Of a DNA stretch of 64,000 nucleotides, positions 1 to 64,000 are shown piece by piece (positions within the stretch are counted from its first letter, which is position 1; each line of letters opens with the position of its first letter). The notes beneath the pieces are model-generated. The model saw only the letters and a program-made list of their open reading frames with translations, did not search any database and was not told where the DNA came from. Source of the stretch: Fenollaria massiliensis (GTDB taxonomy: Bacteria; Bacillota; Clostridia; Tissierellales; Peptoniphilaceae); the NCBI RefSeq assembly GCF_000312505.2, contig NZ_HG326225.1:262249-326248 (forward strand), given 5' to 3'. Both the position numbers and the translations under genes were made by a program.

Positions 1-980
1 CTTGAGCCCTTAACGCCTTCAAGCTTGAATAATATTTTAGTATTGTCCTTTGATTTGATAGTTTTATCAAAGTCATCGCCTTCAAAAACTTCAACTCTGT
101 CAATCTTTTTAAGCTCTTCGATAAATTCTAGACACTTAGTTACATTGTGATGAAGCTTTTCTCTGCCTTCACCGTCCATGTATGCACAAGCTGTTTCGTT
201 TGATAGTGTAAATAGATACGATGGTGAAGTTGTTGTATATAGCTGGAATCTATCTCTAAGTTTATTTGTATCAATTCTTTCAGAACCAACATGAATCATA
301 GATGTTTGTGTAAAACCAGTAAGTGTTTTATGAGTTGAGTGTATAACTATGTCCGCGCCGCATTCAAGAGCTGACTTAGGTAGTCTGTCATCAAATTTCA
401 TGTGAGGTCCGTGAGCCTCGTCAACCATAAGTATCTTGCCATAGTTATGACAAATTTCTGCTATCCTTTCAAGGTCTGAAGCGATTCCGTAGTAATTAGT
501 GTGAGTTACTACAACAGCCTTTACCTCAGGATTGTCAAGGATTAAGTCTTCTATCTCATCTGGATCAACCCCAGTTAGAACATGATAGTCATCGTTATAC
601 TTTGGATATACATAAACAGGATTTAACCTATTTAGTATCAAAGCGTTATATACTGATTTATGGCAGTTTCTTTGAACAATGATGGTATCACCTGGCTTAG
701 TTATAGTTGAGATAGCAATATATATGCTACCAGTAGAACCATTAACAGCGTAGTAAGTGCTCATAGCACCAAATACTTTAGCAGCTTCTTGCTGACTCTC
801 AAGAATAACTCCTCTTGGCTCAAGCAAATTGTCCATGCCATAAGTTTCTGTCGTGTCAATAGCTGGGATGTAATCGCCCCAGTTAAATAGTGTGTTCTTT
901 CCCTTATGTCCAGGCATGTGGAAAGAAACCGAATTTTCGTCTTTTAATTTTGATAATGCTTCAAAAACAGGTCTTTTCAT
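1..980 (-). CDS. Orn/Lys/Arg decarboxylase family protein (3' part beyond the window)
   Basis: PLP-dependent aminotransferase-fold decarboxylase of the SpeA/CadA/YaaO group, predicted to decarboxylate arginine, lysine or ornithine to a polyamine or diamine in the cytoplasm. The 326 visible codons start MKRPVFEAL and carry HMPGHKG near residue 21, a DEAHGPH segment and the PLP-lysine motif STHKTLTG near residue 217; these are the family landmarks. The start at 980 is preceded by AAAGGAG. The frame stays open to base 1, so the C-terminal domain lies outside the window and the substrate cannot be decided. It lies 11 bases after the membrane-protein gene and probably belongs to the ispE operon. 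Confidence 0.9.
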   Translation of the reverse strand, partial: MKRPVFEALSKLKDENSVSFHMPGHKGKNTLFNWGDYIPAIDTTETYGMDNLLEPRGVILESQQEAAKVFGAMSTYYAVNGSTGSIYIAISTITKPGDTIIVQRNCHKSVYNALILNRLNPVYVYPKYNDDYHVLTGVDPDEIEDLILDNPEVKAVVVTHTNYYGIASDLERIAEICHNYGKILMVDEAHGPHMKFDDRLPKSALECGADIVIHSTHKTLTGFTQTSMIHVGSERIDTNKLRDRFQLYTTTSPSYLFTLSNETACAYMDGEGREKLHHNVTKCLEFIEELKKIDRVEVFEGDDFDKTIKSKDNTKILFKLEGVKGS

Positions 981-991
981 TAAAAACTCCT

Positions 992-1669
992 TTACACTCT
1001 ATATATTTCAGTTTTTTTGCGAATGGTTCTGTACCATGTGTATATCATAATTAATATCAATATTAAGCTAAGCACATAAAGAATGTTCTTTGCTCTAGCT
1101 ATTCTTAAAATATTTGCAAGGCAATAGAATAATCCCGCTAAAAAGAATAAAAGCGATGCCCTCTGTATATTTACATTTCTTCTTCTGACAGCATTTTTAA
1201 AAACGCTTAAGAAAATTAATACATTAAGTATTAAAGCGATTATGGTTCTAAATACTTCCATAAAGGTACTGATTCTGTCTTGGAACCAGCCATTTTGCGG
1301 AAGCAGTGTTAGTATCATCAGTATCGCACTTAATAAATAAATTATGTTTGATGCATCTGGCATCCTTCTCTTTTTTAGTGTTCTTGCCGCTAGATAATAA
1401 AATATTATCAAAAGTATTGGTATCATAAGTGAACTTATAAATAAAGAGATGTTTGTAAGCCTTATAATCTTCTCATCATCCGATAAAAACAAAGCATAAG
1501 TCCTGATACCTAAGAAAAGGGTGACAAAGACCACATACGTCTTGGTAAATATGCTTTGCAGCTTAAAATCTTTGTCAGCATAATTATATTTATTTATAAA
1601 ATTGTCCATAACAAATATTATTACTATATATAAAAATGTAAATATTGGTTCTAATATTTTTTGTAGCAT
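992..1669 (-). CDS. Unknown polytopic membrane protein (225 aa)
   Basis: I do not recognise this family. The protein has about six to seven hydrophobic helices (roughly residues 8-20, 45-62, 72-95, 107-123, 137-157, 168-187, 193-212) separated by short basic loops such as KKRR near 99 and RRRN near 162, so it should be an inner-membrane protein with no large soluble domain. It starts with a good GAGGTGAT ribosome site. The TGA stop of ispE overlaps that site, which makes translational coupling likely. It sits between ispE and a PLP decarboxylase, but neither neighbour gives a clear clue to its job. Confidence 0.75.
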   Translation of the reverse strand: MLQKILEPIFTFLYIVIIFVMDNFINKYNYADKDFKLQSIFTKTYVVFVTLFLGIRTYALFLSDDEKIIRLTNISLFISSLMIPILLIIFYYLAARTLKKRRMPDASNIIYLLSAILMILTLLPQNGWFQDRISTFMEVFRTIIALILNVLIFLSVFKNAVRRRNVNIQRASLLFFLAGLFYCLANILRIARAKNILYVLSLILILIMIYTWYRTIRKKTEIYRV

Positions 1670-1678
1670 TAAATCACC

Positions 1679-2488
1679 TCATATCAAGTGAGTTTTAATC
1701 ACAAATTGGTAGCGGTTTTTCATTAAATCATAAGCCTTTTGAAGCTCTTCTTCATTCTCAAATAGACTAAAGACACTCGATCCTGAGCCGCTCATCATGG
1801 TTTTGAAACCGCCCAAAGCACTCATTTCATCAAAAAGCTTCTTAACAGCTATGTATTTAGCAAAAACAAAGTCTTGCATATTGTTTTTAACCCTTTTAAA
1901 ATCATCTTTTTTTATAAGATCTTCAATAGCTTCACTACTTAAGTAGTCTCCATCAAAGGACATGCCTTCGTAAACATCTTTCGAGCTAATGTTTATGCCA
2001 GGATTAACTAAAAGTACATTATATTTTTTAAGTCCTTCTACTTCTTTAATTTTTTCGCCTCTACCTGTGCAAATGGCAGCCGACCTAGCAGTAAAAAAAT
2101 TACAGTCGCTACCAAGCTTTAAAAGAATATCAAAATATTCTTCTTTTGTCAAGGATAAATCATAAAGCTCATCAAGCGCCCTAACTGTTTCATAAGCGTT
2201 TGAACTGCCACCAGCAAGACCAGCGCCCATAGGTATATTCTTCTTAAGCTCTATACTTAATCCTTTTATATCTCTTATCTCTTTTACTAAATCATAAGCT
2301 TTCTTCATGATATTATCCTTTATATCAATATTGCTATTGATAATAAAATCTTCTGCCTTAGCAAAAACTATCTCATCATAAAGATTAATTTTAGACATAA
2401 GAGTGATGATGTCATGAAAGCCATCGTCCCTTTTGGATATGACTTCAAGATGCAAATTAATTTTCGCATAAGATTTTGTTTTTAACAT
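1679..2488 (-). CDS. ispE: 4-diphosphocytidyl-2-C-methyl-D-erythritol kinase
   Basis: GHMP-family kinase of the MEP isoprenoid pathway that phosphorylates CDP-methylerythritol with ATP. The N-terminus MLKTKSYAKINLHLEV, the GHMP ATP loop PMGAGLAGGSSNA (near residue 92) and the C-terminal GSGSSVF motif are diagnostic, and 269 residues is the normal length. I chose the ATG at 2488 because it follows a GGAGGAG site. A longer in-frame ATG at 2530 lies upstream of the predicted -10 box (2519-2524), so it cannot be on the transcript. ispD and ispF are 40 kb away in this window, so the pathway genes are split. Confidence 0.95.
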   Translation of the reverse strand: MLKTKSYAKINLHLEVISKRDDGFHDIITLMSKINLYDEIVFAKAEDFIINSNIDIKDNIMKKAYDLVKEIRDIKGLSIELKKNIPMGAGLAGGSSNAYETVRALDELYDLSLTKEEYFDILLKLGSDCNFFTARSAAICTGRGEKIKEVEGLKKYNVLLVNPGINISSKDVYEGMSFDGDYLSSEAIEDLIKKDDFKRVKNNMQDFVFAKYIAVKKLFDEMSALGGFKTMMSGSGSSVFSLFENEEELQKAYDLMKNRYQFVIKTHLI

Positions 2489-2518
2489 GACCTTACATAC
2501 TCCTCCACTCTTACATTC

Positions 2519-2524
2519 ATTATA
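2519..2524 (-). promoter_or_regulatory. Extended -10 promoter of ispE
   Basis: On the minus strand TGTTATAAT forms an extended -10 element about 30 bases before the ispE start. The matching -35 (TATACA, 17 bases upstream) is weak, as is common with TGn extended promoters. Confidence 0.55.
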
Positions 2525-2673
2525 ACACATTTTAAATTCAATGTATAGTTTTATTTTTATTTAAAATATTGCTCATGATATTGACGCGAAATTAATCTTA
2601 TAAAAAATATTTTAAGCGTCATAATAATTATAAAAATATATTTATAAAAATTTAATCATAATCCATAAAAGGC

Positions 2674-2701
2674 AAAAAAAGTCCTCACATCGCTGTGAGG
2701 A
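2674..2701 (-). terminator. Rho-independent terminator of veg
   Basis: TCCTCACA and TGTGAGGA form an 8-bp stem (2682-2701), followed on the minus strand by seven T, just after the veg stop codon. Confidence 0.85.
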
Positions 2702-2707
2702 TATTTT

Positions 2708-2938
2708 TTAGATTATTTTTACTACTACTGTCGATGTTAGTACATCTGAATAAGTATACGATATAACCTGATCGTTATTTTGTCCATCTTCTAGAGTAAC
2801 TGTGAATAGATTTGGATATGCTGAAGTAATTACCCCCTGTGCCTCGACAAAGGTATTTCGACCAACATTTGTCGTTAGATGCACTTTTTTACCTAAAATA
2901 CTCTCAACACTTCTTCTAATTCTCTTAATCTCGTTCAT
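2708..2938 (-). CDS. veg: Veg family protein
   Basis: Small cytoplasmic protein of the Veg/DUF1021 family, linked in Bacillus subtilis to spore outgrowth and biofilm matrix expression. The N-terminus MNEIKRIRRSVE, the GKKVHLTTNVGR segment and the ISYTYSDVLT segment match the family's compact beta-barrel. The start at 2938 (76 aa) is chosen because it follows AAGGGTGG and aligns with the family start; an in-frame ATG 10 codons earlier has no site. The gene is monocistronic between a consensus promoter and a strong terminator. Confidence 0.9.
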   Translation of the reverse strand: MNEIKRIRRSVESILGKKVHLTTNVGRNTFVEAQGVITSAYPNLFTVTLEDGQNNDQVISYTYSDVLTSTVVVKII

Positions 2939-2991
2939 AAGATGAATCCCACCCTTCATATACTTCATAGATTTTATCTACATCTATATAT

Positions 2992-3020
2992 AGTATAGCA
3001 TAATTAATAAATTTTGTCAA
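2992..3020 (-). promoter_or_regulatory. Strong SigA-type promoter of veg
   Basis: On the minus strand, TTGACA (3015-3020), a 17-base spacer and TATACT (2992-2997). The veg promoter of Bacillus is also a near-consensus strong promoter, so the architecture is conserved. Confidence 0.85.
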
Positions 3021-3068
3021 TCATTTATATATATTTATTTTATAATTGTACTAAAGTAATTACAGTAA

Positions 3069-4622
3069 TTAGTTTTTGTTCATGCTCGTAAACTTGATTT
3101 TAACGTCCATTTCCTTGCCATTTCTATTAATCTTAAGAGTGGCTTCGTCACCAAGATTGTAGCCGAACATTATTGACTTAAGTGTATTAACATCTGTAAC
3201 TTCTTTGTCATCTACCTTTAGTAGTATGTCGCCTGCCATGATGCCAGCTTTGTCAGCTGCAGTACCACTTGCAACGCTTAAGACGATAACGCCCTTATTT
3301 GTGTTTAATTTGACTCTTAAAGCTGCTTCATAATCTTTTGCATTATAGATAGAAACGCCTAGTTGAGCTGTTTGTGCCTTGCCTGTCTTTAAGATTGAAT
3401 TCAAAACGCCTTTAATCATATTGATAGGTATACTAAAGCCAAGGCCTTCTGCGTTAGTAAGCTTAACTGTGTTAATGCCTATGACTTCGCCTTTTGAGTT
3501 TAGTAACGGTCCACCAGAGTTTCCTGGGTTGATGGATGCATCTGTTTGAATTAGATTATTTATAACTTGATTTTCTACTTTTATAGTTCTATCCTTACCA
3601 GAGATAACACCAGAAGTAACTGTTCTGTTAAAATCAAGACCTAGTGGGTTACCTATGGCGATAGCGATTTGACCGATTTGTACTTTGTCTGAATCACCAA
3701 GTTCAGCAACTGGAAGATTCTTTGCATTTATCTTAATTATGGCAAGATCCATGTCCTTATCCATCCAAACTATCTTTGCCTTATGTGTTGAGCCGTCATC
3801 AAGTAAAACGTTTATCTTGCCGCCTTTACTTTGCTTTTTATTATCTTTATTTTTGCTATTGTAATCATAAGCGTTGTCATTGTCATTGTTATTATTTTCT
3901 TCGTCATCATCATCTTCATCTATATCTTCATCGTCAGTTTTTCTTTGCTTATCGCCCTTTGATCCGCCACCGAAAGGAAATTCATTTCCAAATGGAAAAT
4001 CATCAAAAGCGTTATTTTTTTCTTGAACTTCTGAGTTAACAACGTGAGCGTTTGTGATGATATATCCATCTGAATTAACTATAACGCCTGAGCCAGTGCC
4101 CTTTCCTAAAGCTTGTCTACCAAAAAAGTCTCTAGAAATAACCTGAGTAGTTATACCTACAACAGATGGTATAGCCTTCTTAGTAGCTGCTTCAACTATT
4201 TCAGTCGGTTGATCAATTGTAATCTTTTGTGTATCATTCTTCGCTTCGCTGTGCATATAGTTATATACATCATTTGCCTTGTTAAACATGTAAGCTCCAC
4301 CAAAGCCTGTTAGCGTACCAAAGAAAATTGAAAATATTATTGACCAGATAAGAACACCTGTTCCATAACGCTTCTTTTCTTTTTTATTTACCTCGTTATA
4401 AGAAAATTTTGCTCTGCTTGCTTGAGGCCTATCATATTGATTTGCCCTCCTATAAGTTTTTCTTTCATAAGTAAAATCATCATCAGATGAAAAATCATTG
4501 TCATTATTATTATCATTGCTATTGCTATTGCTGTTGTCATTGCAATTGTCATCACAATTATCATTATTAGCAATAATTTCTTCATCGTCAATAATTTCAT
4601 TGCCAAATTCATCAAATTTCAT
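3069..4622 (-). CDS. htrA: HtrA/DegP-type membrane-anchored serine protease
   Basis: Envelope quality-control protease with one transmembrane anchor and a PDZ domain. Residues 1-85 are cytoplasmic and very rich in Asn, Asp and Ser; residues 88-113 form the membrane helix. The trypsin-like domain has His193 (TNAHVV), Asp292 (DMDLAIIKI) and Ser369 (NPGNSGGPLL), so the triad is intact. A PDZ domain covers about 420-510. Unusual for the family is an acidic low-complexity insertion of about 60 residues (210-268, Asp/Glu/Asn/Lys) between the catalytic His and Asp. The start follows AAAAGGAGG. It faces the exonuclease gene across a 95-base divergent gap. Confidence 0.95.
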   Translation of the reverse strand: MKFDEFGNEIIDDEEIIANNDNCDDNCNDNSNSNSNDNNNDNDFSSDDDFTYERKTYRRANQYDRPQASRAKFSYNEVNKKEKKRYGTGVLIWSIIFSIFFGTLTGFGGAYMFNKANDVYNYMHSEAKNDTQKITIDQPTEIVEAATKKAIPSVVGITTQVISRDFFGRQALGKGTGSGVIVNSDGYIITNAHVVNSEVQEKNNAFDDFPFGNEFPFGGGSKGDKQRKTDDEDIDEDDDDEENNNNDNDNAYDYNSKNKDNKKQSKGGKINVLLDDGSTHKAKIVWMDKDMDLAIIKINAKNLPVAELGDSDKVQIGQIAIAIGNPLGLDFNRTVTSGVISGKDRTIKVENQVINNLIQTDASINPGNSGGPLLNSKGEVIGINTVKLTNAEGLGFSIPINMIKGVLNSILKTGKAQTAQLGVSIYNAKDYEAALRVKLNTNKGVIVLSVASGTAADKAGIMAGDILLKVDDKEVTDVNTLKSIMFGYNLGDEATLKINRNGKEMDVKIKFTSMNKN

Positions 4623-4717
4623 AATTTATTCCTCCTTTTGTTTTTCTGTCTTTATTATAAACGTCTTTTGTGATAGAATGGTGATAAGGATGTGAAAATT
4701 TTAAAAGAGGTGATTAA

Positions 4718-5472
4718 ATGAAATTTATTTCGTGGAATGTTAATGGTATAAGAGCCGTCCTTAAAAAAACTTTAATGAGTTTTTGGATGACACTATGGCT
4801 GATATATACGCATTTCAAGAGACTAAAATATCAGAAGGAATACTTATGATGGAGCGTGAAGGCTATCACGAGTATTGGAACTACGCTGAAAAGAAAGGTT
4901 ATTCAGGAACCATGATACTTACTAAGACTGAGCCAAAAAATGTGACTTATGGTCTTGGCATAGCTGAGCATGATACTGAAGGAAGAGTTATAACTCTTGA
5001 GTATGATGATTTTTTCTTTGTTAATGTTTATACGCCAAATGCTCAAAATGAGTTAAAAAGGATAAAATACAGACAAGAGTGGGAAGATGCTTTTAGAGAA
5101 TATCTTAATGGTTTAAGAAAAACTAAGGGCGTTGTTGTTTGCGGCGACTTAAACGTGGCTCACAACGAAATTGACCTTAAGAATCCAAAAGAAAACAGAG
5201 GCAAGGCAGGTTTTTCTGACGAAGAGAGAGAAAAGTTTAATTTGCTACTTGATTCGGGTTTCATCGATACATTTAGATACTTCTACCCTGATCTTGAAGA
5301 TAAATACTCATGGTGGTCATACAGAACAAGAGCAAGATCGAGAAACGCTGGCTGGAGAATTGATTACTTCTTAGTATCAAAAGAGCTTGAAAGCAATATC
5401 AAAGACGCAGCAATCCTTGATGATGTCATGGGTTCAGACCATTGTCCAGTCTCACTTGATATAGAATTTTAG
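4718..5472 (+). CDS. Exonuclease III / AP endonuclease, frame broken near the N-terminus
   Basis: DNA repair enzyme (3'-5' exonuclease and AP endonuclease, ExoA/XthA type). The start at 4718, behind AAGAGGTGATTAA, gives MKFISWNVNGIRAVLKK, the exact family N-terminus. The frame then fails inside an A7 run (4763-4769); one added A would continue as NFNEFLDDTMADIYAFQETK and give a normal 251-residue protein. Downstream the frame is complete, with QETK, GDLNVAHNEID, the W-rich YSWWSYR segment and the catalytic GSDHCPV end. As written, only a shortened protein from the ATG at 4783 could be made, and it would lack the first metal-binding strand (WNVNG). This is either a real disruption, slippage on A7, or a sequencing error. 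Confidence 0.85.
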
Positions 5473-5479
5473 CCTCGAT

Positions 5480-5509
5480 TTGACAAAAGTGCTTTAATTT
5501 TGTTATAAT
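5480..5509 (+). promoter_or_regulatory. Promoter of the G5/3D cell-wall gene
   Basis: TTGACA (5480-5485), an 18-base spacer and TATAAT (5504-5509), 33 bases before the start codon at 5542. Confidence 0.8.
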
Positions 5510-5541
5510 AGCATATATTAAAAAAATGAAAGGAGAAGACT

Positions 5542-6375
5542 ATGAGAAAATTAATTAATTTTATTTTATTCTTATTAATAGTATCAAGTCTTTCTTTCGC
5601 TAAAGATGCTAAAAATCACGTATATGAGATTGATAACAATGGAGTCATTAAGACGTATAAAACTTCATGCACTACAGTTAAAGAGCTTTTAGATGATCTA
5701 AAGATTAAAATTAATGATGATGACATCGTCATACCAGATTTAGAAACAGAGCTTAAAAGTGAAGGAAAGATTAGTATAATAAAGGTAGAGATTAAAGTCG
5801 TTGAAAAAGAAGTAGATGCACCTTTTAAAACTATTAAGAAGAAAAACAAAGAACTAAACCATAATCAAAGCAAAATTTTAGTTCAAGGAGTAAACGGCAA
5901 GAACAAAGTCAAATGCAAAGAGTATTATGCAGGTGACAAACTTATTAAAGAAGAAATAATTCACGTTGAGACAATAATCAAGCCAATCGACCAAGTTTTT
6001 GAAGAAGGCACAAAAGATGTTTTCACTAACGATAGAGGTGACTTTGTCGCAAGAAAATCTTTTAAAATGGTAGCAACCGCTTATGAAGCTGGCTTCCAAT
6101 CAACTGGCAAGAGGCCTGGTGACAAAGGCTACGGCATAACTGCTTCAGGCGCAAGAGCTAAAAGAGGCACAGTTGCTGTTGATCCGCGTGTAATACCTCT
6201 AGGCACTAAGCTATATATCAAGAGCTTAACACCAGGTATTCCTGATTATGGCTTTGCAATCGCTCAAGATACTGGCGGCGCTATCAAGGGCATGAGAGTT
6301 GACCTTTTCATGGATACAGTTTGGGAGTGCATGCAATTTGGTAGAAGACCAGTAATGGTGTATATATTAAAATGA
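5542..6375 (+). CDS. Secreted DUF348-G5-3D domain cell-wall protein
   Basis: Exported peptidoglycan-remodelling protein of the YabE/resuscitation-promoting-factor-like group. A signal peptide covers residues 1-20 (FLLIVSSLSFA). A DUF348-like ubiquitin fold (about 28-90) and a G5-like region (about 90-160) follow, and the C-terminus is a 3D domain with VATAYEAG, VAVDPRVIPLGTKLYI and AQDTGGAIKGMRVDLF, whose aspartates define the double-psi barrel active site of MltA-like lytic transglycosylases. The length of 277 is somewhat short because only one DUF348 copy is seen. It has a strong promoter and AAGGAG site, and its stop overlaps the next start by four bases (ATGA), so the two are co-translated. 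Confidence 0.9.
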   Translation: MRKLINFILFLLIVSSLSFAKDAKNHVYEIDNNGVIKTYKTSCTTVKELLDDLKIKINDDDIVIPDLETELKSEGKISIIKVEIKVVEKEVDAPFKTIKKKNKELNHNQSKILVQGVNGKNKVKCKEYYAGDKLIKEEIIHVETIIKPIDQVFEEGTKDVFTNDRGDFVARKSFKMVATAYEAGFQSTGKRPGDKGYGITASGARAKRGTVAVDPRVIPLGTKLYIKSLTPGIPDYGFAIAQDTGGAIKGMRVDLFMDTVWECMQFGRRPVMVYILK

Positions 6376-6944
6376 TAAAAAAACTAATTAAGCTATTAAT
6401 AAAAATATTTTTAGCTTTGGCAATAGTTTTGGAGCTCTTAGTTATTTTTAATAACAGCAAGAGACCTACTACTTCGCCTGAGTACATCATAGTACCAGGA
6501 GCAAGATGCAAGAACAATGAGCCGATGCTCGCACTAAAGTATAGGCTTGACGCAGCGTATGAGTACTATACTATAAATGGAGGCGCAAAGATAATCACTA
6601 CAGGCGCTGAGAGTCAGGGCGAAAGCATAAGCGAGGCGATGATAGCAAAAAACTATCTTGTATCACTTGGAGTTGATGAAAGTGACGTCATCACCGAAGA
6701 GAACTCTAAAAATACTATAGAAAATCTTGAGTTTGCAAGCGACATAGCTGGCAAAGATAAAAATTATTTAATCGTGTCAAATGGCTTTCACATGTTTAGG
6801 CTCGATTTAATAAGTAAATACATCGGCATCAAGCACGAGCTGTACTCAGCCAAAACACCACAAGATATACTAGTCAAAAACTATTTACAAGAAGTCGCAT
6901 CGATATTTTATTTAGCGTTTAAAATAGTGACAGGAAAAGTTTAA
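6372..6944 (+). CDS. DUF218 (YdcF/SanA-like) membrane-anchored protein
   Basis: Member of the ElyC/SanA/YdcF superfamily, linked to cell-envelope metabolism; the biochemical activity is unsettled for most members. One N-terminal membrane helix (residues 5-27) is followed by a Rossmann-like domain with YIIVPGARCKNNEP, RLDAAYEYY, TTGAESQGESISEA and NTIENLEFA, which are the family motifs. It is translationally coupled to the 3D-domain cell-wall protein, which supports an envelope role. A terminator follows directly. Confidence 0.85.
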   Translation: MIKKLIKLLIKIFLALAIVLELLVIFNNSKRPTTSPEYIIVPGARCKNNEPMLALKYRLDAAYEYYTINGGAKIITTGAESQGESISEAMIAKNYLVSLGVDESDVITEENSKNTIENLEFASDIAGKDKNYLIVSNGFHMFRLDLISKYIGIKHELYSAKTPQDILVKNYLQEVASIFYLAFKIVTGKV

Positions 6945-6957
6945 TAAGATTATATTA

Positions 6958-6984
6958 GGCAGAACGATTTGGTTCTGCCTTTTT
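6958..6984 (+). terminator. Terminator after the DUF218 gene
   Basis: GGCAGAAC-gatttg-GTTCTGCC followed by TTTTT. Confidence 0.9.
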
Positions 6985-7062
6985 CATGCAAAAAATGGAT
7001 AGAAAAGTAGATCCTATCCATTTATAAATCTCAAATATTATTACTTGTCAAAAATATTTAAT

Positions 7063-8622
7063 TTATATAGCAATGCTCTTTGTAAAATACTTTTCGTCAA
7101 TGTATTTATGGTCAATAGTAATAATTGTTTTTGATGATAAATATTTCATAATATCATCAAATATCTCATAGAATAGCGTCTCGTCAAGTCCTGTGCTTAT
7201 CTCATCAAAGATATATAGCTCGCAGTCCTTGTATAAGGCCCTTGCTAGTAATACTCGCGTCTTCTCGCCGCCAGATAGAGTGCTACTATCAAAACCAATA
7301 TTATTTAAGCCATATTTTTCAATAACTTCATTTAGTCTACATATCTTTATAATCTCATTGAGTTTGTCCTCGTCAACTTTAGATTTGAATGTGATATTAT
7401 CAATGATTGACATGTTAAACAATTTGTTCTCCTGAAAAACTGCTGATAAAGATATCATTTGATTTTCTTTGCCATTGACATAAACATGACCAGAAGTCGG
7501 CTTATACATATTAGTAATTAGTTTTGCGATGGTCGACTTACCCGAACCAGTTCTGCCGTTAATCTTTAATTTATCATTTTTATTTATAATCAAATTAAAA
7601 TTATTTAGAATCTGATTGTCGCCATATTTTAGTGAAACGTCCTTAAATTGAATTTCGTTAAAGTCTTCGATTAAATCAATATTTTCTCTATCTATGCTGT
7701 TGAAAGTCTCATCTATTCTTTTAACTGAGTTTTTAAAAGCGGATATTTCTTTTTGATTTTCTATGATATTAAATATTGGATCAGTGATCATCGATGCATA
7801 TAATATGATGGCGATTAGCGCTCCGACAGAGAGACTGCCTTGGCTAACACGCATACCTCCAATAAAAATTAGAGTTGCCATAATCAGATTAAACAATAAA
7901 CTTACAAGTGCTTGAGAAACATTTTTAATATTTACAATTTTTTTGTCAAGCTTAGTTAATTCATGATTCTCTTCGTGAAACTCACTTGTAAAAACTTTCT
8001 CTTTATTAAATAGTTTTATATCTCTAGCTCCAACAATAATGTCAAAAAATTTATTAATTACGTTAAGTCTTTGAATTTGGCTCTTTTCAGATGCCATCTC
8101 TGAACTGTGTAAAATCTTTTGAATCACCAGTGTCGATATGGCAGATATTATAATCATCGCAAATAGCATTATGTAATCATAATTTATAATTATGATTGAA
8201 CCAATTATAAAGCTTGATATTGAAAAGCCTAAATCAAATATTAATGGTATTAGTTTATCATCAAGCGATTTTAAATCGTCGATAATTACATTAAAGACGT
8301 TACTGCGTCCAGCTTGCTCTAATTGTTCAATCTTTGTACTAAGAATACTTTCAACAATCTCATCTTTTATATCTCTATTCAAATTCAATTCAAATTTCGA
8401 TCCGAAATTTACAAGAGCTATTTTAAACATATTGACTAAAATATAAACAAGCGAATAAAGTATTATGTATTTAATAAATTCGCTCTGATTTCCCAATGTT
8501 AAATAATCTATAACTTTTTGAATAAAAACCATAGGAAATATGCTCAAACTACCTACGATTATACCTGTAATAAATAGCAATAAGATTTTAGGAAAATTCT
8601 TTTTATATTTATCTCTTATCAT
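7063..8622 (-). CDS. ABC exporter half-transporter (membrane domain fused to ATPase), second of a pair
   Basis: Type IV (exporter-fold) ABC protein of 519 residues. The N-terminal half has about six membrane helices. The ATPase half has Walker A GRTGSGKST (about residue 357), a Q-loop (AVFQEN), signature LSGGEKTR (about 452), Walker B LYIFDEIST with the catalytic Glu, and an H-loop TIDHK, so it looks active. Its start lies inside the end of the upstream exporter gene (14-base overlap), so the two are probably subunits of a heterodimer. It shares the ribosome site AGGAGGCAATT with its partner. The substrate is unknown; no precursor peptide or maturation enzyme is adjacent. Confidence 0.9.
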   Translation of the reverse strand: MIRDKYKKNFPKILLLFITGIIVGSLSIFPMVFIQKVIDYLTLGNQSEFIKYIILYSLVYILVNMFKIALVNFGSKFELNLNRDIKDEIVESILSTKIEQLEQAGRSNVFNVIIDDLKSLDDKLIPLIFDLGFSISSFIIGSIIIINYDYIMLFAMIIISAISTLVIQKILHSSEMASEKSQIQRLNVINKFFDIIVGARDIKLFNKEKVFTSEFHEENHELTKLDKKIVNIKNVSQALVSLLFNLIMATLIFIGGMRVSQGSLSVGALIAIILYASMITDPIFNIIENQKEISAFKNSVKRIDETFNSIDRENIDLIEDFNEIQFKDVSLKYGDNQILNNFNLIINKNDKLKINGRTGSGKSTIAKLITNMYKPTSGHVYVNGKENQMISLSAVFQENKLFNMSIIDNITFKSKVDEDKLNEIIKICRLNEVIEKYGLNNIGFDSSTLSGGEKTRVLLARALYKDCELYIFDEISTGLDETLFYEIFDDIMKYLSSKTIITIDHKYIDEKYFTKSIAI

Positions 8623-10300
8623 AATTGCCTCCTATATATATTTCATTAACTATTTTTTTCGAAATATATTCTTGCTTGGTATATACATCTAAAACTTTGC
8701 CTCCTTTTATTCGAATTATATAGTCAAAATAGTCAATATTATCTGTACCAATATCATGTGATACTTCAATATAAATTTTACTATTATAATTAGAAATAAT
8801 TTCATCACGAACAAGTTTTTTAGTATTAATATCAATAGCTGACAATCCTTCATCGACTAAAATAATATCTTTTTTAGCTAAGGCACAGGTCAAGATGTTT
8901 ACTACTTGCTTTTCGCCACCGCTTAGTTCATTACAATTATTTGAATTTACTAACCTATTAACAATAGTCTTAGGTAATTTGTTCAAATAAGAACAAATGT
9001 CTTTTTCATCGTATGCATTAAAATGTGTAAGTTGTTCAAGAAAAGGTACTGAAAAAACATGTGAGTTTTGAGTGATATAAAAAACTTTCTCTGAAGCAAA
9101 TTCAGATAAATTATTACTTATGCTTTCATTGTTTATATATATGTCCCCTCTATCGCGCTCAATTTGTCCAACAATGGTCTTTAGTAGTGTTGACTTGCCA
9201 CTGCCGCTTTCACCTATTATTAGATATTTATTTCCTGATTTAAATTCAATATTTACCGGTCCTAAATAAAAATCATTTATTGCATATTCTAAATTTTCTA
9301 ATTTCAAAGAAGATATTTCATTATATTTAGGCAGTATGCAGCTACATTCTTTTTCATTTTCTAAATACTCATTTCCTATTTCTTTTGCTTCTCTAACAAT
9401 TTCCTTGCAAGAATTTATTGCATTTACATCATTTAAAATATATTTAATAGGATAAATAAAACTTTCAATATAAGCAAATGTTGCAACCCCTGCTCCAATG
9501 GTAATTTCACCACTAATAAGTAAATAGCCTACCATTATAAAAGCTGTAAGACTGACTAAATCCATAACAAAACCGTTAACAATATTAACAAAAGTTTTAA
9601 ATTTGCCAAATGCTAATTTTTGATCTTCTGTTTCAGATAGTCTTTGATAATGATATTTTCTTATTCCACGTTTTGATGCTTCATCCAGTCCCATATGCCC
9701 CAAGTAGAAGTCATTTAAAATGTCTGTATAATTACCAAAACTATCTTGATAAAATTTTCTTTTTTCTGCTAATTTCTTAGCAGTTATTTTAGGGACTATT
9801 ACACTTATAAGCGATGCTAAAATAATAGCAATGGCTATCCTATAGTCCACAAAAACAACTAAGGAAACTGTATATATAAGTAATTGAACAATAGATTTAA
9901 TTATATCGACATATGTTGACAAGTATTCATCTTCTATGATTTCAACATTATTATTTGTTATGGTTAAATATTCACCAACGCTTTTTTCTTTAAACACATA
10001 ATTAGGTCTTCCGAAAATTGACTTGAAAATAATGTCTTTCGTATACTTAACGAATTCCTTATCCCTCTTCCATTCATTGTATTGTGATATAAATTGAAAT
10101 ATAGCGCTACCTAATATTAACGCCAAATATGTAAATCCCAAGTTTATTAATAAATTTTTAGTGTTATTACCTATACTGTTAAACAATTCTTTTTGAACAT
10201 ATGGTATTAACGCTATACACATAGTATATAATAGTGAAAAAATAAGTTCTATTATAGTTGATGTTTTTATTTTTTCCAAAATTTTGATTTTAAATTTCAT
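8609..10300 (-). CDS. ABC exporter half-transporter, first of a pair
   Basis: Exporter-fold ABC protein of 563 residues with about six membrane helices in the first 300 residues. ATPase motifs are GESGSGKST (about residue 360), a Q-loop with YITQNS, signature LSGGEKQ (about 460), Walker B IILVDEG and the H-loop EVSHD. It is translated just ahead of the 519-residue exporter with overlapping ends, the usual arrangement for a heterodimeric exporter. An AT-rich leader with several TATAAT-like boxes lies at 10301-10380. The substrate cannot be told; peptide, lipid or drug export are all possible. Confidence 0.9.
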   Translation of the reverse strand: MKFKIKILEKIKTSTIIELIFSLLYTMCIALIPYVQKELFNSIGNNTKNLLINLGFTYLALILGSAIFQFISQYNEWKRDKEFVKYTKDIIFKSIFGRPNYVFKEKSVGEYLTITNNNVEIIEDEYLSTYVDIIKSIVQLLIYTVSLVVFVDYRIAIAIILASLISVIVPKITAKKLAEKRKFYQDSFGNYTDILNDFYLGHMGLDEASKRGIRKYHYQRLSETEDQKLAFGKFKTFVNIVNGFVMDLVSLTAFIMVGYLLISGEITIGAGVATFAYIESFIYPIKYILNDVNAINSCKEIVREAKEIGNEYLENEKECSCILPKYNEISSLKLENLEYAINDFYLGPVNIEFKSGNKYLIIGESGSGKSTLLKTIVGQIERDRGDIYINNESISNNLSEFASEKVFYITQNSHVFSVPFLEQLTHFNAYDEKDICSYLNKLPKTIVNRLVNSNNCNELSGGEKQVVNILTCALAKKDIILVDEGLSAIDINTKKLVRDEIISNYNSKIYIEVSHDIGTDNIDYFDYIIRIKGGKVLDVYTKQEYISKKIVNEIYIGGNYDKR

Positions 10301-10440
10301 AATTGCCTCCTATTATATATAATGTTTTGCTTACTAATTCTCATTATAATAAATATATTATAACACATTTTTTTCAAAAACAATATTTTACTTATTTTTT
10401 AAATTTATTAAACGTCACTTAGCTTTATTTAGCGCATGCA

Positions 10441-10474
10441 AAAAAACTCTTGAGCCACGGCCCAAGAGTTTTTT
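10441..10474 (-). terminator. Bidirectional-looking terminator after the GlsB-like gene
   Basis: AAAAAACTCTTG and CAAGAGTTTTTT form a symmetric hairpin with T runs on both strands. On the minus strand it follows the stop of the small membrane protein at 10491. Confidence 0.85.
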
Positions 10475-10490
10475 CATATAATTAAATCTA

Positions 10491-10736
10491 TTATCTTCTT
10501 CTTCCAAAAAACATATTAACTATCCAAATTAGTACAACTGCGCCGACAACGCCAACGATTACATCATTAACGAAGCCTCCCTTTGCCTCAAAGCGTGCGA
10601 TTTTGGCAATCCATCTACCAATGCCGCCGCCTATAAGTCCAGCTAATATATTTTTAATCCAGCCCATTTGTTTATCAGTTTTCATTATTAATGAAGCAAT
10701 CCATCCTGATAAAGCTCCTACTATAATTGAATACAT
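10491..10736 (-). CDS. GlsB/YeaQ/YmgE family small membrane protein
   Basis: Transglycosylase-associated/GlsB family stress membrane protein of 81 residues with three membrane helices. The glycine-rich pattern [27 protein letters not shown] and [12 protein letters not shown] is typical, including the basic RRR end. A GGGGGAGA ribosome site precedes the start. It is divergent from the ABC exporter at 10850 and ends at its own terminator. A role in general stress or envelope homeostasis is inferred from the family only. Confidence 0.85.
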
Positions 10737-10801
10737 AATATCTCCCCCTTTTTATACTATTACCCAAAACAAAAAAATATTAAAATAATATAAAAATTTT
10801 A

Positions 10802-10829
10802 TTGCAACCCCCCCCATAAATGATATAAT
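10802..10829 (+). promoter_or_regulatory. ABC exporter promoter with a C8 tract in the -35/-10 spacer
   Basis: TTGCAA (10802-10807), a 16-base spacer that contains eight C in a row (10808-10815), and an extended -10 TGATATAAT (TATAAT at 10824-10829). The start codon at 10850 follows AAAGGAG. The C run is exceptional in this AT-rich sequence, and a change in its length would directly change the promoter spacing. Confidence 0.75.
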
Positions 10830-10849
10830 TAGTTAAAGGAGTGATATAT

Positions 10850-12427
10850 ATGAATCGAATTCTAAAAAAACATAGCTTTAAATATTTATTAACAATAATA
10901 TTAAGTATAGCTACATCGTTTTTATTTTCTGTTTTTGCTATAAGGCTAGGTAAAGTTATTGACGTAGTTGTTAATAAGAATAGCTCACTTAAAGATAAAA
11001 TTTTATCTTGTATTCTTATTATTTTTCTATGGTTTGTTCTTTCTAGTATCTTTAGTTATGTTAAAAGTAAATACGCATCTGATGTAATAAAAGATCTAAA
11101 AATGCATCTATACAACTCAATAGGAAAGAAGGAAATATCAGACTATATGAGTGTATCCAATGAGTATTATTTGAATAATCTAACTAAAAACATTGATTTT
11201 TATAATGATAACTACTTAGGACCAAAGTGCGATATTGTTTCAAACATTATAAGTGCAATTGTGAGTGTAGGTACTATATTTTTTATTAATTGGAAACTTG
11301 GTCTTTCTTTTGTAGCAGTTACTTTAGTAACAATTATTTTATCACAGCTACCTGGTGTAATTATGGCAAAGAAAACTGTTAAGTTTTCAGAAAGAAATGC
11401 AGATAATCTAAAGCTTATAAATAATAATTTATCAGGATTTGAGCAAATAAAGCTCCTTAATCTCTTTGATATTTTTCAAAATATCTTCAAGAAAAAAGAT
11501 AATGATTTTGAAAACGTAAGACTAGAGTACATGTTTGCCTCTCGTTTTGCAAATACTTTGGGAATATTTTTCAGCTTCTTTGCTCAACTTGCCTGTATGT
11601 CTATAGGCATCTGGTTTGTATTGCGTGGAGATTTAACAGTAGGTCTCTTAATATCTTCTATAAACTTATTGAATGGAGTTTTTAGTCCAGTTCAAGAATT
11701 TGCTCAAAACAAAAATCTAATGGGTACAGTTAAAGATATCGTTAAAAACTTTGAAGATATAATGAGTACAGATAGCGAAGAAAGCCTTGACATAAAGCTA
11801 AATGATAATGTTAATAGCATAGCCATTAAAAACTTAAGCATGGATTTTAAAGATAAGCATATATTTGACAATTATAATGTTAATTTTGAATGTAATAAAA
11901 AGTATGCTATAGTTGGCGAGTCTGGTAGAGGTAAGTCAACATTAGTAAAACTAATAATGAAGTATTACTCATCCGATTCATACAGTGGTGAAGTTTTAAT
12001 AAACGAAACAAACATTAATAAGATTGATACAAAAAGTCTATTCAATAAAATTGCTTATATTCAAAGAAATGATTTCTATGTGGATGGAACCATAAAAGAT
12101 AATATTGAACTGTATAGAAACTTAAATATTCAACAAAACTTATATAATCAACTAAAATTTACTGAAGAATTTTTAAATAAAAACATTGAAGATGGAAGTA
12201 GAAATTTAGTTTCAACTGGTGAAAAGCAAAGGATAGATATACTTAGATTTCTAGTAAAAGATTATGATGTCCTTATTTTTGATGAACCAACATCAAACCT
12301 AGACAGAGAAACAAGTAAAACTATTTTTGATTTAATATTTAAAATAAGTAATAAGATAGTTATAGTTATAACACATACTAATTATGAGGAAACACTAAAT
12401 AAATTTGACGAAGTTATTAGATTGTAA
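10850..12427 (+). CDS. ABC exporter half-transporter with degenerate signature motif
   Basis: Exporter-fold ABC protein of 525 residues (MNRILKKHSFKY), six membrane helices then an ATPase. Walker A is GESGRGKST (about residue 358), the Q-loop YIQRN is present, Walker B VLIFDEPTSNLD and the H-loop ITHTN are intact, but the signature reads VSTGEKQR instead of LSGGQ. I chose the ATG at 10850 because a GTG nine bases earlier lies inside the ribosome site. It stands alone on the plus strand with its own C8-containing promoter and a terminator. Substrate unknown. Confidence 0.9.
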   Translation: MNRILKKHSFKYLLTIILSIATSFLFSVFAIRLGKVIDVVVNKNSSLKDKILSCILIIFLWFVLSSIFSYVKSKYASDVIKDLKMHLYNSIGKKEISDYMSVSNEYYLNNLTKNIDFYNDNYLGPKCDIVSNIISAIVSVGTIFFINWKLGLSFVAVTLVTIILSQLPGVIMAKKTVKFSERNADNLKLINNNLSGFEQIKLLNLFDIFQNIFKKKDNDFENVRLEYMFASRFANTLGIFFSFFAQLACMSIGIWFVLRGDLTVGLLISSINLLNGVFSPVQEFAQNKNLMGTVKDIVKNFEDIMSTDSEESLDIKLNDNVNSIAIKNLSMDFKDKHIFDNYNVNFECNKKYAIVGESGRGKSTLVKLIMKYYSSDSYSGEVLINETNINKIDTKSLFNKIAYIQRNDFYVDGTIKDNIELYRNLNIQQNLYNQLKFTEEFLNKNIEDGSRNLVSTGEKQRIDILRFLVKDYDVLIFDEPTSNLDRETSKTIFDLIFKISNKIVIVITHTNYEETLNKFDEVIRL

Positions 12428-12459
12428 ATCATCATATATTAGTAAAAAGTAAATGTAAG

Positions 12460-12503
12460 TACCCCCTTAATCCAAATATGGAGATAAGAGGGTATTTTAA
12501 TGT
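12460..12503 (+). terminator. Likely terminator after the ABC exporter
   Basis: TACCCCCTTA pairs with TAAGAGGGTA (one mismatch), followed by a short TTTTAA tract, 32 bases past the stop codon. Confidence 0.6.
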
Positions 12504-12558
12504 AAAATTTAATTTACAAAATACTATATTTATGATAATATTTTCTTGAGGTGATTAA

Positions 12559-13056
12559 ATGATTGACATAAGTAGAGCAAATAATTTAAGTAAAGAGGAT
12601 AAATATAAGCTTGCGATCGAAATGATTAGGCGCCAATTTCAAGAGGAAACTAATTTTATAGCCAATCTTGCGAATACGGCTGCCATCATATATCACTTGA
12701 TTGATGGCGTGTCTTGGTCTGGCTTTTACCTATATGACGGAACTAATCTAGTGCTTGGACCCTTTCAAGGCAAACCTGCTTGTAACAGGATAATGCTTGG
12801 CAAGGGTGTCTGCGGCACTGCTTACTCAAATAAAAAGACTATTGTCGTCGATGATGTTAATAGCTTTGCTGGCCATATTGCATGTGATTCTCTGAGCAAA
12901 AGTGAAATTGTCGTACCTATATATAATATGACTCGCGGCGTTGGCGTTTTGGACATCGACTCGTATGAATATAGTAATTTTGATGCTATTGACAAAGAGT
13001 ATTTAGAAAAAATTGTTGACTATATTGTAAAGCATAGTGACACGTCACTTAGATAA
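12559..13056 (+). CDS. Free methionine-(R)-sulfoxide reductase (GAF domain)
   Basis: Reduces free L-methionine-R-sulfoxide, protecting against oxidative damage. It is a single-GAF-domain protein of 165 residues with WSGFYLY, LGPFQGKPAC, GKGVCGTA and HIACDS. Cys75, Cys85 and Cys109 have the same spacing (10 and 24) as the three cysteines of the Escherichia coli enzyme, so both the catalytic and resolving residues are present. It has a TTGAGGTGATTAA start region and is followed by a 124-base gap before the glycosyltransferase. Confidence 0.92.
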   Translation: MIDISRANNLSKEDKYKLAIEMIRRQFQEETNFIANLANTAAIIYHLIDGVSWSGFYLYDGTNLVLGPFQGKPACNRIMLGKGVCGTAYSNKKTIVVDDVNSFAGHIACDSLSKSEIVVPIYNMTRGVGVLDIDSYEYSNFDAIDKEYLEKIVDYIVKHSDTSLR

Positions 13057-13180
13057 AATTAATATTGAATTATCTTATTGGTATAGGCAATTTTATTATA
13101 ATATTTTATATGTATTGATAAATTATTAGCTTTTTGTTACAATTGCTTTAGAAAGCTTAAATATGAAATGGAGGACATAG

Positions 13181-14389
13181 ATGAGAGTACTACACGTCTT
13201 GACACAGCTTCCTGCTAAAACTGGTAGTGGTGTTTACTTTGCAAATTTAATATCTGCCTTTAAGGCGGCTGGCACTCAAAACGCTGCCATATACGGCGCT
13301 GAAGAAAAGCACAGAGACTTAATCGATGTAGATGCGGACGTGATAGAAGAAGTTTTATATGACACAGATGAAGTGCCTTTCCACATCTGCGGCATGAGCG
13401 ACATCATGCCATATAGGTCGACTGTATACAGCGAGATGAGTGAAGATGAGATAGATACAATGCTAGAAGCCTTTCGCAAGAGACTTGTTAAAGTGAAAAA
13501 TGAATTCAAGCCAGACTTAGTTATCTCTCACCACCTAATGTTTTTGACAGACCTAGTTCGTGAAATCTTTGACGATGTGAAAGTCGTTGGAATCAGTCAC
13601 GGAACTGACATGAGACAAATTATGCAGCACGAAAGATTTTTAAATAGGCTTACTCATCTTAAAGACCTTGATCAAGTTTTGACCGTAACACCAGCTGAGC
13701 ACGAGCAAATCGAAGAAATACTTGGCATAGCTAAAGAAAAAATTCACTTAGTTGGCGGCGCTTATAACGACAAAGTCTTCTACCCTAATAAAAATCATAA
13801 AAATGATGGCAAGATAAGACTCATGTTCGCTGGCAAAATCGTTGAATCAAAAGGCATTTTTGCCCTAGCAGCGACACTTCCATATTTAGAAAAAAATCAT
13901 GACAATGTTGAGATGCACATCATAGGAAACGCATCAGATGAAGATAAAGAAAAGATGATGATGGAGGCAAATTACTCCAAAAATTTATATATAAGAGACG
14001 CTGAAAATCAATTGCTTATGGCAAAAGATTTAAGACGCTCAGATATATTCATCTTGCCGTCATACTTTGAAGCCCTTGGTTTAGTTGCGATAGAAGCACT
14101 TGCCTGCCACAAATTAGTAGTCGCTTCAGAGATAGACGGACTAAGACAATTGCTTGGTGAAAAACTTGTAAACAGCGGAATAATCGAATTTACAAAGCTT
14201 CCTCGTATACGTGACGTAGATAAGCCATATACAGAGGACATACATGCCTATGTCGAGAGACTTGCCGCAAATATAGAAAAGCAGATAGCTAGACTAGATG
14301 CTAATTTATTCACAGAAGAAATTTCAAGAGATTTGCATGAATATTCATGGGCAAATTTAGGAAAAAGAATTCTTGGGATAATTAAATAA
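13181..14389 (+). CDS. GT4-like glycosyltransferase
   Basis: Predicted cytoplasmic GT-B fold transferase (402 aa) that uses a nucleotide-sugar donor. The N-terminal half begins MRVLHVLTQLPAKTGSGVYF and contains ISHGTDM; the C-terminal half has LMFAGKIVESKGI and the donor-binding stretch FILPSYFEALGLVAIEALAC, with the EALGL..E pattern typical of GT4. The acceptor cannot be deduced, and no polysaccharide locus is adjacent. It has a TGGAGG ribosome site and ends in a strong terminator. Confidence 0.88.
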   Translation: MRVLHVLTQLPAKTGSGVYFANLISAFKAAGTQNAAIYGAEEKHRDLIDVDADVIEEVLYDTDEVPFHICGMSDIMPYRSTVYSEMSEDEIDTMLEAFRKRLVKVKNEFKPDLVISHHLMFLTDLVREIFDDVKVVGISHGTDMRQIMQHERFLNRLTHLKDLDQVLTVTPAEHEQIEEILGIAKEKIHLVGGAYNDKVFYPNKNHKNDGKIRLMFAGKIVESKGIFALAATLPYLEKNHDNVEMHIIGNASDEDKEKMMMEANYSKNLYIRDAENQLLMAKDLRRSDIFILPSYFEALGLVAIEALACHKLVVASEIDGLRQLLGEKLVNSGIIEFTKLPRIRDVDKPYTEDIHAYVERLAANIEKQIARLDANLFTEEISRDLHEYSWANLGKRILGIIK

Positions 14390-14415
14390 TAATTAAATAA
14401 TTACTCACAGATAAA

Positions 14416-14445
14416 AACGCCTCATTATCGAGGCGTTAATTTTTT
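14416..14445 (+). terminator. Terminator after the glycosyltransferase
   Basis: AACGCCTC-attatc-GAGGCGTT followed by AATTTTTT. Confidence 0.9.
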
Positions 14446-14558
14446 CTTATTTCAAAAAAACGCTAGTTTCTGAAATAATAAATATATTTTCCATTCCTTA
14501 TTTCAAATAATCATCATTTTCTGAAATAAGAATCATTTTTTGCTTTCTTATTTCAAAT
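14446..14558 (+). repeat. Short inverted/tandem repeat cluster CTTATTTCA...TGAAATAAG
   Basis: Between two convergent genes, CTTATTTCAAA occurs at 14446, 14497 and 14547 and its complement TTTCTGAAATAA at 14467 and 14518, giving two hairpins with a spacing of about 51 bases and a third half-unit. The loops differ. This lies between the terminators of the glycosyltransferase and of mrp; its function is unknown. Confidence 0.7.
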
Positions 14559-14564
14559 CAAAAC

Positions 14565-14594
14565 AAAAAAACAGAGTACGAAAATCATACTCTG
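14565..14594 (-). terminator. Terminator of the mrp gene
   Basis: On the minus strand CAGAGTA...TACTCTG followed by seven T, 80 bases past the mrp stop codon. Confidence 0.8.
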
Positions 14595-14673
14595 CTATGT
14601 GTTTTAATAAAATTTCTTTATAAACTTTTTATATATAAATATTTTTATTTTTCTTTTATATTCCTTTGAAAAA

Positions 14674-15477
14674 TTATTCTTCTAGTGCTTTTACTATGCC
14701 ATCTAATTCATTCTCGATAAGTATATCTGCTTGACCAAGGTCTATGTACCTTGTGTTTTCTGGTTTCAAAGCAAGTGCCGCATAATCTTTCACGCCAAAT
14801 TTCTCAGCTAGTGCCGCTGCCTTTGGCGCGCCGAAGATGTAGTGCTTCTTTTGGCACTCATCGCAGATGAAGTAAGCCATGTTCTCAACTAAGCCATATA
14901 CCTTGATGTGCATTAAGCCAGCCATCTTAAAGGCTTTTTGAACTATCATATCAACAAGCTCTTGGCTAGATGTAACTATAACTAGTCCGTTTAATGGATA
15001 CAATTGATATATACTTAGCTGTATATCTGATGTTCCTGGCGGCATATCAACTAAAAGATAATCAAGTTCGCCCCAGTTAACGTTTTGGTAGAATTGTCTT
15101 AGAACACCCATCAGCATAGGTCCTCTCCAAATAAGCGGATCTGTCTCGTGCTCCATAAGTAAGTTCATTGATACGACTTTTACTCCATTAGCCGCTTCAG
15201 CCGGCTCAATGTTCACGCCATCTTCAGAATAAATCATGCCATGAAGGCCATAGGATGCTGGTATCGACGGTCCTGTAAGGTCCGCGTCAAGTATACCAAC
15301 CTTGTAGCCTTTTTTGGCTAAAGCGTTCGCAAGTAGCGTTGTTACATAGCTTTTGCCAACTCCGCCCTTTGCACTCACAACACCTATTACCTTATTTATC
15401 TTTGATTTATCATTCGCTTGTAATTTTTCAAATGCGCATTTATCTTTGCATGCCTTGCAATCACTATCACAGCTCAT
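14674..15477 (-). CDS. Mrp/NBP35-family P-loop ATPase, iron-sulfur cluster carrier
   Basis: Cytoplasmic ATPase thought to bind and transfer Fe-S clusters (ApbC/Mrp). It has the deviant Walker A GVVSAKGGVGKSYV, DADLTGPSIP, MPPGTSDIQL and the C-terminal cluster-binding CxxC (ICDECQKKH, about residue 198). An additional N-terminal cysteine cluster, MSCDSDCKACKDKC (Cys 3, 7, 10, 14), resembles the N-terminal cluster site of eukaryotic NBP35 and some anaerobe homologues. Length (267) is normal. It is 10 bases downstream of an M20 peptidase gene with an AGGAGGGAT site, so the two are probably co-transcribed. Confidence 0.92.
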   Translation of the reverse strand: MSCDSDCKACKDKCAFEKLQANDKSKINKVIGVVSAKGGVGKSYVTTLLANALAKKGYKVGILDADLTGPSIPASYGLHGMIYSEDGVNIEPAEAANGVKVVSMNLLMEHETDPLIWRGPMLMGVLRQFYQNVNWGELDYLLVDMPPGTSDIQLSIYQLYPLNGLVIVTSSQELVDMIVQKAFKMAGLMHIKVYGLVENMAYFICDECQKKHYIFGAPKAAALAEKFGVKDYAALALKPENTRYIDLGQADILIENELDGIVKALEE

Positions 15478-15487
15478 CTAATCCCTC

Positions 15488-16597
15488 CTATAGTCTATAC
15501 GCTATAGATAAAAACGCTTTTACGCCGTTCTCTATAGCCTCGTCATTAAATTCATACGCCTCGTCGTGAATGTCCTTATGATCCTCTCCCACACCAAGTA
15601 GGAAGAATAATTCTCTCGCCTTGCGCCTATAGTAGCCGAAGTCCTCACTGCTTCTGATTATCTCTTTTCTCTCTTCAAATGGAAGTCCATCCATTGCTAT
15701 AGCTTTTGTAAAAGAATCATAAAGCTCTTCGTCGTTCACGACCGATAGAAACTCATCCGTACTATTTAATTCTACCACAAAACCCTTCTCTTCTAAAGTG
15801 TTTTTATATTTATTTTCAAAAATATTTTTAAGTTTTGCTAGGTCATCGTCGTTATATGCTCTCAAGGTTAAATCTAGCTCTAAATTTGCTGGCGATACGC
15901 CAAAATTTTCTCCGCCAAGCTTTACACCAACAACGGTTATGAAGATGTTATCAGAAAATTTTTCTCCTTGAAGAGTAAAATCTTTGTAAGCGTCTTTTTT
16001 AATAAATGGCTCTATATCTTTAATAATTTCGCTGCAAGCATATATCGGATTTAGCGAATTTTCTGGTATGGACGCATGAGACTGCCTGCCAAGTATATTT
16101 AATTTTAAGCCGAATGACGATAAAAACAAGAGTCCCTTCTTTGTAGATATAGTTCCCGTCTTGATTCCAGCGTAATTATGAAGACCGTAAGCCTCAGTAA
16201 TTTTGTATTTATCAAAAATCTCAAGAGCATCAAGCGCTCCGTAACCAGTCTCTTCAGCCGCTTGAAACAAAAAATAAACGTTCTTATCAAGCTTAGCCAT
16301 ATCCATTGAAAGTATAGTGCCAAGCATTATCGCCATGTGTCCATCGTGACCACAGCCGTGAAAGCGTGTCTTTTTGCTATTTACAATGCTATCCATATCA
16401 CAGCGCAAAACTATTGACTTTTTGTCCTCGCCCTTAAAATATCTATAGAATAAATAAGATTTGTCCTCAAGAGGCTCAAGACCATTGACATCTTTTAAAG
16501 CATTTTTAATAAAAGCTCTAGTCTTATCCTCTTTAAAAGCCTCTTCGGGCATCTTGTGAAGCTCTTTTCTAAAACGAATAAACTTTTCTATATCCAT
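15488..16597 (-). CDS. M20-family amidohydrolase/peptidase
   Basis: Zinc-dependent hydrolase of the M20D group (aminoacylase or amidohydrolase type), 369 residues. Metal-site motifs are RCDMDSI, HGCGHDGHMA, QAAEETGYGA and LHNYAG, and the dimerisation domain carries SHASIPE. The natural substrate, probably an N-acyl amino acid or peptide, is not defined. Its ATG overlaps the TAA of the upstream gene (TAATG), so translation is coupled to the DUF7916-like protein. Confidence 0.9.
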   Translation of the reverse strand: MDIEKFIRFRKELHKMPEEAFKEDKTRAFIKNALKDVNGLEPLEDKSYLFYRYFKGEDKKSIVLRCDMDSIVNSKKTRFHGCGHDGHMAIMLGTILSMDMAKLDKNVYFLFQAAEETGYGALDALEIFDKYKITEAYGLHNYAGIKTGTISTKKGLLFLSSFGLKLNILGRQSHASIPENSLNPIYACSEIIKDIEPFIKKDAYKDFTLQGEKFSDNIFITVVGVKLGGENFGVSPANLELDLTLRAYNDDDLAKLKNIFENKYKNTLEEKGFVVELNSTDEFLSVVNDEELYDSFTKAIAMDGLPFEERKEIIRSSEDFGYYRRKARELFFLLGVGEDHKDIHDEAYEFNDEAIENGVKAFLSIAYRL

Positions 16598-17493
16598 TAT
16601 CTATTTATAGACGCAGCCATAAGTTTAAATGTGTGTCTATCTCCTCTTAAAGTTCTTGAAAGTTCAAAAATATTCTCGCAAATGGCAAGGCCACCGTAAC
16701 CAGAGTCGCCTATATGCTGAATGTCAGCGCCTAAAATTTTATTTCTAAGTGCAATGTCCCTAATGACTTCCTTTGGCGAACTTTCTTGCGAAGTGCCGAT
16801 GGTAGTCATCACAAGAGCGCCGTTTTTGTGAGCAAGCTCGACTATAGCTCTTACGTATTCATCGAAAACACCTGGACATGTGCCAACAGCCGGTACAGAA
16901 AGTACATCAGCGCCGGCAATTAAAAAGCCTTCATAAACATCATGGTCAGCTATCTTTTCATCAACGCCCGATGAATGCATCTTGCCAGCAAAGATAAGTC
17001 CGTGGAAATATTTTTTCGCAAGTTTTATCGCCTCGTTAATACCTTCGTTGTCAACGCCAGTACCAGGGTTTCCAGTAAACATAACGAAGTCGAAGCCCAT
17101 CTCATCAAGCTTTTTAATATTTTCTTCGCTCGCCTTTCTTCCCTCGCTAATATTTTTCTTTTCACTAAACATATTCTTGTCTTGAACTGGTTCTAGATTT
17201 AAACCGATAGGTCTCTTAACAAGATTTTTTAGCTTTTTAATGATGTCATCACCACTATAATCAAGGCCTTTAATCTTCTTTTCATTTACATCAAAGAAAT
17301 TTAATAAAATTAGGTCAGCGCCAAAAGCCTTAGCAAGCTCAGACGATGTCACGCCATAAGTCGCAGGCTCTTGAACCACAACATTCTCAGACAAAACTAT
17401 CCTCGCTTCACAAGACTTAATCGCTTGTTTCAATTCATCTTTATTTAAATTAATGATCTCGTCACCACTAAGATCAAAAAATCTCTTTAGCAT
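16597..17493 (-). CDS. DUF7916-like TIM-barrel protein
   Basis: Predicted TIM-barrel protein of 298 residues that I match from memory to the DUF7916 family; its reaction is not known. Visible motifs are ATYGVTSSELA, GLNLEPV, FTGNPGTGV, FAGKMHSSG, SVPAVGTCPG and GDSGYGG, which form a repeating strand-loop pattern with several glycine-rich, phosphate-binding-like loops. I chose the ATG at 17493 because GAGGTGATTAT precedes it; an upstream in-frame ATG at 17556 has no site and would start inside a terminator. It is coupled by TAATG to the M20 hydrolase, so the two may act on the same metabolite. Confidence 0.75.
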   Translation of the reverse strand: MLKRFFDLSGDEIINLNKDELKQAIKSCEARIVLSENVVVQEPATYGVTSSELAKAFGADLILLNFFDVNEKKIKGLDYSGDDIIKKLKNLVKRPIGLNLEPVQDKNMFSEKKNISEGRKASEENIKKLDEMGFDFVMFTGNPGTGVDNEGINEAIKLAKKYFHGLIFAGKMHSSGVDEKIADHDVYEGFLIAGADVLSVPAVGTCPGVFDEYVRAIVELAHKNGALVMTTIGTSQESSPKEVIRDIALRNKILGADIQHIGDSGYGGLAICENIFELSRTLRGDRHTFKLMAASINR

Positions 17494-17528
17494 ATAATCA
17501 CCTCTTATATATATGTACCCATTATGAT

Positions 17529-17559
17529 AAAAAAATAGGTGAAGATTTATCTCCACCTA
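17529..17559 (-). terminator. Terminator of the 492-residue ABC exporter
   Basis: On the minus strand TAGGTGGAGA...TCTTCACCTA followed by TTTTTT. It is the diverged relative of the two identical terminators near 19.1 and 21.1 kb. Confidence 0.85.
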
Positions 17560-17571
17560 CAGTAATATTAT

Positions 17572-19050
17572 CTATATTGCAACTTTTCTTTCTAAATATA
17601 TAGTCTCTACATTATTTAATTTATTCATAATGTCTTTATCATGTGTAATCATTATAATTATCTTGCCATTATCGTATAAATCAGATATAAGCCTTGAAAT
17701 TGCTTCTTTATTCTCAAGGTCTAAGAAGTTTGTTGGCTCATCTATAATATACACACTCTTATCTGTTAATAGTGATAGATCAAATTGCGCCTTTTTCCTT
17801 TGTCCTGATGACATCTTAGATTTGTCCTCAAGCACGCCAAACTTTGATATCAAGTAATCTGCTGGTATATAAACTATGTCTGAGTATGAAAGGTCTTTTA
17901 ATTCTTCATCATTAATATATATCTTGCCCTTATATCTCTTGTTATAATTAAGTATTGCCTCGACTATAGTTGTCTTGCCAGTACCATTGTCACCGCAGAT
18001 AATATTGATATGTGACGCATCAAAGCAAGCGTTGACTTTTTCGTTCAAAATAGTATTATCTTTACTTAAACACTCAAAATCTTTTAGTTCAATAGTTTTT
18101 ATCTTATCATCTTTATACTTAGCTGCTTCTATCTCTAAAAATTCAGCAAAATTATTGATGGCTGGTTTATCGCTTAAATATTCATTTCTTATATCAAATA
18201 GCTCTTGCACTGGTCCCCAAAACTGAGAAACATAGAGCTGTGAAGCAAAGAATGCACCTATACTTATACTGCCATTGAAAACAAAGTAGCCTGAAAGTAT
18301 AGTCATCATAAGTATAACGCCATTTAAAATAAAATATATCATCCAATTTTCAACTAAGGATTGTAATTTGAATTTTTTAAACAAAGTGTTCTTATACTTT
18401 TCTAAATAATCTTTTATATTAAATAGCTGCTTCTTATCTAAAAGCCTTTCAGACTTGTTTATCTCGTACTTATCCAAGATGTAGCCGTTGATATTTTGTG
18501 TGTTTTGAATATTTTCTTCTGAGTAATCAGAAATTTTATCGCCAAGCTTGTATGAAACGTAAGCACCTACTGGCACACTTATAAGCATGACAAATGCAAG
18601 TGGTACCGATATAGTAAGCATTATCACAAAGATGAAGACCATCGTGATGAATTGAAAGACTACATTGACTGGCGTCTTGAATATGTATTTACTAACAGCA
18701 TCGAGATTATGTGTGATCTCTTGATTGATCTTGTCACGACTAATATTATTAGTTTTGAGATTGTATCTTAAAAGATTATCATCAAGCTTTTCATATATAT
18801 TAATGGTCGAGCGAGTACTTGCCTCTCCCTCAATGATGTCAAAAAAGTACATAACTCCTTGACCTGCCACAAACAAAATTATATTGTATATAGCGTATAA
18901 AATCATCTTATTAAAGTCCTTCGCAACTGATGCATCTATAAATATACCAGATAGATATGGACTTAAAAGAAAAGTTATTTTATATAGTATATATATGATG
19001 ATGTAGCTAAAGAAATCTTTATTCGAAACATATTTTCTTAATTTCCACAT
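17572..19050 (-). CDS. ABC exporter half-transporter, atypical ATPase motifs
   Basis: Exporter-fold ABC protein of 492 residues with about six membrane helices. Walker A is GDNGTGKTT (about residue 353). The signature reads MSSGQRKK rather than LSGGQ, and the usual Q-loop glutamine appears replaced (VYIPADY). Walker B YIIDEPTNFLD and the H-loop MITHDK are intact. This pattern and the short ATPase domain resemble the 527-residue exporter at 24.7 kb more than the full-length ones. It has a GGGGGTGAT ribosome site and is transcribed alone or after the next exporter. Substrate unknown. Confidence 0.88.
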   Translation of the reverse strand: MWKLRKYVSNKDFFSYIIIYILYKITFLLSPYLSGIFIDASVAKDFNKMILYAIYNIILFVAGQGVMYFFDIIEGEASTRSTINIYEKLDDNLLRYNLKTNNISRDKINQEITHNLDAVSKYIFKTPVNVVFQFITMVFIFVIMLTISVPLAFVMLISVPVGAYVSYKLGDKISDYSEENIQNTQNINGYILDKYEINKSERLLDKKQLFNIKDYLEKYKNTLFKKFKLQSLVENWMIYFILNGVILMMTILSGYFVFNGSISIGAFFASQLYVSQFWGPVQELFDIRNEYLSDKPAINNFAEFLEIEAAKYKDDKIKTIELKDFECLSKDNTILNEKVNACFDASHINIICGDNGTGKTTIVEAILNYNKRYKGKIYINDEELKDLSYSDIVYIPADYLISKFGVLEDKSKMSSGQRKKAQFDLSLLTDKSVYIIDEPTNFLDLENKEAISRLISDLYDNGKIIIMITHDKDIMNKLNNVETIYLERKVAI

Positions 19051-19114
19051 AATTTATCACCCCCAAAGTTATATATATGATATCATGAGCTTAAATAAAG
19101 TGCAATACCTTTAT

Positions 19115-19165
19115 TTATTCAATAAAATAGGTGAAGATTTCTCTCCACCTATAATCAATTTATTT
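19115..19165 (-). repeat. 51-bp repeat, copy 1 (ABC gene end plus terminator)
   Basis: Identical to 21058-21108. It includes the last codon and stop of the frameshifted ABC exporter and its terminator hairpin. Confidence 0.85.
19122..19151 (-). terminator. Terminator of the frameshifted ABC exporter
   Basis: On the minus strand TAGGTGGAGAGAAATCTTC ACCTA forms a stem-loop followed by TTTTATT. Confidence 0.85.
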
Positions 19166-20933
19166 TTTATAATACAAAGATGACTGCATCTCATAAAGCT
19201 CTCTGTAGTATGCATCGTTCTTCATCAAGGTCTCATGATTATCAAAGGCTTCAACTCGTCCTTCTTTCAAAACAAGTATTTTATCAGCTTGTCTCACACT
19301 TGCTAGTCTATGTGTAATAAAAAATACAGTCTTTCCTTCTGTTAGTTCTAAAAACTTTTGAAATATTTCATACTCAATCCTTGCATCAAGTGCAGCTGTT
19401 GGCTCATCTAAGATAAGTATGGGCGCCCCTGAATAAAAAGCTCTTGCTAAAGCAAGTCTTTGCCACTGACCGCCTGATATATCCGTGCTGTCCTCAAACC
19501 TCTGTCCAAGCACCTTATCTAAATTAGCTGTAAAATCTTTATCAAATCCACTTTTCTTAAGAGCAAGCTCTATCTCATCAATATTTTCTTTTTTATTTAA
19601 GTCAGATATCACAATATTTTCTCTTATACTTAAATCAAATTTCGCAAAATCTTGAAATATAGCTGCAATCTTTTCTCTATATGCTTCATAGCTGTAATTA
19701 CTTATAGGCACTCCATTAATTAAGATAGCGCCATCGTCAATCTTGTAAAATCTTGATAATAACTTTACCAAAGTAGTTTTACCAGCACCATTCTCACCAA
19801 CAATGGCAATTTTTTCGCCTTTATTTACACTAAAGCTAATATTATTAAGTGTTTTTTTATCGCCATTAGGATAAGTAAAGCTAATATTTTTAAACTCAAT
19901 ACTGTCTATATTTTCTGGCATTTCAAGATTGCCACACTCAAAATCAGTTTTTATTTCATTAAACTTAAAAAACTTTTCCATGTAAAGCAAAGTATCGTAA
20001 AGCAATGAAGAATCTTCAATAAGCCTTGACATACTGTTCATCGCATAAACAACGCTTGATGCAAACAGCATTATAGCTCCAAGTCCAAGGCTACCTTTTC
20101 TAATCGAGTAAATTATATAGATAAATGTTCCAACACTAATTAAAGCTGTTACTATCAAAAAGAAAAGAGAATTTCTAAATTTTTTCTTTCTTTCCTTGTG
20201 TACACCCTTTTTAATCTTATTAAAAGAAGCTGTATATTTATCTATAAAAAATTTATATAGATTATACAGTCTAACCTCTTTTATAGATTTTTGAAGATAA
20301 CAAAGTTTGACTATAGTACTCAAGCTTTCTTGACTCTTCGCTATTAGAAACAAGTGTTTCAAAGGCTTGCGCTTGCAATGAGTAAGCTATGATGGCTTGT
20401 GGCACTAAAACAAATAGCATCGCCAAAGCTATGAGCACGTGAAAGCTAGCGAATATAAATAACATTGATACAAAGAGTATCGCATTAGAAATGATACTCG
20501 TTCCAAAAACCAATAAATTTACTGGCCTCCAGCTCGATTCAGAGCTTAAAATTTCAATGTCATTATAAAAATTATGATCTTCATAATAATCAATGGTCTC
20601 TATCTCTTCTGACTTTTTCATTATGTCATAGTTAAGCTTAAATGTTAAATCATCTGTTAGCTTGCCTTGTACCAATGTTACTAGTGGGGCAAAAACGTTA
20701 TTCAAAAGAAAACTAAGTCCCCATGCAGCAAGAACGATGTATAAAATTTTATTACTTAAACTGAAGACATTGTCAATCAAGTAATTTGCAATATACAAAG
20801 TTATCGATGGCAGCAAAGCTTGTAAAGGAATCACTAAAAGCAGCACGAAGACATTGCTTTTAGACGCACGCCAAAGATACTTGAAGCTTTTAAAGTATAA
20901 ACTCAAGTAATTTTTCACATTATATTTTTTCAA
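19160..20933 (-). pseudogene. ABC exporter half-transporter, split by a +1 frame break
   Basis: Two reading frames together make one full-length exporter. The first (TTG at 20933 behind GAGGTG) covers the membrane domain and ends at 20271 with SSKIYKRG and stop. The second continues with IKEVRLYNLYKFF and has Walker A GENGAGKTT, Q-loop AIFQDF, signature ISGGQWQR, Walker B ILILDEPTAALD and H-loop ITHRLA, all intact. Removing one A from the short A runs at about 20282-20300 restores about 590 residues with the typical KE(V)RLYNL intracellular-loop motif. As written, the second fragment has no good start. This may be a recent pseudogene or a sequencing error. Confidence 0.85.
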
Positions 20934-21057
20934 TTGTTTCACCTCATGATATAATTATATTATTTTCTTACATCATGTAAAATTACCCTCATCGTAATAC
21001 CTCCTGTGAAATTTGTAAAATTATATTTACATCTTAATTATACTACGTAATAATATT

Positions 21058-21108
21058 TTATTCAATAAAATAGGTGAAGATTTCTCTCCACCTATAATCA
21101 ATTTATTT
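21058..21108 (-). repeat. 51-bp repeat, copy 2 (terminator downstream of pepD)
   Basis: Identical to 19115-19165; here it serves as the terminator of the C69 dipeptidase gene (hairpin 21071-21094, T tract 21065-21070). Confidence 0.85.
21065..21094 (-). terminator. Terminator of the C69 dipeptidase gene
   Basis: Same TAGGTG/CACCTA hairpin and T tract as at 19122-19151, 22 bases past the stop codon. Confidence 0.85.
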
Positions 21109-21115
21109 ACTTTTT

Positions 21116-22531
21116 CTATAAATTCTTATCCATTTGGAAAGTTAATTTTGAAGTGAACAAAGCTCTTGTTGCGTAATCTTGTAATTGTTTCTTTGTTTCT
21201 TCGATGAAGTAAGTTGCTGTCTTTTGGTTTTCTTCTGTCAAATATTTCATAAGTTTTTTGTCGTCTAAGCCCTTTGCTCCTTTTTGAATTTCCATAACTC
21301 TTTGTCTGCCATAGACTGCCATACGTTGTAAGAACTCATGTGTATCTCTATTGAATAGCTTGTAATGTTCTTCTGCATAGTATGCGAAAACTTTTGCTAG
21401 CCAGTAAGCGTTGTCGATGTCCATCTTTTCAGGAACTGTTCTGTATTCTTTTGGTGTGTCTTCTACGTAGTTAAAGAATGGTACGTATGGGTTGAATGCT
21501 GTTGTTCCGAAGGATAACCAAGTTACTCCTCTAAGTTTTTCATCTAGATCTGGATATACTTGTAAGATGTGTGAGTGAGCTGTTCTTGATAGTGAGATGC
21601 ATCTGAATCTCTTCTTTTCTTGCTCTGTTCCTTGCCAGCCTATTGGGTCAAATTCTGTTTCGTTATAGTGTGAGCCTAAAACTTTAGCGCAGTCTTCAAC
21701 TGAAATCTTTCTTGTAGCTTTCTTTATAAATGGTATGTCGCCGCAAGTTGGGCCCAAGTCGCATGAGGATAATAATTTATGTGCGTACCAAGCTCTAGGT
21801 GTATTATAAACTCTGTCTAGCTCTCTATATGTGCCAAAAACTTTTCTAAAGTTAAATCCTTCGAAGTCTGGATTTAAGTTATTTTCTTTAACAAATTCTT
21901 CCATGCCTTCTGACCACATATAATTTTCTTTATCATTAAAGTCTATTTGTTCGATGCAAACGTGGTTTGGAGCAACAGCGTAACAATCATCAGGTATTCT
22001 AACTGCTACCCAATGATGTCCTGTAGGTATCTCCATATACCAAGCTTCGTCCTTATCAGCAAATAATATACCATTGCCTTCAGCTGAACCATATTTCTTG
22101 ATAAGTTCACCTAAGAATTTAATTCCGTCACGAGCTGATTTTGCATATGGTGTAACTAAATCATTTATAGCGTCTTCTGCGATACCATCAAGTACTAGTG
22201 GATCAAGAGCTAAAACTCTTTCGTTGCCATATAAGCTTTCAGTCGAGCTAACTGCAACGCCTAGTTCGTTAAAACCTGCTTCAGCATATTGGCCTGGTTC
22301 GTTCTTATCATCTGATGGGATAGCTGTATATCTCATTGCGCCCTTTGGCAATTTAACTTTAACCTTTGTGTTATCTGATTCATAAGTGCTTCCATTTGGT
22401 TTATCTTCATGAACCACAAATTTCTTTAAGTTTATAGCGTCATGATAATCTTCGTTTCTCGCGATGATGATAGTTCCATCTATAGACGCTTTTTTACCAA
22501 CTAATATAGTTGTACACTCTGTTTTTCTCAT
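21116..22531 (-). CDS. pepD: C69-family dipeptidase
   Basis: N-terminal nucleophile dipeptidase of the PepD type, 471 residues. The start MRKTECTTILVGKKAS places the nucleophile at Cys6, followed by IIARNEDYHD, the conserved RNED motif; Cys is exposed by autoprocessing in this family. No signal peptide, so it is probably a cytoplasmic enzyme of peptide catabolism. The ATG at 22531 follows AAAGGAGG; an in-frame ATG 18 codons earlier lies inside the promoter's downstream region without a site. It is monocistronic, with its own promoter and terminator. Confidence 0.92.
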   Translation of the reverse strand: MRKTECTTILVGKKASIDGTIIIARNEDYHDAINLKKFVVHEDKPNGSTYESDNTKVKVKLPKGAMRYTAIPSDDKNEPGQYAEAGFNELGVAVSSTESLYGNERVLALDPLVLDGIAEDAINDLVTPYAKSARDGIKFLGELIKKYGSAEGNGILFADKDEAWYMEIPTGHHWVAVRIPDDCYAVAPNHVCIEQIDFNDKENYMWSEGMEEFVKENNLNPDFEGFNFRKVFGTYRELDRVYNTPRAWYAHKLLSSCDLGPTCGDIPFIKKATRKISVEDCAKVLGSHYNETEFDPIGWQGTEQEKKRFRCISLSRTAHSHILQVYPDLDEKLRGVTWLSFGTTAFNPYVPFFNYVEDTPKEYRTVPEKMDIDNAYWLAKVFAYYAEEHYKLFNRDTHEFLQRMAVYGRQRVMEIQKGAKGLDDKKLMKYLTEENQKTATYFIEETKKQLQDYATRALFTSKLTFQMDKNL

Positions 22532-22576
22532 TAAATAACCTCCTTTATTTACACACATAGTTTTGCCTATATATTT

Positions 22577-22606
22577 ATTATACAACCAAATATATTAATA
22601 CGTCAA
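22577..22606 (-). promoter_or_regulatory. Promoter of the C69 dipeptidase gene
   Basis: On the minus strand TTGACG (22601-22606), an 18-base spacer and TATAAT (22577-22582), 46 bases before the chosen start. Confidence 0.75.
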
Positions 22607-22652
22607 GCGAATTATCCCTTTATCTTGATAATTTTTTAAAATGGCCTAGACG

Positions 22653-22684
22653 TAAAAAGAGTAGGCATAGATGCGCCTACTCTT
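22653..22684 (-). terminator. Terminator of the peroxiredoxin gene
   Basis: AAGAGTAGGC and GCCTACTCTT form a 10-bp stem, followed on the minus strand by TTTTTACG. Confidence 0.9.
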
Positions 22685-22693
22685 GTAAATATC

Positions 22694-23263
22694 TTATATT
22701 GTACCTACTAGATCCATGCCTGGTGTAAGTGTGTCTTCGCCTGGCATCCAGTTTGCTGGACAAACTTTGTCACCGTGTTCGTTAACGAATTTTGAAGCTT
22801 CTACCTTTCTTAGTAATTCCTTAGGGCTTCTGCCTATACCCATATCATGGATTTCATAAGCAGTGATAACGCCGTCTGGATTGATTACGAAAGATCCTCT
22901 GTATGCTTGACCTTCTTCTTCGTTTAAAACTCCAAGCATTCTAGAAAGTTCAAATGCTCTATCAGCTAGCATAACGTATTTAGCTTTTGAAACTGCTGGA
23001 GATGTTTTTTGCCATTCCATGTGAACAAATTCAGAGTCAGTTGAAACTGAATATACTTCGCAGCCAGCTTTCTTAAAGTTTTCATATTCTTCAGCAAGTG
23101 CTTCTAGTTCTGTTGGGCATACAAATGTAAAGTCTCCTGGGTAGAAGAAAAGTACGCTCCAGTGACCCTTTAAGTCTTCATTTGTTACTTGAAAGAAGTC
23201 CTTACCAGCTTGAAATGCATTTACCTTAAATTCGTCTAATTTTTTACCTATTAAATTTGTCAT
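22694..23263 (-). CDS. ahpC: AhpC-type 2-Cys peroxiredoxin
   Basis: Thiol peroxidase that reduces hydrogen peroxide and organic hydroperoxides. The peroxidatic Cys49 lies in FTFVCPTELEAL, the active-site Thr and Arg (SPAVSKAKY, RGSFVINPDG) are present, and the resolving Cys168 is in GDKVCPANW. Length 189 is typical of AhpC. No ahpF-like reductase is adjacent, so electrons must come from a thioredoxin or NADH system elsewhere. AAGGAGG precedes the start; a strong terminator follows. Confidence 0.95.
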   Translation of the reverse strand: MTNLIGKKLDEFKVNAFQAGKDFFQVTNEDLKGHWSVLFFYPGDFTFVCPTELEALAEEYENFKKAGCEVYSVSTDSEFVHMEWQKTSPAVSKAKYVMLADRAFELSRMLGVLNEEEGQAYRGSFVINPDGVITAYEIHDMGIGRSPKELLRKVEASKFVNEHGDKVCPANWMPGEDTLTPGMDLVGTI

Positions 23264-23399
23264 TTTTACCTCCTTATTATAAGCTTTTTTCGCTCAGTTC
23301 ATATATACCCAAAAGATATAAATAAATAACAAAAATATTATATCAACTTTATCCATTTTATGATAAAATATATATAAGAATTTTAAGGAGGCGCATACA

Positions 23400-24662
23400 A
23401 TGATTAATCTTAGTGATTACAAATATAAGTACTTAATTTTATATATATACGCCATATTTTTATTTATAACAGGCTTTGCCTATAATACACCCGATGAAAT
23501 TTATGCAGGTTTAAAACTAATATCCGTCTCATCCGCATCGCTTGTGACAGACTATATGAAGCTTGCAAACATCGGCGCCGCCCTTGTTAATAGCTCCATC
23601 GTAACACTATTTTCAATCATGATGATGAATATTAGAAAGATAGATTTAAAAGGGATACATATAGCAGCAGTCTTCGTTGTATCAGGCTTCTCTTTGTTCG
23701 GTAAAAACTTATTCAACTCAGTACCGCTTATGTTTGGAGTCATGACATTTACAAGGCTATATAAGATAAAGGTCGAGGACAATATCGCAAATGCTCTATT
23801 CGTTACATCACTTGCCCCTATGGTGACAAACGTCTACCTCTTAGTCGGCGGAGTCTTTGGCGTGGTCTGCGCCTTTTTCGCAGGTTTTTTAGTTGGCTTT
23901 ATATTTACGCCGCTTTTAAAACCATTCAAAGAGTTTCATAAAGGCTTTAACCTTTACAATGGCGGCTTCACAGCGGGTATCATCGCTATGTTTTACTCAG
24001 GATTTTTAAAAACCATAAATATAAATCTCCCACAAAAAAGTATAATCTTAAGCGGCTACAACGATAAATTCATGCCACTAATCATGCTAACATCAATACT
24101 TTTCATAGCCTTGGGACTTTGTGAACAAGATGCACTAATAAATTATTTTAAACTGCTTAAAAGAACTGGACCCATGCTTCAAAATTACGAGGCAGAATTT
24201 GGTATCGGTGCTTGCCTAATAAACGCAGGTACCCTAGGTATAGTCTCAACACTTTATGTTCTACTTGTCGGCGGCGAGCTAAACGGGCCAATCATCGGCG
24301 GTATACTGACAATCATGGGCTTTGCCTTCATCGGTAAAGACATAAGAAATGCCCTACCAATATTTTTAGGCATATACGTCGCGAGCCTGATCAACGTCTA
24401 CAACCCGCATGACACAGCACTTCTACTTGCAAGCCTCTTCGGCACAACACTTTGCCCAATCTCAAACTACTACGGTAGCTTCGCAGGCTTCTTGGCAGGC
24501 TTCTTGCACATGGCGCTTATAAACAACGTTGGCGGCCTTCATGCAGGACTAAACCTTTATAACAATGGCTTCTCAGGCGGATTTATAGCTGCCTTCATGG
24601 TACCACTACTAGATACATTCTATAAAAGACCAAAGTATTTGCAGGGTAATAAGGAACAATAG
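23400..24662 (+). CDS. DUF1576 multi-spanning membrane protein
   Basis: Integral membrane protein of 420 residues with about ten helices, belonging to the DUF1576 family; transport is plausible but unproven. The sequence contains two similar units: GFNLYNGGFTAGIIAMF near residue 183 and GLNLYNNGFSGGFIAAF near residue 382, each preceded by a glycine/phenylalanine-rich helix (FFAGFLVGF and FLAGFLHMA). This suggests an internal duplication as in secondary transporters. Strong site AAGGAGGCG; the gene is divergent from ahpC and followed by a terminator. Confidence 0.85.
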   Translation: MINLSDYKYKYLILYIYAIFLFITGFAYNTPDEIYAGLKLISVSSASLVTDYMKLANIGAALVNSSIVTLFSIMMMNIRKIDLKGIHIAAVFVVSGFSLFGKNLFNSVPLMFGVMTFTRLYKIKVEDNIANALFVTSLAPMVTNVYLLVGGVFGVVCAFFAGFLVGFIFTPLLKPFKEFHKGFNLYNGGFTAGIIAMFYSGFLKTININLPQKSIILSGYNDKFMPLIMLTSILFIALGLCEQDALINYFKLLKRTGPMLQNYEAEFGIGACLINAGTLGIVSTLYVLLVGGELNGPIIGGILTIMGFAFIGKDIRNALPIFLGIYVASLINVYNPHDTALLLASLFGTTLCPISNYYGSFAGFLAGFLHMALINNVGGLHAGLNLYNNGFSGGFIAAFMVPLLDTFYKRPKYLQGNKEQ

Positions 24663-24679
24663 TATATGAGATATAAAAG

Positions 24680-24712
24680 AAGCAGATGCATTATGATGTG
24701 CATCTGCTTTTG
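24680..24712 (+). terminator. Terminator between DUF1576 and convergent ABC exporter
   Basis: AAGCAGATGCA and TGCATCTGCTT form an 11-bp stem followed by TTTT; it may serve the convergent minus-strand gene too. Confidence 0.85.
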
Positions 24713-24724
24713 TATTAAACTAAT

Positions 24725-26308
24725 TTATTTAATTCTTATCAATTTTTTATTCTTTATCTCATATACTTTATCAGCAATTTTTTCTATGCTCTCATTATGT
24801 GAGACTAAAATTACTGTTTTATCTTTTGTAAAATCTTTAATACATTCTATAACTAGTTCCGAATTATTTTTATCTATATAATTAAGTGGCTCATCAAAGA
24901 TAAATATTTCTCCTGTGCTTTGAAAAGCTCTTTCAAGCTCTATAAGCTTCTTCTCTCCACCAGATAGATTGTTCATGCTTGAAGCAAGAACTGTATCTAA
25001 GCTAAGATTATTTTTCTCTAAGGCTTTAATTATCTTAGTATCTTTATTTACACTTTTATTTGAAAACATATTGATATTTTCTTCTATATTTCCATAGAAT
25101 ATATCTGCCTTGTCTGGAACTAGCCTTATAATTTTATTTAATATGTTTGATTCTTTATCCACTTCACAGCCATTTAAAAATATTTCTCCACTATAATCAG
25201 TTTCAAGACCTGATATAGCTCTAAGTAGGCTTGTCTTGCCTGAACCATTGCTTCCCTTTATCAGTATCTTCTCGCCTTTTTTTATCTCTAAATTAATTTT
25301 ATCTAAAATAATTTCATTGTAAGTTATGGATAAATCTTTTAGCTCTAAACTTTCAAAATCTTTTGCATCTTCATCTATAAGTTTGCTTTCAAAATTAATT
25401 ACGCTATCCAATCTTTTTTTGTGCATTTCATACAAGGACTTCTCTCTTGGATATGACATGTAAAACTCAATTGGGTTCCATAGCTTTGATACGTATTGAC
25501 TGAATAAAATCAAGGTACCTATGCTGACTGAGCCTTTAAAAACTAAAAAGCCGCCGAAGATGTATATGATTAGGTCGAGTATATTTAAAAGTCCGTTCGA
25601 CATAAAATAATCATAAACTATATCAATCTTGAGTCTTTCAAAAACTTTTTCTAGATACTTATCTAGGCCCGCTTCATTTTTTAAAATAGTATCTTCACTC
25701 GAATTAAAGGCTTTTATCGTGTAATTATAATTATAAAATTCTTCGATATTGCCATTGAGCTTTTCATTTGCTTCTTCTATGTCCTTGTTAACTACAGCTT
25801 CCTTCTCACTCATCTTGTTTTGTATGAAATAAAATATTGGTAGTATTATAAGTATAGATGCACTCAGATAAATATTTTCTCTAAGCATAAGTATTATAAT
25901 TAAAGCCAAATAAATCGCTTTAACTACTCTCTTGTACGGTATTTCTATTATGAAGCTTCTGATGCCTTCAATGTCTGAATTGAAAAGCTGTATGATGGAT
26001 CCTAAAGATTTGCTCTTTAAATTGTTTAAACTTTCAAAACCAAGATAATTGTAAAACTTGCTTCTAAGCCTTCTTAATTCCTTCTCTTCATAATAAATCA
26101 TGAAGTAATATGAAAGAGCTAATGTGCTTATGAAAGCTAATATCAAAATTGTAAATATTATAGCATTAAATTTGAATAAAGTATAATCTTTATCGCTGAC
26201 TGCATCAACTATCTTTTTAATAAAGATAGGTACTGCAAGTGATGTGAGCATATTTATGCTTTGAAATATGTAATATAAATATTTAAGAAGTATATTATTT
26301 TTCTTCAT
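24725..26308 (-). CDS. ABC exporter half-transporter
   Basis: Exporter-fold ABC protein of 527 residues: about six membrane helices, then an ATPase with Walker A GSNGSGKTS (about residue 354), signature LSGGEKK, Walker B IFIFDEPLNYID and H-loop LVSHN. The region of the Q-loop reads RLVPDKAD without a clear glutamine. I chose the ATG at 26308 because GAGGTGATTTAT precedes it; a GTG nine bases earlier overlaps the site. It is one of six exporter genes in 20 kb and has no obvious cargo gene beside it. Confidence 0.88.
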   Translation of the reverse strand: MKKNNILLKYLYYIFQSINMLTSLAVPIFIKKIVDAVSDKDYTLFKFNAIIFTILILAFISTLALSYYFMIYYEEKELRRLRSKFYNYLGFESLNNLKSKSLGSIIQLFNSDIEGIRSFIIEIPYKRVVKAIYLALIIILMLRENIYLSASILIILPIFYFIQNKMSEKEAVVNKDIEEANEKLNGNIEEFYNYNYTIKAFNSSEDTILKNEAGLDKYLEKVFERLKIDIVYDYFMSNGLLNILDLIIYIFGGFLVFKGSVSIGTLILFSQYVSKLWNPIEFYMSYPREKSLYEMHKKRLDSVINFESKLIDEDAKDFESLELKDLSITYNEIILDKINLEIKKGEKILIKGSNGSGKTSLLRAISGLETDYSGEIFLNGCEVDKESNILNKIIRLVPDKADIFYGNIEENINMFSNKSVNKDTKIIKALEKNNLSLDTVLASSMNNLSGGEKKLIELERAFQSTGEIFIFDEPLNYIDKNNSELVIECIKDFTKDKTVILVSHNESIEKIADKVYEIKNKKLIRIK

Positions 26309-26373
26309 ATAAATCACCTCTTAATGTGAATTAATTTAATTATATACCTTAGATCTAATTTTATCAAGATTTG

Positions 26374-26408
26374 CACAAAAAAAGATAAGCTCAATTGAAC
26401 TTATCTTT
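26374..26408 (-). terminator. Terminator of the iron-sulfur protein gene / end of the large block
   Basis: AAAGATAAG and CTTATCTTT flank a short loop; on the minus strand seven T follow. It sits just past the stop codon at 26413. Confidence 0.88.
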
Positions 26409-26412
26409 CTAT

Positions 26413-27369
26413 TTATCTTCCACCATAAAATTTCATCTTTATTAATCTAGCTAGGCTTGTTGGAACAACTTTTTCATCTGTTCCAAGTATCATGGTAAGT
26501 GCGTGCTGATTAAGTATTTGATTCTTTGTGAACTGTATCGAGCAGCTCGCACAATATGTTGTGACCATGCTCTCATAATTTTTAAGTCTATCTAAAAAGG
26601 CTTTCGCTATCTCGGGTTCGTCGCGGCTCGCAAGACCGCCTAGGCCACAGCAAAGAACGTCTTTGTAGTCGCTCTTGGCGTTTGGCATAAAATATTTTAA
26701 ATCTTTAAACATCTCTTTATGAACTTTGTCTGGGCATGGGTGGTATATGTGAAACTCATCTTCCAAAACCTTGCCTACGCCTAGCTCGTGAAGCTTTTCA
26801 TATATTGTTATTACGTTTATGTCTGTGTAATCTTTAAAGAAGTGGTAGCAGTTTGGGCAGCATGTAACGACTCTCTTTACTTTTTTCTTAAGTAGAAGCA
26901 TTTTGATGTGGTCTATGTTATTTTGTGCTCTGTCTTTGTCACCGCTCTCAAAAACTGGCTTACCGCAGCAGTCGATTGAGTAATCGCATCCATTTTCTCT
27001 AAATATCTCTATCATCTTCTTTGTTGTTTCTGGGAAAGCTCTTGGAAAAGCGCAGCCAAGCCACAATAAATCCTTGGTCTCTTTATTGGAGTTATTTCTA
27101 AATTTATATAGGGACTTCTCAAACTTCATCATGCCGAAGCCCTCATTTTTCCTATGTATTAGTGAGATCTCTCTGCCATCTAAATCAACGGGACAGACCT
27201 CGTAGCAGCGGCCGCATAAAAAGCATGAGTAAGCTAAGTCATCTCTAGTCGCAAAATCTGCTAGGTCAAGTCCATACTTCGTTAGAAAATCGCAGTTTTG
27301 TGTGCATAGCGAGCAGTCGAGGCAGGTCTCTTTAACGTATTCTAAATATTTTTTCTTATCATCTTTCAT
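26413..27369 (-). CDS. CCG-domain iron-sulfur oxidoreductase subunit (GlpC/HdrB-like)
   Basis: Predicted redox protein of 318 residues. The N-terminal ferredoxin-like part has two cluster motifs, CLDCSLCTQNC and CFLCGRCYEVCPVD. The C-terminal part has two CCG-type domains (SIDCCGKPV with CCPNC, and LCCGLGG with YCASCSIQF), as in GlpC and HdrB/D. It is probably a partner of a flavoprotein dehydrogenase; none is adjacent. The start at 27369 follows AAGGAG and overlaps the end of the glycosyltransferase gene by 11 bases, so it is the last gene of the block. Confidence 0.85.
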   Translation of the reverse strand: MKDDKKKYLEYVKETCLDCSLCTQNCDFLTKYGLDLADFATRDDLAYSCFLCGRCYEVCPVDLDGREISLIHRKNEGFGMMKFEKSLYKFRNNSNKETKDLLWLGCAFPRAFPETTKKMIEIFRENGCDYSIDCCGKPVFESGDKDRAQNNIDHIKMLLLKKKVKRVVTCCPNCYHFFKDYTDINVITIYEKLHELGVGKVLEDEFHIYHPCPDKVHKEMFKDLKYFMPNAKSDYKDVLCCGLGGLASRDEPEIAKAFLDRLKNYESMVTTYCASCSIQFTKNQILNQHALTMILGTDEKVVPTSLARLIKMKFYGGR

Positions 27370-28045
27370 CTCTGTATCTCCTTGTGATCTCTTCAATCGA
27401 GTAGCCGAGCAAAAACATAAATTTTAATTTTTTCATTAGTATTATGGTCTTAAGTATACCCGTCTGTTCAAAGCGTCTCGCGTCAGTCGTAACGTATGAG
27501 TCTATAGCCTTTATCCTTGTTCCTTCTTTTTTGAGTCTTCTTGACATTTCGTAGTCTTCCATAAGTGGCAGTTCCTTAAACATGCCCATCTGAATGAATT
27601 TTTCGCGCCTAAATGACATAACTTGATCTCCATAGGCAATATTATATAGCTTTAGTCTTAGATTTGATCTAAAGGCAACGACCTTCATTAAAAATCTTTT
27701 GCTAGTAAATTTTATCTTAATGGCTGCGGCGCTGTATTTATCAAGTGCCTTATCCATCTTGACTATGGCATCCTTATCTAAATAAGAGTCTGCGTGCAAA
27801 AACATTATTTTTTCTTCGGTATTTTCTTTAAAGCCTGTATTCATCTGAATTGAGCGTGATTTTTCGCTCATAACTACCTTAAATGGAAATTCCTTGTTTA
27901 GTTTATGAAGCACATCAAGCGTAGCGTCTCCACCATCGGCATAAGCTATATAGACCTTGAAGTCTCCATCTAGGCTATATAAATGCCTAATGAAGCGCTC
28001 TATGCTCCTTTCTTCCTTATATACTGGAACTACTATTGCTATCAT
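27359..28045 (-). CDS. TIGR04283-type family 2 glycosyltransferase
   Basis: GT-A fold transferase of 228 residues with IAIVVPVYKEE at the N-terminus, YADGGD in place of the usual DD(G)S, FLHADS as the metal-binding DxD equivalent and LMEDYEMSRRL, the features of the TIGR04283 family that partners with TIGR04282 and TVP38 proteins. Annotations call it arsenosugar glycosyltransferase, but neither the arsenic methyltransferase nor the radical SAM enzyme is present here. Its start lies inside the end of the upstream TVP38 gene (29-base overlap). Confidence 0.85.
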   Translation of the reverse strand: MIAIVVPVYKEERSIERFIRHLYSLDGDFKVYIAYADGGDATLDVLHKLNKEFPFKVVMSEKSRSIQMNTGFKENTEEKIMFLHADSYLDKDAIVKMDKALDKYSAAAIKIKFTSKRFLMKVVAFRSNLRLKLYNIAYGDQVMSFRREKFIQMGMFKELPLMEDYEMSRRLKKEGTRIKAIDSYVTTDARRFEQTGILKTIILMKKLKFMFLLGYSIEEITRRYRDER

Positions 28046-28691
28046 TTTTCTTATTAACGTACTTTGTAAGCAGAATGGAAATAATTACAAGAGCAAGCAT
28101 GATTAAAACTGCAATCAAAAACTCTTTTGATTTGTAATCTTTAATCTTGTCGCCTAGGTTTAAGTAAACAAGCGTTCCTGGTGCAATGCCTACGAATGAA
28201 ACTATCAAATATTTCCAAAAACCTATATCTGTTAATGGATAGGCATAATTAAGTATATTGTATGGAATTATTGGCGTAAGTCTCACTAAGAATAGTCCTG
28301 ATGCGATGTTAGCGTCTTTTGAAAAATATCTATCGTAAGTTTTTTTGCTCACATGTTTATGCACCATAGCGCTAACAAAGTCTCTGCCAATGTATCTTGC
28401 GATGACAAACATAATTGACATATTTAAAATCGCTCCGACCATGGTCAAAAGGCTTCCCTTCACAAATCCAAATAGTGCAGCTGCTATAAGTGCAAGGACT
28501 GGCACTGGGAAGAAAAATACCGGAAGTATCGCAAAAGCTGCCACGTATAAAACTTCTGAAAGCTCTCTTCGCTCTTCGATAAAGGCTTTAAGTTTCGCCA
28601 TGGGCACGTACTTTATAACTAGAACCGAGCCTATTATTATAATTAATAGGCTCAGTATCTTAATTGGATTTATTTGCTTTTTTCTTGTCAT
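28017..28691 (-). CDS. TVP38/TMEM64 (DedA-superfamily) membrane protein, copy 2
   Basis: Polytopic membrane protein of 224 residues with the VTT/SNARE-associated core: PVPVLALIAAALFGFVKG, ARYIGRDF and RLTPIIPYNILNYAYPL, then FVGIAPGTLVYLNLGD. The family is related to lipid scramblases and transporters, but the substrate is undefined. It overlaps both neighbours and is a paralogue of the gene just upstream, from which it clearly differs in sequence, so the two may form a heteromer. Confidence 0.88.
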   Translation of the reverse strand: MTRKKQINPIKILSLLIIIIGSVLVIKYVPMAKLKAFIEERRELSEVLYVAAFAILPVFFFPVPVLALIAAALFGFVKGSLLTMVGAILNMSIMFVIARYIGRDFVSAMVHKHVSKKTYDRYFSKDANIASGLFLVRLTPIIPYNILNYAYPLTDIGFWKYLIVSFVGIAPGTLVYLNLGDKIKDYKSKEFLIAVLIMLALVIISILLTKYVNKKNDSNSSSSI

Positions 28692-29355
28692 TATAAATTT
28701 TACCTATCATGTAAACTAAGGCACTTAGAGCAACTACACACACTATAGAAATAAATATAGTTTTTGTAGAGCCAGCTAAGTTACCTAAGTATGAGTAAAC
28801 GATAGTTGCTGGTAATTGTCCAAGACCTGTTGCGATGAAAAAGTCCCAGAACTTTATAGGTGTTAGGCCTGCTGCATAACTAACTATGTCAAATGAAACG
28901 AAAGGTAGTAGTCTACAGATAAGTATTGAGTTTTTGCCGTATCTTTCGAAAAATTCGTCAACTTTAGCAAGTCCTGTCTTAGTCGTAATCTTTTCAACAA
29001 CGTCTCTACCAAGTGTTCTAGCGATGTAGAAGCATAGTGCGGCTCCTACCATTGATGACCAGAATGATAGCAAAGCGCCCTTCCACCAGCCAAATACTGC
29101 TGCATTTGAAAGTGTAATTAGTAGTGCTGGTATTGGTGACAAAATTGATTGAAGTATCATTAAAAAGAAGGATATGACTGCTGCATAAGCACCGTAACCC
29201 CTGATTAACTCTATAACCGATTCAAGGTTCAAGCTGCCTAATTTTGAAACGAAATTGTTCATAGTCGCGTTAAAACTTGGTATTACAAAGTATAGTACTA
29301 CTGTTAAAACAATGATTGCAATAAGCACTATCTTAGATATTGTTTTTTTCTTCAT
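28660..29355 (-). CDS. TVP38/TMEM64 (DedA-superfamily) membrane protein, copy 1
   Basis: Polytopic membrane protein of 231 residues with family motifs SPIPALLITLSNAAVFGWW, ARTLGRDVVEK, CRLLPFVSFDIVSYAAGL and GLGQLPATIVYSYLGN. It starts behind GGAGGAAT, 22 bases inside the end of the TIGR04282 gene, and overlaps the second TVP38 gene. Pairing of two TVP38 genes with two nucleotide-sugar-type transferases suggests that a lipid-linked or membrane-associated intermediate is moved or flipped. Confidence 0.88.
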   Translation of the reverse strand: MKKKTISKIVLIAIIVLTVVLYFVIPSFNATMNNFVSKLGSLNLESVIELIRGYGAYAAVISFFLMILQSILSPIPALLITLSNAAVFGWWKGALLSFWSSMVGAALCFYIARTLGRDVVEKITTKTGLAKVDEFFERYGKNSILICRLLPFVSFDIVSYAAGLTPIKFWDFFIATGLGQLPATIVYSYLGNLAGSTKTIFISIVCVVALSALVYMIGKIYNDKKKANKSN

Positions 29356-30049
29356 TATTATTCCTCCAATTGTTAATATTTATTAAGTCATGAAATATTT
29401 TCTCGTCTAGCCTAATTTTTTTGCCATCTAAGATAATCTCATCCTCACTTAAAAATTCTACATTTTTGCCAAAGTAATTATATAATAGATCCTCTTTAGT
29501 GTCAATATCATCGATGATTCTAAGGCACTTTATACGTGAACTATTAGAATTTTTTATAGTTTCATCAAGTATCATTGATTTATTTTTAAAATCTATATTA
29601 AGTTTGCCGTCAATATTTATCTTTGATGCAACTAGCGAATAGCCCCCATCTGATGACGGATTAAAAACTATATCGTTATCATCAAGTGCATCAAAGGCAT
29701 TTTTTATATCTTTTGCGCTGATGTCATATATGTCTGAACCGATGATAGCGACCTTGTCATAAGTCTTAAGAGCCGTATCAATGACAATCTCCATCTTTTC
29801 AAATAGATTCGCATCAGCCTGAGCCTTGTATCTTTCATTAGGCAAAAATTCTTTTAGTATATTAACTTTTTCAAAAGGAGTCGCATGGACTTCAATATCC
29901 CACTCATCTGAAATAACTTCAGAAAGAAGTCTTTTTATCAAGTTCTTGTGAAATAAAACTATATCCTTTTTAGATAAAAAGTCCTCTAGACGCGTCTTTG
30001 TGTGCCCCTCAATAGGCACTCTTGTAAATATAATAAGTAAATTTTTCAA
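29333..30049 (-). CDS. TIGR04282/DUF2064 family transferase (TTG start)
   Basis: Nucleotidyltransferase-like GT-A fold protein of 238 residues. The N-terminus KNLLIIFTRVPIEGHTKTRL is the family hallmark, and GSDIYDISAKDI and NPSSDGGYSLVA give the predicted metal and nucleotide site. The TTG at 30049 is chosen because AGGAGATATCAA precedes it and because it reproduces the family start; an ATG at 30067 lies upstream of the site. It is the first gene after the HAD gene's terminator and is followed by overlapping genes for TVP38, TVP38, TIGR04283 and Fe-S proteins. Confidence 0.85.
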   Translation of the reverse strand: MKNLLIIFTRVPIEGHTKTRLEDFLSKKDIVLFHKNLIKRLLSEVISDEWDIEVHATPFEKVNILKEFLPNERYKAQADANLFEKMEIVIDTALKTYDKVAIIGSDIYDISAKDIKNAFDALDDNDIVFNPSSDGGYSLVASKINIDGKLNIDFKNKSMILDETIKNSNSSRIKCLRIIDDIDTKEDLLYNYFGKNVEFLSEDEIILDGKKIRLDEKIFHDLININNWRNNNEEKNNI

Positions 30050-30065
30050 TTGATATCTCCTAAAC

Positions 30066-30101
30066 AATAAAAAAGTGTAAAGATTTATTCTCTACACTTT
30101 T
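30066..30101 (-). terminator. Terminator of the HAD hydrolase gene
   Basis: AAAAGTGTA and TACACTTTT form a 9-bp stem (one bulged segment in the loop), followed by a T run on the minus strand. Confidence 0.8.
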
Positions 30102-30126
30102 CTTATACCCAAATAGTATTTTTTAC

Positions 30127-30822
30127 TTATCTTAATTCACTTATTAAATCAAGTGGCGTATTCAAAACAATATCTGCATCCTTCATGAGCATCTCTTTTG
30201 TGCCTACGCCGCATGTGACGCCAATAGCAAGCCCAGCTACTTTACCTAGCTCTAAATCTATTAGTGAGTCGCCTACAACGGCTACTTCTTTTCTACTTAG
30301 TCTAAAGTTTTTACAAAAAGCATCTAATGATGATGGATCTGGTTTATTTGGATAAAAATCAGCTGCTGCTAAAAAATCTATTTCATCATATACGCCAAGC
30401 ATCTCAAAACTTAGTTTTGCTTGCTTAAAGCTATCAGCTGTTATGACAGCTACTTTGATATCAAGTTTCTTTAGCGCGTCAAAACATTTTTTAACATCAC
30501 ACGTCCCCACAATCAATTCTTGATGCTTAGCTAAGTAAGCTAAAAAGAAATCACTTATCTCTTTATCAAGAGCTTCTTCACTTTTGTTAACATATTTACT
30601 AAATACTTCTGCTAAATCAGCTATAGTGCCTGAGGCAAGTATAGAATTTTCTCTAATACTGCGGTCTTCATTCACTCCTACTACCTGTCTTATCTCTATC
30701 TTATCAGCTTCACTAAGCTCATAATAATCAAAGAGATCTTCTAAGCTAAGTCTCCAAATGTCAGTAAATTTTAAAAGCGTTCCATCTTTATCAAATATTA
30801 CGCCTTTTATATTATTTTTCAT
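30127..30822 (-). CDS. HAD-superfamily phosphatase (phosphoglycolate phosphatase-like)
   Basis: Cytoplasmic phosphatase of 231 residues. Motif I FDKDGTLL (nucleophile Asp11, Asp13), motif II ITADS, motif III Lys in the NKPDPSS segment and motif IV GDSLIDLE are intact; a helical cap of about 80 residues follows motif I. It overlaps the end of the PHP gene by 11 bases, so the two phosphatases are made together and may act in sequence on a phosphorylated compound imported by the upstream ABC system. Confidence 0.9.
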   Translation of the reverse strand: MKNNIKGVIFDKDGTLLKFTDIWRLSLEDLFDYYELSEADKIEIRQVVGVNEDRSIRENSILASGTIADLAEVFSKYVNKSEEALDKEISDFFLAYLAKHQELIVGTCDVKKCFDALKKLDIKVAVITADSFKQAKLSFEMLGVYDEIDFLAAADFYPNKPDPSSLDAFCKNFRLSRKEVAVVGDSLIDLELGKVAGLAIGVTCGVGTKEMLMKDADIVLNTPLDLISELR

Positions 30823-32218
30823 TTGACATCTTCTCCATCAAATCGCCCCAGACTTTCATCTCGTGCTCCTTAGTCTTTCTATTAAAGAAAATGGGATTAG
30901 TGTATCCATAAAGATTGCCATCTTCGTCCCAAACATCTACTCTTATCCAGTGGTAAGCGCTGTCTATTTCAATACTGAACATCGACTCTTTAGCCTTTTC
31001 ATCTTTAATGCACTCGCCATCGATTAGCCAAGATATATGAAGAGCTGATGAATGAAAATTATTTTCGAGTAACTCCGCTCTTAGGCTTGCTCTTCCAGTG
31101 AAGTTTTCATTTTCTCTTGCTAAGCCATTGGCACTAAGCTTTATCTCTTTTGATCTAGTCACAGACACTTCTCCAGCCAGCATCGCGTCTTTAAGAGCTT
31201 CGGCTGTGTTTTCTTTTGCGTAAACTATGGTTTTTGGATCTCCTAAGAGCGATGGATATGCTGAACCCTCATATTTTTCTTCTGGAAGTAAGTGTGAGTC
31301 GCTTCCGCCTATGGATATGACTCTGTAGCTGTCGTTCAATAAGTAGTTCCAGGCTTTTATGGCGTCTTTGATTGCCTTTTTAGATGTCATATACGTCGGG
31401 TCGTTGATCACTTCCATAAATGTGATTAAGTCAAGCGGAAATGATTTTGCATGAAAATCCCATGGCGGCATACATGGATGGTTCACTGAAATCAGTGAGT
31501 AATCCTTTGCCTCTTTTATTATCCTTACAAGTGCTTCTTCGTCTTCAATCTCATATATTGCATGCTCTGCAAATGGCGTTTTTTCTGTAAATAATAAGTT
31601 GATGTGACCAAGGCTAGATGTTATCTCTATACCTGGGTAAACTTTTAAGCCCTCATGCTTTGGCCATGTGTAGTGATAGACATTGTGATCCGTAGGCACA
31701 AAGAAGTCTAGTCCTTGCTTTATCGCTACATCATTATTGGCTTCTCTAGACATTTTACCGTCTGAATATATGGTGTGAGTGTGGAAGTCCGCCGCATAAG
31801 AAGTTTTCTTAGGTCCATAGTCCTTCATCATTATGCTATCAAATAAATTTACTTCATTAAATCTATTTTCTTCACTATCTAAATCTCCTTCATAAATTTC
31901 AAGACTGATATCATCTGCGTCACACATATTTAGAACGCCATATTCAAGACTCCAAACGCCCTTAGCTATATTAGGCTTAAAGCTTTGGCAGCAAGGCGAA
32001 CAGCTAGATTGGATAGTTGCTATGTGCCTTTCGCCGCTATCCTTCGCAGCTATTACCTGTGCATAAAGCTTCTTATCTGGGCCGAAAACGTAGGCGCTAA
32101 AAAACTGTTTGTTATTGCTCCACTTAATTGTTAGGGCCTTGATATCTTTATCAATAGTGAAATTTACTACGTCATAAGCCTTATTTAACTTTATATTTAA
32201 GAATTTCTCTCTTTGCAT
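30812..32218 (-). CDS. PHP-domain metallo-phosphoesterase (CehA/McbA-like)
   Basis: Predicted metal-dependent phosphoesterase of 468 residues. The PHP motifs DFHTHTIYSDGK, PTDHNVYHY, PGIEITS, VNHPCMPPW and GGSDSHL are all present (about residues 142-315). N- and C-terminal flanks of about 140 and 120 residues look beta-rich. There is no signal peptide. The CehA/McbA group often hydrolyses phosphodiesters or esters taken up by an adjacent importer; here a UgpB-type ABC importer lies directly upstream on the same strand. The site GAGAGGTATAT sets the start. Confidence 0.85.
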   Translation of the reverse strand: MQREKFLNIKLNKAYDVVNFTIDKDIKALTIKWSNNKQFFSAYVFGPDKKLYAQVIAAKDSGERHIATIQSSCSPCCQSFKPNIAKGVWSLEYGVLNMCDADDISLEIYEGDLDSEENRFNEVNLFDSIMMKDYGPKKTSYAADFHTHTIYSDGKMSREANNDVAIKQGLDFFVPTDHNVYHYTWPKHEGLKVYPGIEITSSLGHINLLFTEKTPFAEHAIYEIEDEEALVRIIKEAKDYSLISVNHPCMPPWDFHAKSFPLDLITFMEVINDPTYMTSKKAIKDAIKAWNYLLNDSYRVISIGGSDSHLLPEEKYEGSAYPSLLGDPKTIVYAKENTAEALKDAMLAGEVSVTRSKEIKLSANGLARENENFTGRASLRAELLENNFHSSALHISWLIDGECIKDEKAKESMFSIEIDSAYHWIRVDVWDEDGNLYGYTNPIFFNRKTKEHEMKVWGDLMEKMSNEK

Positions 32219-32231
32219 ATATACCTCTCAC

Positions 32232-32262
32232 TAAAAAATAAGCGCCTCACATAGAGACGCCC
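32232..32262 (-). terminator. Terminator after the solute-binding protein gene
   Basis: On the minus strand GCGTCTC-tatgt-GAGGCGC (one G-T pair) followed by TTATTTTTT. It may attenuate rather than stop transcription into the phosphatase genes. Confidence 0.75.
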
Positions 32263-32273
32263 AAATTATAATC

Positions 32274-33629
32274 TTACTTATTTAGTACTTCATCAAGTGC
32301 TTTTTGAGCTACTTTTTGTGCTTCGTCAAGTGCTTCCTTAGCTGGAACGTTTTGTAATTCAACTTTATCTGCAGCTATCTTTAAAGCGTCTATGATTTGT
32401 CCCTTAGTCGGGTCTACAAACACTGGTGTAGCTGTAAGTGCTTGTTCATATGGTACCTTTGCATATGGACTTTCTTCTATAAACTTCTTGTACTCTTCGA
32501 TATCCATAGTACTCTTTCTAACAGGTATATAACCAATCTTCATTGACCACTTAGCAGATATTTCAGGACTTGTGAAGTATGCTATCCATTCATAAGCAGC
32601 TTTCTTTTGTTCTTCTGATACAGCTTCTGGAACTAATAAGCTGTGTGCGCCTGCTTGAGCTTTACCATTTTTATCGTGTAATGATGGTTGAGGAATTGAG
32701 TCAATCTTTGTAAAATCAAGGTCGCCCTTATCTCCTGATGAGCCAGTATAGCTCATTGCAGTACCATTCATAACGTTATCGATAGTTCTGTACCAATATT
32801 CCCAGCCTTGTCCGCCTGATTCAATCTTAGTAGTTTTATCGTCAAAAATTTGCTTTCTAACAAAGTCCCAAGCCTCAACCCATTCAGGCGAGTTGATAGT
32901 TACTGTCTTACCATCTTCTGACAATACAGTACCGCCATTGCTATAAGCAATGTCTGATAGGTTATCTGGACCCCACATAACTAGGTGACCCCAGTCAGCT
33001 ATGCCTTTTTCTTGCATTGTCTTTGATGCTTCAAAAACTTTGTCCCAAGATGAGTATACATCTTGAGGATCTAATCCAGCTTTTTCAAGTAAATCTTTTC
33101 TATAGTAAATAACTTGAGTTGTGCCATAAGCTGGGAAGGCATATACTTTGCCATCGATTTGATCTGGCTTCATAAATACATCTAGATAATCATCAAGAGG
33201 TGTTCTTTCGTCGATATATGGTGTTAAGTCAGCCAATAGACCTGCTTCACTCATTTCTTTAATCTTGCTACCTATGAAAACTGCTGGTGCTTGATTAGCT
33301 GCAATAGCTGCTTGAACCTTTTGATAAGTTTCGTCGTAGTCGGCTTGTTGAACGCCTGTTACCTTTACCTTGTCTTGCGAATTGTTAAAATCATTAATAA
33401 TTTCTTCCATAGTTTCTCCAGCTACAGAACCTAATCCATACCAGAATTGAATTTCAACTGGCTTATCGCTAGCTGTTTCATCTTTCTTTTCTTCGCTCTT
33501 CGACTCATTTGCTTCAGAACTTGTAGTCTTATCTCCTTCGTCCATAGCTTCCTTAGCAGCTGGTGAACATGCTGTAAATACTAGTGATAATACTAAAAGT
33601 ATTACAGCTAAACTTCTTAATTTTTTCAT
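32274..33629 (-). CDS. ABC importer solute-binding lipoprotein (UgpB/MalE family)
   Basis: Substrate-binding protein of 451 residues. A lipoprotein signal ends at the lipobox FTAC (Cys21), followed by an acidic Ser/Glu/Lys linker (about 22-58) and a family 1 solute-binding fold beginning VEIQFWYGLGSVAGE, a pattern typical of UgpB-type proteins for glycerol-3-phosphate, glycerophosphodiesters or sugars. It is the last gene of the importer operon, 25 bases after the second permease. The ligand is inferred only from family and from the two phosphatase genes that follow. Confidence 0.9.
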   Translation of the reverse strand: MKKLRSLAVILLVLSLVFTACSPAAKEAMDEGDKTTSSEANESKSEEKKDETASDKPVEIQFWYGLGSVAGETMEEIINDFNNSQDKVKVTGVQQADYDETYQKVQAAIAANQAPAVFIGSKIKEMSEAGLLADLTPYIDERTPLDDYLDVFMKPDQIDGKVYAFPAYGTTQVIYYRKDLLEKAGLDPQDVYSSWDKVFEASKTMQEKGIADWGHLVMWGPDNLSDIAYSNGGTVLSEDGKTVTINSPEWVEAWDFVRKQIFDDKTTKIESGGQGWEYWYRTIDNVMNGTAMSYTGSSGDKGDLDFTKIDSIPQPSLHDKNGKAQAGAHSLLVPEAVSEEQKKAAYEWIAYFTSPEISAKWSMKIGYIPVRKSTMDIEEYKKFIEESPYAKVPYEQALTATPVFVDPTKGQIIDALKIAADKVELQNVPAKEALDEAQKVAQKALDEVLNK

Positions 33630-33653
33630 TTTTTTCCTCCTATAATGATAATT

Positions 33654-34481
33654 TTAGCCTTTTATGCCGTTGTCACTGATGCCTTTGATAAACCACTTTT
33701 GTAATACTAAAAATAATATTAACAGCGGAAGTACCGCAATCGCATTAGCTGCCATGAGCATAGGTAGGTTTTGAGTGAAATTTCCTCTTGAATTAAAGAA
33801 TATATTTAAGCCAACGCTTATTAGATAATTCTTTTTGCTGTTAGTTATAAGTGATGGCCACATGTAGTTATTGTACATCGCCACGAACTGAATTAAAGCA
33901 GTTGTAAGTATTGTAGACTTTGCTACTGGTACCAAAACTCTCCAAAGAATCTGCCAGTTATTTGCTCCGTCCATCTCAGCCGCTTCGATAAGCTCCTTTG
34001 GTATGGATGAAAATGTTTGATAAATCATATATATGGCAAAGACGCTCGCCGCGTTTGATATTACGATGCCAGTTAGTGTATCTATTAAATTCATCTTAGC
34101 AAGTATTACATAGCTCGGTACATAAGTCGCCGCAGCTGGCAGCATATACGTTAATAGTATTGCCCCAAATAAAACTTTCTTTCCCTTGAACTTAAAGCGT
34201 GACAAGCCATATCCCATGAGTATAGAAGTTAGCATTTGAAGTACAACTATCGCGATGGATGTGATTATACTGTTAAAAATATATAGGTCAAATGGTGCTT
34301 GCTCTAAAACTCCTCTAAAATTTCTTAAGTCAAAGAATTCTGGAGCTAATTTCATCGGCTCTCTGATTATGCTTTCCGCACTCTTAAATGAGTTTGAGAA
34401 CATCCATAAAAGTGGGAAGAAGGTAATAATACTTACTATTGTAACTATTATTATATTTACTGATTTAATTTGTTTTTTCAT
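33654..34481 (-). CDS. ABC importer permease (UgpE/MalG family)
   Basis: Inner-membrane permease of 275 residues with six helices and the cytoplasmic EAA loop EAAEMDGANNWQILWRVLVP (about residue 166) that docks on the ATPase. The ATG at 34481 follows AGGTGAT; a GTG nine bases earlier overlaps that site. It follows the first permease with a few bases of overlap and pairs with it in the importer. Confidence 0.9.
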   Translation of the reverse strand: MKKQIKSVNIIIVTIVSIITFFPLLWMFSNSFKSAESIIREPMKLAPEFFDLRNFRGVLEQAPFDLYIFNSIITSIAIVVLQMLTSILMGYGLSRFKFKGKKVLFGAILLTYMLPAAATYVPSYVILAKMNLIDTLTGIVISNAASVFAIYMIYQTFSSIPKELIEAAEMDGANNWQILWRVLVPVAKSTILTTALIQFVAMYNNYMWPSLITNSKKNYLISVGLNIFFNSRGNFTQNLPMLMAANAIAVLPLLILFLVLQKWFIKGISDNGIKG

Positions 34482-34486
34482 CTTTA

Positions 34487-35419
34487 TCACCTATTTGCAA
34501 ACTTCTTTTGCAAGATAAACATAAGTCCAGCGAGTATACCAGTAATGACGACCATAATCATGGTTACCGTTGTCGCCTTCCCCATGTTGAATTGCTCGAA
34601 TGCCATTTGATAGAATAAATAAAGCAGTGTTCTTGTTGATCCTGCTGGACCGCCACGTGTTAGTACACTGATTTGGTCGTAGGCTTGTATTGAGTTAATT
34701 AGGCTTATAACCGCTAAGAACAGTGTTGTCTTTGCTGTCATCGGCGTATAGATGTACTTTATCTTTTGCCAAACACTTGAGCCTTCAAGCTCATATGCTT
34801 CGAATAAATCCTTTGGTATCTTGCTGATAGCGTCTGCGTAATAAAGCATGCACCAGCCCGATGTCTTCCATACGGTTACTATCATTACAGCGATGAGCGC
34901 TGTGTTTGAGTCTGTTAACCAGTTTGGTCCACTTATGCCAAAAATAGCTAGCCCTCTATTGATAAGGCCGATATCTGGTCTAAACATCCAACTCCATACT
35001 ATAGACATAGCAACCATCGGTGTAATCCATGGTGCGAATAAAAAGCCTTGTATAAGCTCTTTGCTGCGTCTAAACTTATCTATGAGTATTGCCATCAAAA
35101 AACCAAAGATAAGTGTCGGAACTACTGTTCCTAGACCGAATAACAAAGTATTTTTAAGTGCTTGCCAAAAGGCATCGCTACTAAGTATGTCCTTGTAGTT
35201 TTGTGCGCCAACAACATTAAATGTCGGGCTGATATAGTCCCAATCTGTAAAACTTAGTAAGAATGACGCTATCATTGGGATGAACCAAAACACCAAAATT
35301 GGTATTAGTGGCAAAACTATATAGACAAGAAAGCCTGAAAAGCTTATACTTTTTATTCCACGAACTCTTTTTACTTTGCTTTTATCTTTTGCTTTGCTTA
35401 CTTCTCTACTTAACTCCAT
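34487..35419 (-). CDS. ABC importer permease (UgpA/MalF family)
   Basis: Inner-membrane permease of 310 residues with about six helices. The family pattern FTDWDY, ALKNTLLFG, FLFAPWITP and an EAA-type loop (EAYELEGSSVWQKIKYIYTP, about residue 208) is clear, and the GGPAGSTRTLLYLFYQMAF stretch matches UgpA-type permeases. It overlaps the ATPase gene by 14 bases and carries a GGGAGGC site. Confidence 0.9.
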   Translation of the reverse strand: MELSREVSKAKDKSKVKRVRGIKSISFSGFLVYIVLPLIPILVFWFIPMIASFLLSFTDWDYISPTFNVVGAQNYKDILSSDAFWQALKNTLLFGLGTVVPTLIFGFLMAILIDKFRRSKELIQGFLFAPWITPMVAMSIVWSWMFRPDIGLINRGLAIFGISGPNWLTDSNTALIAVMIVTVWKTSGWCMLYYADAISKIPKDLFEAYELEGSSVWQKIKYIYTPMTAKTTLFLAVISLINSIQAYDQISVLTRGGPAGSTRTLLYLFYQMAFEQFNMGKATTVTMIMVVITGILAGLMFILQKKFANR

Positions 35420-36488
35420 CTATTGCCTCCCAGAAAATTCTGTTTTCTGTCTTAGCATCAAATAGCAAGATATTTTCTGTCACAAAAGCAATGTGTATCT
35501 CGCTTTTTGACTCGATTTCAAGCTTTGCATCTACTCTAAGAGTTATCTCATCTCCATCTAGCTCGCCATGTATATGGTAATCTGCTCCTAATAGCTCTAC
35601 CATCTTAATCTTTAATGCTAAGTCATCTTCATTATCAGTAATTCTAATGTGCTCAGGCCTAATGCCCATGATTACATCTTTATTGTCAACTTTAGAATAA
35701 TTTGCAAGAGCCCTTCCTTTGCTATTATAAAGTTTTCCGTATCTAATTTTTCCTTTGATAAAATTCATTGGCGGTGCTCCTAAAAAGCCCGCAACAAAGA
35801 CATTGCTAGGGTTTTCATAAAGCTCCTTTGGAGTGCCAACTTGTTGAATCACGCCATCTTTTAAACAAACTATCCTTGTAGCCATAGTCATAGCCTCTGT
35901 TTGATCGTGAGTTACGTATATAACAGTTGAGCCCAGCTCCCTTTGCAGCTCAACAAGCTCTTCTCTCATGTGTATTCTAAGCTTAGCATCAAGGTTCGAT
36001 AGCGGCTCATCCATTAAAAAGATTTCAGCGTCTCTAACTATGGCCCTGCCTAAAGCTACCCTTTGCTTTTGTCCTCCTGATAGCTCAAACGGCTTTCTCT
36101 TTAGGTACTCAGTTAAACCAAGCTTTTCGGCAGTTTCTCTAATACTTTTATCTCTAATATCCATGTCAACGCCACGAATCTTTAGCCCAAAACCAATATT
36201 GTCATAAACATTTAAGTGTGGGTATAGAGCATAATTTTGAAAGACCATTGCGGTGCCTCTGTCTTTTGGCGCTACCTCGTTCATTCTCCTGCCATCGATT
36301 AGTAGCTCGCCTTCACTAATATCTTCAAGTCCAGCTATCATCCTAAGCGTTGTGGACTTGCCGCAACCTGATGGTCCAACAAAGACTATGAACTCTTTGT
36401 CTTCTACTTCAAGATTAAAGTCTTTAACAGCGTTATCGATTCCATTCTCATACTTTTTATATACATGTCTTAAAGAAATCTTACTCAT
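35406..36488 (-). CDS. ABC importer ATPase (UgpC/MalK family)
   Basis: Importer ATPase of 360 residues: Walker A GPSGCGKST, Q-loop VFQNYALYPH, signature LSGGQKQR, Walker B IFLMDEPLSNLDA, H-loop VTHDQTEAM, then a C-terminal OB-type regulatory domain with GIRPEH. Such ATPases may be shared by several sugar importers. The ATG at 36488 follows TAGGAGGATGT; an in-frame start 10 codons earlier has no site. It is the first gene of the importer operon. Confidence 0.93.
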   Translation of the reverse strand: MSKISLRHVYKKYENGIDNAVKDFNLEVEDKEFIVFVGPSGCGKSTTLRMIAGLEDISEGELLIDGRRMNEVAPKDRGTAMVFQNYALYPHLNVYDNIGFGLKIRGVDMDIRDKSIRETAEKLGLTEYLKRKPFELSGGQKQRVALGRAIVRDAEIFLMDEPLSNLDAKLRIHMREELVELQRELGSTVIYVTHDQTEAMTMATRIVCLKDGVIQQVGTPKELYENPSNVFVAGFLGAPPMNFIKGKIRYGKLYNSKGRALANYSKVDNKDVIMGIRPEHIRITDNEDDLALKIKMVELLGADYHIHGELDGDEITLRVDAKLEIESKSEIHIAFVTENILLFDAKTENRIFWEAIDGVK

Positions 36489-36611
36489 ACATCCTCCTAA
36501 ATAATTTTCATATCTCAATTACTTGTTTATAATACATGAGCTTTGTTAATGTTGTATGTGCAATATGTTAAGTGTGAGTAAAGTATTTGGTTTTTATTTA
36601 ATATAATTTTA

Positions 36612-36653
36612 CAAAAAATACCCTCCTTACTCATTCATCAAGTAAAGAGGGTA
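36612..36653 (-). terminator. Terminator of the SLH phosphoesterase gene (repeated sequence)
   Basis: TACCCTC and GAGGGTA with an inner stem, T run on the minus strand. Bases 36618-36651 are identical to 41185-41218. Confidence 0.88.
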
Positions 36654-36689
36654 GATATCAATTATTCTTAGCTATATCTTTATTAAAAA

Positions 36690-39497
36690 CTAATTGTTTA
36701 GTGCAAACTCAACTATCTTATCAATTGCGTATGCAAAGTCAGCACGACTAACTTCTTTATCGTATCCAAGTTTGCCATCTTGATCTAATTCTAACAAGCC
36801 TTTTCTAACTACGTCTATAACTGCATCGCGGCTCCATGCTGGTAGATAGCTATATGCGCTATAGTCAACGTCAACTACATTAGGCATATTAATATTATAT
36901 AGTTTAAGAAGTCCTTCAAGCATAACGGCTAGTTCTTGTCTACTTACTTTTTTCATAGGCTTGAATGATCCGTCTGAGTATCCGGCTACAATACCATGTG
37001 TCATTGCCCACTTAACTGAATTGAAGTACCAGTCTTTCATTGTGATATCTTTTGCGCTCATACTTGTGTTTATAAACTTATCTATTGATATTCTCATGAA
37101 GACTGCAGCTACCATGGCTCTAGTAACTGTTGTGTTTGGCATAAACTTATCTTTTTTAATGCCTGCTAAAACACCTCTTGATGCAAGATTGATGATGGCA
37201 TCTCTTCTTTTTTCATTGACTATGTCTGTAAAATTAACTGGTAAGACTTTATCAGCTACTTCTATTGGACTAAGTTTTGTTTTTTCTATAGGTTTTGTAT
37301 TTGTTTCAATAGTCTTTGTTTCTTCTTTATTTTCTTCTGTTTTGTCTGTTCTTGGTCTTCTTGGTCTATAGCTGTGCTCATCTCTAGTATCAGGTTCATA
37401 TGGCGGTATAATTATAGTATTGTCGTTATCAGGATTTGGTTCTGGATTTGGTTCTGGTTGTGGGTTTGGATTTGGTTCTGGATTTGGATTTTCTTTTTCT
37501 TTCTTTAATGTCACTTCATCAACTACTGAGTTATCACTTGTCCTATATGTTACTACTTTAAAAGTATTATCAGTTACAGATATTTCTGAGTAGTTAGGAA
37601 CTCTTTCTTGGTTTTTTACTGCTGCATAATCAAATTTTTCATCTTTTATTGTATAGAATTTTGATCCCGAGCCAGAGTTTGCTGTAATGTATAGCGCTCC
37701 CTTAGGGTTTATATACTCATTTGGTGCCTTTCCTTCTACGTTATTTTCCCACTTAACTAATGGCTCTGTTCCATCCATTAAGTGTGTTCTTACATATACG
37801 TGATCGTGACCCATAAGAACTGCATCTATACCATTATCTTTAACTAGCTTTGGAATATATTGTCTTCTATTTAGTATGTCTTTATCAACTGCATGTGTTG
37901 CGACTGAATAGATTGCATGGTGGAATGTTAATACTTTCCAGTCTACTTTGTTTTTGTATTTTTCAACTGTCTTCTTTACAAAATCACTATGTTCAGCTTG
38001 ATGCACTCCATAAGTAGAGTCTAGCGAAATAAATAAAGTATTATTATATACATAAGCATAATCTGCTCTACCTTCATTACCGAATTCTGGAAGTGTATAG
38101 TGTTCAAAAAATCCATTTCTAGTAGCATTTTCTCCATCGTGGTTGCCAATAACTGGTGCTAACGTCATTCCCTTTAATCCGTCTCTTTCGGTAAAGCCCA
38201 CGTATTCATCCTCATTACTTGAGTAGCTATTAATTTGATCACCAGCACTTAGTAGGAAGGCAAAATTTGTTCCTTCATCAGTCATTCTTTTCTTCATGAT
38301 GTTTAATGTTTTGTCCCAACCTTGTGCATCGCTTTCTTTGTTGCCGCCCGCACCAATTTGTGGGTCACCTACTAAGAAGAACGAGAAGTCTCCTTCTTTA
38401 GCTGTCTTGAAATTTACTGCTTCTGACTTAGTGCTATTCTCTCCATTCCAATATACTAGTTCATACTCTGTATCTGCTTTTAAACCTTTAATGTTTGCTT
38501 TGTAGTTAACAAAGCCTTTTTTACGATTGTTTTCGTTAGCTTCTGCTGTAAATATTTTGCCTTCGCTGTCTCCAGACTCTTTTACTTCTACATATCCAGT
38601 AGCATTAACTTTGTTGTACCATGTGAAATTTCTCTCACTTGGATTGCTTCCTATAGTCAATACTGGTGTAGCAAATTCATTCTCAGATGTGGCTTTTTGT
38701 GCTTCATCTTCAAATCTGATGTTTTGCATGTCAAAGTAGATGTCTGAACTCTTATTAGAGTATTGGTGCAATTCTACAGCTAGATAGTTTTCTCCACTTG
38801 TTAGCTTTTCTTGCCAGTCTGAAAACGCAATACTTACTTCTACTTTTTTGGGCTTACCTACTTTTTCTTTACATCCATATTCAACACTTTGTGTATATCC
38901 AGCATCAGGAACATTGGCTTTATATATAACATCTCTGTTTAAGTAAACGATGACTGCGTCATCATAAGCTAAGTCAAACTTTAAAGATTTATTCGATAAT
39001 GACATTGTATTATCTACATTAAATTTCTTAACAAAAAAATATGTAGGAACTGTTTTTTTATCATCAAGATAGTGTCTTAATAAAGTCTTTGTTGTAAATC
39101 CATCTTTAACGTACTCTTTTCCTTCTTTTGCTCCAAAAGGTGCTTGTCCAGTTTTGGCAGCAGCAGCATCTTTATTGTATTGACCAAATGCCCACGTATT
39201 ATGTTCTGGATCTGATGATGGATCTACTCCATCTTCAAAATATGTCCAATTATCATTGAAAGAAACAGTATCATCACTAGTCTCTTCACTTGATTCGTCC
39301 TCTTTTTCTTCTGATAGACTTTCATCTACTGGTGAATTTGCTTCTTCTTCATTTGTTTCATTTGAAAGCTTTTCTTCATTATCTTCTCTTATGACTTCTT
39401 CATTTGTGACAGCATCACTTGCTTTCAAATCGAATGAAAAAGTACTTAATAAGATTAGAAAAACTAATACTAAGCTTACAATTCTTTTTGTTTTCAT
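36690..39497 (-). CDS. SLH-anchored calcineurin-like metallophosphoesterase
   Basis: Cell-surface phosphatase or nucleotidase of 935 residues. Signal peptide 1-27; an acidic Ser/Glu/Asn linker to about 80; a beta-rich region (about 80-270); a purple-acid-phosphatase-like fibronectin fold (about 275-375); and a calcineurin-type catalytic domain with VGDPQIG, LSAGDQIN, IGNHDGEN, FHHAIYS and GHDHVYVR, so all metal ligands appear present. A Pro/Asn/Glu linker (about 695-760) leads to three SLH domains (about 770-930) that bind secondary cell-wall polymer. It lies 44 bases after a YibE/F gene. Extracellular release of phosphate or nucleoside is a reasonable role. Confidence 0.92.
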   Translation of the reverse strand: MKTKRIVSLVLVFLILLSTFSFDLKASDAVTNEEVIREDNEEKLSNETNEEEANSPVDESLSEEKEDESSEETSDDTVSFNDNWTYFEDGVDPSSDPEHNTWAFGQYNKDAAAAKTGQAPFGAKEGKEYVKDGFTTKTLLRHYLDDKKTVPTYFFVKKFNVDNTMSLSNKSLKFDLAYDDAVIVYLNRDVIYKANVPDAGYTQSVEYGCKEKVGKPKKVEVSIAFSDWQEKLTSGENYLAVELHQYSNKSSDIYFDMQNIRFEDEAQKATSENEFATPVLTIGSNPSERNFTWYNKVNATGYVEVKESGDSEGKIFTAEANENNRKKGFVNYKANIKGLKADTEYELVYWNGENSTKSEAVNFKTAKEGDFSFFLVGDPQIGAGGNKESDAQGWDKTLNIMKKRMTDEGTNFAFLLSAGDQINSYSSNEDEYVGFTERDGLKGMTLAPVIGNHDGENATRNGFFEHYTLPEFGNEGRADYAYVYNNTLFISLDSTYGVHQAEHSDFVKKTVEKYKNKVDWKVLTFHHAIYSVATHAVDKDILNRRQYIPKLVKDNGIDAVLMGHDHVYVRTHLMDGTEPLVKWENNVEGKAPNEYINPKGALYITANSGSGSKFYTIKDEKFDYAAVKNQERVPNYSEISVTDNTFKVVTYRTSDNSVVDEVTLKKEKENPNPEPNPNPQPEPNPEPNPDNDNTIIIPPYEPDTRDEHSYRPRRPRTDKTEENKEETKTIETNTKPIEKTKLSPIEVADKVLPVNFTDIVNEKRRDAIINLASRGVLAGIKKDKFMPNTTVTRAMVAAVFMRISIDKFINTSMSAKDITMKDWYFNSVKWAMTHGIVAGYSDGSFKPMKKVSRQELAVMLEGLLKLYNINMPNVVDVDYSAYSYLPAWSRDAVIDVVRKGLLELDQDGKLGYDKEVSRADFAYAIDKIVEFALNN

Positions 39498-39541
39498 TTT
39501 TTTCCTCCTTAAAACTTGATATGAATTTGAATAGAATTGAT

Positions 39542-40684
39542 TTATTTTGTTAAAAATTTCCTTATCATGCTCTTATCTTCAATGTTGTATACTAGACTCG
39601 AAATGTATGCCGATATAGGTACCATCATAACTACAACACTTGTAGCAATCAAACCATTGGCAAGTTCCATGCTAAAGAAGTTACTGCTAATAAGCTGGTT
39701 GAATTGCACGCCGTATGACATCAGTGAAAGTACTGTTGTAAGAGAGCTACCTATAAAAGCAAATATAAGTGTATCCACCATGGTAGCGATTATGTCTTTA
39801 CCTATATTCATTCCTGATTTAAACAAGTCTTTAGAGCCCATATTTTTGTTCAAAGTTTTTATTTCTAGCAAAGCTGAACTTATTGACACGGACACGTCTT
39901 TTGCTGCTCCATATGTCGATATTGTAATGCCTGCAAAGAAAATATACTGTAATTGCATCCCAGTTTTTTCTACTATATAAAATAAGCCTTCAGCATTTGG
40001 GTCAACAAAGCCTGTTAGATGTGCCGTTATCGATACCAAATATGATAAAACTGCGACTATTATAAAAGATATAAATATCGAAATTATGTTAACCAAACCT
40101 ATTAGCGAATAACCAAATATTATTACTGCTGAGTATATGCTTGCTAATAAGATAGTCACTAAGGTAACTAGTATTATTGGTCTTCCTATATATATAGAAG
40201 GAAGCATATAAAGTGCTATGATATATATACTAATAATCAGGGCTAATGCACTCTTTAGTCCATTTTTCTTGCCTACAGCATAAAGTAGGAGTATAAAAAG
40301 TCCTATGTATATGGCTATAGCAATGCTTCTGTCATAGTTATACACTGTATAATATGGTTCAACGCCTTCTGGTGAATCTATCAATAAAATAATTCTTGTT
40401 CCTTTTTTAGCAAGTATAGAGCTAGTGTTGAACAATGTGTTATCAATAATCTTCTCTTCTCCAGCTTCTTTTCCTTCTAGTATCTTAACTTTTAGTTTTT
40501 GACTTCCAACATTTAAGTAGTTATACTTTTTACTTAAATCTTCTTCTAAAACTTCTAGAACTTTAGCTTTAACGTAGTGGACGTTTTTGTTATCCCACCT
40601 TACTTCTCCAAAATCGACTTTTCTGTAAAAAATATATATTGCTATTAATATAATTACAAGTACTGTATTAATTAGTTTTTTCAA
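39542..40684 (-). CDS. YibE/F family membrane protein (TTG start)
   Basis: Polytopic membrane protein of 380 residues. An N-terminal helix (6-20) precedes an extracytoplasmic beta-rich domain (about 25-115), then about seven helices with TGFVDPNAEGL and GAAKDVSVSISSAL, landmarks of the YibE/F family. The function is unknown. The start is TTG behind GGGAGGATAAA. It is probably co-transcribed with the SLH phosphoesterase downstream (44-base gap). Confidence 0.87.
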   Translation of the reverse strand: MKKLINTVLVIILIAIYIFYRKVDFGEVRWDNKNVHYVKAKVLEVLEEDLSKKYNYLNVGSQKLKVKILEGKEAGEEKIIDNTLFNTSSILAKKGTRIILLIDSPEGVEPYYTVYNYDRSIAIAIYIGLFILLLYAVGKKNGLKSALALIISIYIIALYMLPSIYIGRPIILVTLVTILLASIYSAVIIFGYSLIGLVNIISIFISFIIVAVLSYLVSITAHLTGFVDPNAEGLFYIVEKTGMQLQYIFFAGITISTYGAAKDVSVSISSALLEIKTLNKNMGSKDLFKSGMNIGKDIIATMVDTLIFAFIGSSLTTVLSLMSYGVQFNQLISSNFFSMELANGLIATSVVVMMVPISAYISSLVYNIEDKSMIRKFLTK

Positions 40685-40825
40685 TTTATCCTCCCTATTA
40701 TTAGCAATATCAAAATATTTAACATTTTTATTTTGAAATTGCTACTTTTTCTACGCAATTCCTGTTCATGATACTATGAAAATATAATGGATACATCAGC
40801 TATTTGTAAATTACTTGTAAATAAA

Positions 40826-40862
40826 TGCCTCATTACTATGTGTTCAATAAAGAGGGGCAGTA
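40826..40862 (-). terminator. Possible terminator of the small secreted peptide gene
   Basis: TGCCTC and GAGGGGCA make an imperfect stem about 20 bases past the stop at 40881; the T run on the minus strand is weak (ATTTATTT). Confidence 0.45.
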
Positions 40863-40880
40863 TAACTTAATATATTTTAA

Positions 40881-41021
40881 TTAATTATTTTCGCTATTTG
40901 CCTCACCGCTATCAAGTACGATAGCTTCATTATTACTTTCTGCTATGACTCCATTGAGTGGAGAGATAAACATAAGTATCGCCATAAGTAGCAATAATGT
41001 TCTTTTAAATAAATTCTTCAT
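40881..41021 (-). CDS. Small secreted peptide (46 aa)
   Basis: A very short gene with clear signals: CTGGAGTTAAAA before ATG, then MKNLFKRTLLLLMAILMFIS, a typical signal peptide with a likely cleavage after NGVIA. That leaves a mature peptide of about 19 acidic, Asn/Glu-rich residues (ESNNEAIVLDSGEANSENN) without cysteine. I do not recognise the family. It sits alone in the 599-base gap between the YibE/F gene and the rhodanese lipoprotein. It could be a signalling peptide or the remnant of a larger secreted protein; the AT-rich stretch upstream (41022-41180) holds no other gene. Confidence 0.6.
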   Translation of the reverse strand: MKNLFKRTLLLLMAILMFISPLNGVIAESNNEAIVLDSGEANSENN

Positions 41022-41184
41022 TTTTAACTCCAGTTAATAAATATTTTCTACGAGACCTATTCTATGAGATAAATATTATAGTAAGAATATATAGATGTAA
41101 AAATAATATAAATTTTCAGAAGATAAATGTGTTTTTACCATATTTATAAGTACAATTGAATTTTCATTTACTATTTACAAAGAA

Positions 41185-41218
41185 ATACCCTCCTTACTCA
41201 TTCATCAAGTAAAGAGGG
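41185..41218 (-). repeat. 34-bp terminator-like repeat, second copy
   Basis: Identical to 36618-36651. It lies upstream of the small peptide gene and downstream of the rhodanese gene's own terminator, so it looks like an inserted or duplicated terminator. The A run on its left gives a T tract on the minus strand. Confidence 0.8.
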
Positions 41219-41237
41219 CGCATATAAAAAATTCCCA

Positions 41238-41264
41238 CAAAAAAAGAGCGATCACTCGCTCTTT
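41238..41264 (-). terminator. Terminator of the rhodanese lipoprotein gene
   Basis: AAAGAGCG-atcact-CGCTCTTT with a T7 run on the minus strand. Confidence 0.9.
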
Positions 41265-41283
41265 CTCATTTGATTTTTAAATA

Positions 41284-41748
41284 CTATTCAGTTACTAATT
41301 CGTATTCATAAGTCTTAACGCCGTCAGCATTAACTACGTCAGTGTAACCTGCTGCTAGTAAAGCATCTTGAGCTTCTCCAGATTTTTTACCAGAGTTGCA
41401 ATATAAAACGATCTTTTTGTCTTTGTCAGCGTCTAGAACTGATGGATCGTTTTTGATGTCATCTAGTGGAACGTTCTTTGCATCTTTGATGTGACCTGCA
41501 GCGTATTCGTCAGCGCTTCTTACGTCAACGATAACGTATTTGCCTTCTTGTTCAGCATCTGCTTGTAGTGCTACTACTTCATCACCTGTCATAGTTGCTT
41601 TTTCTCCTGTTTGAACGCTATCAGCTTGGTCTGCTGGAACGCTTTCAGTTGCATCAGCATTTTCTGCTGGTTTGTCTTCTGCTTTCTTACAAGCTACTAG
41701 TGAAAATGCTAGTACAAGTACTAAAGCTAATGATAATAATTTTTTCAT
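41284..41748 (-). CDS. Rhodanese-domain lipoprotein
   Basis: Membrane-anchored single-domain rhodanese of 154 residues. The lipobox SLVAC places the lipidated Cys at residue 20; a Glu/Asp/Ala linker runs to about 50. The rhodanese fold has VIVDVRSADEYAAGHI and the active-site loop VLYCNSGKKSG with its catalytic Cys, so it can probably carry sulfane sulfur or act on other thiol groups outside the membrane. It is monocistronic with an AAGGGGGT site and its own terminator. Confidence 0.9.
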   Translation of the reverse strand: MKKLLSLALVLVLAFSLVACKKAEDKPAENADATESVPADQADSVQTGEKATMTGDEVVALQADAEQEGKYVIVDVRSADEYAAGHIKDAKNVPLDDIKNDPSVLDADKDKKIVLYCNSGKKSGEAQDALLAAGYTDVVNADGVKTYEYELVTE

Positions 41749-41846
41749 GTGTATTACCCCCTTAAATTTTTACCATAGATATTATACCACTTTTAAGTAT
41801 AATTGTAAAATTATTTAACATTATCTTGATTTTTTCTTAATAAATA

Positions 41847-42323
41847 CTACTTTAGTAGTATAGTGCTTGCCATACAACTAACGCCTTCTTCTCTTCCTTC
41901 GAAGCCAAGTTTTTCTGTAGTTGTAGCCTTTACACTCACTCTATCTATGTTTAATTCAAGGTCTTTTGCAATATTCGCTCTCATCTCATCTATGTGTGGT
42001 CTTAATTTTGGCCTTTGCATCATTATAGTCGCGTCTATATTTGAAATAGTGTATCCTTCTTTCTTGACCATGGCATAAACCCTTCTAAGTAGTACTCTTG
42101 AATCAATATCAAGGTACTCATCACTAGTGTCCGGAAAGTGGTAGCCTATATCTTCCTTAGCCATAGCTCCTAAGATGGCATCCATAATCGCGTGTATCAA
42201 GACATCTGCATCGCTGTGACCAAGTAGGCCCTTTTCGTGCTCTATCTTTACGCCGCCAAGTATTAAATCTCTGCCTTCGACAAGCTTATGAACGTCAAAG
42301 CCATTACCAATTCTTATATCCAT
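41847..42323 (-). CDS. ispF: 2-C-methyl-D-erythritol 2,4-cyclodiphosphate synthase
   Basis: Cyclises CDP-ME-2-phosphate in the MEP isoprenoid pathway; trimeric zinc enzyme. The start [35 protein letters not shown] with metal ligands Asp and His, and the end [15 protein letters not shown] are diagnostic; 158 residues is normal. The ATG at 42323 overlaps the ispD stop (TAATG) and follows AGGAGCG, so translation is coupled; a start 12 codons earlier lies within ispD. Confidence 0.96.
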
Positions 42324-43051
42324 TAGAACGCTCCTGTGCTCTTCAGCTTTTTCTTCCAATTAGTATTGAAGATCTCAGCTATAACTAAATCTTCTGGTGT
42401 AGTTATCTTGATGTTATCGTAGTGACCTTCAAGCATCTTTACCTCAACTCCAGCAAATTCAACGAGTGCCGAGTCGTCTGTAGCTAAGATATTTTCTTTT
42501 ATCGCGTGCTCATAGCCTCTAAGCAAAACGTCTTTTTTAAAGCATTGCGGGCTTTGCGCTTGCCACAAAAGTGATCTCTTTGGCGTATGATGAACTGTAT
42601 CGTCTTCGTTAACTGATTTTATCGTGTCCTTAACTCTAACTCCAACAACGCAGGCGTCACAATTTAGAACAGTTTCAACAGCCTTGTTAATAGTCTCAGT
42701 CCTTATAAATGGCCTTGCTCCATCGTGTGTTAAAACTATATCGGCATTAACACTAATGGCTTTGATGCCGTTATAAACAGAATCCTGTCTTTCCTTACCA
42801 CCTTTAACAATGTTAACGACTTTAGTAAATTTATATCTATTAACAATTTCTTTTCTTGTGTAATCTATCTCGTCTTTTTTACAGACAATAATTATCTCGT
42901 CGATGTACTTTGATCTTTCAAACTTTTCTATGGTATGAGCAAGTATTGGCTTGTCATTTATGCGCAGAAAAGCCTTGTTGATCTTAGAGCCCATCCTGTT
43001 ACTCATGCCTGCAGCGGCAATTATAACCGAGACGAACTTATTCTCTATCAT
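42323..43051 (-). CDS. ispD: 2-C-methyl-D-erythritol 4-phosphate cytidylyltransferase
   Basis: Transfers CMP to methylerythritol phosphate, the third step of the MEP pathway. [20 protein letters not shown] is the nucleotide-binding loop with a slightly changed GxGxRM core (AAGMSNRMG), and [11 protein letters not shown] and [10 protein letters not shown] are the family's catalytic segments. Length 242. It follows the PIN-TRAM gene by 14 bases and is coupled to ispF. Confidence 0.95.
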
Positions 43052-43065
43052 GAAATTTCCTCCAA

Positions 43066-44130
43066 CTATTCTTTAATTTTCGCAAACATCATCTTACCAG
43101 CAGCTGTTTGAAGCACTGTTGTTATCTCGACTTTAAGCTTTTCGCCTATCCTCTTCTTAGCTTCTTCAACAACTATCATGGTTCCATCAGATAGATAAGC
43201 AAGGCCTTGATTCTTTTCCTTACCTGCTCTAACTATCTCAACTTCAAGCTCTTCGCTTGGAAGTATCACTGGTTTAACTGCATTAGCAAGCTCGTTGATA
43301 TTAAGAACTTCTATGCCTCTTACTTGAGCTACTTTATTTAAATTGTAGTCGTTAGTAAGGACTTTTGCGTTCATCATAGATGCTAGTTCAAGTATCTTGT
43401 CATCAATCTCTTCTACATTATCTATCTTTTCACTAGAAACTTCTATATCAACTTTTGCTTCATTTTGCATTTGCTTAAGTATATCTAGGCCACGTCTACC
43501 TCTTTTTCTTCTTTGATCGTCCGCCGAATCAGCTATGTGCTGAAGCTCTTGCAAGACAAACTTTGGTATAACTAGTGTACCCTCGATGAAACCTGAGCTA
43601 GCGATGTCTTTAATCCTACCATCTATTATAACAGATGTATCAAGAATTTTATATAGTTCTGTGTCTTTTTTCTTTGATTTTTTTACAGTACTCTTTTGAG
43701 TAAATTTCTCACCAATATTTGAGATATCCTTTCTTCTAGTTGTAACTATAATCCCTATATATGGGAAAAGTATATAGAATATAACGGATAAAACCGGTCC
43801 AAGTACTGGTATGCCTATGTTCATAGCGAGCTGCGATAGCAAAAATGCTATAACAAGTCCAACTAATAAACCTACTAAACCTAAGATAAGGTCCAAGCTG
43901 GTGAACCTTCTTAGTTCAATCTCAACCCTGTCACCAACATTTATAATTTTGTCGAATACAGTATCTGACAATAAATAAAAAATAATTGCAAATAAAACAG
44001 ATAAAAATACCGATACATAGATACTGTAATCATGAAATGCTGGGACAAGGCTTGTGGCTAATAAACTTACGCCATAACCTGCTGCTGCTCCTATGAGGAA
44101 CATGACAGCTTTCATAATTTTTTTAAACAT
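43066..44130 (-). CDS. PIN/TRAM-domain membrane protein (YacL-like)
   Basis: Membrane-anchored putative RNase or RNA-binding protein of 354 residues: four membrane helices (about 5-140), a PIN domain starting LDTSVIIDGR with conserved acids (EIDDKILEL, LTNDYNL) and a C-terminal TRAM domain (about 285-352, EVEIVRAGKEKNQGLAYL). Homologues sit beside carD and ispD in many Firmicutes, as here. Catalysis has not been shown for this subgroup. It begins eight bases after carD. Confidence 0.92.
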   Translation of the reverse strand: MFKKIMKAVMFLIGAAAGYGVSLLATSLVPAFHDYSIYVSVFLSVLFAIIFYLLSDTVFDKIINVGDRVEIELRRFTSLDLILGLVGLLVGLVIAFLLSQLAMNIGIPVLGPVLSVIFYILFPYIGIIVTTRRKDISNIGEKFTQKSTVKKSKKKDTELYKILDTSVIIDGRIKDIASSGFIEGTLVIPKFVLQELQHIADSADDQRRKRGRRGLDILKQMQNEAKVDIEVSSEKIDNVEEIDDKILELASMMNAKVLTNDYNLNKVAQVRGIEVLNINELANAVKPVILPSEELEVEIVRAGKEKNQGLAYLSDGTMIVVEEAKKRIGEKLKVEITTVLQTAAGKMMFAKIKE

Positions 44131-44138
44131 TTTTCCTC

Positions 44139-44615
44139 CTACTCTACTGCCTCGTAGATAATTTTGTCAATTTCTTCGTATGATTTGCCGGAAGAGAGTA
44201 TCATTTCACTAATCAAAATGTTTTTTGTGTCATGAAGTATCTTTTTTTCTCCGGTGGAAAGATTCCTCTTATCATCTAAACTTTTTAAGTTACGGTAAAC
44301 TTTAGCGACTTCGAAGATGTCTCCGCCCTTCAAAATCTCAGTATTATCCCTAACTCTCTTGTTCCAGTTAGTGCTCATCTTTGTCGGTTCTTCTTTTAAT
44401 ACTTCAATGACATCTTTTAACTTATCTTTATCAATGATTGATCTTATCCCTCTTTTTTCCGCATTTTTTACAGGTATCATAACCTTCATAGCGCCAATAG
44501 GTAATTTCACAACAAAATAATCTTCTTTTTTGCCTAAGATTTCCTTTTTTTCTATGTCTACTATGATGCCTGCTCCATGCATTGGATAACAAACCATATC
44601 TCCTACTTCATACAT
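44139..44615 (-). CDS. CarD-family transcription regulator
   Basis: RNA polymerase-binding regulator of 158 residues. The N-terminal RID/Tudor domain (YEVGDMVCYPMHGAGIIVDI, VKLPIGAMKVMIPV) binds the polymerase beta subunit, and the helical C-terminal domain (WNKRVRDNTEILKGGD, SSGKSYEEIDKII) contacts the promoter in related proteins. It is the first gene of a carD-pinTRAM-ispD-ispF operon with its own consensus promoter immediately upstream. Confidence 0.93.
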   Translation of the reverse strand: MYEVGDMVCYPMHGAGIIVDIEKKEILGKKEDYFVVKLPIGAMKVMIPVKNAEKRGIRSIIDKDKLKDVIEVLKEEPTKMSTNWNKRVRDNTEILKGGDIFEVAKVYRNLKSLDDKRNLSTGEKKILHDTKNILISEMILSSGKSYEEIDKIIYEAVE

Positions 44616-44697
44616 ACTTTTCGCCTCCCCTTCCTTTAGATGATAATTTCATACCTATAGTATATTATATCACAAGAGAGACAAAAAGTAAAGTTTT

Positions 44698-44726
44698 ATA
44701 ATATCATATTATATAATCTTTGTCAA
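44698..44726 (-). promoter_or_regulatory. Promoter of the carD operon
   Basis: On the minus strand TTGACA (44721-44726), a 17-base spacer and TATTAT (44698-44703). It separates carD from the heat-shock operon and lies only 30 bases from the hairpin repeat array. Confidence 0.8.
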
Positions 44727-44755
44727 GCCTTTTATTGATTTTTTTTAAATATTTC

Positions 44756-44904
44756 TTACATCGCCGAAGGCGATGGCAAGGTTGCTAAGTCCGTGCACCA
44801 AGAGAACGAGTGAAACGAAGTTCGATTGGCAATGCATGCCTTATGCCAGAGATCACAAAGGTATCAAGCGAAGCGAAGATAGCTTTGATTGATCTTACGG
44901 CTGG
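44756..44904 (+). repeat. 149-bp dispersed repeat, copy A (inverted relative to copy B)
   Basis: About 95% identical (seven mismatches counted by eye) to the reverse complement of 51236-51384. It begins with the CGCC-gaa-GGCG hairpin and contains several short stem-loops, such as GAAC...GTTC and GGCAT...ATGCC. Not coding by any convincing measure. It fills part of the 480-base gap between radA and carD. Confidence 0.9.
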
Positions 44905-44945
44905 GGTACCCATCCAACACGAAGTGTTGAGATAGGGTCGGGTTC

Positions 44946-45095
44946 TTTTACATCGCCAAAGGCGATGGCAAGGTTCCGGGGTACCCATCCAACACGAAGT
45001 GTTGAGATAGGGTCGGGTTCTTTTACATCGCCAAAGGCGATGGCAAGGTTCCGGGGTACCCATCCAACACGAAGTGTTGAGATAGGGTCGGGTTC
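44946..45095 (+). repeat. Two perfect tandem 75-bp repeats next to radA
   Basis: Units 44946-45020 and 45021-45095 are identical. Each holds two hairpins: CATCGCC-aaa-GGCGATG and AACAC-gaa-GTGTT. The second half of the unit also follows copy A at 44905-44945, and a complete inverted copy with a changed first stem is at 51671-51742. The array ends at the base before the radA stop codon. Confidence 0.92.
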
Positions 45096-46457
45096 TTATA
45101 ATTTTAGTGCATCTATTAGCGAAGAGCACTTAATTAACTCTAATTTTGTGAATTTTGTTGATAATTTTGCTTCGCTGCTAATCACTGCCCTTTTATAGCC
45201 CATGCGTTCAGCTTCTTTGAGTCTTCTTTCGAGCTGAGGCACTTTTTTTAATTCGCCCGTTAATGATATATCAGCTATATACACAGTGTCCGAGCTTAAT
45301 ACCTTATTTACTAGCTGTGAATAAATTGCCGCGATTAACGCAAGATTCGATGCGTCTTCTTTAAGCTTAAGTCCACCCATTGACTTGATTACGACATTTT
45401 TATCAAACATATCAACATTTAATCTCTTCTCCATGATTGAAAGAAGTGTATTTAGTTTTTCTCTAGACATATTCTCGCTTATACGCGATGGATATGGTGT
45501 ATATGACTTAGTTACAAGTGCTTCTACCTCAAGTATGACTGGTCTAGTGCCTTCCATATTTACGGTGATGGCGCTGCCAGGAAAATTATTTTCTTTTCTC
45601 GCAGAAACAAAATACTCGCTTGGATTATCGATAGATACAAGGCCTTTTTCTTGCATATTCATAAAGCCCATCTCGCCTGTGGCTCCATAACGGTTTTTGC
45701 TCGCAACAATGGTCCTTAGTGAATCATTTTGATAAGTATCCATAATTAAAACGGTATCTACAAGGTGTTCTAGGGTTCTCACACCTCTTAGCTCATCATC
45801 TTTTGTCATTTGACCAACAATAAAGACTATACGAGGCCTTTGTATATTTTTTGCAAGATTAACTAATTCATATGCGCACTCAACTGTTTGCGTTGGTGAA
45901 GCTGGTCTAGATGGCTTGTACTCATCAAGCTCGACAGTTTGTATCGAGTCAACAACTACCATGTCAGCGTCGACTCTAAGGACTTCTTCCTTAATATTGT
46001 CAAGACTCATATCACTAATTATATATAAGTCATCCTCGATAGTATCAAGTATCCTGTCTGCCCTTTGCTTTATTTGGCTCTCAGACTCTTCGCCTGATGC
46101 GTATAAAACTTTAAGTCCTTTTTTACAAGCATCGTTCGCTATTTGCAAAAGTAGTGTACTTTTGCCGGCGCCCGGTTTTGCTGTAAGTATAGTAACTGAG
46201 TCCTTAACTATGCCCTCTCCCATAACTCTATTGAACTCTTCGAAACTTGTCTTGAGCCTATCTGAGTTTGACGAAGTTACAGTTTTTAACTGCATTGCCT
46301 TACTTTTTATGCTTTTTTCTTTTTTTACCGCTTTTTTCGTATCCTCCATGACTTCTTTTAGGCTGCCCCAAGAACCACACTCAGGACATTTACCTAAGTA
46401 GCCGCTGGATTCGTAGCCGCACTCGCTACACTTGTACAAGCTCTTCTTCTTTGCCAT
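45096..46457 (-). CDS. radA: DNA repair protein RadA
   Basis: Branch-migration ATPase of recombination, 453 residues. The zinc finger [18 protein letters not shown], Walker A AKPGAGKSTLLL, Walker B MVVVDSIQ, the RadA-specific KNRYGATGE motif and the C-terminal Lon-like protease fold (SLTGELKKV) are in place. The start [10 protein letters not shown] at 46457 lies inside the end of clpC and aligns with the family start. The hairpin repeat array begins immediately after its stop. Confidence 0.95.
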   Translation of the reverse strand: MAKKKSLYKCSECGYESSGYLGKCPECGSWGSLKEVMEDTKKAVKKEKSIKSKAMQLKTVTSSNSDRLKTSFEEFNRVMGEGIVKDSVTILTAKPGAGKSTLLLQIANDACKKGLKVLYASGEESESQIKQRADRILDTIEDDLYIISDMSLDNIKEEVLRVDADMVVVDSIQTVELDEYKPSRPASPTQTVECAYELVNLAKNIQRPRIVFIVGQMTKDDELRGVRTLEHLVDTVLIMDTYQNDSLRTIVASKNRYGATGEMGFMNMQEKGLVSIDNPSEYFVSARKENNFPGSAITVNMEGTRPVILEVEALVTKSYTPYPSRISENMSREKLNTLLSIMEKRLNVDMFDKNVVIKSMGGLKLKEDASNLALIAAIYSQLVNKVLSSDTVYIADISLTGELKKVPQLERRLKEAERMGYKRAVISSEAKLSTKFTKLELIKCSSLIDALKL

Positions 46458-48900
46458 TTTTAAATTCCAATTCCTTGCCATTGTAGTAAATAGTGATGCT
46501 CTTGTCCTTAGAAACATTATTTTTCAAAATTTCTTCAGACAATCTATCCTCTATCATCTTCTTAAATGTTCTCTCTAAAGGTCTTGCACCATATTCAAGG
46601 TCAAAGCCCTTATTCGCGATCTCGTCTTCAACAGACTTGTCGATCTCGATAACTATACCCATCTCCTTAAGTTTTGCCTTAAGGTCTTCCGCCATCAAAT
46701 GAACAATTTTTTCTATATCATTTTCTTTTAATTGATTAAATACAACGATGTCGTCCACCCTATTTAAAAATTCTGGTCTAAATGTCTTTTTAAGCTCTTC
46801 GTTTGCAATTTCAGAAATTTTCTTCTTTTCGCTTTTTTCTTCACTAGATGCATCGCCAAAACCATAAGTATTTTGCTTTTTGAATCTATTTGCACCAACA
46901 TTACTTGTCATGATTATGACTGCGTTTTTAAAATCTACAGTTCTGCCCTTTGAGTCAGTTAATCTGCCATCGTCAAGTAATTGTAATAAAGCGTTAAAAA
47001 CATCTGGATGTGCTTTTTCAATCTCATCAAATAATACTACTGAGAATGGTTTTTTTCTAATCGCTTCAGTTAGCTGTCCGCCTTCATCGTATCCAACGTA
47101 TCCTGGTGGCGGACCTATAAGCTTAGATACGCTGTACTTTTCCATGTACTCACTCATGTCTATACGTATCATTGCGTTTTCATCGTTAAATAAGCTCTCT
47201 GCAAGTGCTTTTGCAAGATAAGTTTTACCCACACCGGTTGGTCCAACGAAGATAAAGCTTCCTATAGGCTTGTTTTTGTCCTTAAGCCCAACTCTCGCTC
47301 TCTTAATCGAGTGACTAAGTACGTCTATAGCCTCGTCTTGACCAATTACTTTTGCTTTTAAATTCTTATCAAGATTTAAAAGTTTTTCTTTTTCTTCTTC
47401 ACTAAGTTTTTCAACAGGAATACCAGTCCATTTTGAGACAACTCTTGCTATATCGTCAAAACCTATCTTCATGCTGTTTAGCTCTGATTTTTGCTTCCAC
47501 TCAGTCCTGTCTAGGTCCATCTTGTCCTTAAGTTCGCGTTCCTTGTCCCTTAATTGAGCTGCTCTCTCGAAGTCTTGGGCTTGTATCGCTTGAATTTTTT
47601 CGGATGAAATTTCTTTAAGCTCGTCCTCTATCTCCTTAAGGGATAATGGTCTTACATAATTTTTCATTCTAACAAGTGATTGAGCCTCGTCGATTAGGTC
47701 TATGGCCTTGTCTGGCAAATATCTATCCGAAATATATCTCTTTGATAATGTCACAGCCGCTTCGATGGCTTCGTTTGAGATTAAAACTCTGTGATGCGCT
47801 TCGTACTTGTCTTTAAGACCTTCTATGATCTTAATAGCATCTTCTTCACTTGGCTCTTCAACTAAGATAGTTTGTAGTCTTCTTTCAAGTGCCGCATCTT
47901 TTTCGACATATTTTCTGTACTCATCAACAGTAGTTGCACCAATTATTTGTATCTCGCCTCTTGTAAGGTATGGTTTTAGTATGTTTGACGCGTCAAGCGA
48001 GCCTTCAGACGAGCCAGCTCCAACTATAGTATGAATTTCGTCAATAAATAAAATTACATCGTTTCTTTGTCTAAGCTCTTCAAGTAAATTCTTGATTCTG
48101 CTCTCAAACTCGCCCCTGTACTTAGATCCAGCGATTAAGCTAGTTAAGTCAAGGGAGAATATCTTTTTATCTCTAATAATCTCAGGAACATTTCCCGAAA
48201 CAATTCTTTGCGCAAGACCTTCAGCGATGGCTGTCTTGCCGACACCTGGCTCACCGATTAGAACTGGATTGTTCTTTGTCCTTCTCATAAGTATTTGAAT
48301 AAGTCTTTCAATCTCAGACGCTCTGCCAATTACAGGATCTATCTTATCCTTAATCGCAAGCTCATTTAAGTCCAATGTATACTTTTGAAGCGCTTCGCCA
48401 TCACCCTCTGTCTCCTCATCAAAGCCATCATCTTCTTGATAGCCGACTTGATTAAAACTTCTAAGGCTATTGAGATAACTTGATAATGATGATAAAACCT
48501 TATCTTTATCTACACCAAATCTATCTAGTATGATAGATACAGGCGCTTCGTTCATTTTTACAATTGAATATAAAATGTGCTCAGTCGTTACAATTGGCGC
48601 ACCAGATTGATTTGCCATCTTGATGGACTCTTCTATCACATATTTTAAACTTGCTGAATAATATATGTCCTCTTGCTTTTTCACGTCAAGCACTGATAGT
48701 TTTTCAACCATTTCTTTAAGAGCTTCCATCTCAAGACCATTTTGTCTTAAAATTTCGGAGGCCTTAGTCGTGTTTGCGCTTAAAATACCGATTAAAACGT
48801 GAGAAGGATCAACTTCACTTTTAAACATCCTTCTAGCTTCTTCCTCGGCTATTTGAAATGAGAATCTTGCATTTCTAGTAAATCTTCCAAAAACTGCCAT
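46426..48900 (-). CDS. clpC: ATP-dependent Clp protease ATP-binding subunit ClpC
   Basis: AAA+ unfoldase of 824 residues that feeds ClpP. N-domain repeats (1-145), D1 with Walker [14 protein letters not shown] and [10 protein letters not shown], a coiled-coil middle domain with UVR-like [22 protein letters not shown]2 with [26 protein letters not shown] and the ClpP-binding loop region. In the N-domain the second phosphoarginine-site motif (TTEHILYS) keeps its Glu107, but the first site reads DPSHVLIG, with Ser33 where Bacillus ClpC has Glu32. Fourth gene of the CtsR-controlled operon. Confidence 0.96.
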
Positions 48901-48943
48901 ATTTATCTCCTTTCTTTATATAATTCTATAAATCTTTATTTTC

Positions 48944-49969
48944 TTATTCATTAATATCCTTGTCAATAAATTTTATTTTGCCAAGCTTTTCTCTAAGTAT
49001 AGTCGCTCTTTTTTGGTCAATTTCTGACTTGTCGCTAATGGAGTAAGTATACTCAATAGCTTCAGGCGTTATCATTAGATAAAGACTCGCATCAATGCTT
49101 GCTTCAACTGGATCGAGAAGGTCCATGCTTCTTGCGAACATCAGATTTGATAGATATATTAGTGCCTCGTCGTAAGAGATAAGGCTCGCCACCTTAATCA
49201 TCTCCAAAGCCTTCATAATTCTGTCTTTCATCAAGATGTAGTTTTGCTCAAGATATCTGCGTCTATTTTCATTCTCGTAGACAATGATATTTTGGTCAGT
49301 CAGCATGGAAAGCTTTTTAAATGACTCGATATTAGTAAATTTATTGATGTTCGCGTCTAAGATGTAGATATCCTCTATCTTAGAACCATCAGGTCCAATA
49401 AGCGGAGTAAGTCTGATTTTTTCCATGTCATCGCTTATTAGCTCATCCTTCTTAAACTCGTCTCTTCTGTATAGATGCACAATCTTAGCAATGTTTATAC
49501 CGTTACCAATATTAACAGGGTCACTAGTCAAATAACCGTAGTCTTCATCAAATTGGAAGTCTATCGACTTATCAAGCTCACGCTCTATATCTATGGCGAT
49601 GTCTACAAGCTCGTCAGCACTTGCTGTTCCAAGCACTCTAATCTCGATATGGTCGTTGTTATTTATAACTATAGCGATGGATTTGTCTTCATCAAGCAAA
49701 AGTTTAGTTCTAGTAATGTTCTCTTTTACTGACTCATCCATAAAACCCTTTGCTAAAAAATATTCAAATTTTTCCTTATCCATGTTTGACACTTCATAAA
49801 GCATAAAACTGTAGCTAGTGTTTTTTAACGCTTCTAAAACCATGTTCAAAATTTCGTTAAGCTTTGACCACATCAGCATGTCAGGGTACTTATAGCCCTT
49901 GATATTTCTCTTTAACGAGACTATGGTGTTTAAGATGTATTTATTGTAAATCGTCATTGTTCTCGCCAT
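48944..49969 (-). CDS. mcsB: McsB-like protein, probable pseudo-arginine-kinase
   Basis: By position (ctsR-mcsA-here-clpC), length (341 aa) and segments such as DEDYGYLTSDPVNIGNG and ATILREKLGK, this is McsB, the protein-arginine kinase that tags proteins for ClpCP. However, the conserved catalytic cysteine (LTSCPTNVGTG in Bacillus) is Asp150 here, the N-terminal SRIRLAR motif reads TIVSLKR, the NEEDH acidic motif reads NNNDH, and the RGIYGE loop reads LTPLIGPD. ATP binding and transfer are therefore unlikely. It may act as an adaptor only. The start at 49969 has a weak site; an ATG four codons later is also possible. Confidence 0.85.
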   Translation of the reverse strand: MARTMTIYNKYILNTIVSLKRNIKGYKYPDMLMWSKLNEILNMVLEALKNTSYSFMLYEVSNMDKEKFEYFLAKGFMDESVKENITRTKLLLDEDKSIAIVINNNDHIEIRVLGTASADELVDIAIDIERELDKSIDFQFDEDYGYLTSDPVNIGNGINIAKIVHLYRRDEFKKDELISDDMEKIRLTPLIGPDGSKIEDIYILDANINKFTNIESFKKLSMLTDQNIIVYENENRRRYLEQNYILMKDRIMKALEMIKVASLISYDEALIYLSNLMFARSMDLLDPVEASIDASLYLMITPEAIEYTYSISDKSEIDQKRATILREKLGKIKFIDKDINE

Positions 49970-50504
49970 CTTTCACTTTTTCATTTGAAGTCTTAGCCTT
50001 GATTTCATCTCTAAGCTCAGCCGCTCTTTCATAATTTTCTTCTTGAATTGCATTTTCTAGCTCTTTTTTAAGTGCAAGTATCTCTGTATGCATTGGATTT
50101 GCGTCGATATACCTCTTAGGTAATAGGCCTTCATAAGTTTTTTCGCCTCTTAATGAGTTCAAAATCGGTCTGATCTCGTAGGCAAATGTTTTGTAGCACT
50201 CCTCGCAGCCAAGCGTTCTATTCATTTTGAAATCACTAAACTTCATGTGACAGTTTGGGCACTCTTTTTCTTCAAATTCTTCAGTTTCAAAAGTTCCAAA
50301 AAGCTTTTGCAAGCCCTCAAATAGACTTCTTATATCGCTTTCATTTATATTCATATTCGTATATTCTCCGTATTCTCCTTGATTCATTTCATTAAAATCT
50401 CTTAGTGCACATTCAGTGCATAAGTGCTTTTCAATAACTTCTCCATCTAAAATTAATTTTAAATTAATCATCGCTTCATTCTTGTGGCATTCATCGCATA
50501 GCAT
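49941..50504 (-). CDS. mcsA: McsA, zinc-binding activator of McsB
   Basis: Regulatory partner of McsB and CtsR, 187 residues. Four CxxC motifs (CDEC, CTEC, CPNC, CEEC) form two zinc sites, and a UVR motif (EENYERAAELRDEIK, about residue 155) near the C-terminus contacts ClpC. It overlaps the mcsB start by about 29 bases. Its intact cysteines contrast with the changed McsB. Confidence 0.93.
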   Translation of the reverse strand: MLCDECHKNEAMINLKLILDGEVIEKHLCTECALRDFNEMNQGEYGEYTNMNINESDIRSLFEGLQKLFGTFETEEFEEKECPNCHMKFSDFKMNRTLGCEECYKTFAYEIRPILNSLRGEKTYEGLLPKRYIDANPMHTEILALKKELENAIQEENYERAAELRDEIKAKTSNEKVKDGENNDDLQ

Positions 50505-50508
50505 TTTA

Positions 50509-50967
50509 CTACCCCCTTTTAAGTAAAACTAGTAGGATGTTTTTTAATATATCACTTCTAAGTGCATTTCTCTTGTCTATATCAATAGTTAGAGCCCTGT
50601 CATCAATAGACGCAAGAATTATTTCTTTCTCGTCTTTTGTAATGATTTCGTCATCACAAAGCTTTCTGATGATGTCATGAGCTTCTTTGATGGTGATGCT
50701 ATCACCAATGGCGTCCATAAGTATCTCTTTGTACTCGTCTTCATCCTCTAAAAGATCAAGTTTCTCGATCTTGATATAGCCGCCCTCGCCCCTTCTTGAC
50801 TGAATGTAGTAACCAAAGTGAGGCGCAAACCTTGTCGTTAAGACATAGTTGATTTGACTTGGCGAACAGTTAAATCTTATGGCAATGTCATTACGCTTTA
50901 TAAGTATGCTGCCGCCTTCTTCTTCAAGTAAATTATTTAAAAAATATTGAATTTCATCGCTTAACAT
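50509..50967 (-). CDS. ctsR: CtsR transcriptional repressor
   Basis: Repressor of clp and heat-shock genes, 152 residues. The winged helix has NDIAIRFNCSPSQINYVLTT as recognition region and SRRGEGGYIKI as the beta-wing (the glycine-rich heat sensor of this family). The ATG at 50967 follows AAAGGTGAG; a GTG nine bases earlier overlaps it. Its own operator lies 11 bases upstream, so it autoregulates the operon ctsR-mcsA-mcsB-clpC-radA. Confidence 0.95.
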   Translation of the reverse strand: MLSDEIQYFLNNLLEEEGGSILIKRNDIAIRFNCSPSQINYVLTTRFAPHFGYYIQSRRGEGGYIKIEKLDLLEDEDEYKEILMDAIGDSITIKEAHDIIRKLCDDEIITKDEKEIILASIDDRALTIDIDKRNALRSDILKNILLVLLKRG

Positions 50968-50977
50968 ATTTCTCACC

Positions 50978-51023
50978 TTTGACCTTCTTTGACTATTATA
51001 CCATAAGTACCCAAGATGTGCAA
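50978..51023 (-). promoter_or_regulatory. SigA promoter with CtsR operator of the ctsR operon
   Basis: On the minus strand TTGCAC (51018-51023), a 17-base spacer, TATAAT (50995-51000), then at once the heptad direct repeat AGTCAAA-GA-AGGTCAAA (50978-50994), matching the CtsR box consensus. The operator covers the transcription start. Confidence 0.9.
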
Positions 51024-51049
51024 TGGATAAACATTAAGTGTTACTATTT

Positions 51050-51190
51050 TGTTAAAATTTTATAAGAATTGCACCTAGCGCTCGTTCGTTTCACTTCGCA
51101 CTATTCATCAATTCTGATTGAAAATTTTTTTGTAAATAAAAATAACATTCTCTAAAAGAATAAACTTAAATTGATCGTATAAGCGAGAAA
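51050..51190. other. Non-coding stretch with an imperfect hairpin upstream of the ctsR promoter
   Basis: This is the first part of the 796-base gap between ctsR and the EF-G paralogue. AGAATTG (51064) can pair with CAATTCT (51110) around GCGCTCG...CTTCGC. No reading frame with a ribosome site is visible on either strand. Confidence 0.5.
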
Positions 51191-51193
51191 AAT

Positions 51194-51238
51194 AAGGACC
51201 TCACCCAATGACGACGCTAAAGCGTCTATTGGGTCCCG
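51194..51238 (+). repeat. 45-bp hairpin module, copy 1
   Basis: Identical to 51593-51637. CCCAAT...ATTGGG encloses GACGC-taaa-GCGTC, a nested hairpin. It joins the 149-bp copy B at its right end. Confidence 0.88.
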
Positions 51239-51384
51239 GCCGTAAGATCAATCAAAGCCATCTTCGCTTCGCTCGATACCTTTGTGATCTCTGGCATAAG
51301 GCATGCATTGCCAATCGAACTTCGTTTCACTCGTTCTCTTGGTGCATGGACTTAACAACCTTGCAATTGCCTTCGGCGATGTAA
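51236..51384 (-). repeat. 149-bp dispersed repeat, copy B
   Basis: Reverse complement of copy A at 44756-44904 with about seven differences. The two copies flank the ctsR-mcsA-mcsB-clpC-radA operon in inverted orientation. Confidence 0.9.
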
Positions 51385-51430
51385 TGAAGAACCCCTTTAA
51401 TAAATTTAAATTGATCTAATATAAATACTA

Positions 51431-51456
51431 AACCTTGGCACTTTGTGCTTGAAAAA
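51431..51456 (+). repeat. 26-bp hairpin module, copy 1
   Basis: AACCTTG followed by GCAC-ttt-GTGC and GAAAAA. Copy 2 at 51640-51665 differs only in the loop (tcc), so the stem is kept. Confidence 0.8.
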
Positions 51457-51488
51457 AGAAAAACACATGAGTAGTAACCCATGTGTTT
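51452..51488 (-). terminator. Probable terminator for the EF-G paralogue transcript
   Basis: AAACACATG and CATGTGTTT form a 9-bp stem; on the minus strand TTTTTCTTTTTT follows. It lies 285 bases after the fusA2 stop, beyond two repeat modules that would be in the transcript. Confidence 0.7.
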
Positions 51489-51558
51489 CTCTAAGAGAAT
51501 AAATATGAAAAAATATATTAAATATTGTATATTTTTATTAAATTTTCATCTTGCTCAT

Positions 51559-51580
51559 ACCGCTGCTTCTAGCAGCGGAA
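51559..51580. other. Isolated GC-rich hairpin
   Basis: CCGCTGC-ttcta-GCAGCGG is a perfect 7-bp stem with no T run, inside the repeat region between ctsR and the EF-G paralogue. Confidence 0.6.
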
Positions 51581-51592
51581 GAGAATAAATAG

Positions 51593-51637
51593 AAGGACCT
51601 CACCCAATGACGACGCTAAAGCGTCTATTGGGTCCCG
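51593..51637 (+). repeat. 45-bp hairpin module, copy 2
   Basis: Identical to 51194-51238 and in the same orientation. It is followed by the second 26-bp module at 51640-51665. Confidence 0.88.
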
Positions 51638-51639
51638 AG

Positions 51640-51665
51640 AACCTTGGCACTCCGTGCTTGAAAAA
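51640..51665 (+). repeat. 26-bp hairpin module, copy 2
   Basis: As 51431-51456 but with loop tcc instead of ttt. Confidence 0.8.
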
Positions 51666-51670
51666 ATATA

Positions 51671-51742
51671 AGAACCCGACCCTATCTCAACACTTCGTGT
51701 TGGATGGGTACCCCGGAACCTTGCAATTGCCTACGGCAATTT
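51671..51742 (-). repeat. Inverted copy of the 75-bp unit, with a covarying stem
   Basis: Reverse complement of the tandem unit near radA. The AACAC-gaa-GTGTT half is unchanged. The other stem reads AATTGCC-gta-GGCAATT instead of CATCGCC-aaa-GGCGATG, so two base pairs changed on both sides together. Confidence 0.88.
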
Positions 51743-51772
51743 AATTAAATATTTGTATTTTCTTTTATTTTA

Positions 51773-53842
51773 TTATTTATTTTTTTCTGCGTTGGCTGCT
51801 TCTATAATCCTATTTGCTTGGTCTTGTGGTACTTCTTCGTATCTAACGAAGTCCATTTGGAAGGAGCCTCTTGCTTGTGTCATCGCTCTTAGGTCTATTG
51901 CGTATCTAAACATTTCTGAATGAGGTACTTCTGCTGTAATTACTTGTGTACCGTCATCTTGTGAATCTATACCTAAGATTCTGCCTCTACGTTTGTTCAT
52001 ATCGCCCATAACGTCGCCTAGGTAGTTTTCTGGCACTTTTATTTCTGCCTTAACTATAGGTTCAAGCAAGATTGGTTTTGCTTCTTGCATACCCTTCTTA
52101 AATGCTAATTGTGCAGCGATCTTGAATGCCATTTCGTTTGAGTCAACATCGTGGTATGAACCATCATATAATGTTGCTTTCACATGTACTACTGGGTAGC
52201 CTGCTAAAACGCCATGTTCAAGTGATTCTCTAAGACCTTTTTCAACTGCTGGGAAGAAATTCTTTGGAACTGCTCCACCGAATACTTCTTCTTGGAATAC
52301 AAAGTCATCGCCATCATTTGGCTCAAATCTTACCCAAACGTCACCGTATTGACCAGCGCCGCCTGATTGTTTCTTGTGCTTACCTTGAACTTCAGCCTTT
52401 TGTCTGATAGTTTCTCTATAAGCAATCTTTGGATCGTTAAGTTCAATCTCAACGCCAAATGTGTTTTTCAATTTATCTTTAATAACTGTTAATTGCATAT
52501 TACCTTGACCGCCGATTAGAAGCTCTTTAGTCTCATGATTTCTAAGCACTTCAAATGTTGGGTCTTCTGCAGTCATCTTGTTAAGTGAAACGCCTATCTT
52601 TTCGTCTTCGCCTTGTTTTACAGGTCTTACCGACATATATAGAGTTGGCTTTGGATACCTAATTCTCTCGAATATAACAGGATTAGCCTTGTCGCATAGC
52701 GTATCGCCAGTACGAGCGTGTTCAAGTTTACTTGTAGCACCGATGTCTCCTGCGGTGATGGTGTCAGTATCGATTTGAGTCTTACCTCTTAAGTAGAATA
52801 ATCCGCCAAGCTTTTCTTCTACTTCTTGACTTGCATTGTATAATGGTGTTGATTTAGTAACCTTACCAGATATAACTTTGAACAGCGATAACTTTCCTAC
52901 GAATGGGTCAACTATAGTCTTGAAAACAACTGCTGAGAATGGTTCATTTGCGTCAACTTTTCTCAATTCTTCTTTATCTTTCCATGTGCCAGTGTATGCG
53001 CCTACTTCGTTTGGAGCAGGGAAATATCTTTGAATCTTATGAAGAAGTAGCTCCATGCCTATGCCTTTTTCAACGCTACCTACCATAAGTATAGTTAATT
53101 CACCGTTTCTAACAGCTTGCTTTATACCTTCTTTAAATTCAGCGTCAGTAAATTTTTCGCCTGCAAAGAATTTTTCCATAAGTTCCTCAGATGTTTCAGC
53201 AACTACTTCATTTAATTCGCCTCTAAGCTTTTCAATGTAGCCATCCCACTCAGCTGGAACAGGAATTTCAGTTCTCTTTCTGTTTTCATAGCTGTATGCC
53301 TTATCTTGAATTAAGTCAACCATGCCCTTGAAGCCTTCAGCTTCGCCAATAGGCATAACTAGTGGAACTATGTGTCCACCAAGTTTTGTTCTTATCTCGT
53401 CCAAAACTTCATCAAACTTAACATTTTCCTTATCCATCTTATTTAAAAAGATAAATCTTGGAGTGTGATATTTATTTAAGTTTTTCCACGCTTTTTCAGT
53501 ACCAACTTCAACACCTGCTTGTGCGTCAATAACTAGTATAGAGCCTTCAGATGCTCTCTTTGCACCGTACATCTCACCAATAAAGTCAAAGTAACCAGGT
53601 GTATCAAGAAAATTGTATTTAACATCATTATATTCTACAGGAATAACCTTTGTATTAATAGAAACCTTTCTTTGTTTCTCTTCTATAGAGAAGTCTCCAA
53701 CAGTATTTCCGTCTTCAACCTTGCCCATCCTAGAGATAGCGCCTGTTGCGTATAAAAGTGATTCAACTAGCATAGTTTTACCACTGCTACTGTGTCCCAA
53801 AAGGGATACGTTTCTGATTTTGCTTGCATCGTAAGCCTTCAT
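51773..53842 (-). CDS. EF-G paralogue (FusA2-type translational GTPase)
   Basis: Five-domain translation GTPase of 689 residues. The P-loop reads GHSSSGKT rather than AHIDAGKT, and the G3 motif is DTPGYFDF, with Tyr at the place of the catalytic His of DTPGHVDF, as in the EF-G-like paralogue group; G4 NKMDKE is normal. Domains IV and V are complete (GQYGDVWVRFEP, GDVMGDMNKRRGRILG). True EF-G is encoded at 62.5 kb, so this one likely has a specialised role in translation or recycling. GGAGG site; it stands alone with an AT-rich leader. Confidence 0.9.
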   Translation of the reverse strand: MKAYDASKIRNVSLLGHSSSGKTMLVESLLYATGAISRMGKVEDGNTVGDFSIEEKQRKVSINTKVIPVEYNDVKYNFLDTPGYFDFIGEMYGAKRASEGSILVIDAQAGVEVGTEKAWKNLNKYHTPRFIFLNKMDKENVKFDEVLDEIRTKLGGHIVPLVMPIGEAEGFKGMVDLIQDKAYSYENRKRTEIPVPAEWDGYIEKLRGELNEVVAETSEELMEKFFAGEKFTDAEFKEGIKQAVRNGELTILMVGSVEKGIGMELLLHKIQRYFPAPNEVGAYTGTWKDKEELRKVDANEPFSAVVFKTIVDPFVGKLSLFKVISGKVTKSTPLYNASQEVEEKLGGLFYLRGKTQIDTDTITAGDIGATSKLEHARTGDTLCDKANPVIFERIRYPKPTLYMSVRPVKQGEDEKIGVSLNKMTAEDPTFEVLRNHETKELLIGGQGNMQLTVIKDKLKNTFGVEIELNDPKIAYRETIRQKAEVQGKHKKQSGGAGQYGDVWVRFEPNDGDDFVFQEEVFGGAVPKNFFPAVEKGLRESLEHGVLAGYPVVHVKATLYDGSYHDVDSNEMAFKIAAQLAFKKGMQEAKPILLEPIVKAEIKVPENYLGDVMGDMNKRRGRILGIDSQDDGTQVITAEVPHSEMFRYAIDLRAMTQARGSFQMDFVRYEEVPQDQANRIIEAANAEKNK

Positions 53843-53905
53843 ATTTTTTCCTCCTCATATATAATATAGTTATTTTATCAATTTACTTTGTAAAAGCGTT
53901 TTGAG

Positions 53906-53940
53906 TAAAAAAATTTAGTGTGAAGACAAAATCCCTTCAC
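53906..53940 (-). terminator. Weak second terminator or hairpin before the EF-G paralogue
   Basis: GTGAAG and CTTCAC form a 6-bp stem; on the minus strand ACTAAATTTTTTT follows after a short gap. Confidence 0.45.
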
Positions 53941-54013
53941 AAAAATATTATAACATATATAGATTTTTTTTGCAATGATTTTATTGTGCTGATATGCAAA
54001 AATTATAAAGAGA

Positions 54014-54043
54014 TTAAAAAAGAAGAGCTCATCACTCTTCTTT
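54014..54043 (-). terminator. Terminator overlapping the end of the M20 hydrolase gene
   Basis: AAAGAAGAG and CTCTTCTTT form a 9-bp stem with TTTTTAATC after it on the minus strand; the left arm includes the last codons of the gene. Confidence 0.85.
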
Positions 54044-55195
54044 CATCTCATCATACGCAAGTCCTATAGCCTTGTAAAAATATTCAAGATCCTCTTCATC
54101 AAAATCAAATACATCGCTGTGATGAGGTCCTTTTAAATTTGTTCCCAGCATTAAATGCATAGCAGGAACTTTCTTTTGTTTAAGCTTTTTAAGATAAGAG
54201 GTTACATCTTCACTTGCGCCAAAACTTGGCATTCTATCAGTTTTTACATCGTTTTTATTAAGCTTTTTAATTATTCTATCAACAAGATTGATATTTTCTT
54301 CCTTATATGCATTAGCCTTCGCAAGCACCTTCATCTCATAGCTCGCGCCCTTCGCCTCAGATACGCATCTTGCAATATTTTCCATCGCTTCAAGCATCTC
54401 ATCCATCGCCTCGTCACTATCACTTCTAAGGTCCATGCCTAAAGTAATTTTATCCATGATAGCATTTCTTTGACCGCCACCATTAATAATGCCAATGTTG
54501 ATAAGTTTTTTGTGATGCGCATCAACTATTAAGTCCTTAATCATGTCTATAAAAGCCATGGCAATGGTTAGAGCGCAGATGCCTTCTTCTGGTGCATTCG
54601 CAGCGTGAGCTGACTTGCCAAAAAAACTCGTATCAAGCTTAGTAGTCGCCATAAAATCAGTAGTTCCAACACCAATGTAGCCTTTTTTCTCGCCTAAACC
54701 GATGTGATAGGATAAAAATCCATTTACATCCTCTGTAATGAAGTTCGCCATGCGTCTTGCGCCGCCAACACCTTCCTCGGCTGGCTGAAATAAAACTCTA
54801 ACAGAGTCACCAGACTCACTAAAACGCTCGCATAAGCTAAGCGCCAAGGCTATGTGCCCATCGTGTCCACAGGCGTGCATATTGCCATTAGTCGAAGCAA
54901 ATCCAAAAAGGTTCGGTATATGAGTTACATCCTCTGTCTCTTTTATCTTAAGTGCATCGATGTCCGCTCTAAATAAAAAGTATGGAGCCTTGCCAAACTC
55001 AGCCACAACCCCAGTATAGCCCTTGTCAATATCACTCATATCGCTTTCTGCACCATCTTCATAGATGGCTTTACCATAATAAAGCTTACAATTTAAATTT
55101 TCTAATATTTTAATAATTTTCTTCGTTGTCTTAACTTCTTCAAAGCCAAGCTCAGGAATTTTATGAAATAATCTTCTATATGAAATCAAATCCAT
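54032..55195 (-). CDS. M20-family amidohydrolase
   Basis: Zinc hydrolase of 387 residues of the AbgB/IAA-amino-acid hydrolase type. Motifs: RADIDALK, HACGHDGHIALA, FQPAEEGVGGARRM, SYHIGLG, the dimerisation loop SAHAANAPEEG and the last ligand region GPHHSDVFDFDE. It has an extra insertion near residue 50 (GAESDMSDID). The substrate is probably an N-acyl amino acid or a peptide-like conjugate. The ATG at 55195 is chosen from its spacing to AGGTG and from the family start MDLISYRRLFH. It is divergent from a lipoprotein gene. Confidence 0.9.
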   Translation of the reverse strand: MDLISYRRLFHKIPELGFEEVKTTKKIIKILENLNCKLYYGKAIYEDGAESDMSDIDKGYTGVVAEFGKAPYFLFRADIDALKIKETEDVTHIPNLFGFASTNGNMHACGHDGHIALALSLCERFSESGDSVRVLFQPAEEGVGGARRMANFITEDVNGFLSYHIGLGEKKGYIGVGTTDFMATTKLDTSFFGKSAHAANAPEEGICALTIAMAFIDMIKDLIVDAHHKKLINIGIINGGGQRNAIMDKITLGMDLRSDSDEAMDEMLEAMENIARCVSEAKGASYEMKVLAKANAYKEENINLVDRIIKKLNKNDVKTDRMPSFGASEDVTSYLKKLKQKKVPAMHLMLGTNLKGPHHSDVFDFDEEDLEYFYKAIGLAYDEMKEE

Positions 55196-55216
55196 AGTCA
55201 TCACCTACTTAGCTAA

Positions 55217-55276
55217 ATCTTACAACAAGCGCCGGCTTTTGTCAAGCTTGACAAAAAGGCTTATATGTAGTAATAT
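55217..55276. promoter_or_regulatory. Divergent overlapping promoters sharing a 20-bp palindrome
   Basis: A perfect palindrome TTTTGTCAAGCTTGACAAAA (55237-55256) carries both -35 boxes. Plus: TTGACA 55248-55253, 17 bases, TAATAT 55271-55276. Minus: TTGACA 55240-55245, 17 bases, TAAGAT 55217-55222. The two -35 boxes are only two bases apart, so both promoters cannot be occupied at once and a dimeric regulator could block both. Confidence 0.82.
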
Positions 55277-55295
55277 ATCTCTGTTGAGGTGAATT

Positions 55296-56093
55296 ATGAA
55301 AAAGAAATTTATTTTATTTATGACTATGGCACTAGCTGCTATCATGCTTTTAAGCGCATGCTCAGAAAAGCACGAAAAATTTACGAAAGAAATGATTAAA
55401 GAGTGGAATGTTAGCGTGAAAAAAGAACCAAACGCTGACGATATAAACGATGACTTCGTTAATGAGCTTAAACGCTTTATTAAAAAGAGCATTGAAGATA
55501 AAAATTACGAAGCATTCTCAGAAATGGTTTGTGATGAGTATTTAACAGCGGTTGATATCACAAGAGATGCCTACAGAGGGCATAACAAAGAGCTTTCTGA
55601 AGCTTTGAAAGATATAAAAGTTGATGTATCAGACGTTGAGGCAAAACAAGTTGACGAGGATGCAATAGAGCTTAGATACACACTTAGCTACAACGATTCA
55701 AAAACAGTACAATACATCTATATATACAAAGACAAAAACGATGTATTCAAGTTCTCGCCATCAATATACGAGCCACACGCTTGGGGCGATGAAAACTATA
55801 AAAAAGACTCCATCAACATAAAATTCATATCCATAGGCAAAGTTACTAAGGGCATGGAAGTCAGAGCAAAGCTTATGAACACTGAGAAATGGGATAGATC
55901 GCTACTTAGTGCAATACTTTACACAGACAGAGGTAAATACGATGCAGCCAAGTTTAAGCTAAATATCGCAAGCGGCAAAACAGAACATGTATTATTTTAC
56001 TTCGATCACGCAAAAGGCAAAGCAGAAAAGTTCGAGCTAGTCTACAAAGGCGATGGCGGCGAAGAAAAGACGACTACATTTGAATTTAAATAA
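55296..56093 (+). CDS. Lipoprotein of unknown function (265 aa)
   Basis: Exported lipoprotein: signal peptide with lipobox LLSAC (Cys22). The mature part has an alpha-helical NTF2-like stretch (about 50-160, with FIKKSIEDKNYEAFSEMV) and a C-terminal beta-rich half with ISIGKVTKGMEVRAKL. I do not recognise a named family. It is divergent from the M20 hydrolase with a shared operator, so the two may respond to the same signal. GAGGTGAATT site and a terminator follow. Confidence 0.8.
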   Translation: MKKKFILFMTMALAAIMLLSACSEKHEKFTKEMIKEWNVSVKKEPNADDINDDFVNELKRFIKKSIEDKNYEAFSEMVCDEYLTAVDITRDAYRGHNKELSEALKDIKVDVSDVEAKQVDEDAIELRYTLSYNDSKTVQYIYIYKDKNDVFKFSPSIYEPHAWGDENYKKDSINIKFISIGKVTKGMEVRAKLMNTEKWDRSLLSAILYTDRGKYDAAKFKLNIASGKTEHVLFYFDHAKGKAEKFELVYKGDGGEEKTTTFEFK

Positions 56094-56102
56094 TATTTTG
56101 AT

Positions 56103-56134
56103 ATAGTAGGAAGAAATGCTTCCTACTATTTTTT
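56103..56134 (+). terminator. Terminator of the lipoprotein gene
   Basis: ATAGTAGGAAG and CTTCCTACTAT form an 11-bp stem followed by TTTTTT. Confidence 0.9.
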
Positions 56135-56136
56135 AT

Positions 56137-56174
56137 AAAAAAATATCTGCCAGGACACGCCTAACAGATACTTT
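56137..56174 (-). terminator. Terminator of the adhesin gene
   Basis: TATCTG and CAGATA flank a loop of about 14 bases, with a T7 run on the minus strand. Confidence 0.75.
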
Positions 56175-56191
56175 TAAATAAATCGTTTAAA

Positions 56192-59100
56192 CTATTTACT
56201 TTTTTTCAAAATATACTTTTTCTTGATAAACACAAGTCCGATTAATATCATTAAAGCTAAGAAGATTCCTAAAACATCTTCACTAACGCCAGTCTTTGGT
56301 ATTATGTGTTCTTCTGGTGGTGTTGGTGGTGTTGGTGGTGTTGGTGGTTCTGGTTCAGGTTCTTCAGGATTTTCTGGTGGTTCTTCTGGTGTTGGTGGTT
56401 CTTCCGGTGGTACTTCTTTATTTAATATAGTAAATCCATCGTACATATCACCAGAGTAGCTAACTTCAAACTTTCTTTCGTCAATAGTGTATATCTTGTC
56501 CTTTTCGCCTACTTCCTTAACAGTATAGATGTATTGGTTACCCATATCATCTTCAATGTCAAGATTTGTAAAGCTTGCGCTCCAGTCATTTGCTTCATTT
56601 AAAGTAAGGAATTTTCCGCTCGCTTCGCCATTGATATAAAGCTCAACTTTTATATCTTTAGTTTCGCCAAGAGCTTGCCAAACTTTTCTAACTCTGACAA
56701 ATGTCTTTCTTGGTGTAGGTGGTTCAGGTGGTATTTCTGTATTAGTAAATTTAACTTGAGCAACTTCTGTAATCACTACATCAACTGGATATACGATAAC
56801 CATGTTTCCATCTGCATCGTATTTTATTTCTACTTCAGCTTTATCTTCGACTGCTTCTTTAAGTTCAAATGAATATTTTTTACCTTTTATCAAGCCTAAA
56901 AACTCATCTTTTGTTATTTCTTTCTTGTCTGCATCATAGAATTTTACAGTTTTGTCTTTTGCCTCGAATTCCATGGTTGTTTCTATTGCTTGAGAACCGT
57001 TGAAATTTGCAAGTTCTTCTTCGGTAAATTCGTAGTTATTTGTAGATAAAACCCCTTTGCCTAAAAATTCTTCAAAATATTTCCAATTTTCAGGTGTAAG
57101 AGTTATTTCTTTATCAACATACTTACCTTTTATCTTGATCTTAAGATTTTTAGGGATAGACTCAGTGTTTTCTGTATCCCAAACTTTTTCAACTTCAATA
57201 CGATGTTTTGGTAGGTAGTAGTTTGTAAGTTCAAAATATGGTTGATTACCAACAACTCTAGCTTTAACATCAAGTAAATTTTCATCCATATTTTTTGGTG
57301 TTAACTTAGGTACATAAAGAACTAGTTTGCCATTTTCTTCTACAAGCTTAAGAGTGTACGCACCTTTGTTATATTGTTTTTCCCAATTTGCTTCAAATTT
57401 TCCTAGATTCCTTGGGAATGGTTTTCCATCCTTGTCATAGTATGTCTTAATTACTATATTTTTATCTTCAGGAATTTTCAGATCAGCTAAAAACTTTTTC
57501 TCTCCTGTAACTGGACCTCCAAGAATTAGAACTTGTGGATCTTTTGGATGGAATGTAAGATTAAATTTATCAACTTTATTTCCATGGTGGACTTCTACAG
57601 GAATATATTCAATTCTATAAACGCCACCGGCATAGTCCTCATCGTTAATCTTATATCCGTTAGCTAGTTCTTGTATTCTTTCAACAAAAACATCTATATA
57701 AGGTTTTCCTTTAACTTTAACAAGCGGAATAAAGATTTCCGAATCTTCCTTTACCCAGTAATGCTCAAAGCCCATGCCTTCTAATTCAAAATAAGGTAAT
57801 TTTTCAAATTTACCTTTCCATCCATTGGCTTTAGATAGTGTAATAACACGATCCTTGCCGTTTCTGTCAATAAATCTCTTGCCGTCTTTTAATAGATAGA
57901 CATTAACAGAATCTGGAATGTCTTCTTTTTTAACTGTTTCATCCCAATTTTTTTCTACTGGTATTTCAGAATATGGATAGTTGGTAAGAGTTAATGTATG
58001 ATTTGTCACTAAATTAAGTCTATATCCTGATTTATTTTTAGAGGAATCTTGTGTTCTTCCCACACCATTCAGATATTGAGTCCAGATATATGGAAGCTGA
58101 ATTTCAATTCTTCCATCTGCTTTTTCAAGCACATACGCTTCATGCCAAGGGCCGGAGCCATCCCAGTCAGAATTTCCATCTAAACCATAATATCCTTGCC
58201 ATTTATAAGGTTTATAAAAGCTGTGATAAGTGATAGTGACATTATCAAGATTTTTAAGGCCTGCAAATAAATCATTATTTAACAGTCCGGTCCACTTTTT
58301 ACCATCTTTTTTTAAATTACTTATTCCAATATCTTCTCTTTTAATCTCTTTACCATTCTTATCTTTATAAACAAAGATGATTTTTTCGCTGTGGTTTGCA
58401 TCATTTGGCTTTGGATCAATAGTGCTGCTATAATTAGCCCAAATTCTTTCCACTTCTAAAAAAGTTTTATCAGATTCTTCAATAACTGAATAGAAATCAT
58501 CGCTTCTTTCTTTAAGCTTATATTTAAGTCCCTTTGCTGCAAGTTCTTCAGATGTAAAAGGTAAATTTTCAAACATATAGATCCAGTTATTTTTTTTACT
58601 TAATTCAACTTCCGCGTACTTTTTATCACCTATATATAGGTCGACCCAAATGCTCTTTGGTATCTTATCTTCCGGAACGGACTTATCCCATTTCTTCTCA
58701 ATAATGACCTTGTTGTTTTTTGGTTTTCCTGGTGAATAAATATCTGCATTTGATCCAATACCAGCTCCTCTATCAGATTCATTGCCCATAATAAATAGGC
58801 TAGAATTTGTCCAAGCTTCATTTTTTGTTTTAGCATCATATTGAGCTTTTATGTTTATCGCTTCATTAGTGTTATACATCCACTTAGGATCTTCATTTTT
58901 GATATCATCGATATACTTAATAATATTACCATATTCAGTAATTGGTGAAATTCTAGAGATAAACTTTTTATCGACTCCATTTAGTTTAAAATCATCTGCT
59001 TTATATCCTGTATGGATGTCTGCTCCATTATAAAGTGCTTCATTTTCGAAAATGTAAAGTGAGTGATAATCTTCAATTATATCATCACCTTCTGGACAGT

Positions 59101-61065
59101 TCCAATATCCGCCGCCTTCTCCTGGGCTTAGTAGATTCAGAGTTTTATTATTATTAACAGCTCTATTTTTTGTTATTAAAGTATTTTTTAGCGTTAGTTT
59201 ACATGGTGTTAATGAAAGGTATATGCCTCCACCCTCATGATCTGACTTATTATTTAATATATATCCGCCTTTTAATTCAGCAGTAGATGAATTTATATAT
59301 AAACCTCCGCCTGCACCTGTAAACATGTCATTACCTTTTAACTTGGCAATATTTTTATAAATTAAACCGCCTTTTTGAGTGTAATAAGCTCCAGCATACT
59401 TAACATAATTTTCATATAAATCAGTGTTAGTATTGGCATATTTTTTATAACTATAACCGTTATTGTAATTGTCATTAACAGCTACAGCTCCTCCATGGTA
59501 AGAAGCATTTCCAGCTAATATACCATTTTCTAATATAAATTCAGAATTAGAATCCACATGAACAGCACCGCCATAGTTTTTAATTACAAATCCGTCAACT
59601 TCAACAAGCTTATTATTCGCAATTAGTCCACCATTCATTGTAAACTTTGCCTTTTCCTTATGGTTAATTTTATCTGTATTTAAATTACCTAAAAATACAC
59701 CTCCAACAGTAGCTACATTGTTGTCTATACTACCAGCATTTAAAGTATAAGATCCCCCTTCTTCTATATAAACTCCACCTGTTGCGAAATATTCGCCTAA
59801 CCATGATCCATCTTTATTTCGCTCATAACAAATATTCTTATTAGAGGTAATCCGGCCACCATTCATAGTGAATGTGGCTTTATCATGAACATAAATAGGT
59901 GCAGAATTAGCGCATTCATTATTTCCATTAGCAATAAATCCGCCGTTCATAATAAGTTCGCCATTAACTTCGATAAAAGATGCCTTTAAATTTGTTTTAA
60001 CATCTTTATTTCCGTCAATAAATAATGGATCCTTGTTATCTTTTCCTAAAGTTAACGTAGCTCCTTTTTCGACTTTAAATAAAGTTGCCAAAAAAGTTTC
60101 TGCCCTTTTTAAAATAACCTTAACATTTGGCAATGGATTCTTTTCTAAATCTGTATCTTCAAGAGCTTTTTCACCTTTAGCTTCTGCTTCTTTAACAAGC
60201 TCTTGTCTTCTCTCCATGTCGTCACTATCATTCGGCATTTCAATTTTATCTTCACCGATAGGTTTTACTTCTGTAGTATCTGCTGATGTTAATACAATAT
60301 CAGCACCTGCTGGTATGATAATTGTACGTTCAATTTCTATAGTAGTAGTAATTATTATAGTCTTTTTTACTCCGTTGTTAGCACTTTCTATTTCTCTTTT
60401 TAAATCGTCAAAACTACTTACTTCAACAACATTTTCTTCTCCACTACCTTGTCCTGCTCCTAAAGCTATGGGGTTTTCTGCTAATTCAGATATTTCTAGT
60501 GTTTCACCAGCCTTTAACTCTTTTGCATTTGTTTCTGTGCCTTTGCCTTCTTCTGCTTTTTCTTCTTTCTTTTCTTCAGTCTTTTCTTCTGTGCTTTCTT
60601 TAGCTTTTTCTTCTTTTTTGCCTTCAGCATCTTTTGTTTCTTCTGGCTTCTTTTCTTCTTCTGTCTTTACTTCTGCTTCATCATCTTTCTTTTCTTCTGA
60701 TTTTTCATCCTTTTCTTCTTTAACTTCGGAAGGTTTTTTAGCTTCAGGCTCTTCAGACTTGTTTTTATCTATATTAGAGCTTGGTACCCCCCCATGTCGA
60801 CTTTTTCATCTACTGTTTTAGTGGTTTCTTCTTCACTTGGAGTGCTCGCTTCTTTACTTCCTTCCTTTTTAATTTCTTCTGTTTTTTCAGCTGGCAATTC
60901 TTCAGCTGTCTTTCCTCCTTCATTAACTTGGAGAGTACTTTCTGAAACTACTGTCTTTGGCTCTTCTGTCTTTACTGTGTCTTCATCCATTGCCATAAGG
61001 TTAACTTGGGCTAAAAGTACTATGCTTAAAAACAATGTTAACAAAATTACATTTAGTTTTTTCAT
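56192..61065 (-). CDS. Giant sortase-type surface adhesin, reading frame broken by a G7 tract
   Basis: With one base added the gene encodes about 1624 residues. The start (GGAGGGAGAGAA then MKKLNVILLT) gives a signal peptide cut near NLMA. A long Glu/Lys/Thr-rich stalk follows and the frame ends at 60769 after a G7 run (60787-60793). The other frame is open without a stop from that point to 56192. It holds more Glu/Lys stalk, a right-handed beta-helix region with repeated NGG-type rungs (FTMNGGRI, FTMNGGLI), about four Cna-B-like domains (KKWDKSVP, KNWDETVK, EKVWDTEN, RKVWQALG), a Pro/Glu-rich wall spanner and the sorting signal IPKTGVS, hydrophobic helix, KKK tail. As written, only a 98-residue secreted fragment is made. 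Confidence 0.88.
60787..60793 (-). promoter_or_regulatory. G7 tract, candidate phase-variation switch of the adhesin
   Basis: On the coding strand the codons are GAC-ATG-GGG-GGG-TAC and then a stop nine codons into the alternate frame. G8 gives GAC-ATG-GGG-GGG-GTA and the full adhesin frame; G5 would also restore it. Confidence 0.8.
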
Positions 61066-61236
61066 TTCTCTCCCTCCTTTCTTTTAGTATTTGCAAATTT
61101 TCTTTGCATTATGTATGGTATAAATAAATATTTATACTATACACTTTTATTATATACCTTTTAGAGATACATTTCAAGGTTTCTAGGCATTTTTCTTATA
61201 ATAATATAAAACTTTTAATTAATAAAGCAAAATGCA

Positions 61237-61264
61237 TAAAAAAGAGAGCCTTTCAGCTCTCTTT
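61237..61264 (-). terminator. Terminator of the tuf gene
   Basis: AAAGAGAGC-ctttca-GCTCTCTTT, with T6 on the minus strand, 31 bases past the stop. Confidence 0.9.
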
Positions 61265-61294
61265 AATAATATATCTAAATTATATTATTCGAAA

Positions 61295-62488
61295 TTATTC
61301 GATAATTTCAGATACAACTCCGGCACCTACTGTTCTACCGCCTTCTCTGATAGCGAACTTAAGTCCTTTTTCAATAGCGATAGGTGTGATAAGTTCGATG
61401 TTAAATCTAGCGTTATCACCAGGCATTACCATTTCTACTCCGTCTTCTAGTGTGATGTTACCAGTAACGTCTGTAGTTCTGAAATAGAATTGCGGTCTGT
61501 AACCGTTGAAGAATGGAGTATGACGTCCACCTTCTTCTTTAGTTAAAACGTAAACTTCTGCTTTAAATTTAGTGTGTGGTTTGATTGTCTTAGGTGCAGC
61601 AAGTACTTGACCTCTTTCGATTTCGTTTCTTTGAACACCTCTTAGTAATAGACCAATGTTATCTCCAGCTTCTGCTTGGTCTAGTAGTTTGTGGAACATT
61701 TCAACGCCTGTTACTACTACGTCTCTAGTTTCAGTAGTTAAACCAACTAGTTCAACTGTATCTCCAACCTTAACTGTACCTCTTTCTACTCTACCTGTAG
61801 CAACTGTACCTCTACCAGTGATTGAGAAGATATCTTCTACTGGCATTAGGAATGGTTGATCTGTAGCTCTTTCTGGTTGAGGAATGTATTCGTCAACTTC
61901 ATCCATAAGTTTAATGATCTTATCTCCCCAAGGTCCGTCTGGATCTTCAAGAGCTTTAAGAGCTGAACCTACAACGATTGGAGTGTTATCTCCGTCGAAA
62001 TCGTATTCGTTAAGAAGTTCTCTAACTTCCATTTCTACTAATTCGATAAGTTCTGGGTCGTCTACTTGGTCTTCTTTGTTTAAGAATACAGCAATCTTAG
62101 GAACGCCTACTTGTCTTGCAAGAAGAATGTGTTCTCTTGTTTGAGGCATTGGACCGTCAGCTGCAGATACTACTAGGATAGCACCGTCCATTTGAGCAGC
62201 ACCAGTGATCATGTTCTTTACATAGTCGGCGTGGCCTGGGCAGTCAACGTGTGCATAGTGTCTCTTAGCTGTTTCATATTCAACGTGAGAAGTATTAATT
62301 GTTATACCTCTTGCTCTTTCTTCTGGAGCCTTATCGATATTTGCATAATCAATAAATTCTCCTGTACCATTTCTCTTATTTAGTACTAATGTTATAGCTG
62401 CTGTTAATGTTGTTTTACCGTGGTCAACGTGACCGATTGTACCAATGTTAACATGTGGTTTTGTTCTTTCAAATTTTTGTTTAGCCAT
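61295..62488 (-). CDS. tuf: Elongation factor Tu
   Basis: Delivers aminoacyl-tRNA to the ribosome, 397 residues. GHVDHGKT (P-loop), the RGITI switch [13 protein letters not shown] with the catalytic His, NKEDQVDD (G4, Glu instead of the usual Lys-Cys-Asp neighbour) and SALKALED (G5) are present, and domains II and III are complete. AGGAGG site. It follows fusA by 20 bases, so it closes a str-type operon and is followed by a terminator. Confidence 0.98.
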
Positions 62489-62508
62489 TTTTTACCTCCT
62501 ATAAAAAA

Positions 62509-64000
62509 TTATTTATTTCCAATGACTTTTTCTAATATGCTGTTTGGAACTGGATCGTAGTGATCGAATTGCATTGAGTAGTTAGCTCTACCTTGTGTGT
62601 TACTTCTAAGGCTTGTTGCATATCCAAACATTTCTGAAAGTGGAACGAATGCTCTAACGTGTTGTGCTCCGTTATCAAGTTCCATACCTTCAATTCTACC
62701 TCTTCTTGAGTTTAAGTCTCCGATTACATCTCCCATGTATTCTTCAGGAGTTGTTACTTCAACTTTCATCATAGGTTCAAGAAGTGTAGGTGATGCTTTC
62801 TTAAGAGCATCTTTTATTGCCATAGAACCGGCAATCTTAAATGCCATTTCTGATGAGTCGACTTCGTGGTATGAACCATCGTATAAAGTTACTTTTACGT
62901 CAAGTACTGGATAACCAGCTATGATACCTGATTGTAATGCTTCTTGTATACCTTGATCAACTGGTCCAATGTATTCTTTTGGAATAGCTCCACCAACGAT
63001 TGCGTTAACGAATTCGTAACCTTTTCCTGCTGGTTGAGGTTCGATTCTGATTCTAGCGTGACCGTATTGTCCACGACCACCTGATTGTTTAACGTATTTA
63101 CCTTCGCCTTCTGCAGTTGACTTGATTGATTCTTTGTAAGCAACTTGTGGATTACCAACGTTTGCTTCTACTTTGAACTCTCTTAAAAGTCTGTCTACAA
63201 TGATTTCTAGGTGAAGTTCGCCCATGCCGGCGATGATTGTTTGACCTGTTTCTTCATCTGTATATGTCTTAAATGTTGGGTCTTCTTCAGCAAGCTTTAA
63301 TAAAGCTTGAGTCATCTTATCTTGTGAAGCTTTTGTCTTTGGTTCTATCGCTACTGAGATAACTGGTTCTGGGAATTCCATGTTTTCTAGTATGATTGGT
63401 TTGTCTTCAGCACATAGTGTATCACCTGTACCTGTAACTTTTAAACCTACTATAGCAACGATTGATCCTGCGTAAGCTTCTTCAATTTCTTCTCTCTTGT
63501 CAGCATGCATTAATACGATACGTCCGATTCTTTCTCTCTTACCCTTTGATGAGTTAAATACATAAGAACCGCTCTTTAGAACACCTGAGTAAATTCTTGC
63601 ATAAGCAAGTTTACCAACGAATGGGTCTGTAACGATCTTAAATGCTAATGCTGCTAATGGAGCATCATCTGCTGATTCTCTTTCAATTATTTCTCCATCT
63701 CTATCTGTACCTGTAACTGGTGGTATATCGATAGGTGATGGTAAATAATCAATTATAGCATCTAGAAGGAATTGTACACCCTTGTTCTTGTATGCACTAC
63801 CGCATAGAACTGGTGTTACTTGGTTAGCAACACATTCTCTTCTTAATACTTTTTTAATCATATCGTTAGGAACGTCTTCACCGCCTAGGTATAGTTCCAT
63901 AACTTCCTCGTCGAAATCAGCGATTTCTTCGATCATTTCTTCTCTATATTTTTGAGCTGTTTCTACTAAATCTTCTGGAATATCTGATTCTTGAATGATA
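62509..64000 (-). CDS. fusA: Elongation factor G (5' part beyond the window)
   Basis: Ribosomal translocase, 497 codons visible, N-terminal GTPase core outside the window. The visible part starts in the G' subdomain ([20 protein letters not shown]), continues through [26 protein letters not shown] (domain II), [18 protein letters not shown] (domain III), [15 protein letters not shown] (domain IV) and [17 protein letters not shown] (domain V). The reading frame is open to base 64000. It is a standard EF-G, unlike the paralogue at 51.8 kb. Confidence 0.97.

Follow-up and report, generated by a model that had tools for sequence, protein, structure and literature searches.

Mosaic hairpin repeats flanking the ctsR–radA operon of Fenollaria massiliensis and their relatives in the order

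It has long been asked why bacterial chromosomes retain many small palindromic repeats, and several such families have been described. The BOX elements of Streptococcus pneumoniae (boxA-boxB-boxC) are presented in the relevant sections of PMC3049150 as small, modular and intergenic, with stem-loops predicted if they are transcribed; the frame may lack its inner module or contain it more than once, and they are thought to be non-autonomous mobile elements. The same sections summarise BIMEs, ERIC and Correia elements as mosaic or palindromic repeats between genes, able to change how an mRNA is processed once they are transcribed. REPINs and the REP-RAYT system involve dispersed extragenic palindromes, for which compensatory hairpin changes are reported in parts of PMC3116915. 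Here we describe hairpin arrays in a 64,000-nucleotide stretch of Fenollaria massiliensis DNA (the window; genome G000). No paper on these repeats was present among the literature matches listed, and the portion of the main text of PMC8040213 that was covered contains no mention of Fenollaria, Peptoniphilus, Anaerococcus or Finegoldia.

Two arrays around the ctsR–radA operon

The ctsR–radA operon lies between array A, 3' of radA, and array B, which precedes the promoter-like region of ctsR (Table 1). A module of ~150 bp forms an inverted pair (44756-44905 and 51235-51384, 95% complementary), and a 75-bp unit is present twice in full and once in part (44903, 44978, 45053), with an inverted copy at 51667-51744. 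The four reused modules reported in a first-pass annotation were all located by sequence check at the positions it gave, and the stem exchange that it described, CATCGCC/GGCGATG against AATTGCC/GGCAATT, is real (45023-45050 versus 51717-51744); the 26-bp module does keep its stem, the sole change being in the loop (TTT to TCC). A chimeric copy with a broken stem (51357-51384) is missing from that annotation. Both sister species (G001 and G002) have like modules in these same two gaps, with content that differs per species; the counterpart of the 44756-44783 hairpin lies at the same position in both and has the stem AATTGCC/GGCAATT.

The word CAAGGTT, previously proposed as the joint between modules, is found within the arrays at 44777, 44969 and 45044 (+) and at 51357, 51431, 51640 and 51717 (-), with nine further occurrences in the window outside them. 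It is one foot of a recurrent AAGGTTC...GGTTCTT helix (the X hairpins), and the 118-nt module sits just inside this helix in several copies, so that the proposal holds in part; other joints are also used.

Table 1. Hairpin modules of arrays A and B, in coordinates of the window.
Coordinates	Strand	Feature	Family, match or remark
44756..44783	+	Small hairpin TTACATCGCC-GAA-GGCGATG including the word CAAGGTT; adjoins carD promoter region	Sequence
44784..44902	+	118-nt two-hairpin element, copy A, structured strand	Covariance model R1; G000:C2:307032-307150 (+)
44903..44977	+	75-bp unit made up of a long X and a small hairpin	Family D1
44978..45052	+	75-bp unit, identical tandem copy 2	
45053..45098	+	X hairpin no. 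3	Terminal TAA is the radA stop codon (45096-45098, - strand)
51188..51238	-	~45/51-bp X-type hairpin ACCCAAT...ATTGGGT, copy 1	D3
51238..51356	-	118-nt two-hairpin element, copy B	G000:C2:313486-313604 (-)
51357..51384	-	Small hairpin, chimera: arms AATTGCC and GGCGATG mismatched, stem broken	D4
51431..51462	-	26/32-bp module, stem GGCAC/GTGC, loop TTT	D5
51463..51486	-	Extra hairpin ACACATG...CATGTGT, absent from the first-pass annotation	Relatives in G001 and G002 arrays
51560..51578	-	Extra hairpin CCGCTGC/GCAGCGG	G002 array counterpart CCACTGCC/GGCAGTGG
51587..51637	-	~45/51-bp X-type hairpin, copy 2	D3
51640..51671	-	26/32-bp module, loop TCC	D5
51667..51714	-	Long X hairpin of the 75-bp unit	I4; fold -20.8 versus -17.3 kcal/mol
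51717..51744	-	Small hairpin, stem AATTGCC/GGCAATT	I2/I3

Copies, paired changes and strand

The X hairpins (AAGGTTC-stem-GGTTCTT) have ~100 matches over the three Fenollaria genomes, and their stems vary freely; many are perfect, and the loops are free to change. The pattern AAGAAC-N(12..42)-GAACCTT has 39 exact matches in G000 versus 10 for the reversed control pattern, nearly all of them plain hairpins (at C3:69096 most of the stem is disrupted), and 47 versus 13 in G002, where four are not hairpins. With 18 versus 13 in G001 the number does not stand out and foldability does, foldability having been inspected in the pattern matches alone. Of 95 hairpins, five run into an ORF of 100 aa or more, a single spurious ORF over array A accounting for two of the five; like REPs and REPINs, the X hairpins are dispersed, extragenic and palindromic.

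Confinement of the copies to one locus had been named as an outcome contrary to the first-pass proposal, but copies occur genome-wide and genus-wide. Nine long matches (E 6.8e-74 to 2.5e-26) to a 150-bp query were obtained in G000, the two copies in the window included, and more copies of the 118-nt element are present in both sisters. The paired changes described in the same annotation exceed those in shuffled and slid controls, as in a structured RNA family. In A2, a MAFFT alignment of 19 Fenollaria copies, 99.4% of 684 cells at 36 pairs are paired; double changes affect 11 pairs and 52 cells (7.6 and 17.0 in shuffles), and the covariation score is 0.246 versus 0.111 shuffled (reached by 0/500) and no more than 0.022 slid. 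The exception, one of five measures in A2, is further pair types, with no excess over shuffles. Because the copies are related, paired cells are not independent events. Scores are 0.523 for A3 (21 matches, other genera) and 0.632 for A5 (28 matches, 23 outside the genus), both from alignments fitted to the model. Conservation extends to unpaired parts, among them the joining region and a GA/GA internal loop. Searches of the window and 43 loci against Rfam 15 gave no match overlapping an element, and we therefore rejected a known RNA family as their identity; the matches obtained are to rRNA, tRNA, sub-threshold hits beside or away from the elements, and one STnc490 in L222 away from them.

Selection on the folded form, as RNA or as cruciform DNA, had been suggested in the first-pass annotation; it is supported, and three features bear on the choice between the two forms. 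Both copies in the window fold better on the structured strand than on the opposite one (copy A, -38.6 versus -29.2 kcal/mol; copy B, -39.4 versus -31.2), with folding z of -3.45 and -3.32 against -1.94 and -1.07. Variable cells of A2 contain 16 G.U and 0 A.C (one constantly G.U pair excluded), and in 59 distinct X stems, zipped with no alignment, the counts are 15 and 4. With genes called by a simple ORF script, 45 of 54 hairpins are in sense orientation; by gap, 25 of 34 are sense, seven antisense and two mixed. Among co-directional gap/orientation cases 30/38 are sense (p 0.0005), as seen for both gene strands, and convergent gaps divide 10:10. Orientation tracks the flanking genes, not the contig strand (the replication origin was not located). 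Two distant genomes have 13/20 sense (p 0.26, not significant), so that the orientation argument for RNA rests on Fenollaria; 8 of 46 elements there run into ORFs of 110 aa or more called by the simple script. Some three-base loops (GAA, GTA) would fit single-stranded DNA as well. Because the better-folding strand has G.U without A.C (16:0) and is usually the sense strand, RNA selection fits better than cruciform DNA, and the sequence evidence favours folded RNA as the form on which selection acts.

The modules are nested in one another. At L037 a 118-nt element lies inside an X hairpin, and the matching gap in L070 lacks it; insertion is into the other module's helix at GGTTC, with no target duplication of two or more bases in the one clean empty-site comparison. 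L074 and L133, from two species, have one outer frame and different tips, and in L133 an X hairpin is fused to half a 118-nt element at CCTTTG. As in BOX, modular hairpins thus carry an optional inner module within a frame.

Relatives in the order and candidate movers

An exact-pattern scan of genome contigs matched only F. timonensis, and blastn over 41 genomes gave weak matches alone outside the genus; the restriction to the genus that these searches suggested was overturned by covariance models (R1/R2), which detect relatives in 110 of 249 genomes from the order, a count that includes loci of the rlmD/rumA type. Some single-copy model matches sit 3' of serine recombinase genes. We rejected a serine recombinase link, and these loci are best read as rlmD/rumA 3'-end copies at integration sites, since the same sequence overlaps the last rlmD codons in L226 and L229 and rumA is a reported serine integrase target in streptococci (PMC4701971, in part). 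Blastn matches were absent for the 118-nt module in plasmids and for array B in phages, as were exact-pattern matches in viral contigs, and a mobile carrier was rejected on these empty searches.

No RAYT was found in the three Fenollaria genomes with PF01797 (E≤0.001) or profile A6 (E≤1e-8), and the resident transposase typical of REP/REPIN systems is to that extent missing. All PF01797 matches there are IS200-like, the Y1 transposases scoring and reading as IS200 with ends of their own. The end hairpins of three resident G000 copies differ from the elements, which lack the shared ends of an IS200 MITE, and IS200 was rejected as the mover on these grounds. REP-associated tyrosine transposase is the best NCBIfam match of Y1 genes in the element-rich G084, G144, G145, G140, G017, G099 and G116, although only one of nine RAYT-like proteins scanned exceeds the NCBIfam cut-off of 80 bits (the others score 56-72). 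A RAYT-like gene in G085 is followed by two elements, 375 and 591 nt to its 3' side, and one in G144 has several matches in the 1.1 kb upstream of it; in G116 the nearest is 1.2 kb away with another gene between, and no element (E≤0.01) was found in the stretches around the RAYT-like genes of G145, G084, G140, G099, G017, G061 and G064. RAYT-like genes are also present in G061, G064, G082, G124 and G125, none with a listed R2 match at E≤1e-4. This RAYT type is present in 6/13 family genomes with at least eight R2 matches versus 5/117 others (p 1e-4), and by genus in 5/9 versus 3/30 (p 0.009), with a query built from those six genomes in both comparisons.

The motif GTAGGGG lies within 250 bp of 14/26 elements (G144 4/4, G145 1/1, G084 8/18, G085 1/3), is abundant anyway in the fetched stretches of G144 and G145 (22 and 13 elsewhere), and is near 0/28 elements in G139 and 0/6 in G116, which has another RAYT kind. 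At L160 an element lies between the two arms of a GTAGGGG palindrome; the motif is no part of the AAGGTTC hairpins. RAYT-like genes occur in several element-rich relatives but were not found in Fenollaria, and the mover is unproven.

Explanations and comparison with known systems

Directly seen are a genome-wide, mostly intergenic spread, paired stem changes, one structured strand that is usually sense in Fenollaria, nesting, and tip exchange. We propose, with a probability of roughly 0.6, that the arrays are small non-autonomous dispersed mosaic repeats of BOX/REPIN-like type, transcribed as folded RNA and kept by selection. A trans-acting enzyme would copy each module to further sites, with insertion mostly where it is tolerated between genes; a landed module would then be transcribed within an untranslated region, where selection would maintain its fold, because an intact hairpin would shield or end the transcript and an unfolded or antisense copy would be lost. 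Older copies may serve newer ones as landing pads and short homology, giving rise to the mosaic. Standing against this proposal are the broken stem at 51357-51384, the RAYT not found in Fenollaria, where the Y1 transposases read as IS200, the sense bias that is not significant in the two distant genomes, the elements there that run into ORFs, the three-base loops that would fit single-stranded DNA, the relatedness of the copies, and the simple gene calls behind the orientation test. It is possible, though we hold this only tentatively, that these are order-wide uncatalogued mobile structured RNA modules that spread by mutual helix insertion, swap domains within a common frame and are selected as folded UTR RNA.

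Alternatively, selection might act on the structure of single-stranded DNA that a REP-type Y1 transposase (RAYT) uses as its substrate, with no role for RNA, the elements being REPINs or REPIN cargo. This would accommodate the RAYT-like genes of element-rich relatives and the elements beside them in G085 and G144, the frequency of GTAGGGG near elements in four genomes with this RAYT type, the L160 arrangement, and the commonness of the type among genomes with many R2 matches (subject to the origin of the query). It is harder to reconcile with the empty RAYT searches in Fenollaria, with five genomes that have RAYT-like genes and no listed match, with GTAGGGG missing near the G139 and G116 elements and abundant anyway in the fetched G144 and G145 stretches, and with an orientation set by flanking genes, not contig strand; we regard it as unlikely, if worth keeping in view. 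Quasipalindrome correction is a known maker of perfect palindromes, and template switching in replication could copy arm onto arm, producing paired changes by mutation alone with no selection, as the free loop change and many perfect X stems might suggest. Such a process predicts equal G.U and A.C and no strand preference, whereas 16:0 and 15:4 are observed, and the unequal strand folding energies, the sense bias and the conserved unpaired GA/GA loop and joining region make it improbable.

We give very little weight to the modules acting as regulatory RNA (heat-shock thermometer or leader) for the clp/ctsR, fusA and carD region: the same two gaps are filled with like modules in all three species, but the majority of copies are located elsewhere, array A follows radA, array B precedes the ctsR promoter-like region, and module content differs by species. 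Least probable of all is a retro-mobile RNA, in which modules insert as RNA into transcripts and are then reverse transcribed; this would yield the sense bias directly and agrees with helix insertion at GGTTC and the single clean comparison without target duplication. RVT_1, however, was found once in G000 and in neither G001 nor G002, and a reverse transcriptase was rejected as the mover for its absence from two of three Fenollaria genomes.

The two-hairpin family, with many copies and matching gaps in three sister genomes, makes DNA- and RNA-level selection separable (G.U/A.C, sense/antisense) and allows stepwise tracing of mosaic assembly, and a covariance model is gained for an element that had no Rfam match. 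The elements share with Rfam families the covariation typical of structured RNA and differ in that none of these matches them in the window and the 43 loci. REPINs, as presented in parts of PMC3116915, are alike in being dispersed extragenic palindromes with compensatory changes, and RAYT-like genes occur in relatives of Fenollaria, beside elements in two; the differences are the RAYT not found in Fenollaria, GTAGGGG not near the 118-nt element in G139 and G116, and the two hairpins and conserved internal loops of that element. For BIMEs, ERIC and Correia elements, compared by description, nested module exchange at this level is not part of the summary in PMC3049150. The BOX elements, by the sections of that paper cited above, are similar in architecture, as modular intergenic hairpins with an optional inner module in a frame. 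BOX is over-represented between convergent genes (PMC3049150); here 19/59 gaps are convergent, as a raw share. Beyond what is described for BOX in those sections, we find at least six hairpin types, modules nested in the helices of others, whole-tip exchange, paired changes tallied over 19 to 28 copies, and an order-wide distribution.

Mosaic repeats in the window and in Fenollaria

The first-pass annotation had described hairpin modules with paired stem changes in the window, joined at the word CAAGGTT; all of the repeats that it named were found again, and the two arrays that hold them (see table) are part of a real mosaic repeat system far larger than the window. Among the genes of this region, radA and fusA were identified by NCBIfam; the labels carD, ctsR and clpC are presumptive, from gene order. 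The window spans C2:262249-326248 of a genome of 1,709,677 bases (G000), in which a 150-bp query gives nine long matches, and array B as query gives further matches in both sister species' genomes (G001 and G002). Covariance models of the 118-nt element, a two-hairpin module, match at least 10, 7 and 10 times in G000, G001 and G002 (R1, E≤0.01), or at least 9, 6 and 11 times (R2, E≤1e-4). Exact matches to AAGAAC-N(12..42)-GAACCTT number 39, 18 and 47, against 10, 13 and 13 for reversed-pattern controls, and nearly all of those printed are hairpins; four in G002 (797699, 843675, 853365 and 1076457) are not. The 39 in G000 are distributed over contigs C3 (28), C2 (6), C6 (4) and C5 (1). We also note, within G000:C3:294500-298500, a 1.2-kb stretch flanked by two facing sets of three X hairpins (AAGGTTC-stem-GGTTCTT), and two 119-nt elements head to tail without a spacer at a contig end (L154:4-241).

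Coordinates of arrays, elements and associated genes
Feature	Coordinates	Context
Array A	44756-45098	between radA and carD
Array B	51188-51744	between fusA and ctsR
Chimeric small hairpin	51357-51384	window
Single-copy elements	L226:1300-1423, L229:2465-2588, L220:1070-1190	overlap rlmD/rumA 3' end (last codons)
Elements between tRNA genes	L208:1171-1287, L209:895-1191, L221:762-866	rRNA/tRNA clusters, two genera
RAYT-like transposase genes, at least two kinds	L222:6577-7113, L242:2294-2806, L246:3302-3982	relatives in same family

The two corresponding gaps of G001 and G002 contain the same kinds of modules with different order and stems, and the hairpin adjoining the carD promoter region has the stem CATCGCC/GGCGATG in G000 versus AATTGCC/GGCAATT in both sisters. 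The ctsR-radA operon is bracketed by a 150-bp inverted repeat (44756-44905 and 51235-51384, 95% complementary), through which the operon could be inverted; the three genomes share one gene order here. The radA stop codon TAA (45096-45098) is provided by an element end, as is the UGA stop of a recombinase gene elsewhere (L213:1167-1170).

Comparison of gaps illustrates how the modules are combined. A lone X hairpin in G000 (L070) corresponds in G001 (L037) to an X hairpin that encloses a 118-nt element, with GGTTC on one side of the element and the stem on the other, and this comparison reveals no target duplication of two or more bases. In another gap G000 (L074) and G002 (L133) share the outer frame GATTTTGCG...CGCAAAATC and differ at the tips. 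L133 also has an X hairpin joined to half a 118-nt element at the shared word CCTTTG. Both 118-nt copies in the window are likewise at an X hairpin base; other copies have different contexts.

Fold, covariation and strand

On its better-folding (structured) strand the 118-nt element is predicted to form a pair of hairpins that have short tips and recurring internal loops, with energies for two copies of -39.4 and -38.6 kcal/mol (z -3.45 and -3.32), versus -31.2 and -29.2 kcal/mol (z -1.94 and -1.07) for the complement. Nineteen Fenollaria copies aligned with MAFFT are 99.4% paired (36 pairs, 684 cells), with both sides changed in 11 pairs (52 cells); the covariation score is 0.246 versus 0.111 shuffled (0/500) and at most 0.022 slid, and the count of further pair types is not above shuffles (302/500). 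Alignments fitted to a model, and so biased towards its structure, score 0.523 versus 0.166 (21 matches from other genera; 621 cells, 95.0% paired, double changes in 33 pairs) and 0.632 versus 0.179 (28 matches, 27 distinct and 23 from outside Fenollaria; 869 cells, 93.0% paired, 35 pairs). The X hairpins have 59 distinct short stems between common feet, and the feet of the long form pair as AAGGUUC with GGUUCUU on the structured strand and not on the complement, which can explain conservation of CAAGGTT.

In Fenollaria it is probably as folded RNA that the mosaic repeats are under selection. Variable cells of the Fenollaria alignment include 16 G.U (in 9 pairs), no A.C and four others, omitting one pair that is G.U in all 19 copies; G.U:A.C ratios are 29:6 and 31:11 in the smaller and larger model-fitted alignments, and unaligned X stems have 15 G.U, four A.C and 34 other mismatches (17 A.G). 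X hairpins are mostly intergenic (5/95 overlap ORFs of 100 aa or longer), and 59 gaps comprise 34 co-directional, 19 convergent and six divergent. With genes called by a simple ORF script, 30 of 38 co-directional gap/orientation cases have the structured strand in sense orientation (p 0.0005; 22/27 for ++ genes, 8/11 for -- genes); convergent gaps split 10:10 and divergent gaps 5:2. The bias is not significant in G084 and G139 (13/20 co-directional), where 8 of 46 model matches overlap ORFs of 110 aa or longer.

Range, mobility and relation to known repeats

R1 (E≤0.01) matches 30/130 family genomes in 12/39 genera, and R2 (built from 74 matches; E≤1e-4) 110/249 order genomes in 46/92 genera; stricter filters were used and no more than 28 or 14 candidates per genome were scored, so copy numbers per genome are lower bounds. 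Close reading covers a small part of the matched loci. None of the Rfam matches found at the loci searched coincides with an element. The elements between tRNA genes have the opposite orientation to the tRNAs. Sequence similar to that of the rlmD/rumA elements lies 3' of serine recombinase genes at five loci; two of these recombinases (L238, L239) are CcrB-like by NCBIfam, far under its cut-off, and the ORFs of L214, L224 and L230 are very similar. The single-copy matches beside recombinase genes are consistent with mobile-element integration at rumA, a reported target of serine integrases in streptococci (PMC4701971).

IS200 was rejected as the mover in Fenollaria: the Y1 transposases of this genus score like IS200 or IS200 fragments, and the ends are of the ordinary IS200 kind in all three copies read. 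RAYT-like (REP-associated tyrosine transposase) genes are present in several element-rich relatives, and elements are close to them in two cases. REP_Tyr_transpos is the top NCBIfam match of all nine proteins scanned, one of them above its cut-off. One RAYT type occurs in 6/13 family genomes with at least eight R2 matches versus 5/117 others (by genus, 5/9 versus 3/30), an association inflated because the query derived from those same six genomes. RAYT-like genes also occur in five genomes with no R2 match listed (G061, G064, G082, G124 and G125). GTAGGGG lies near elements in the four examined genomes with that RAYT type, and not in G139, nor in G116, which has another kind.

We found no earlier description of these mosaic repeats in the literature searched and, because no RAYT was found in Fenollaria, do not class them as REP or REPIN. 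In their manner of operation the mosaic repeats resemble BOX and REPIN elements.
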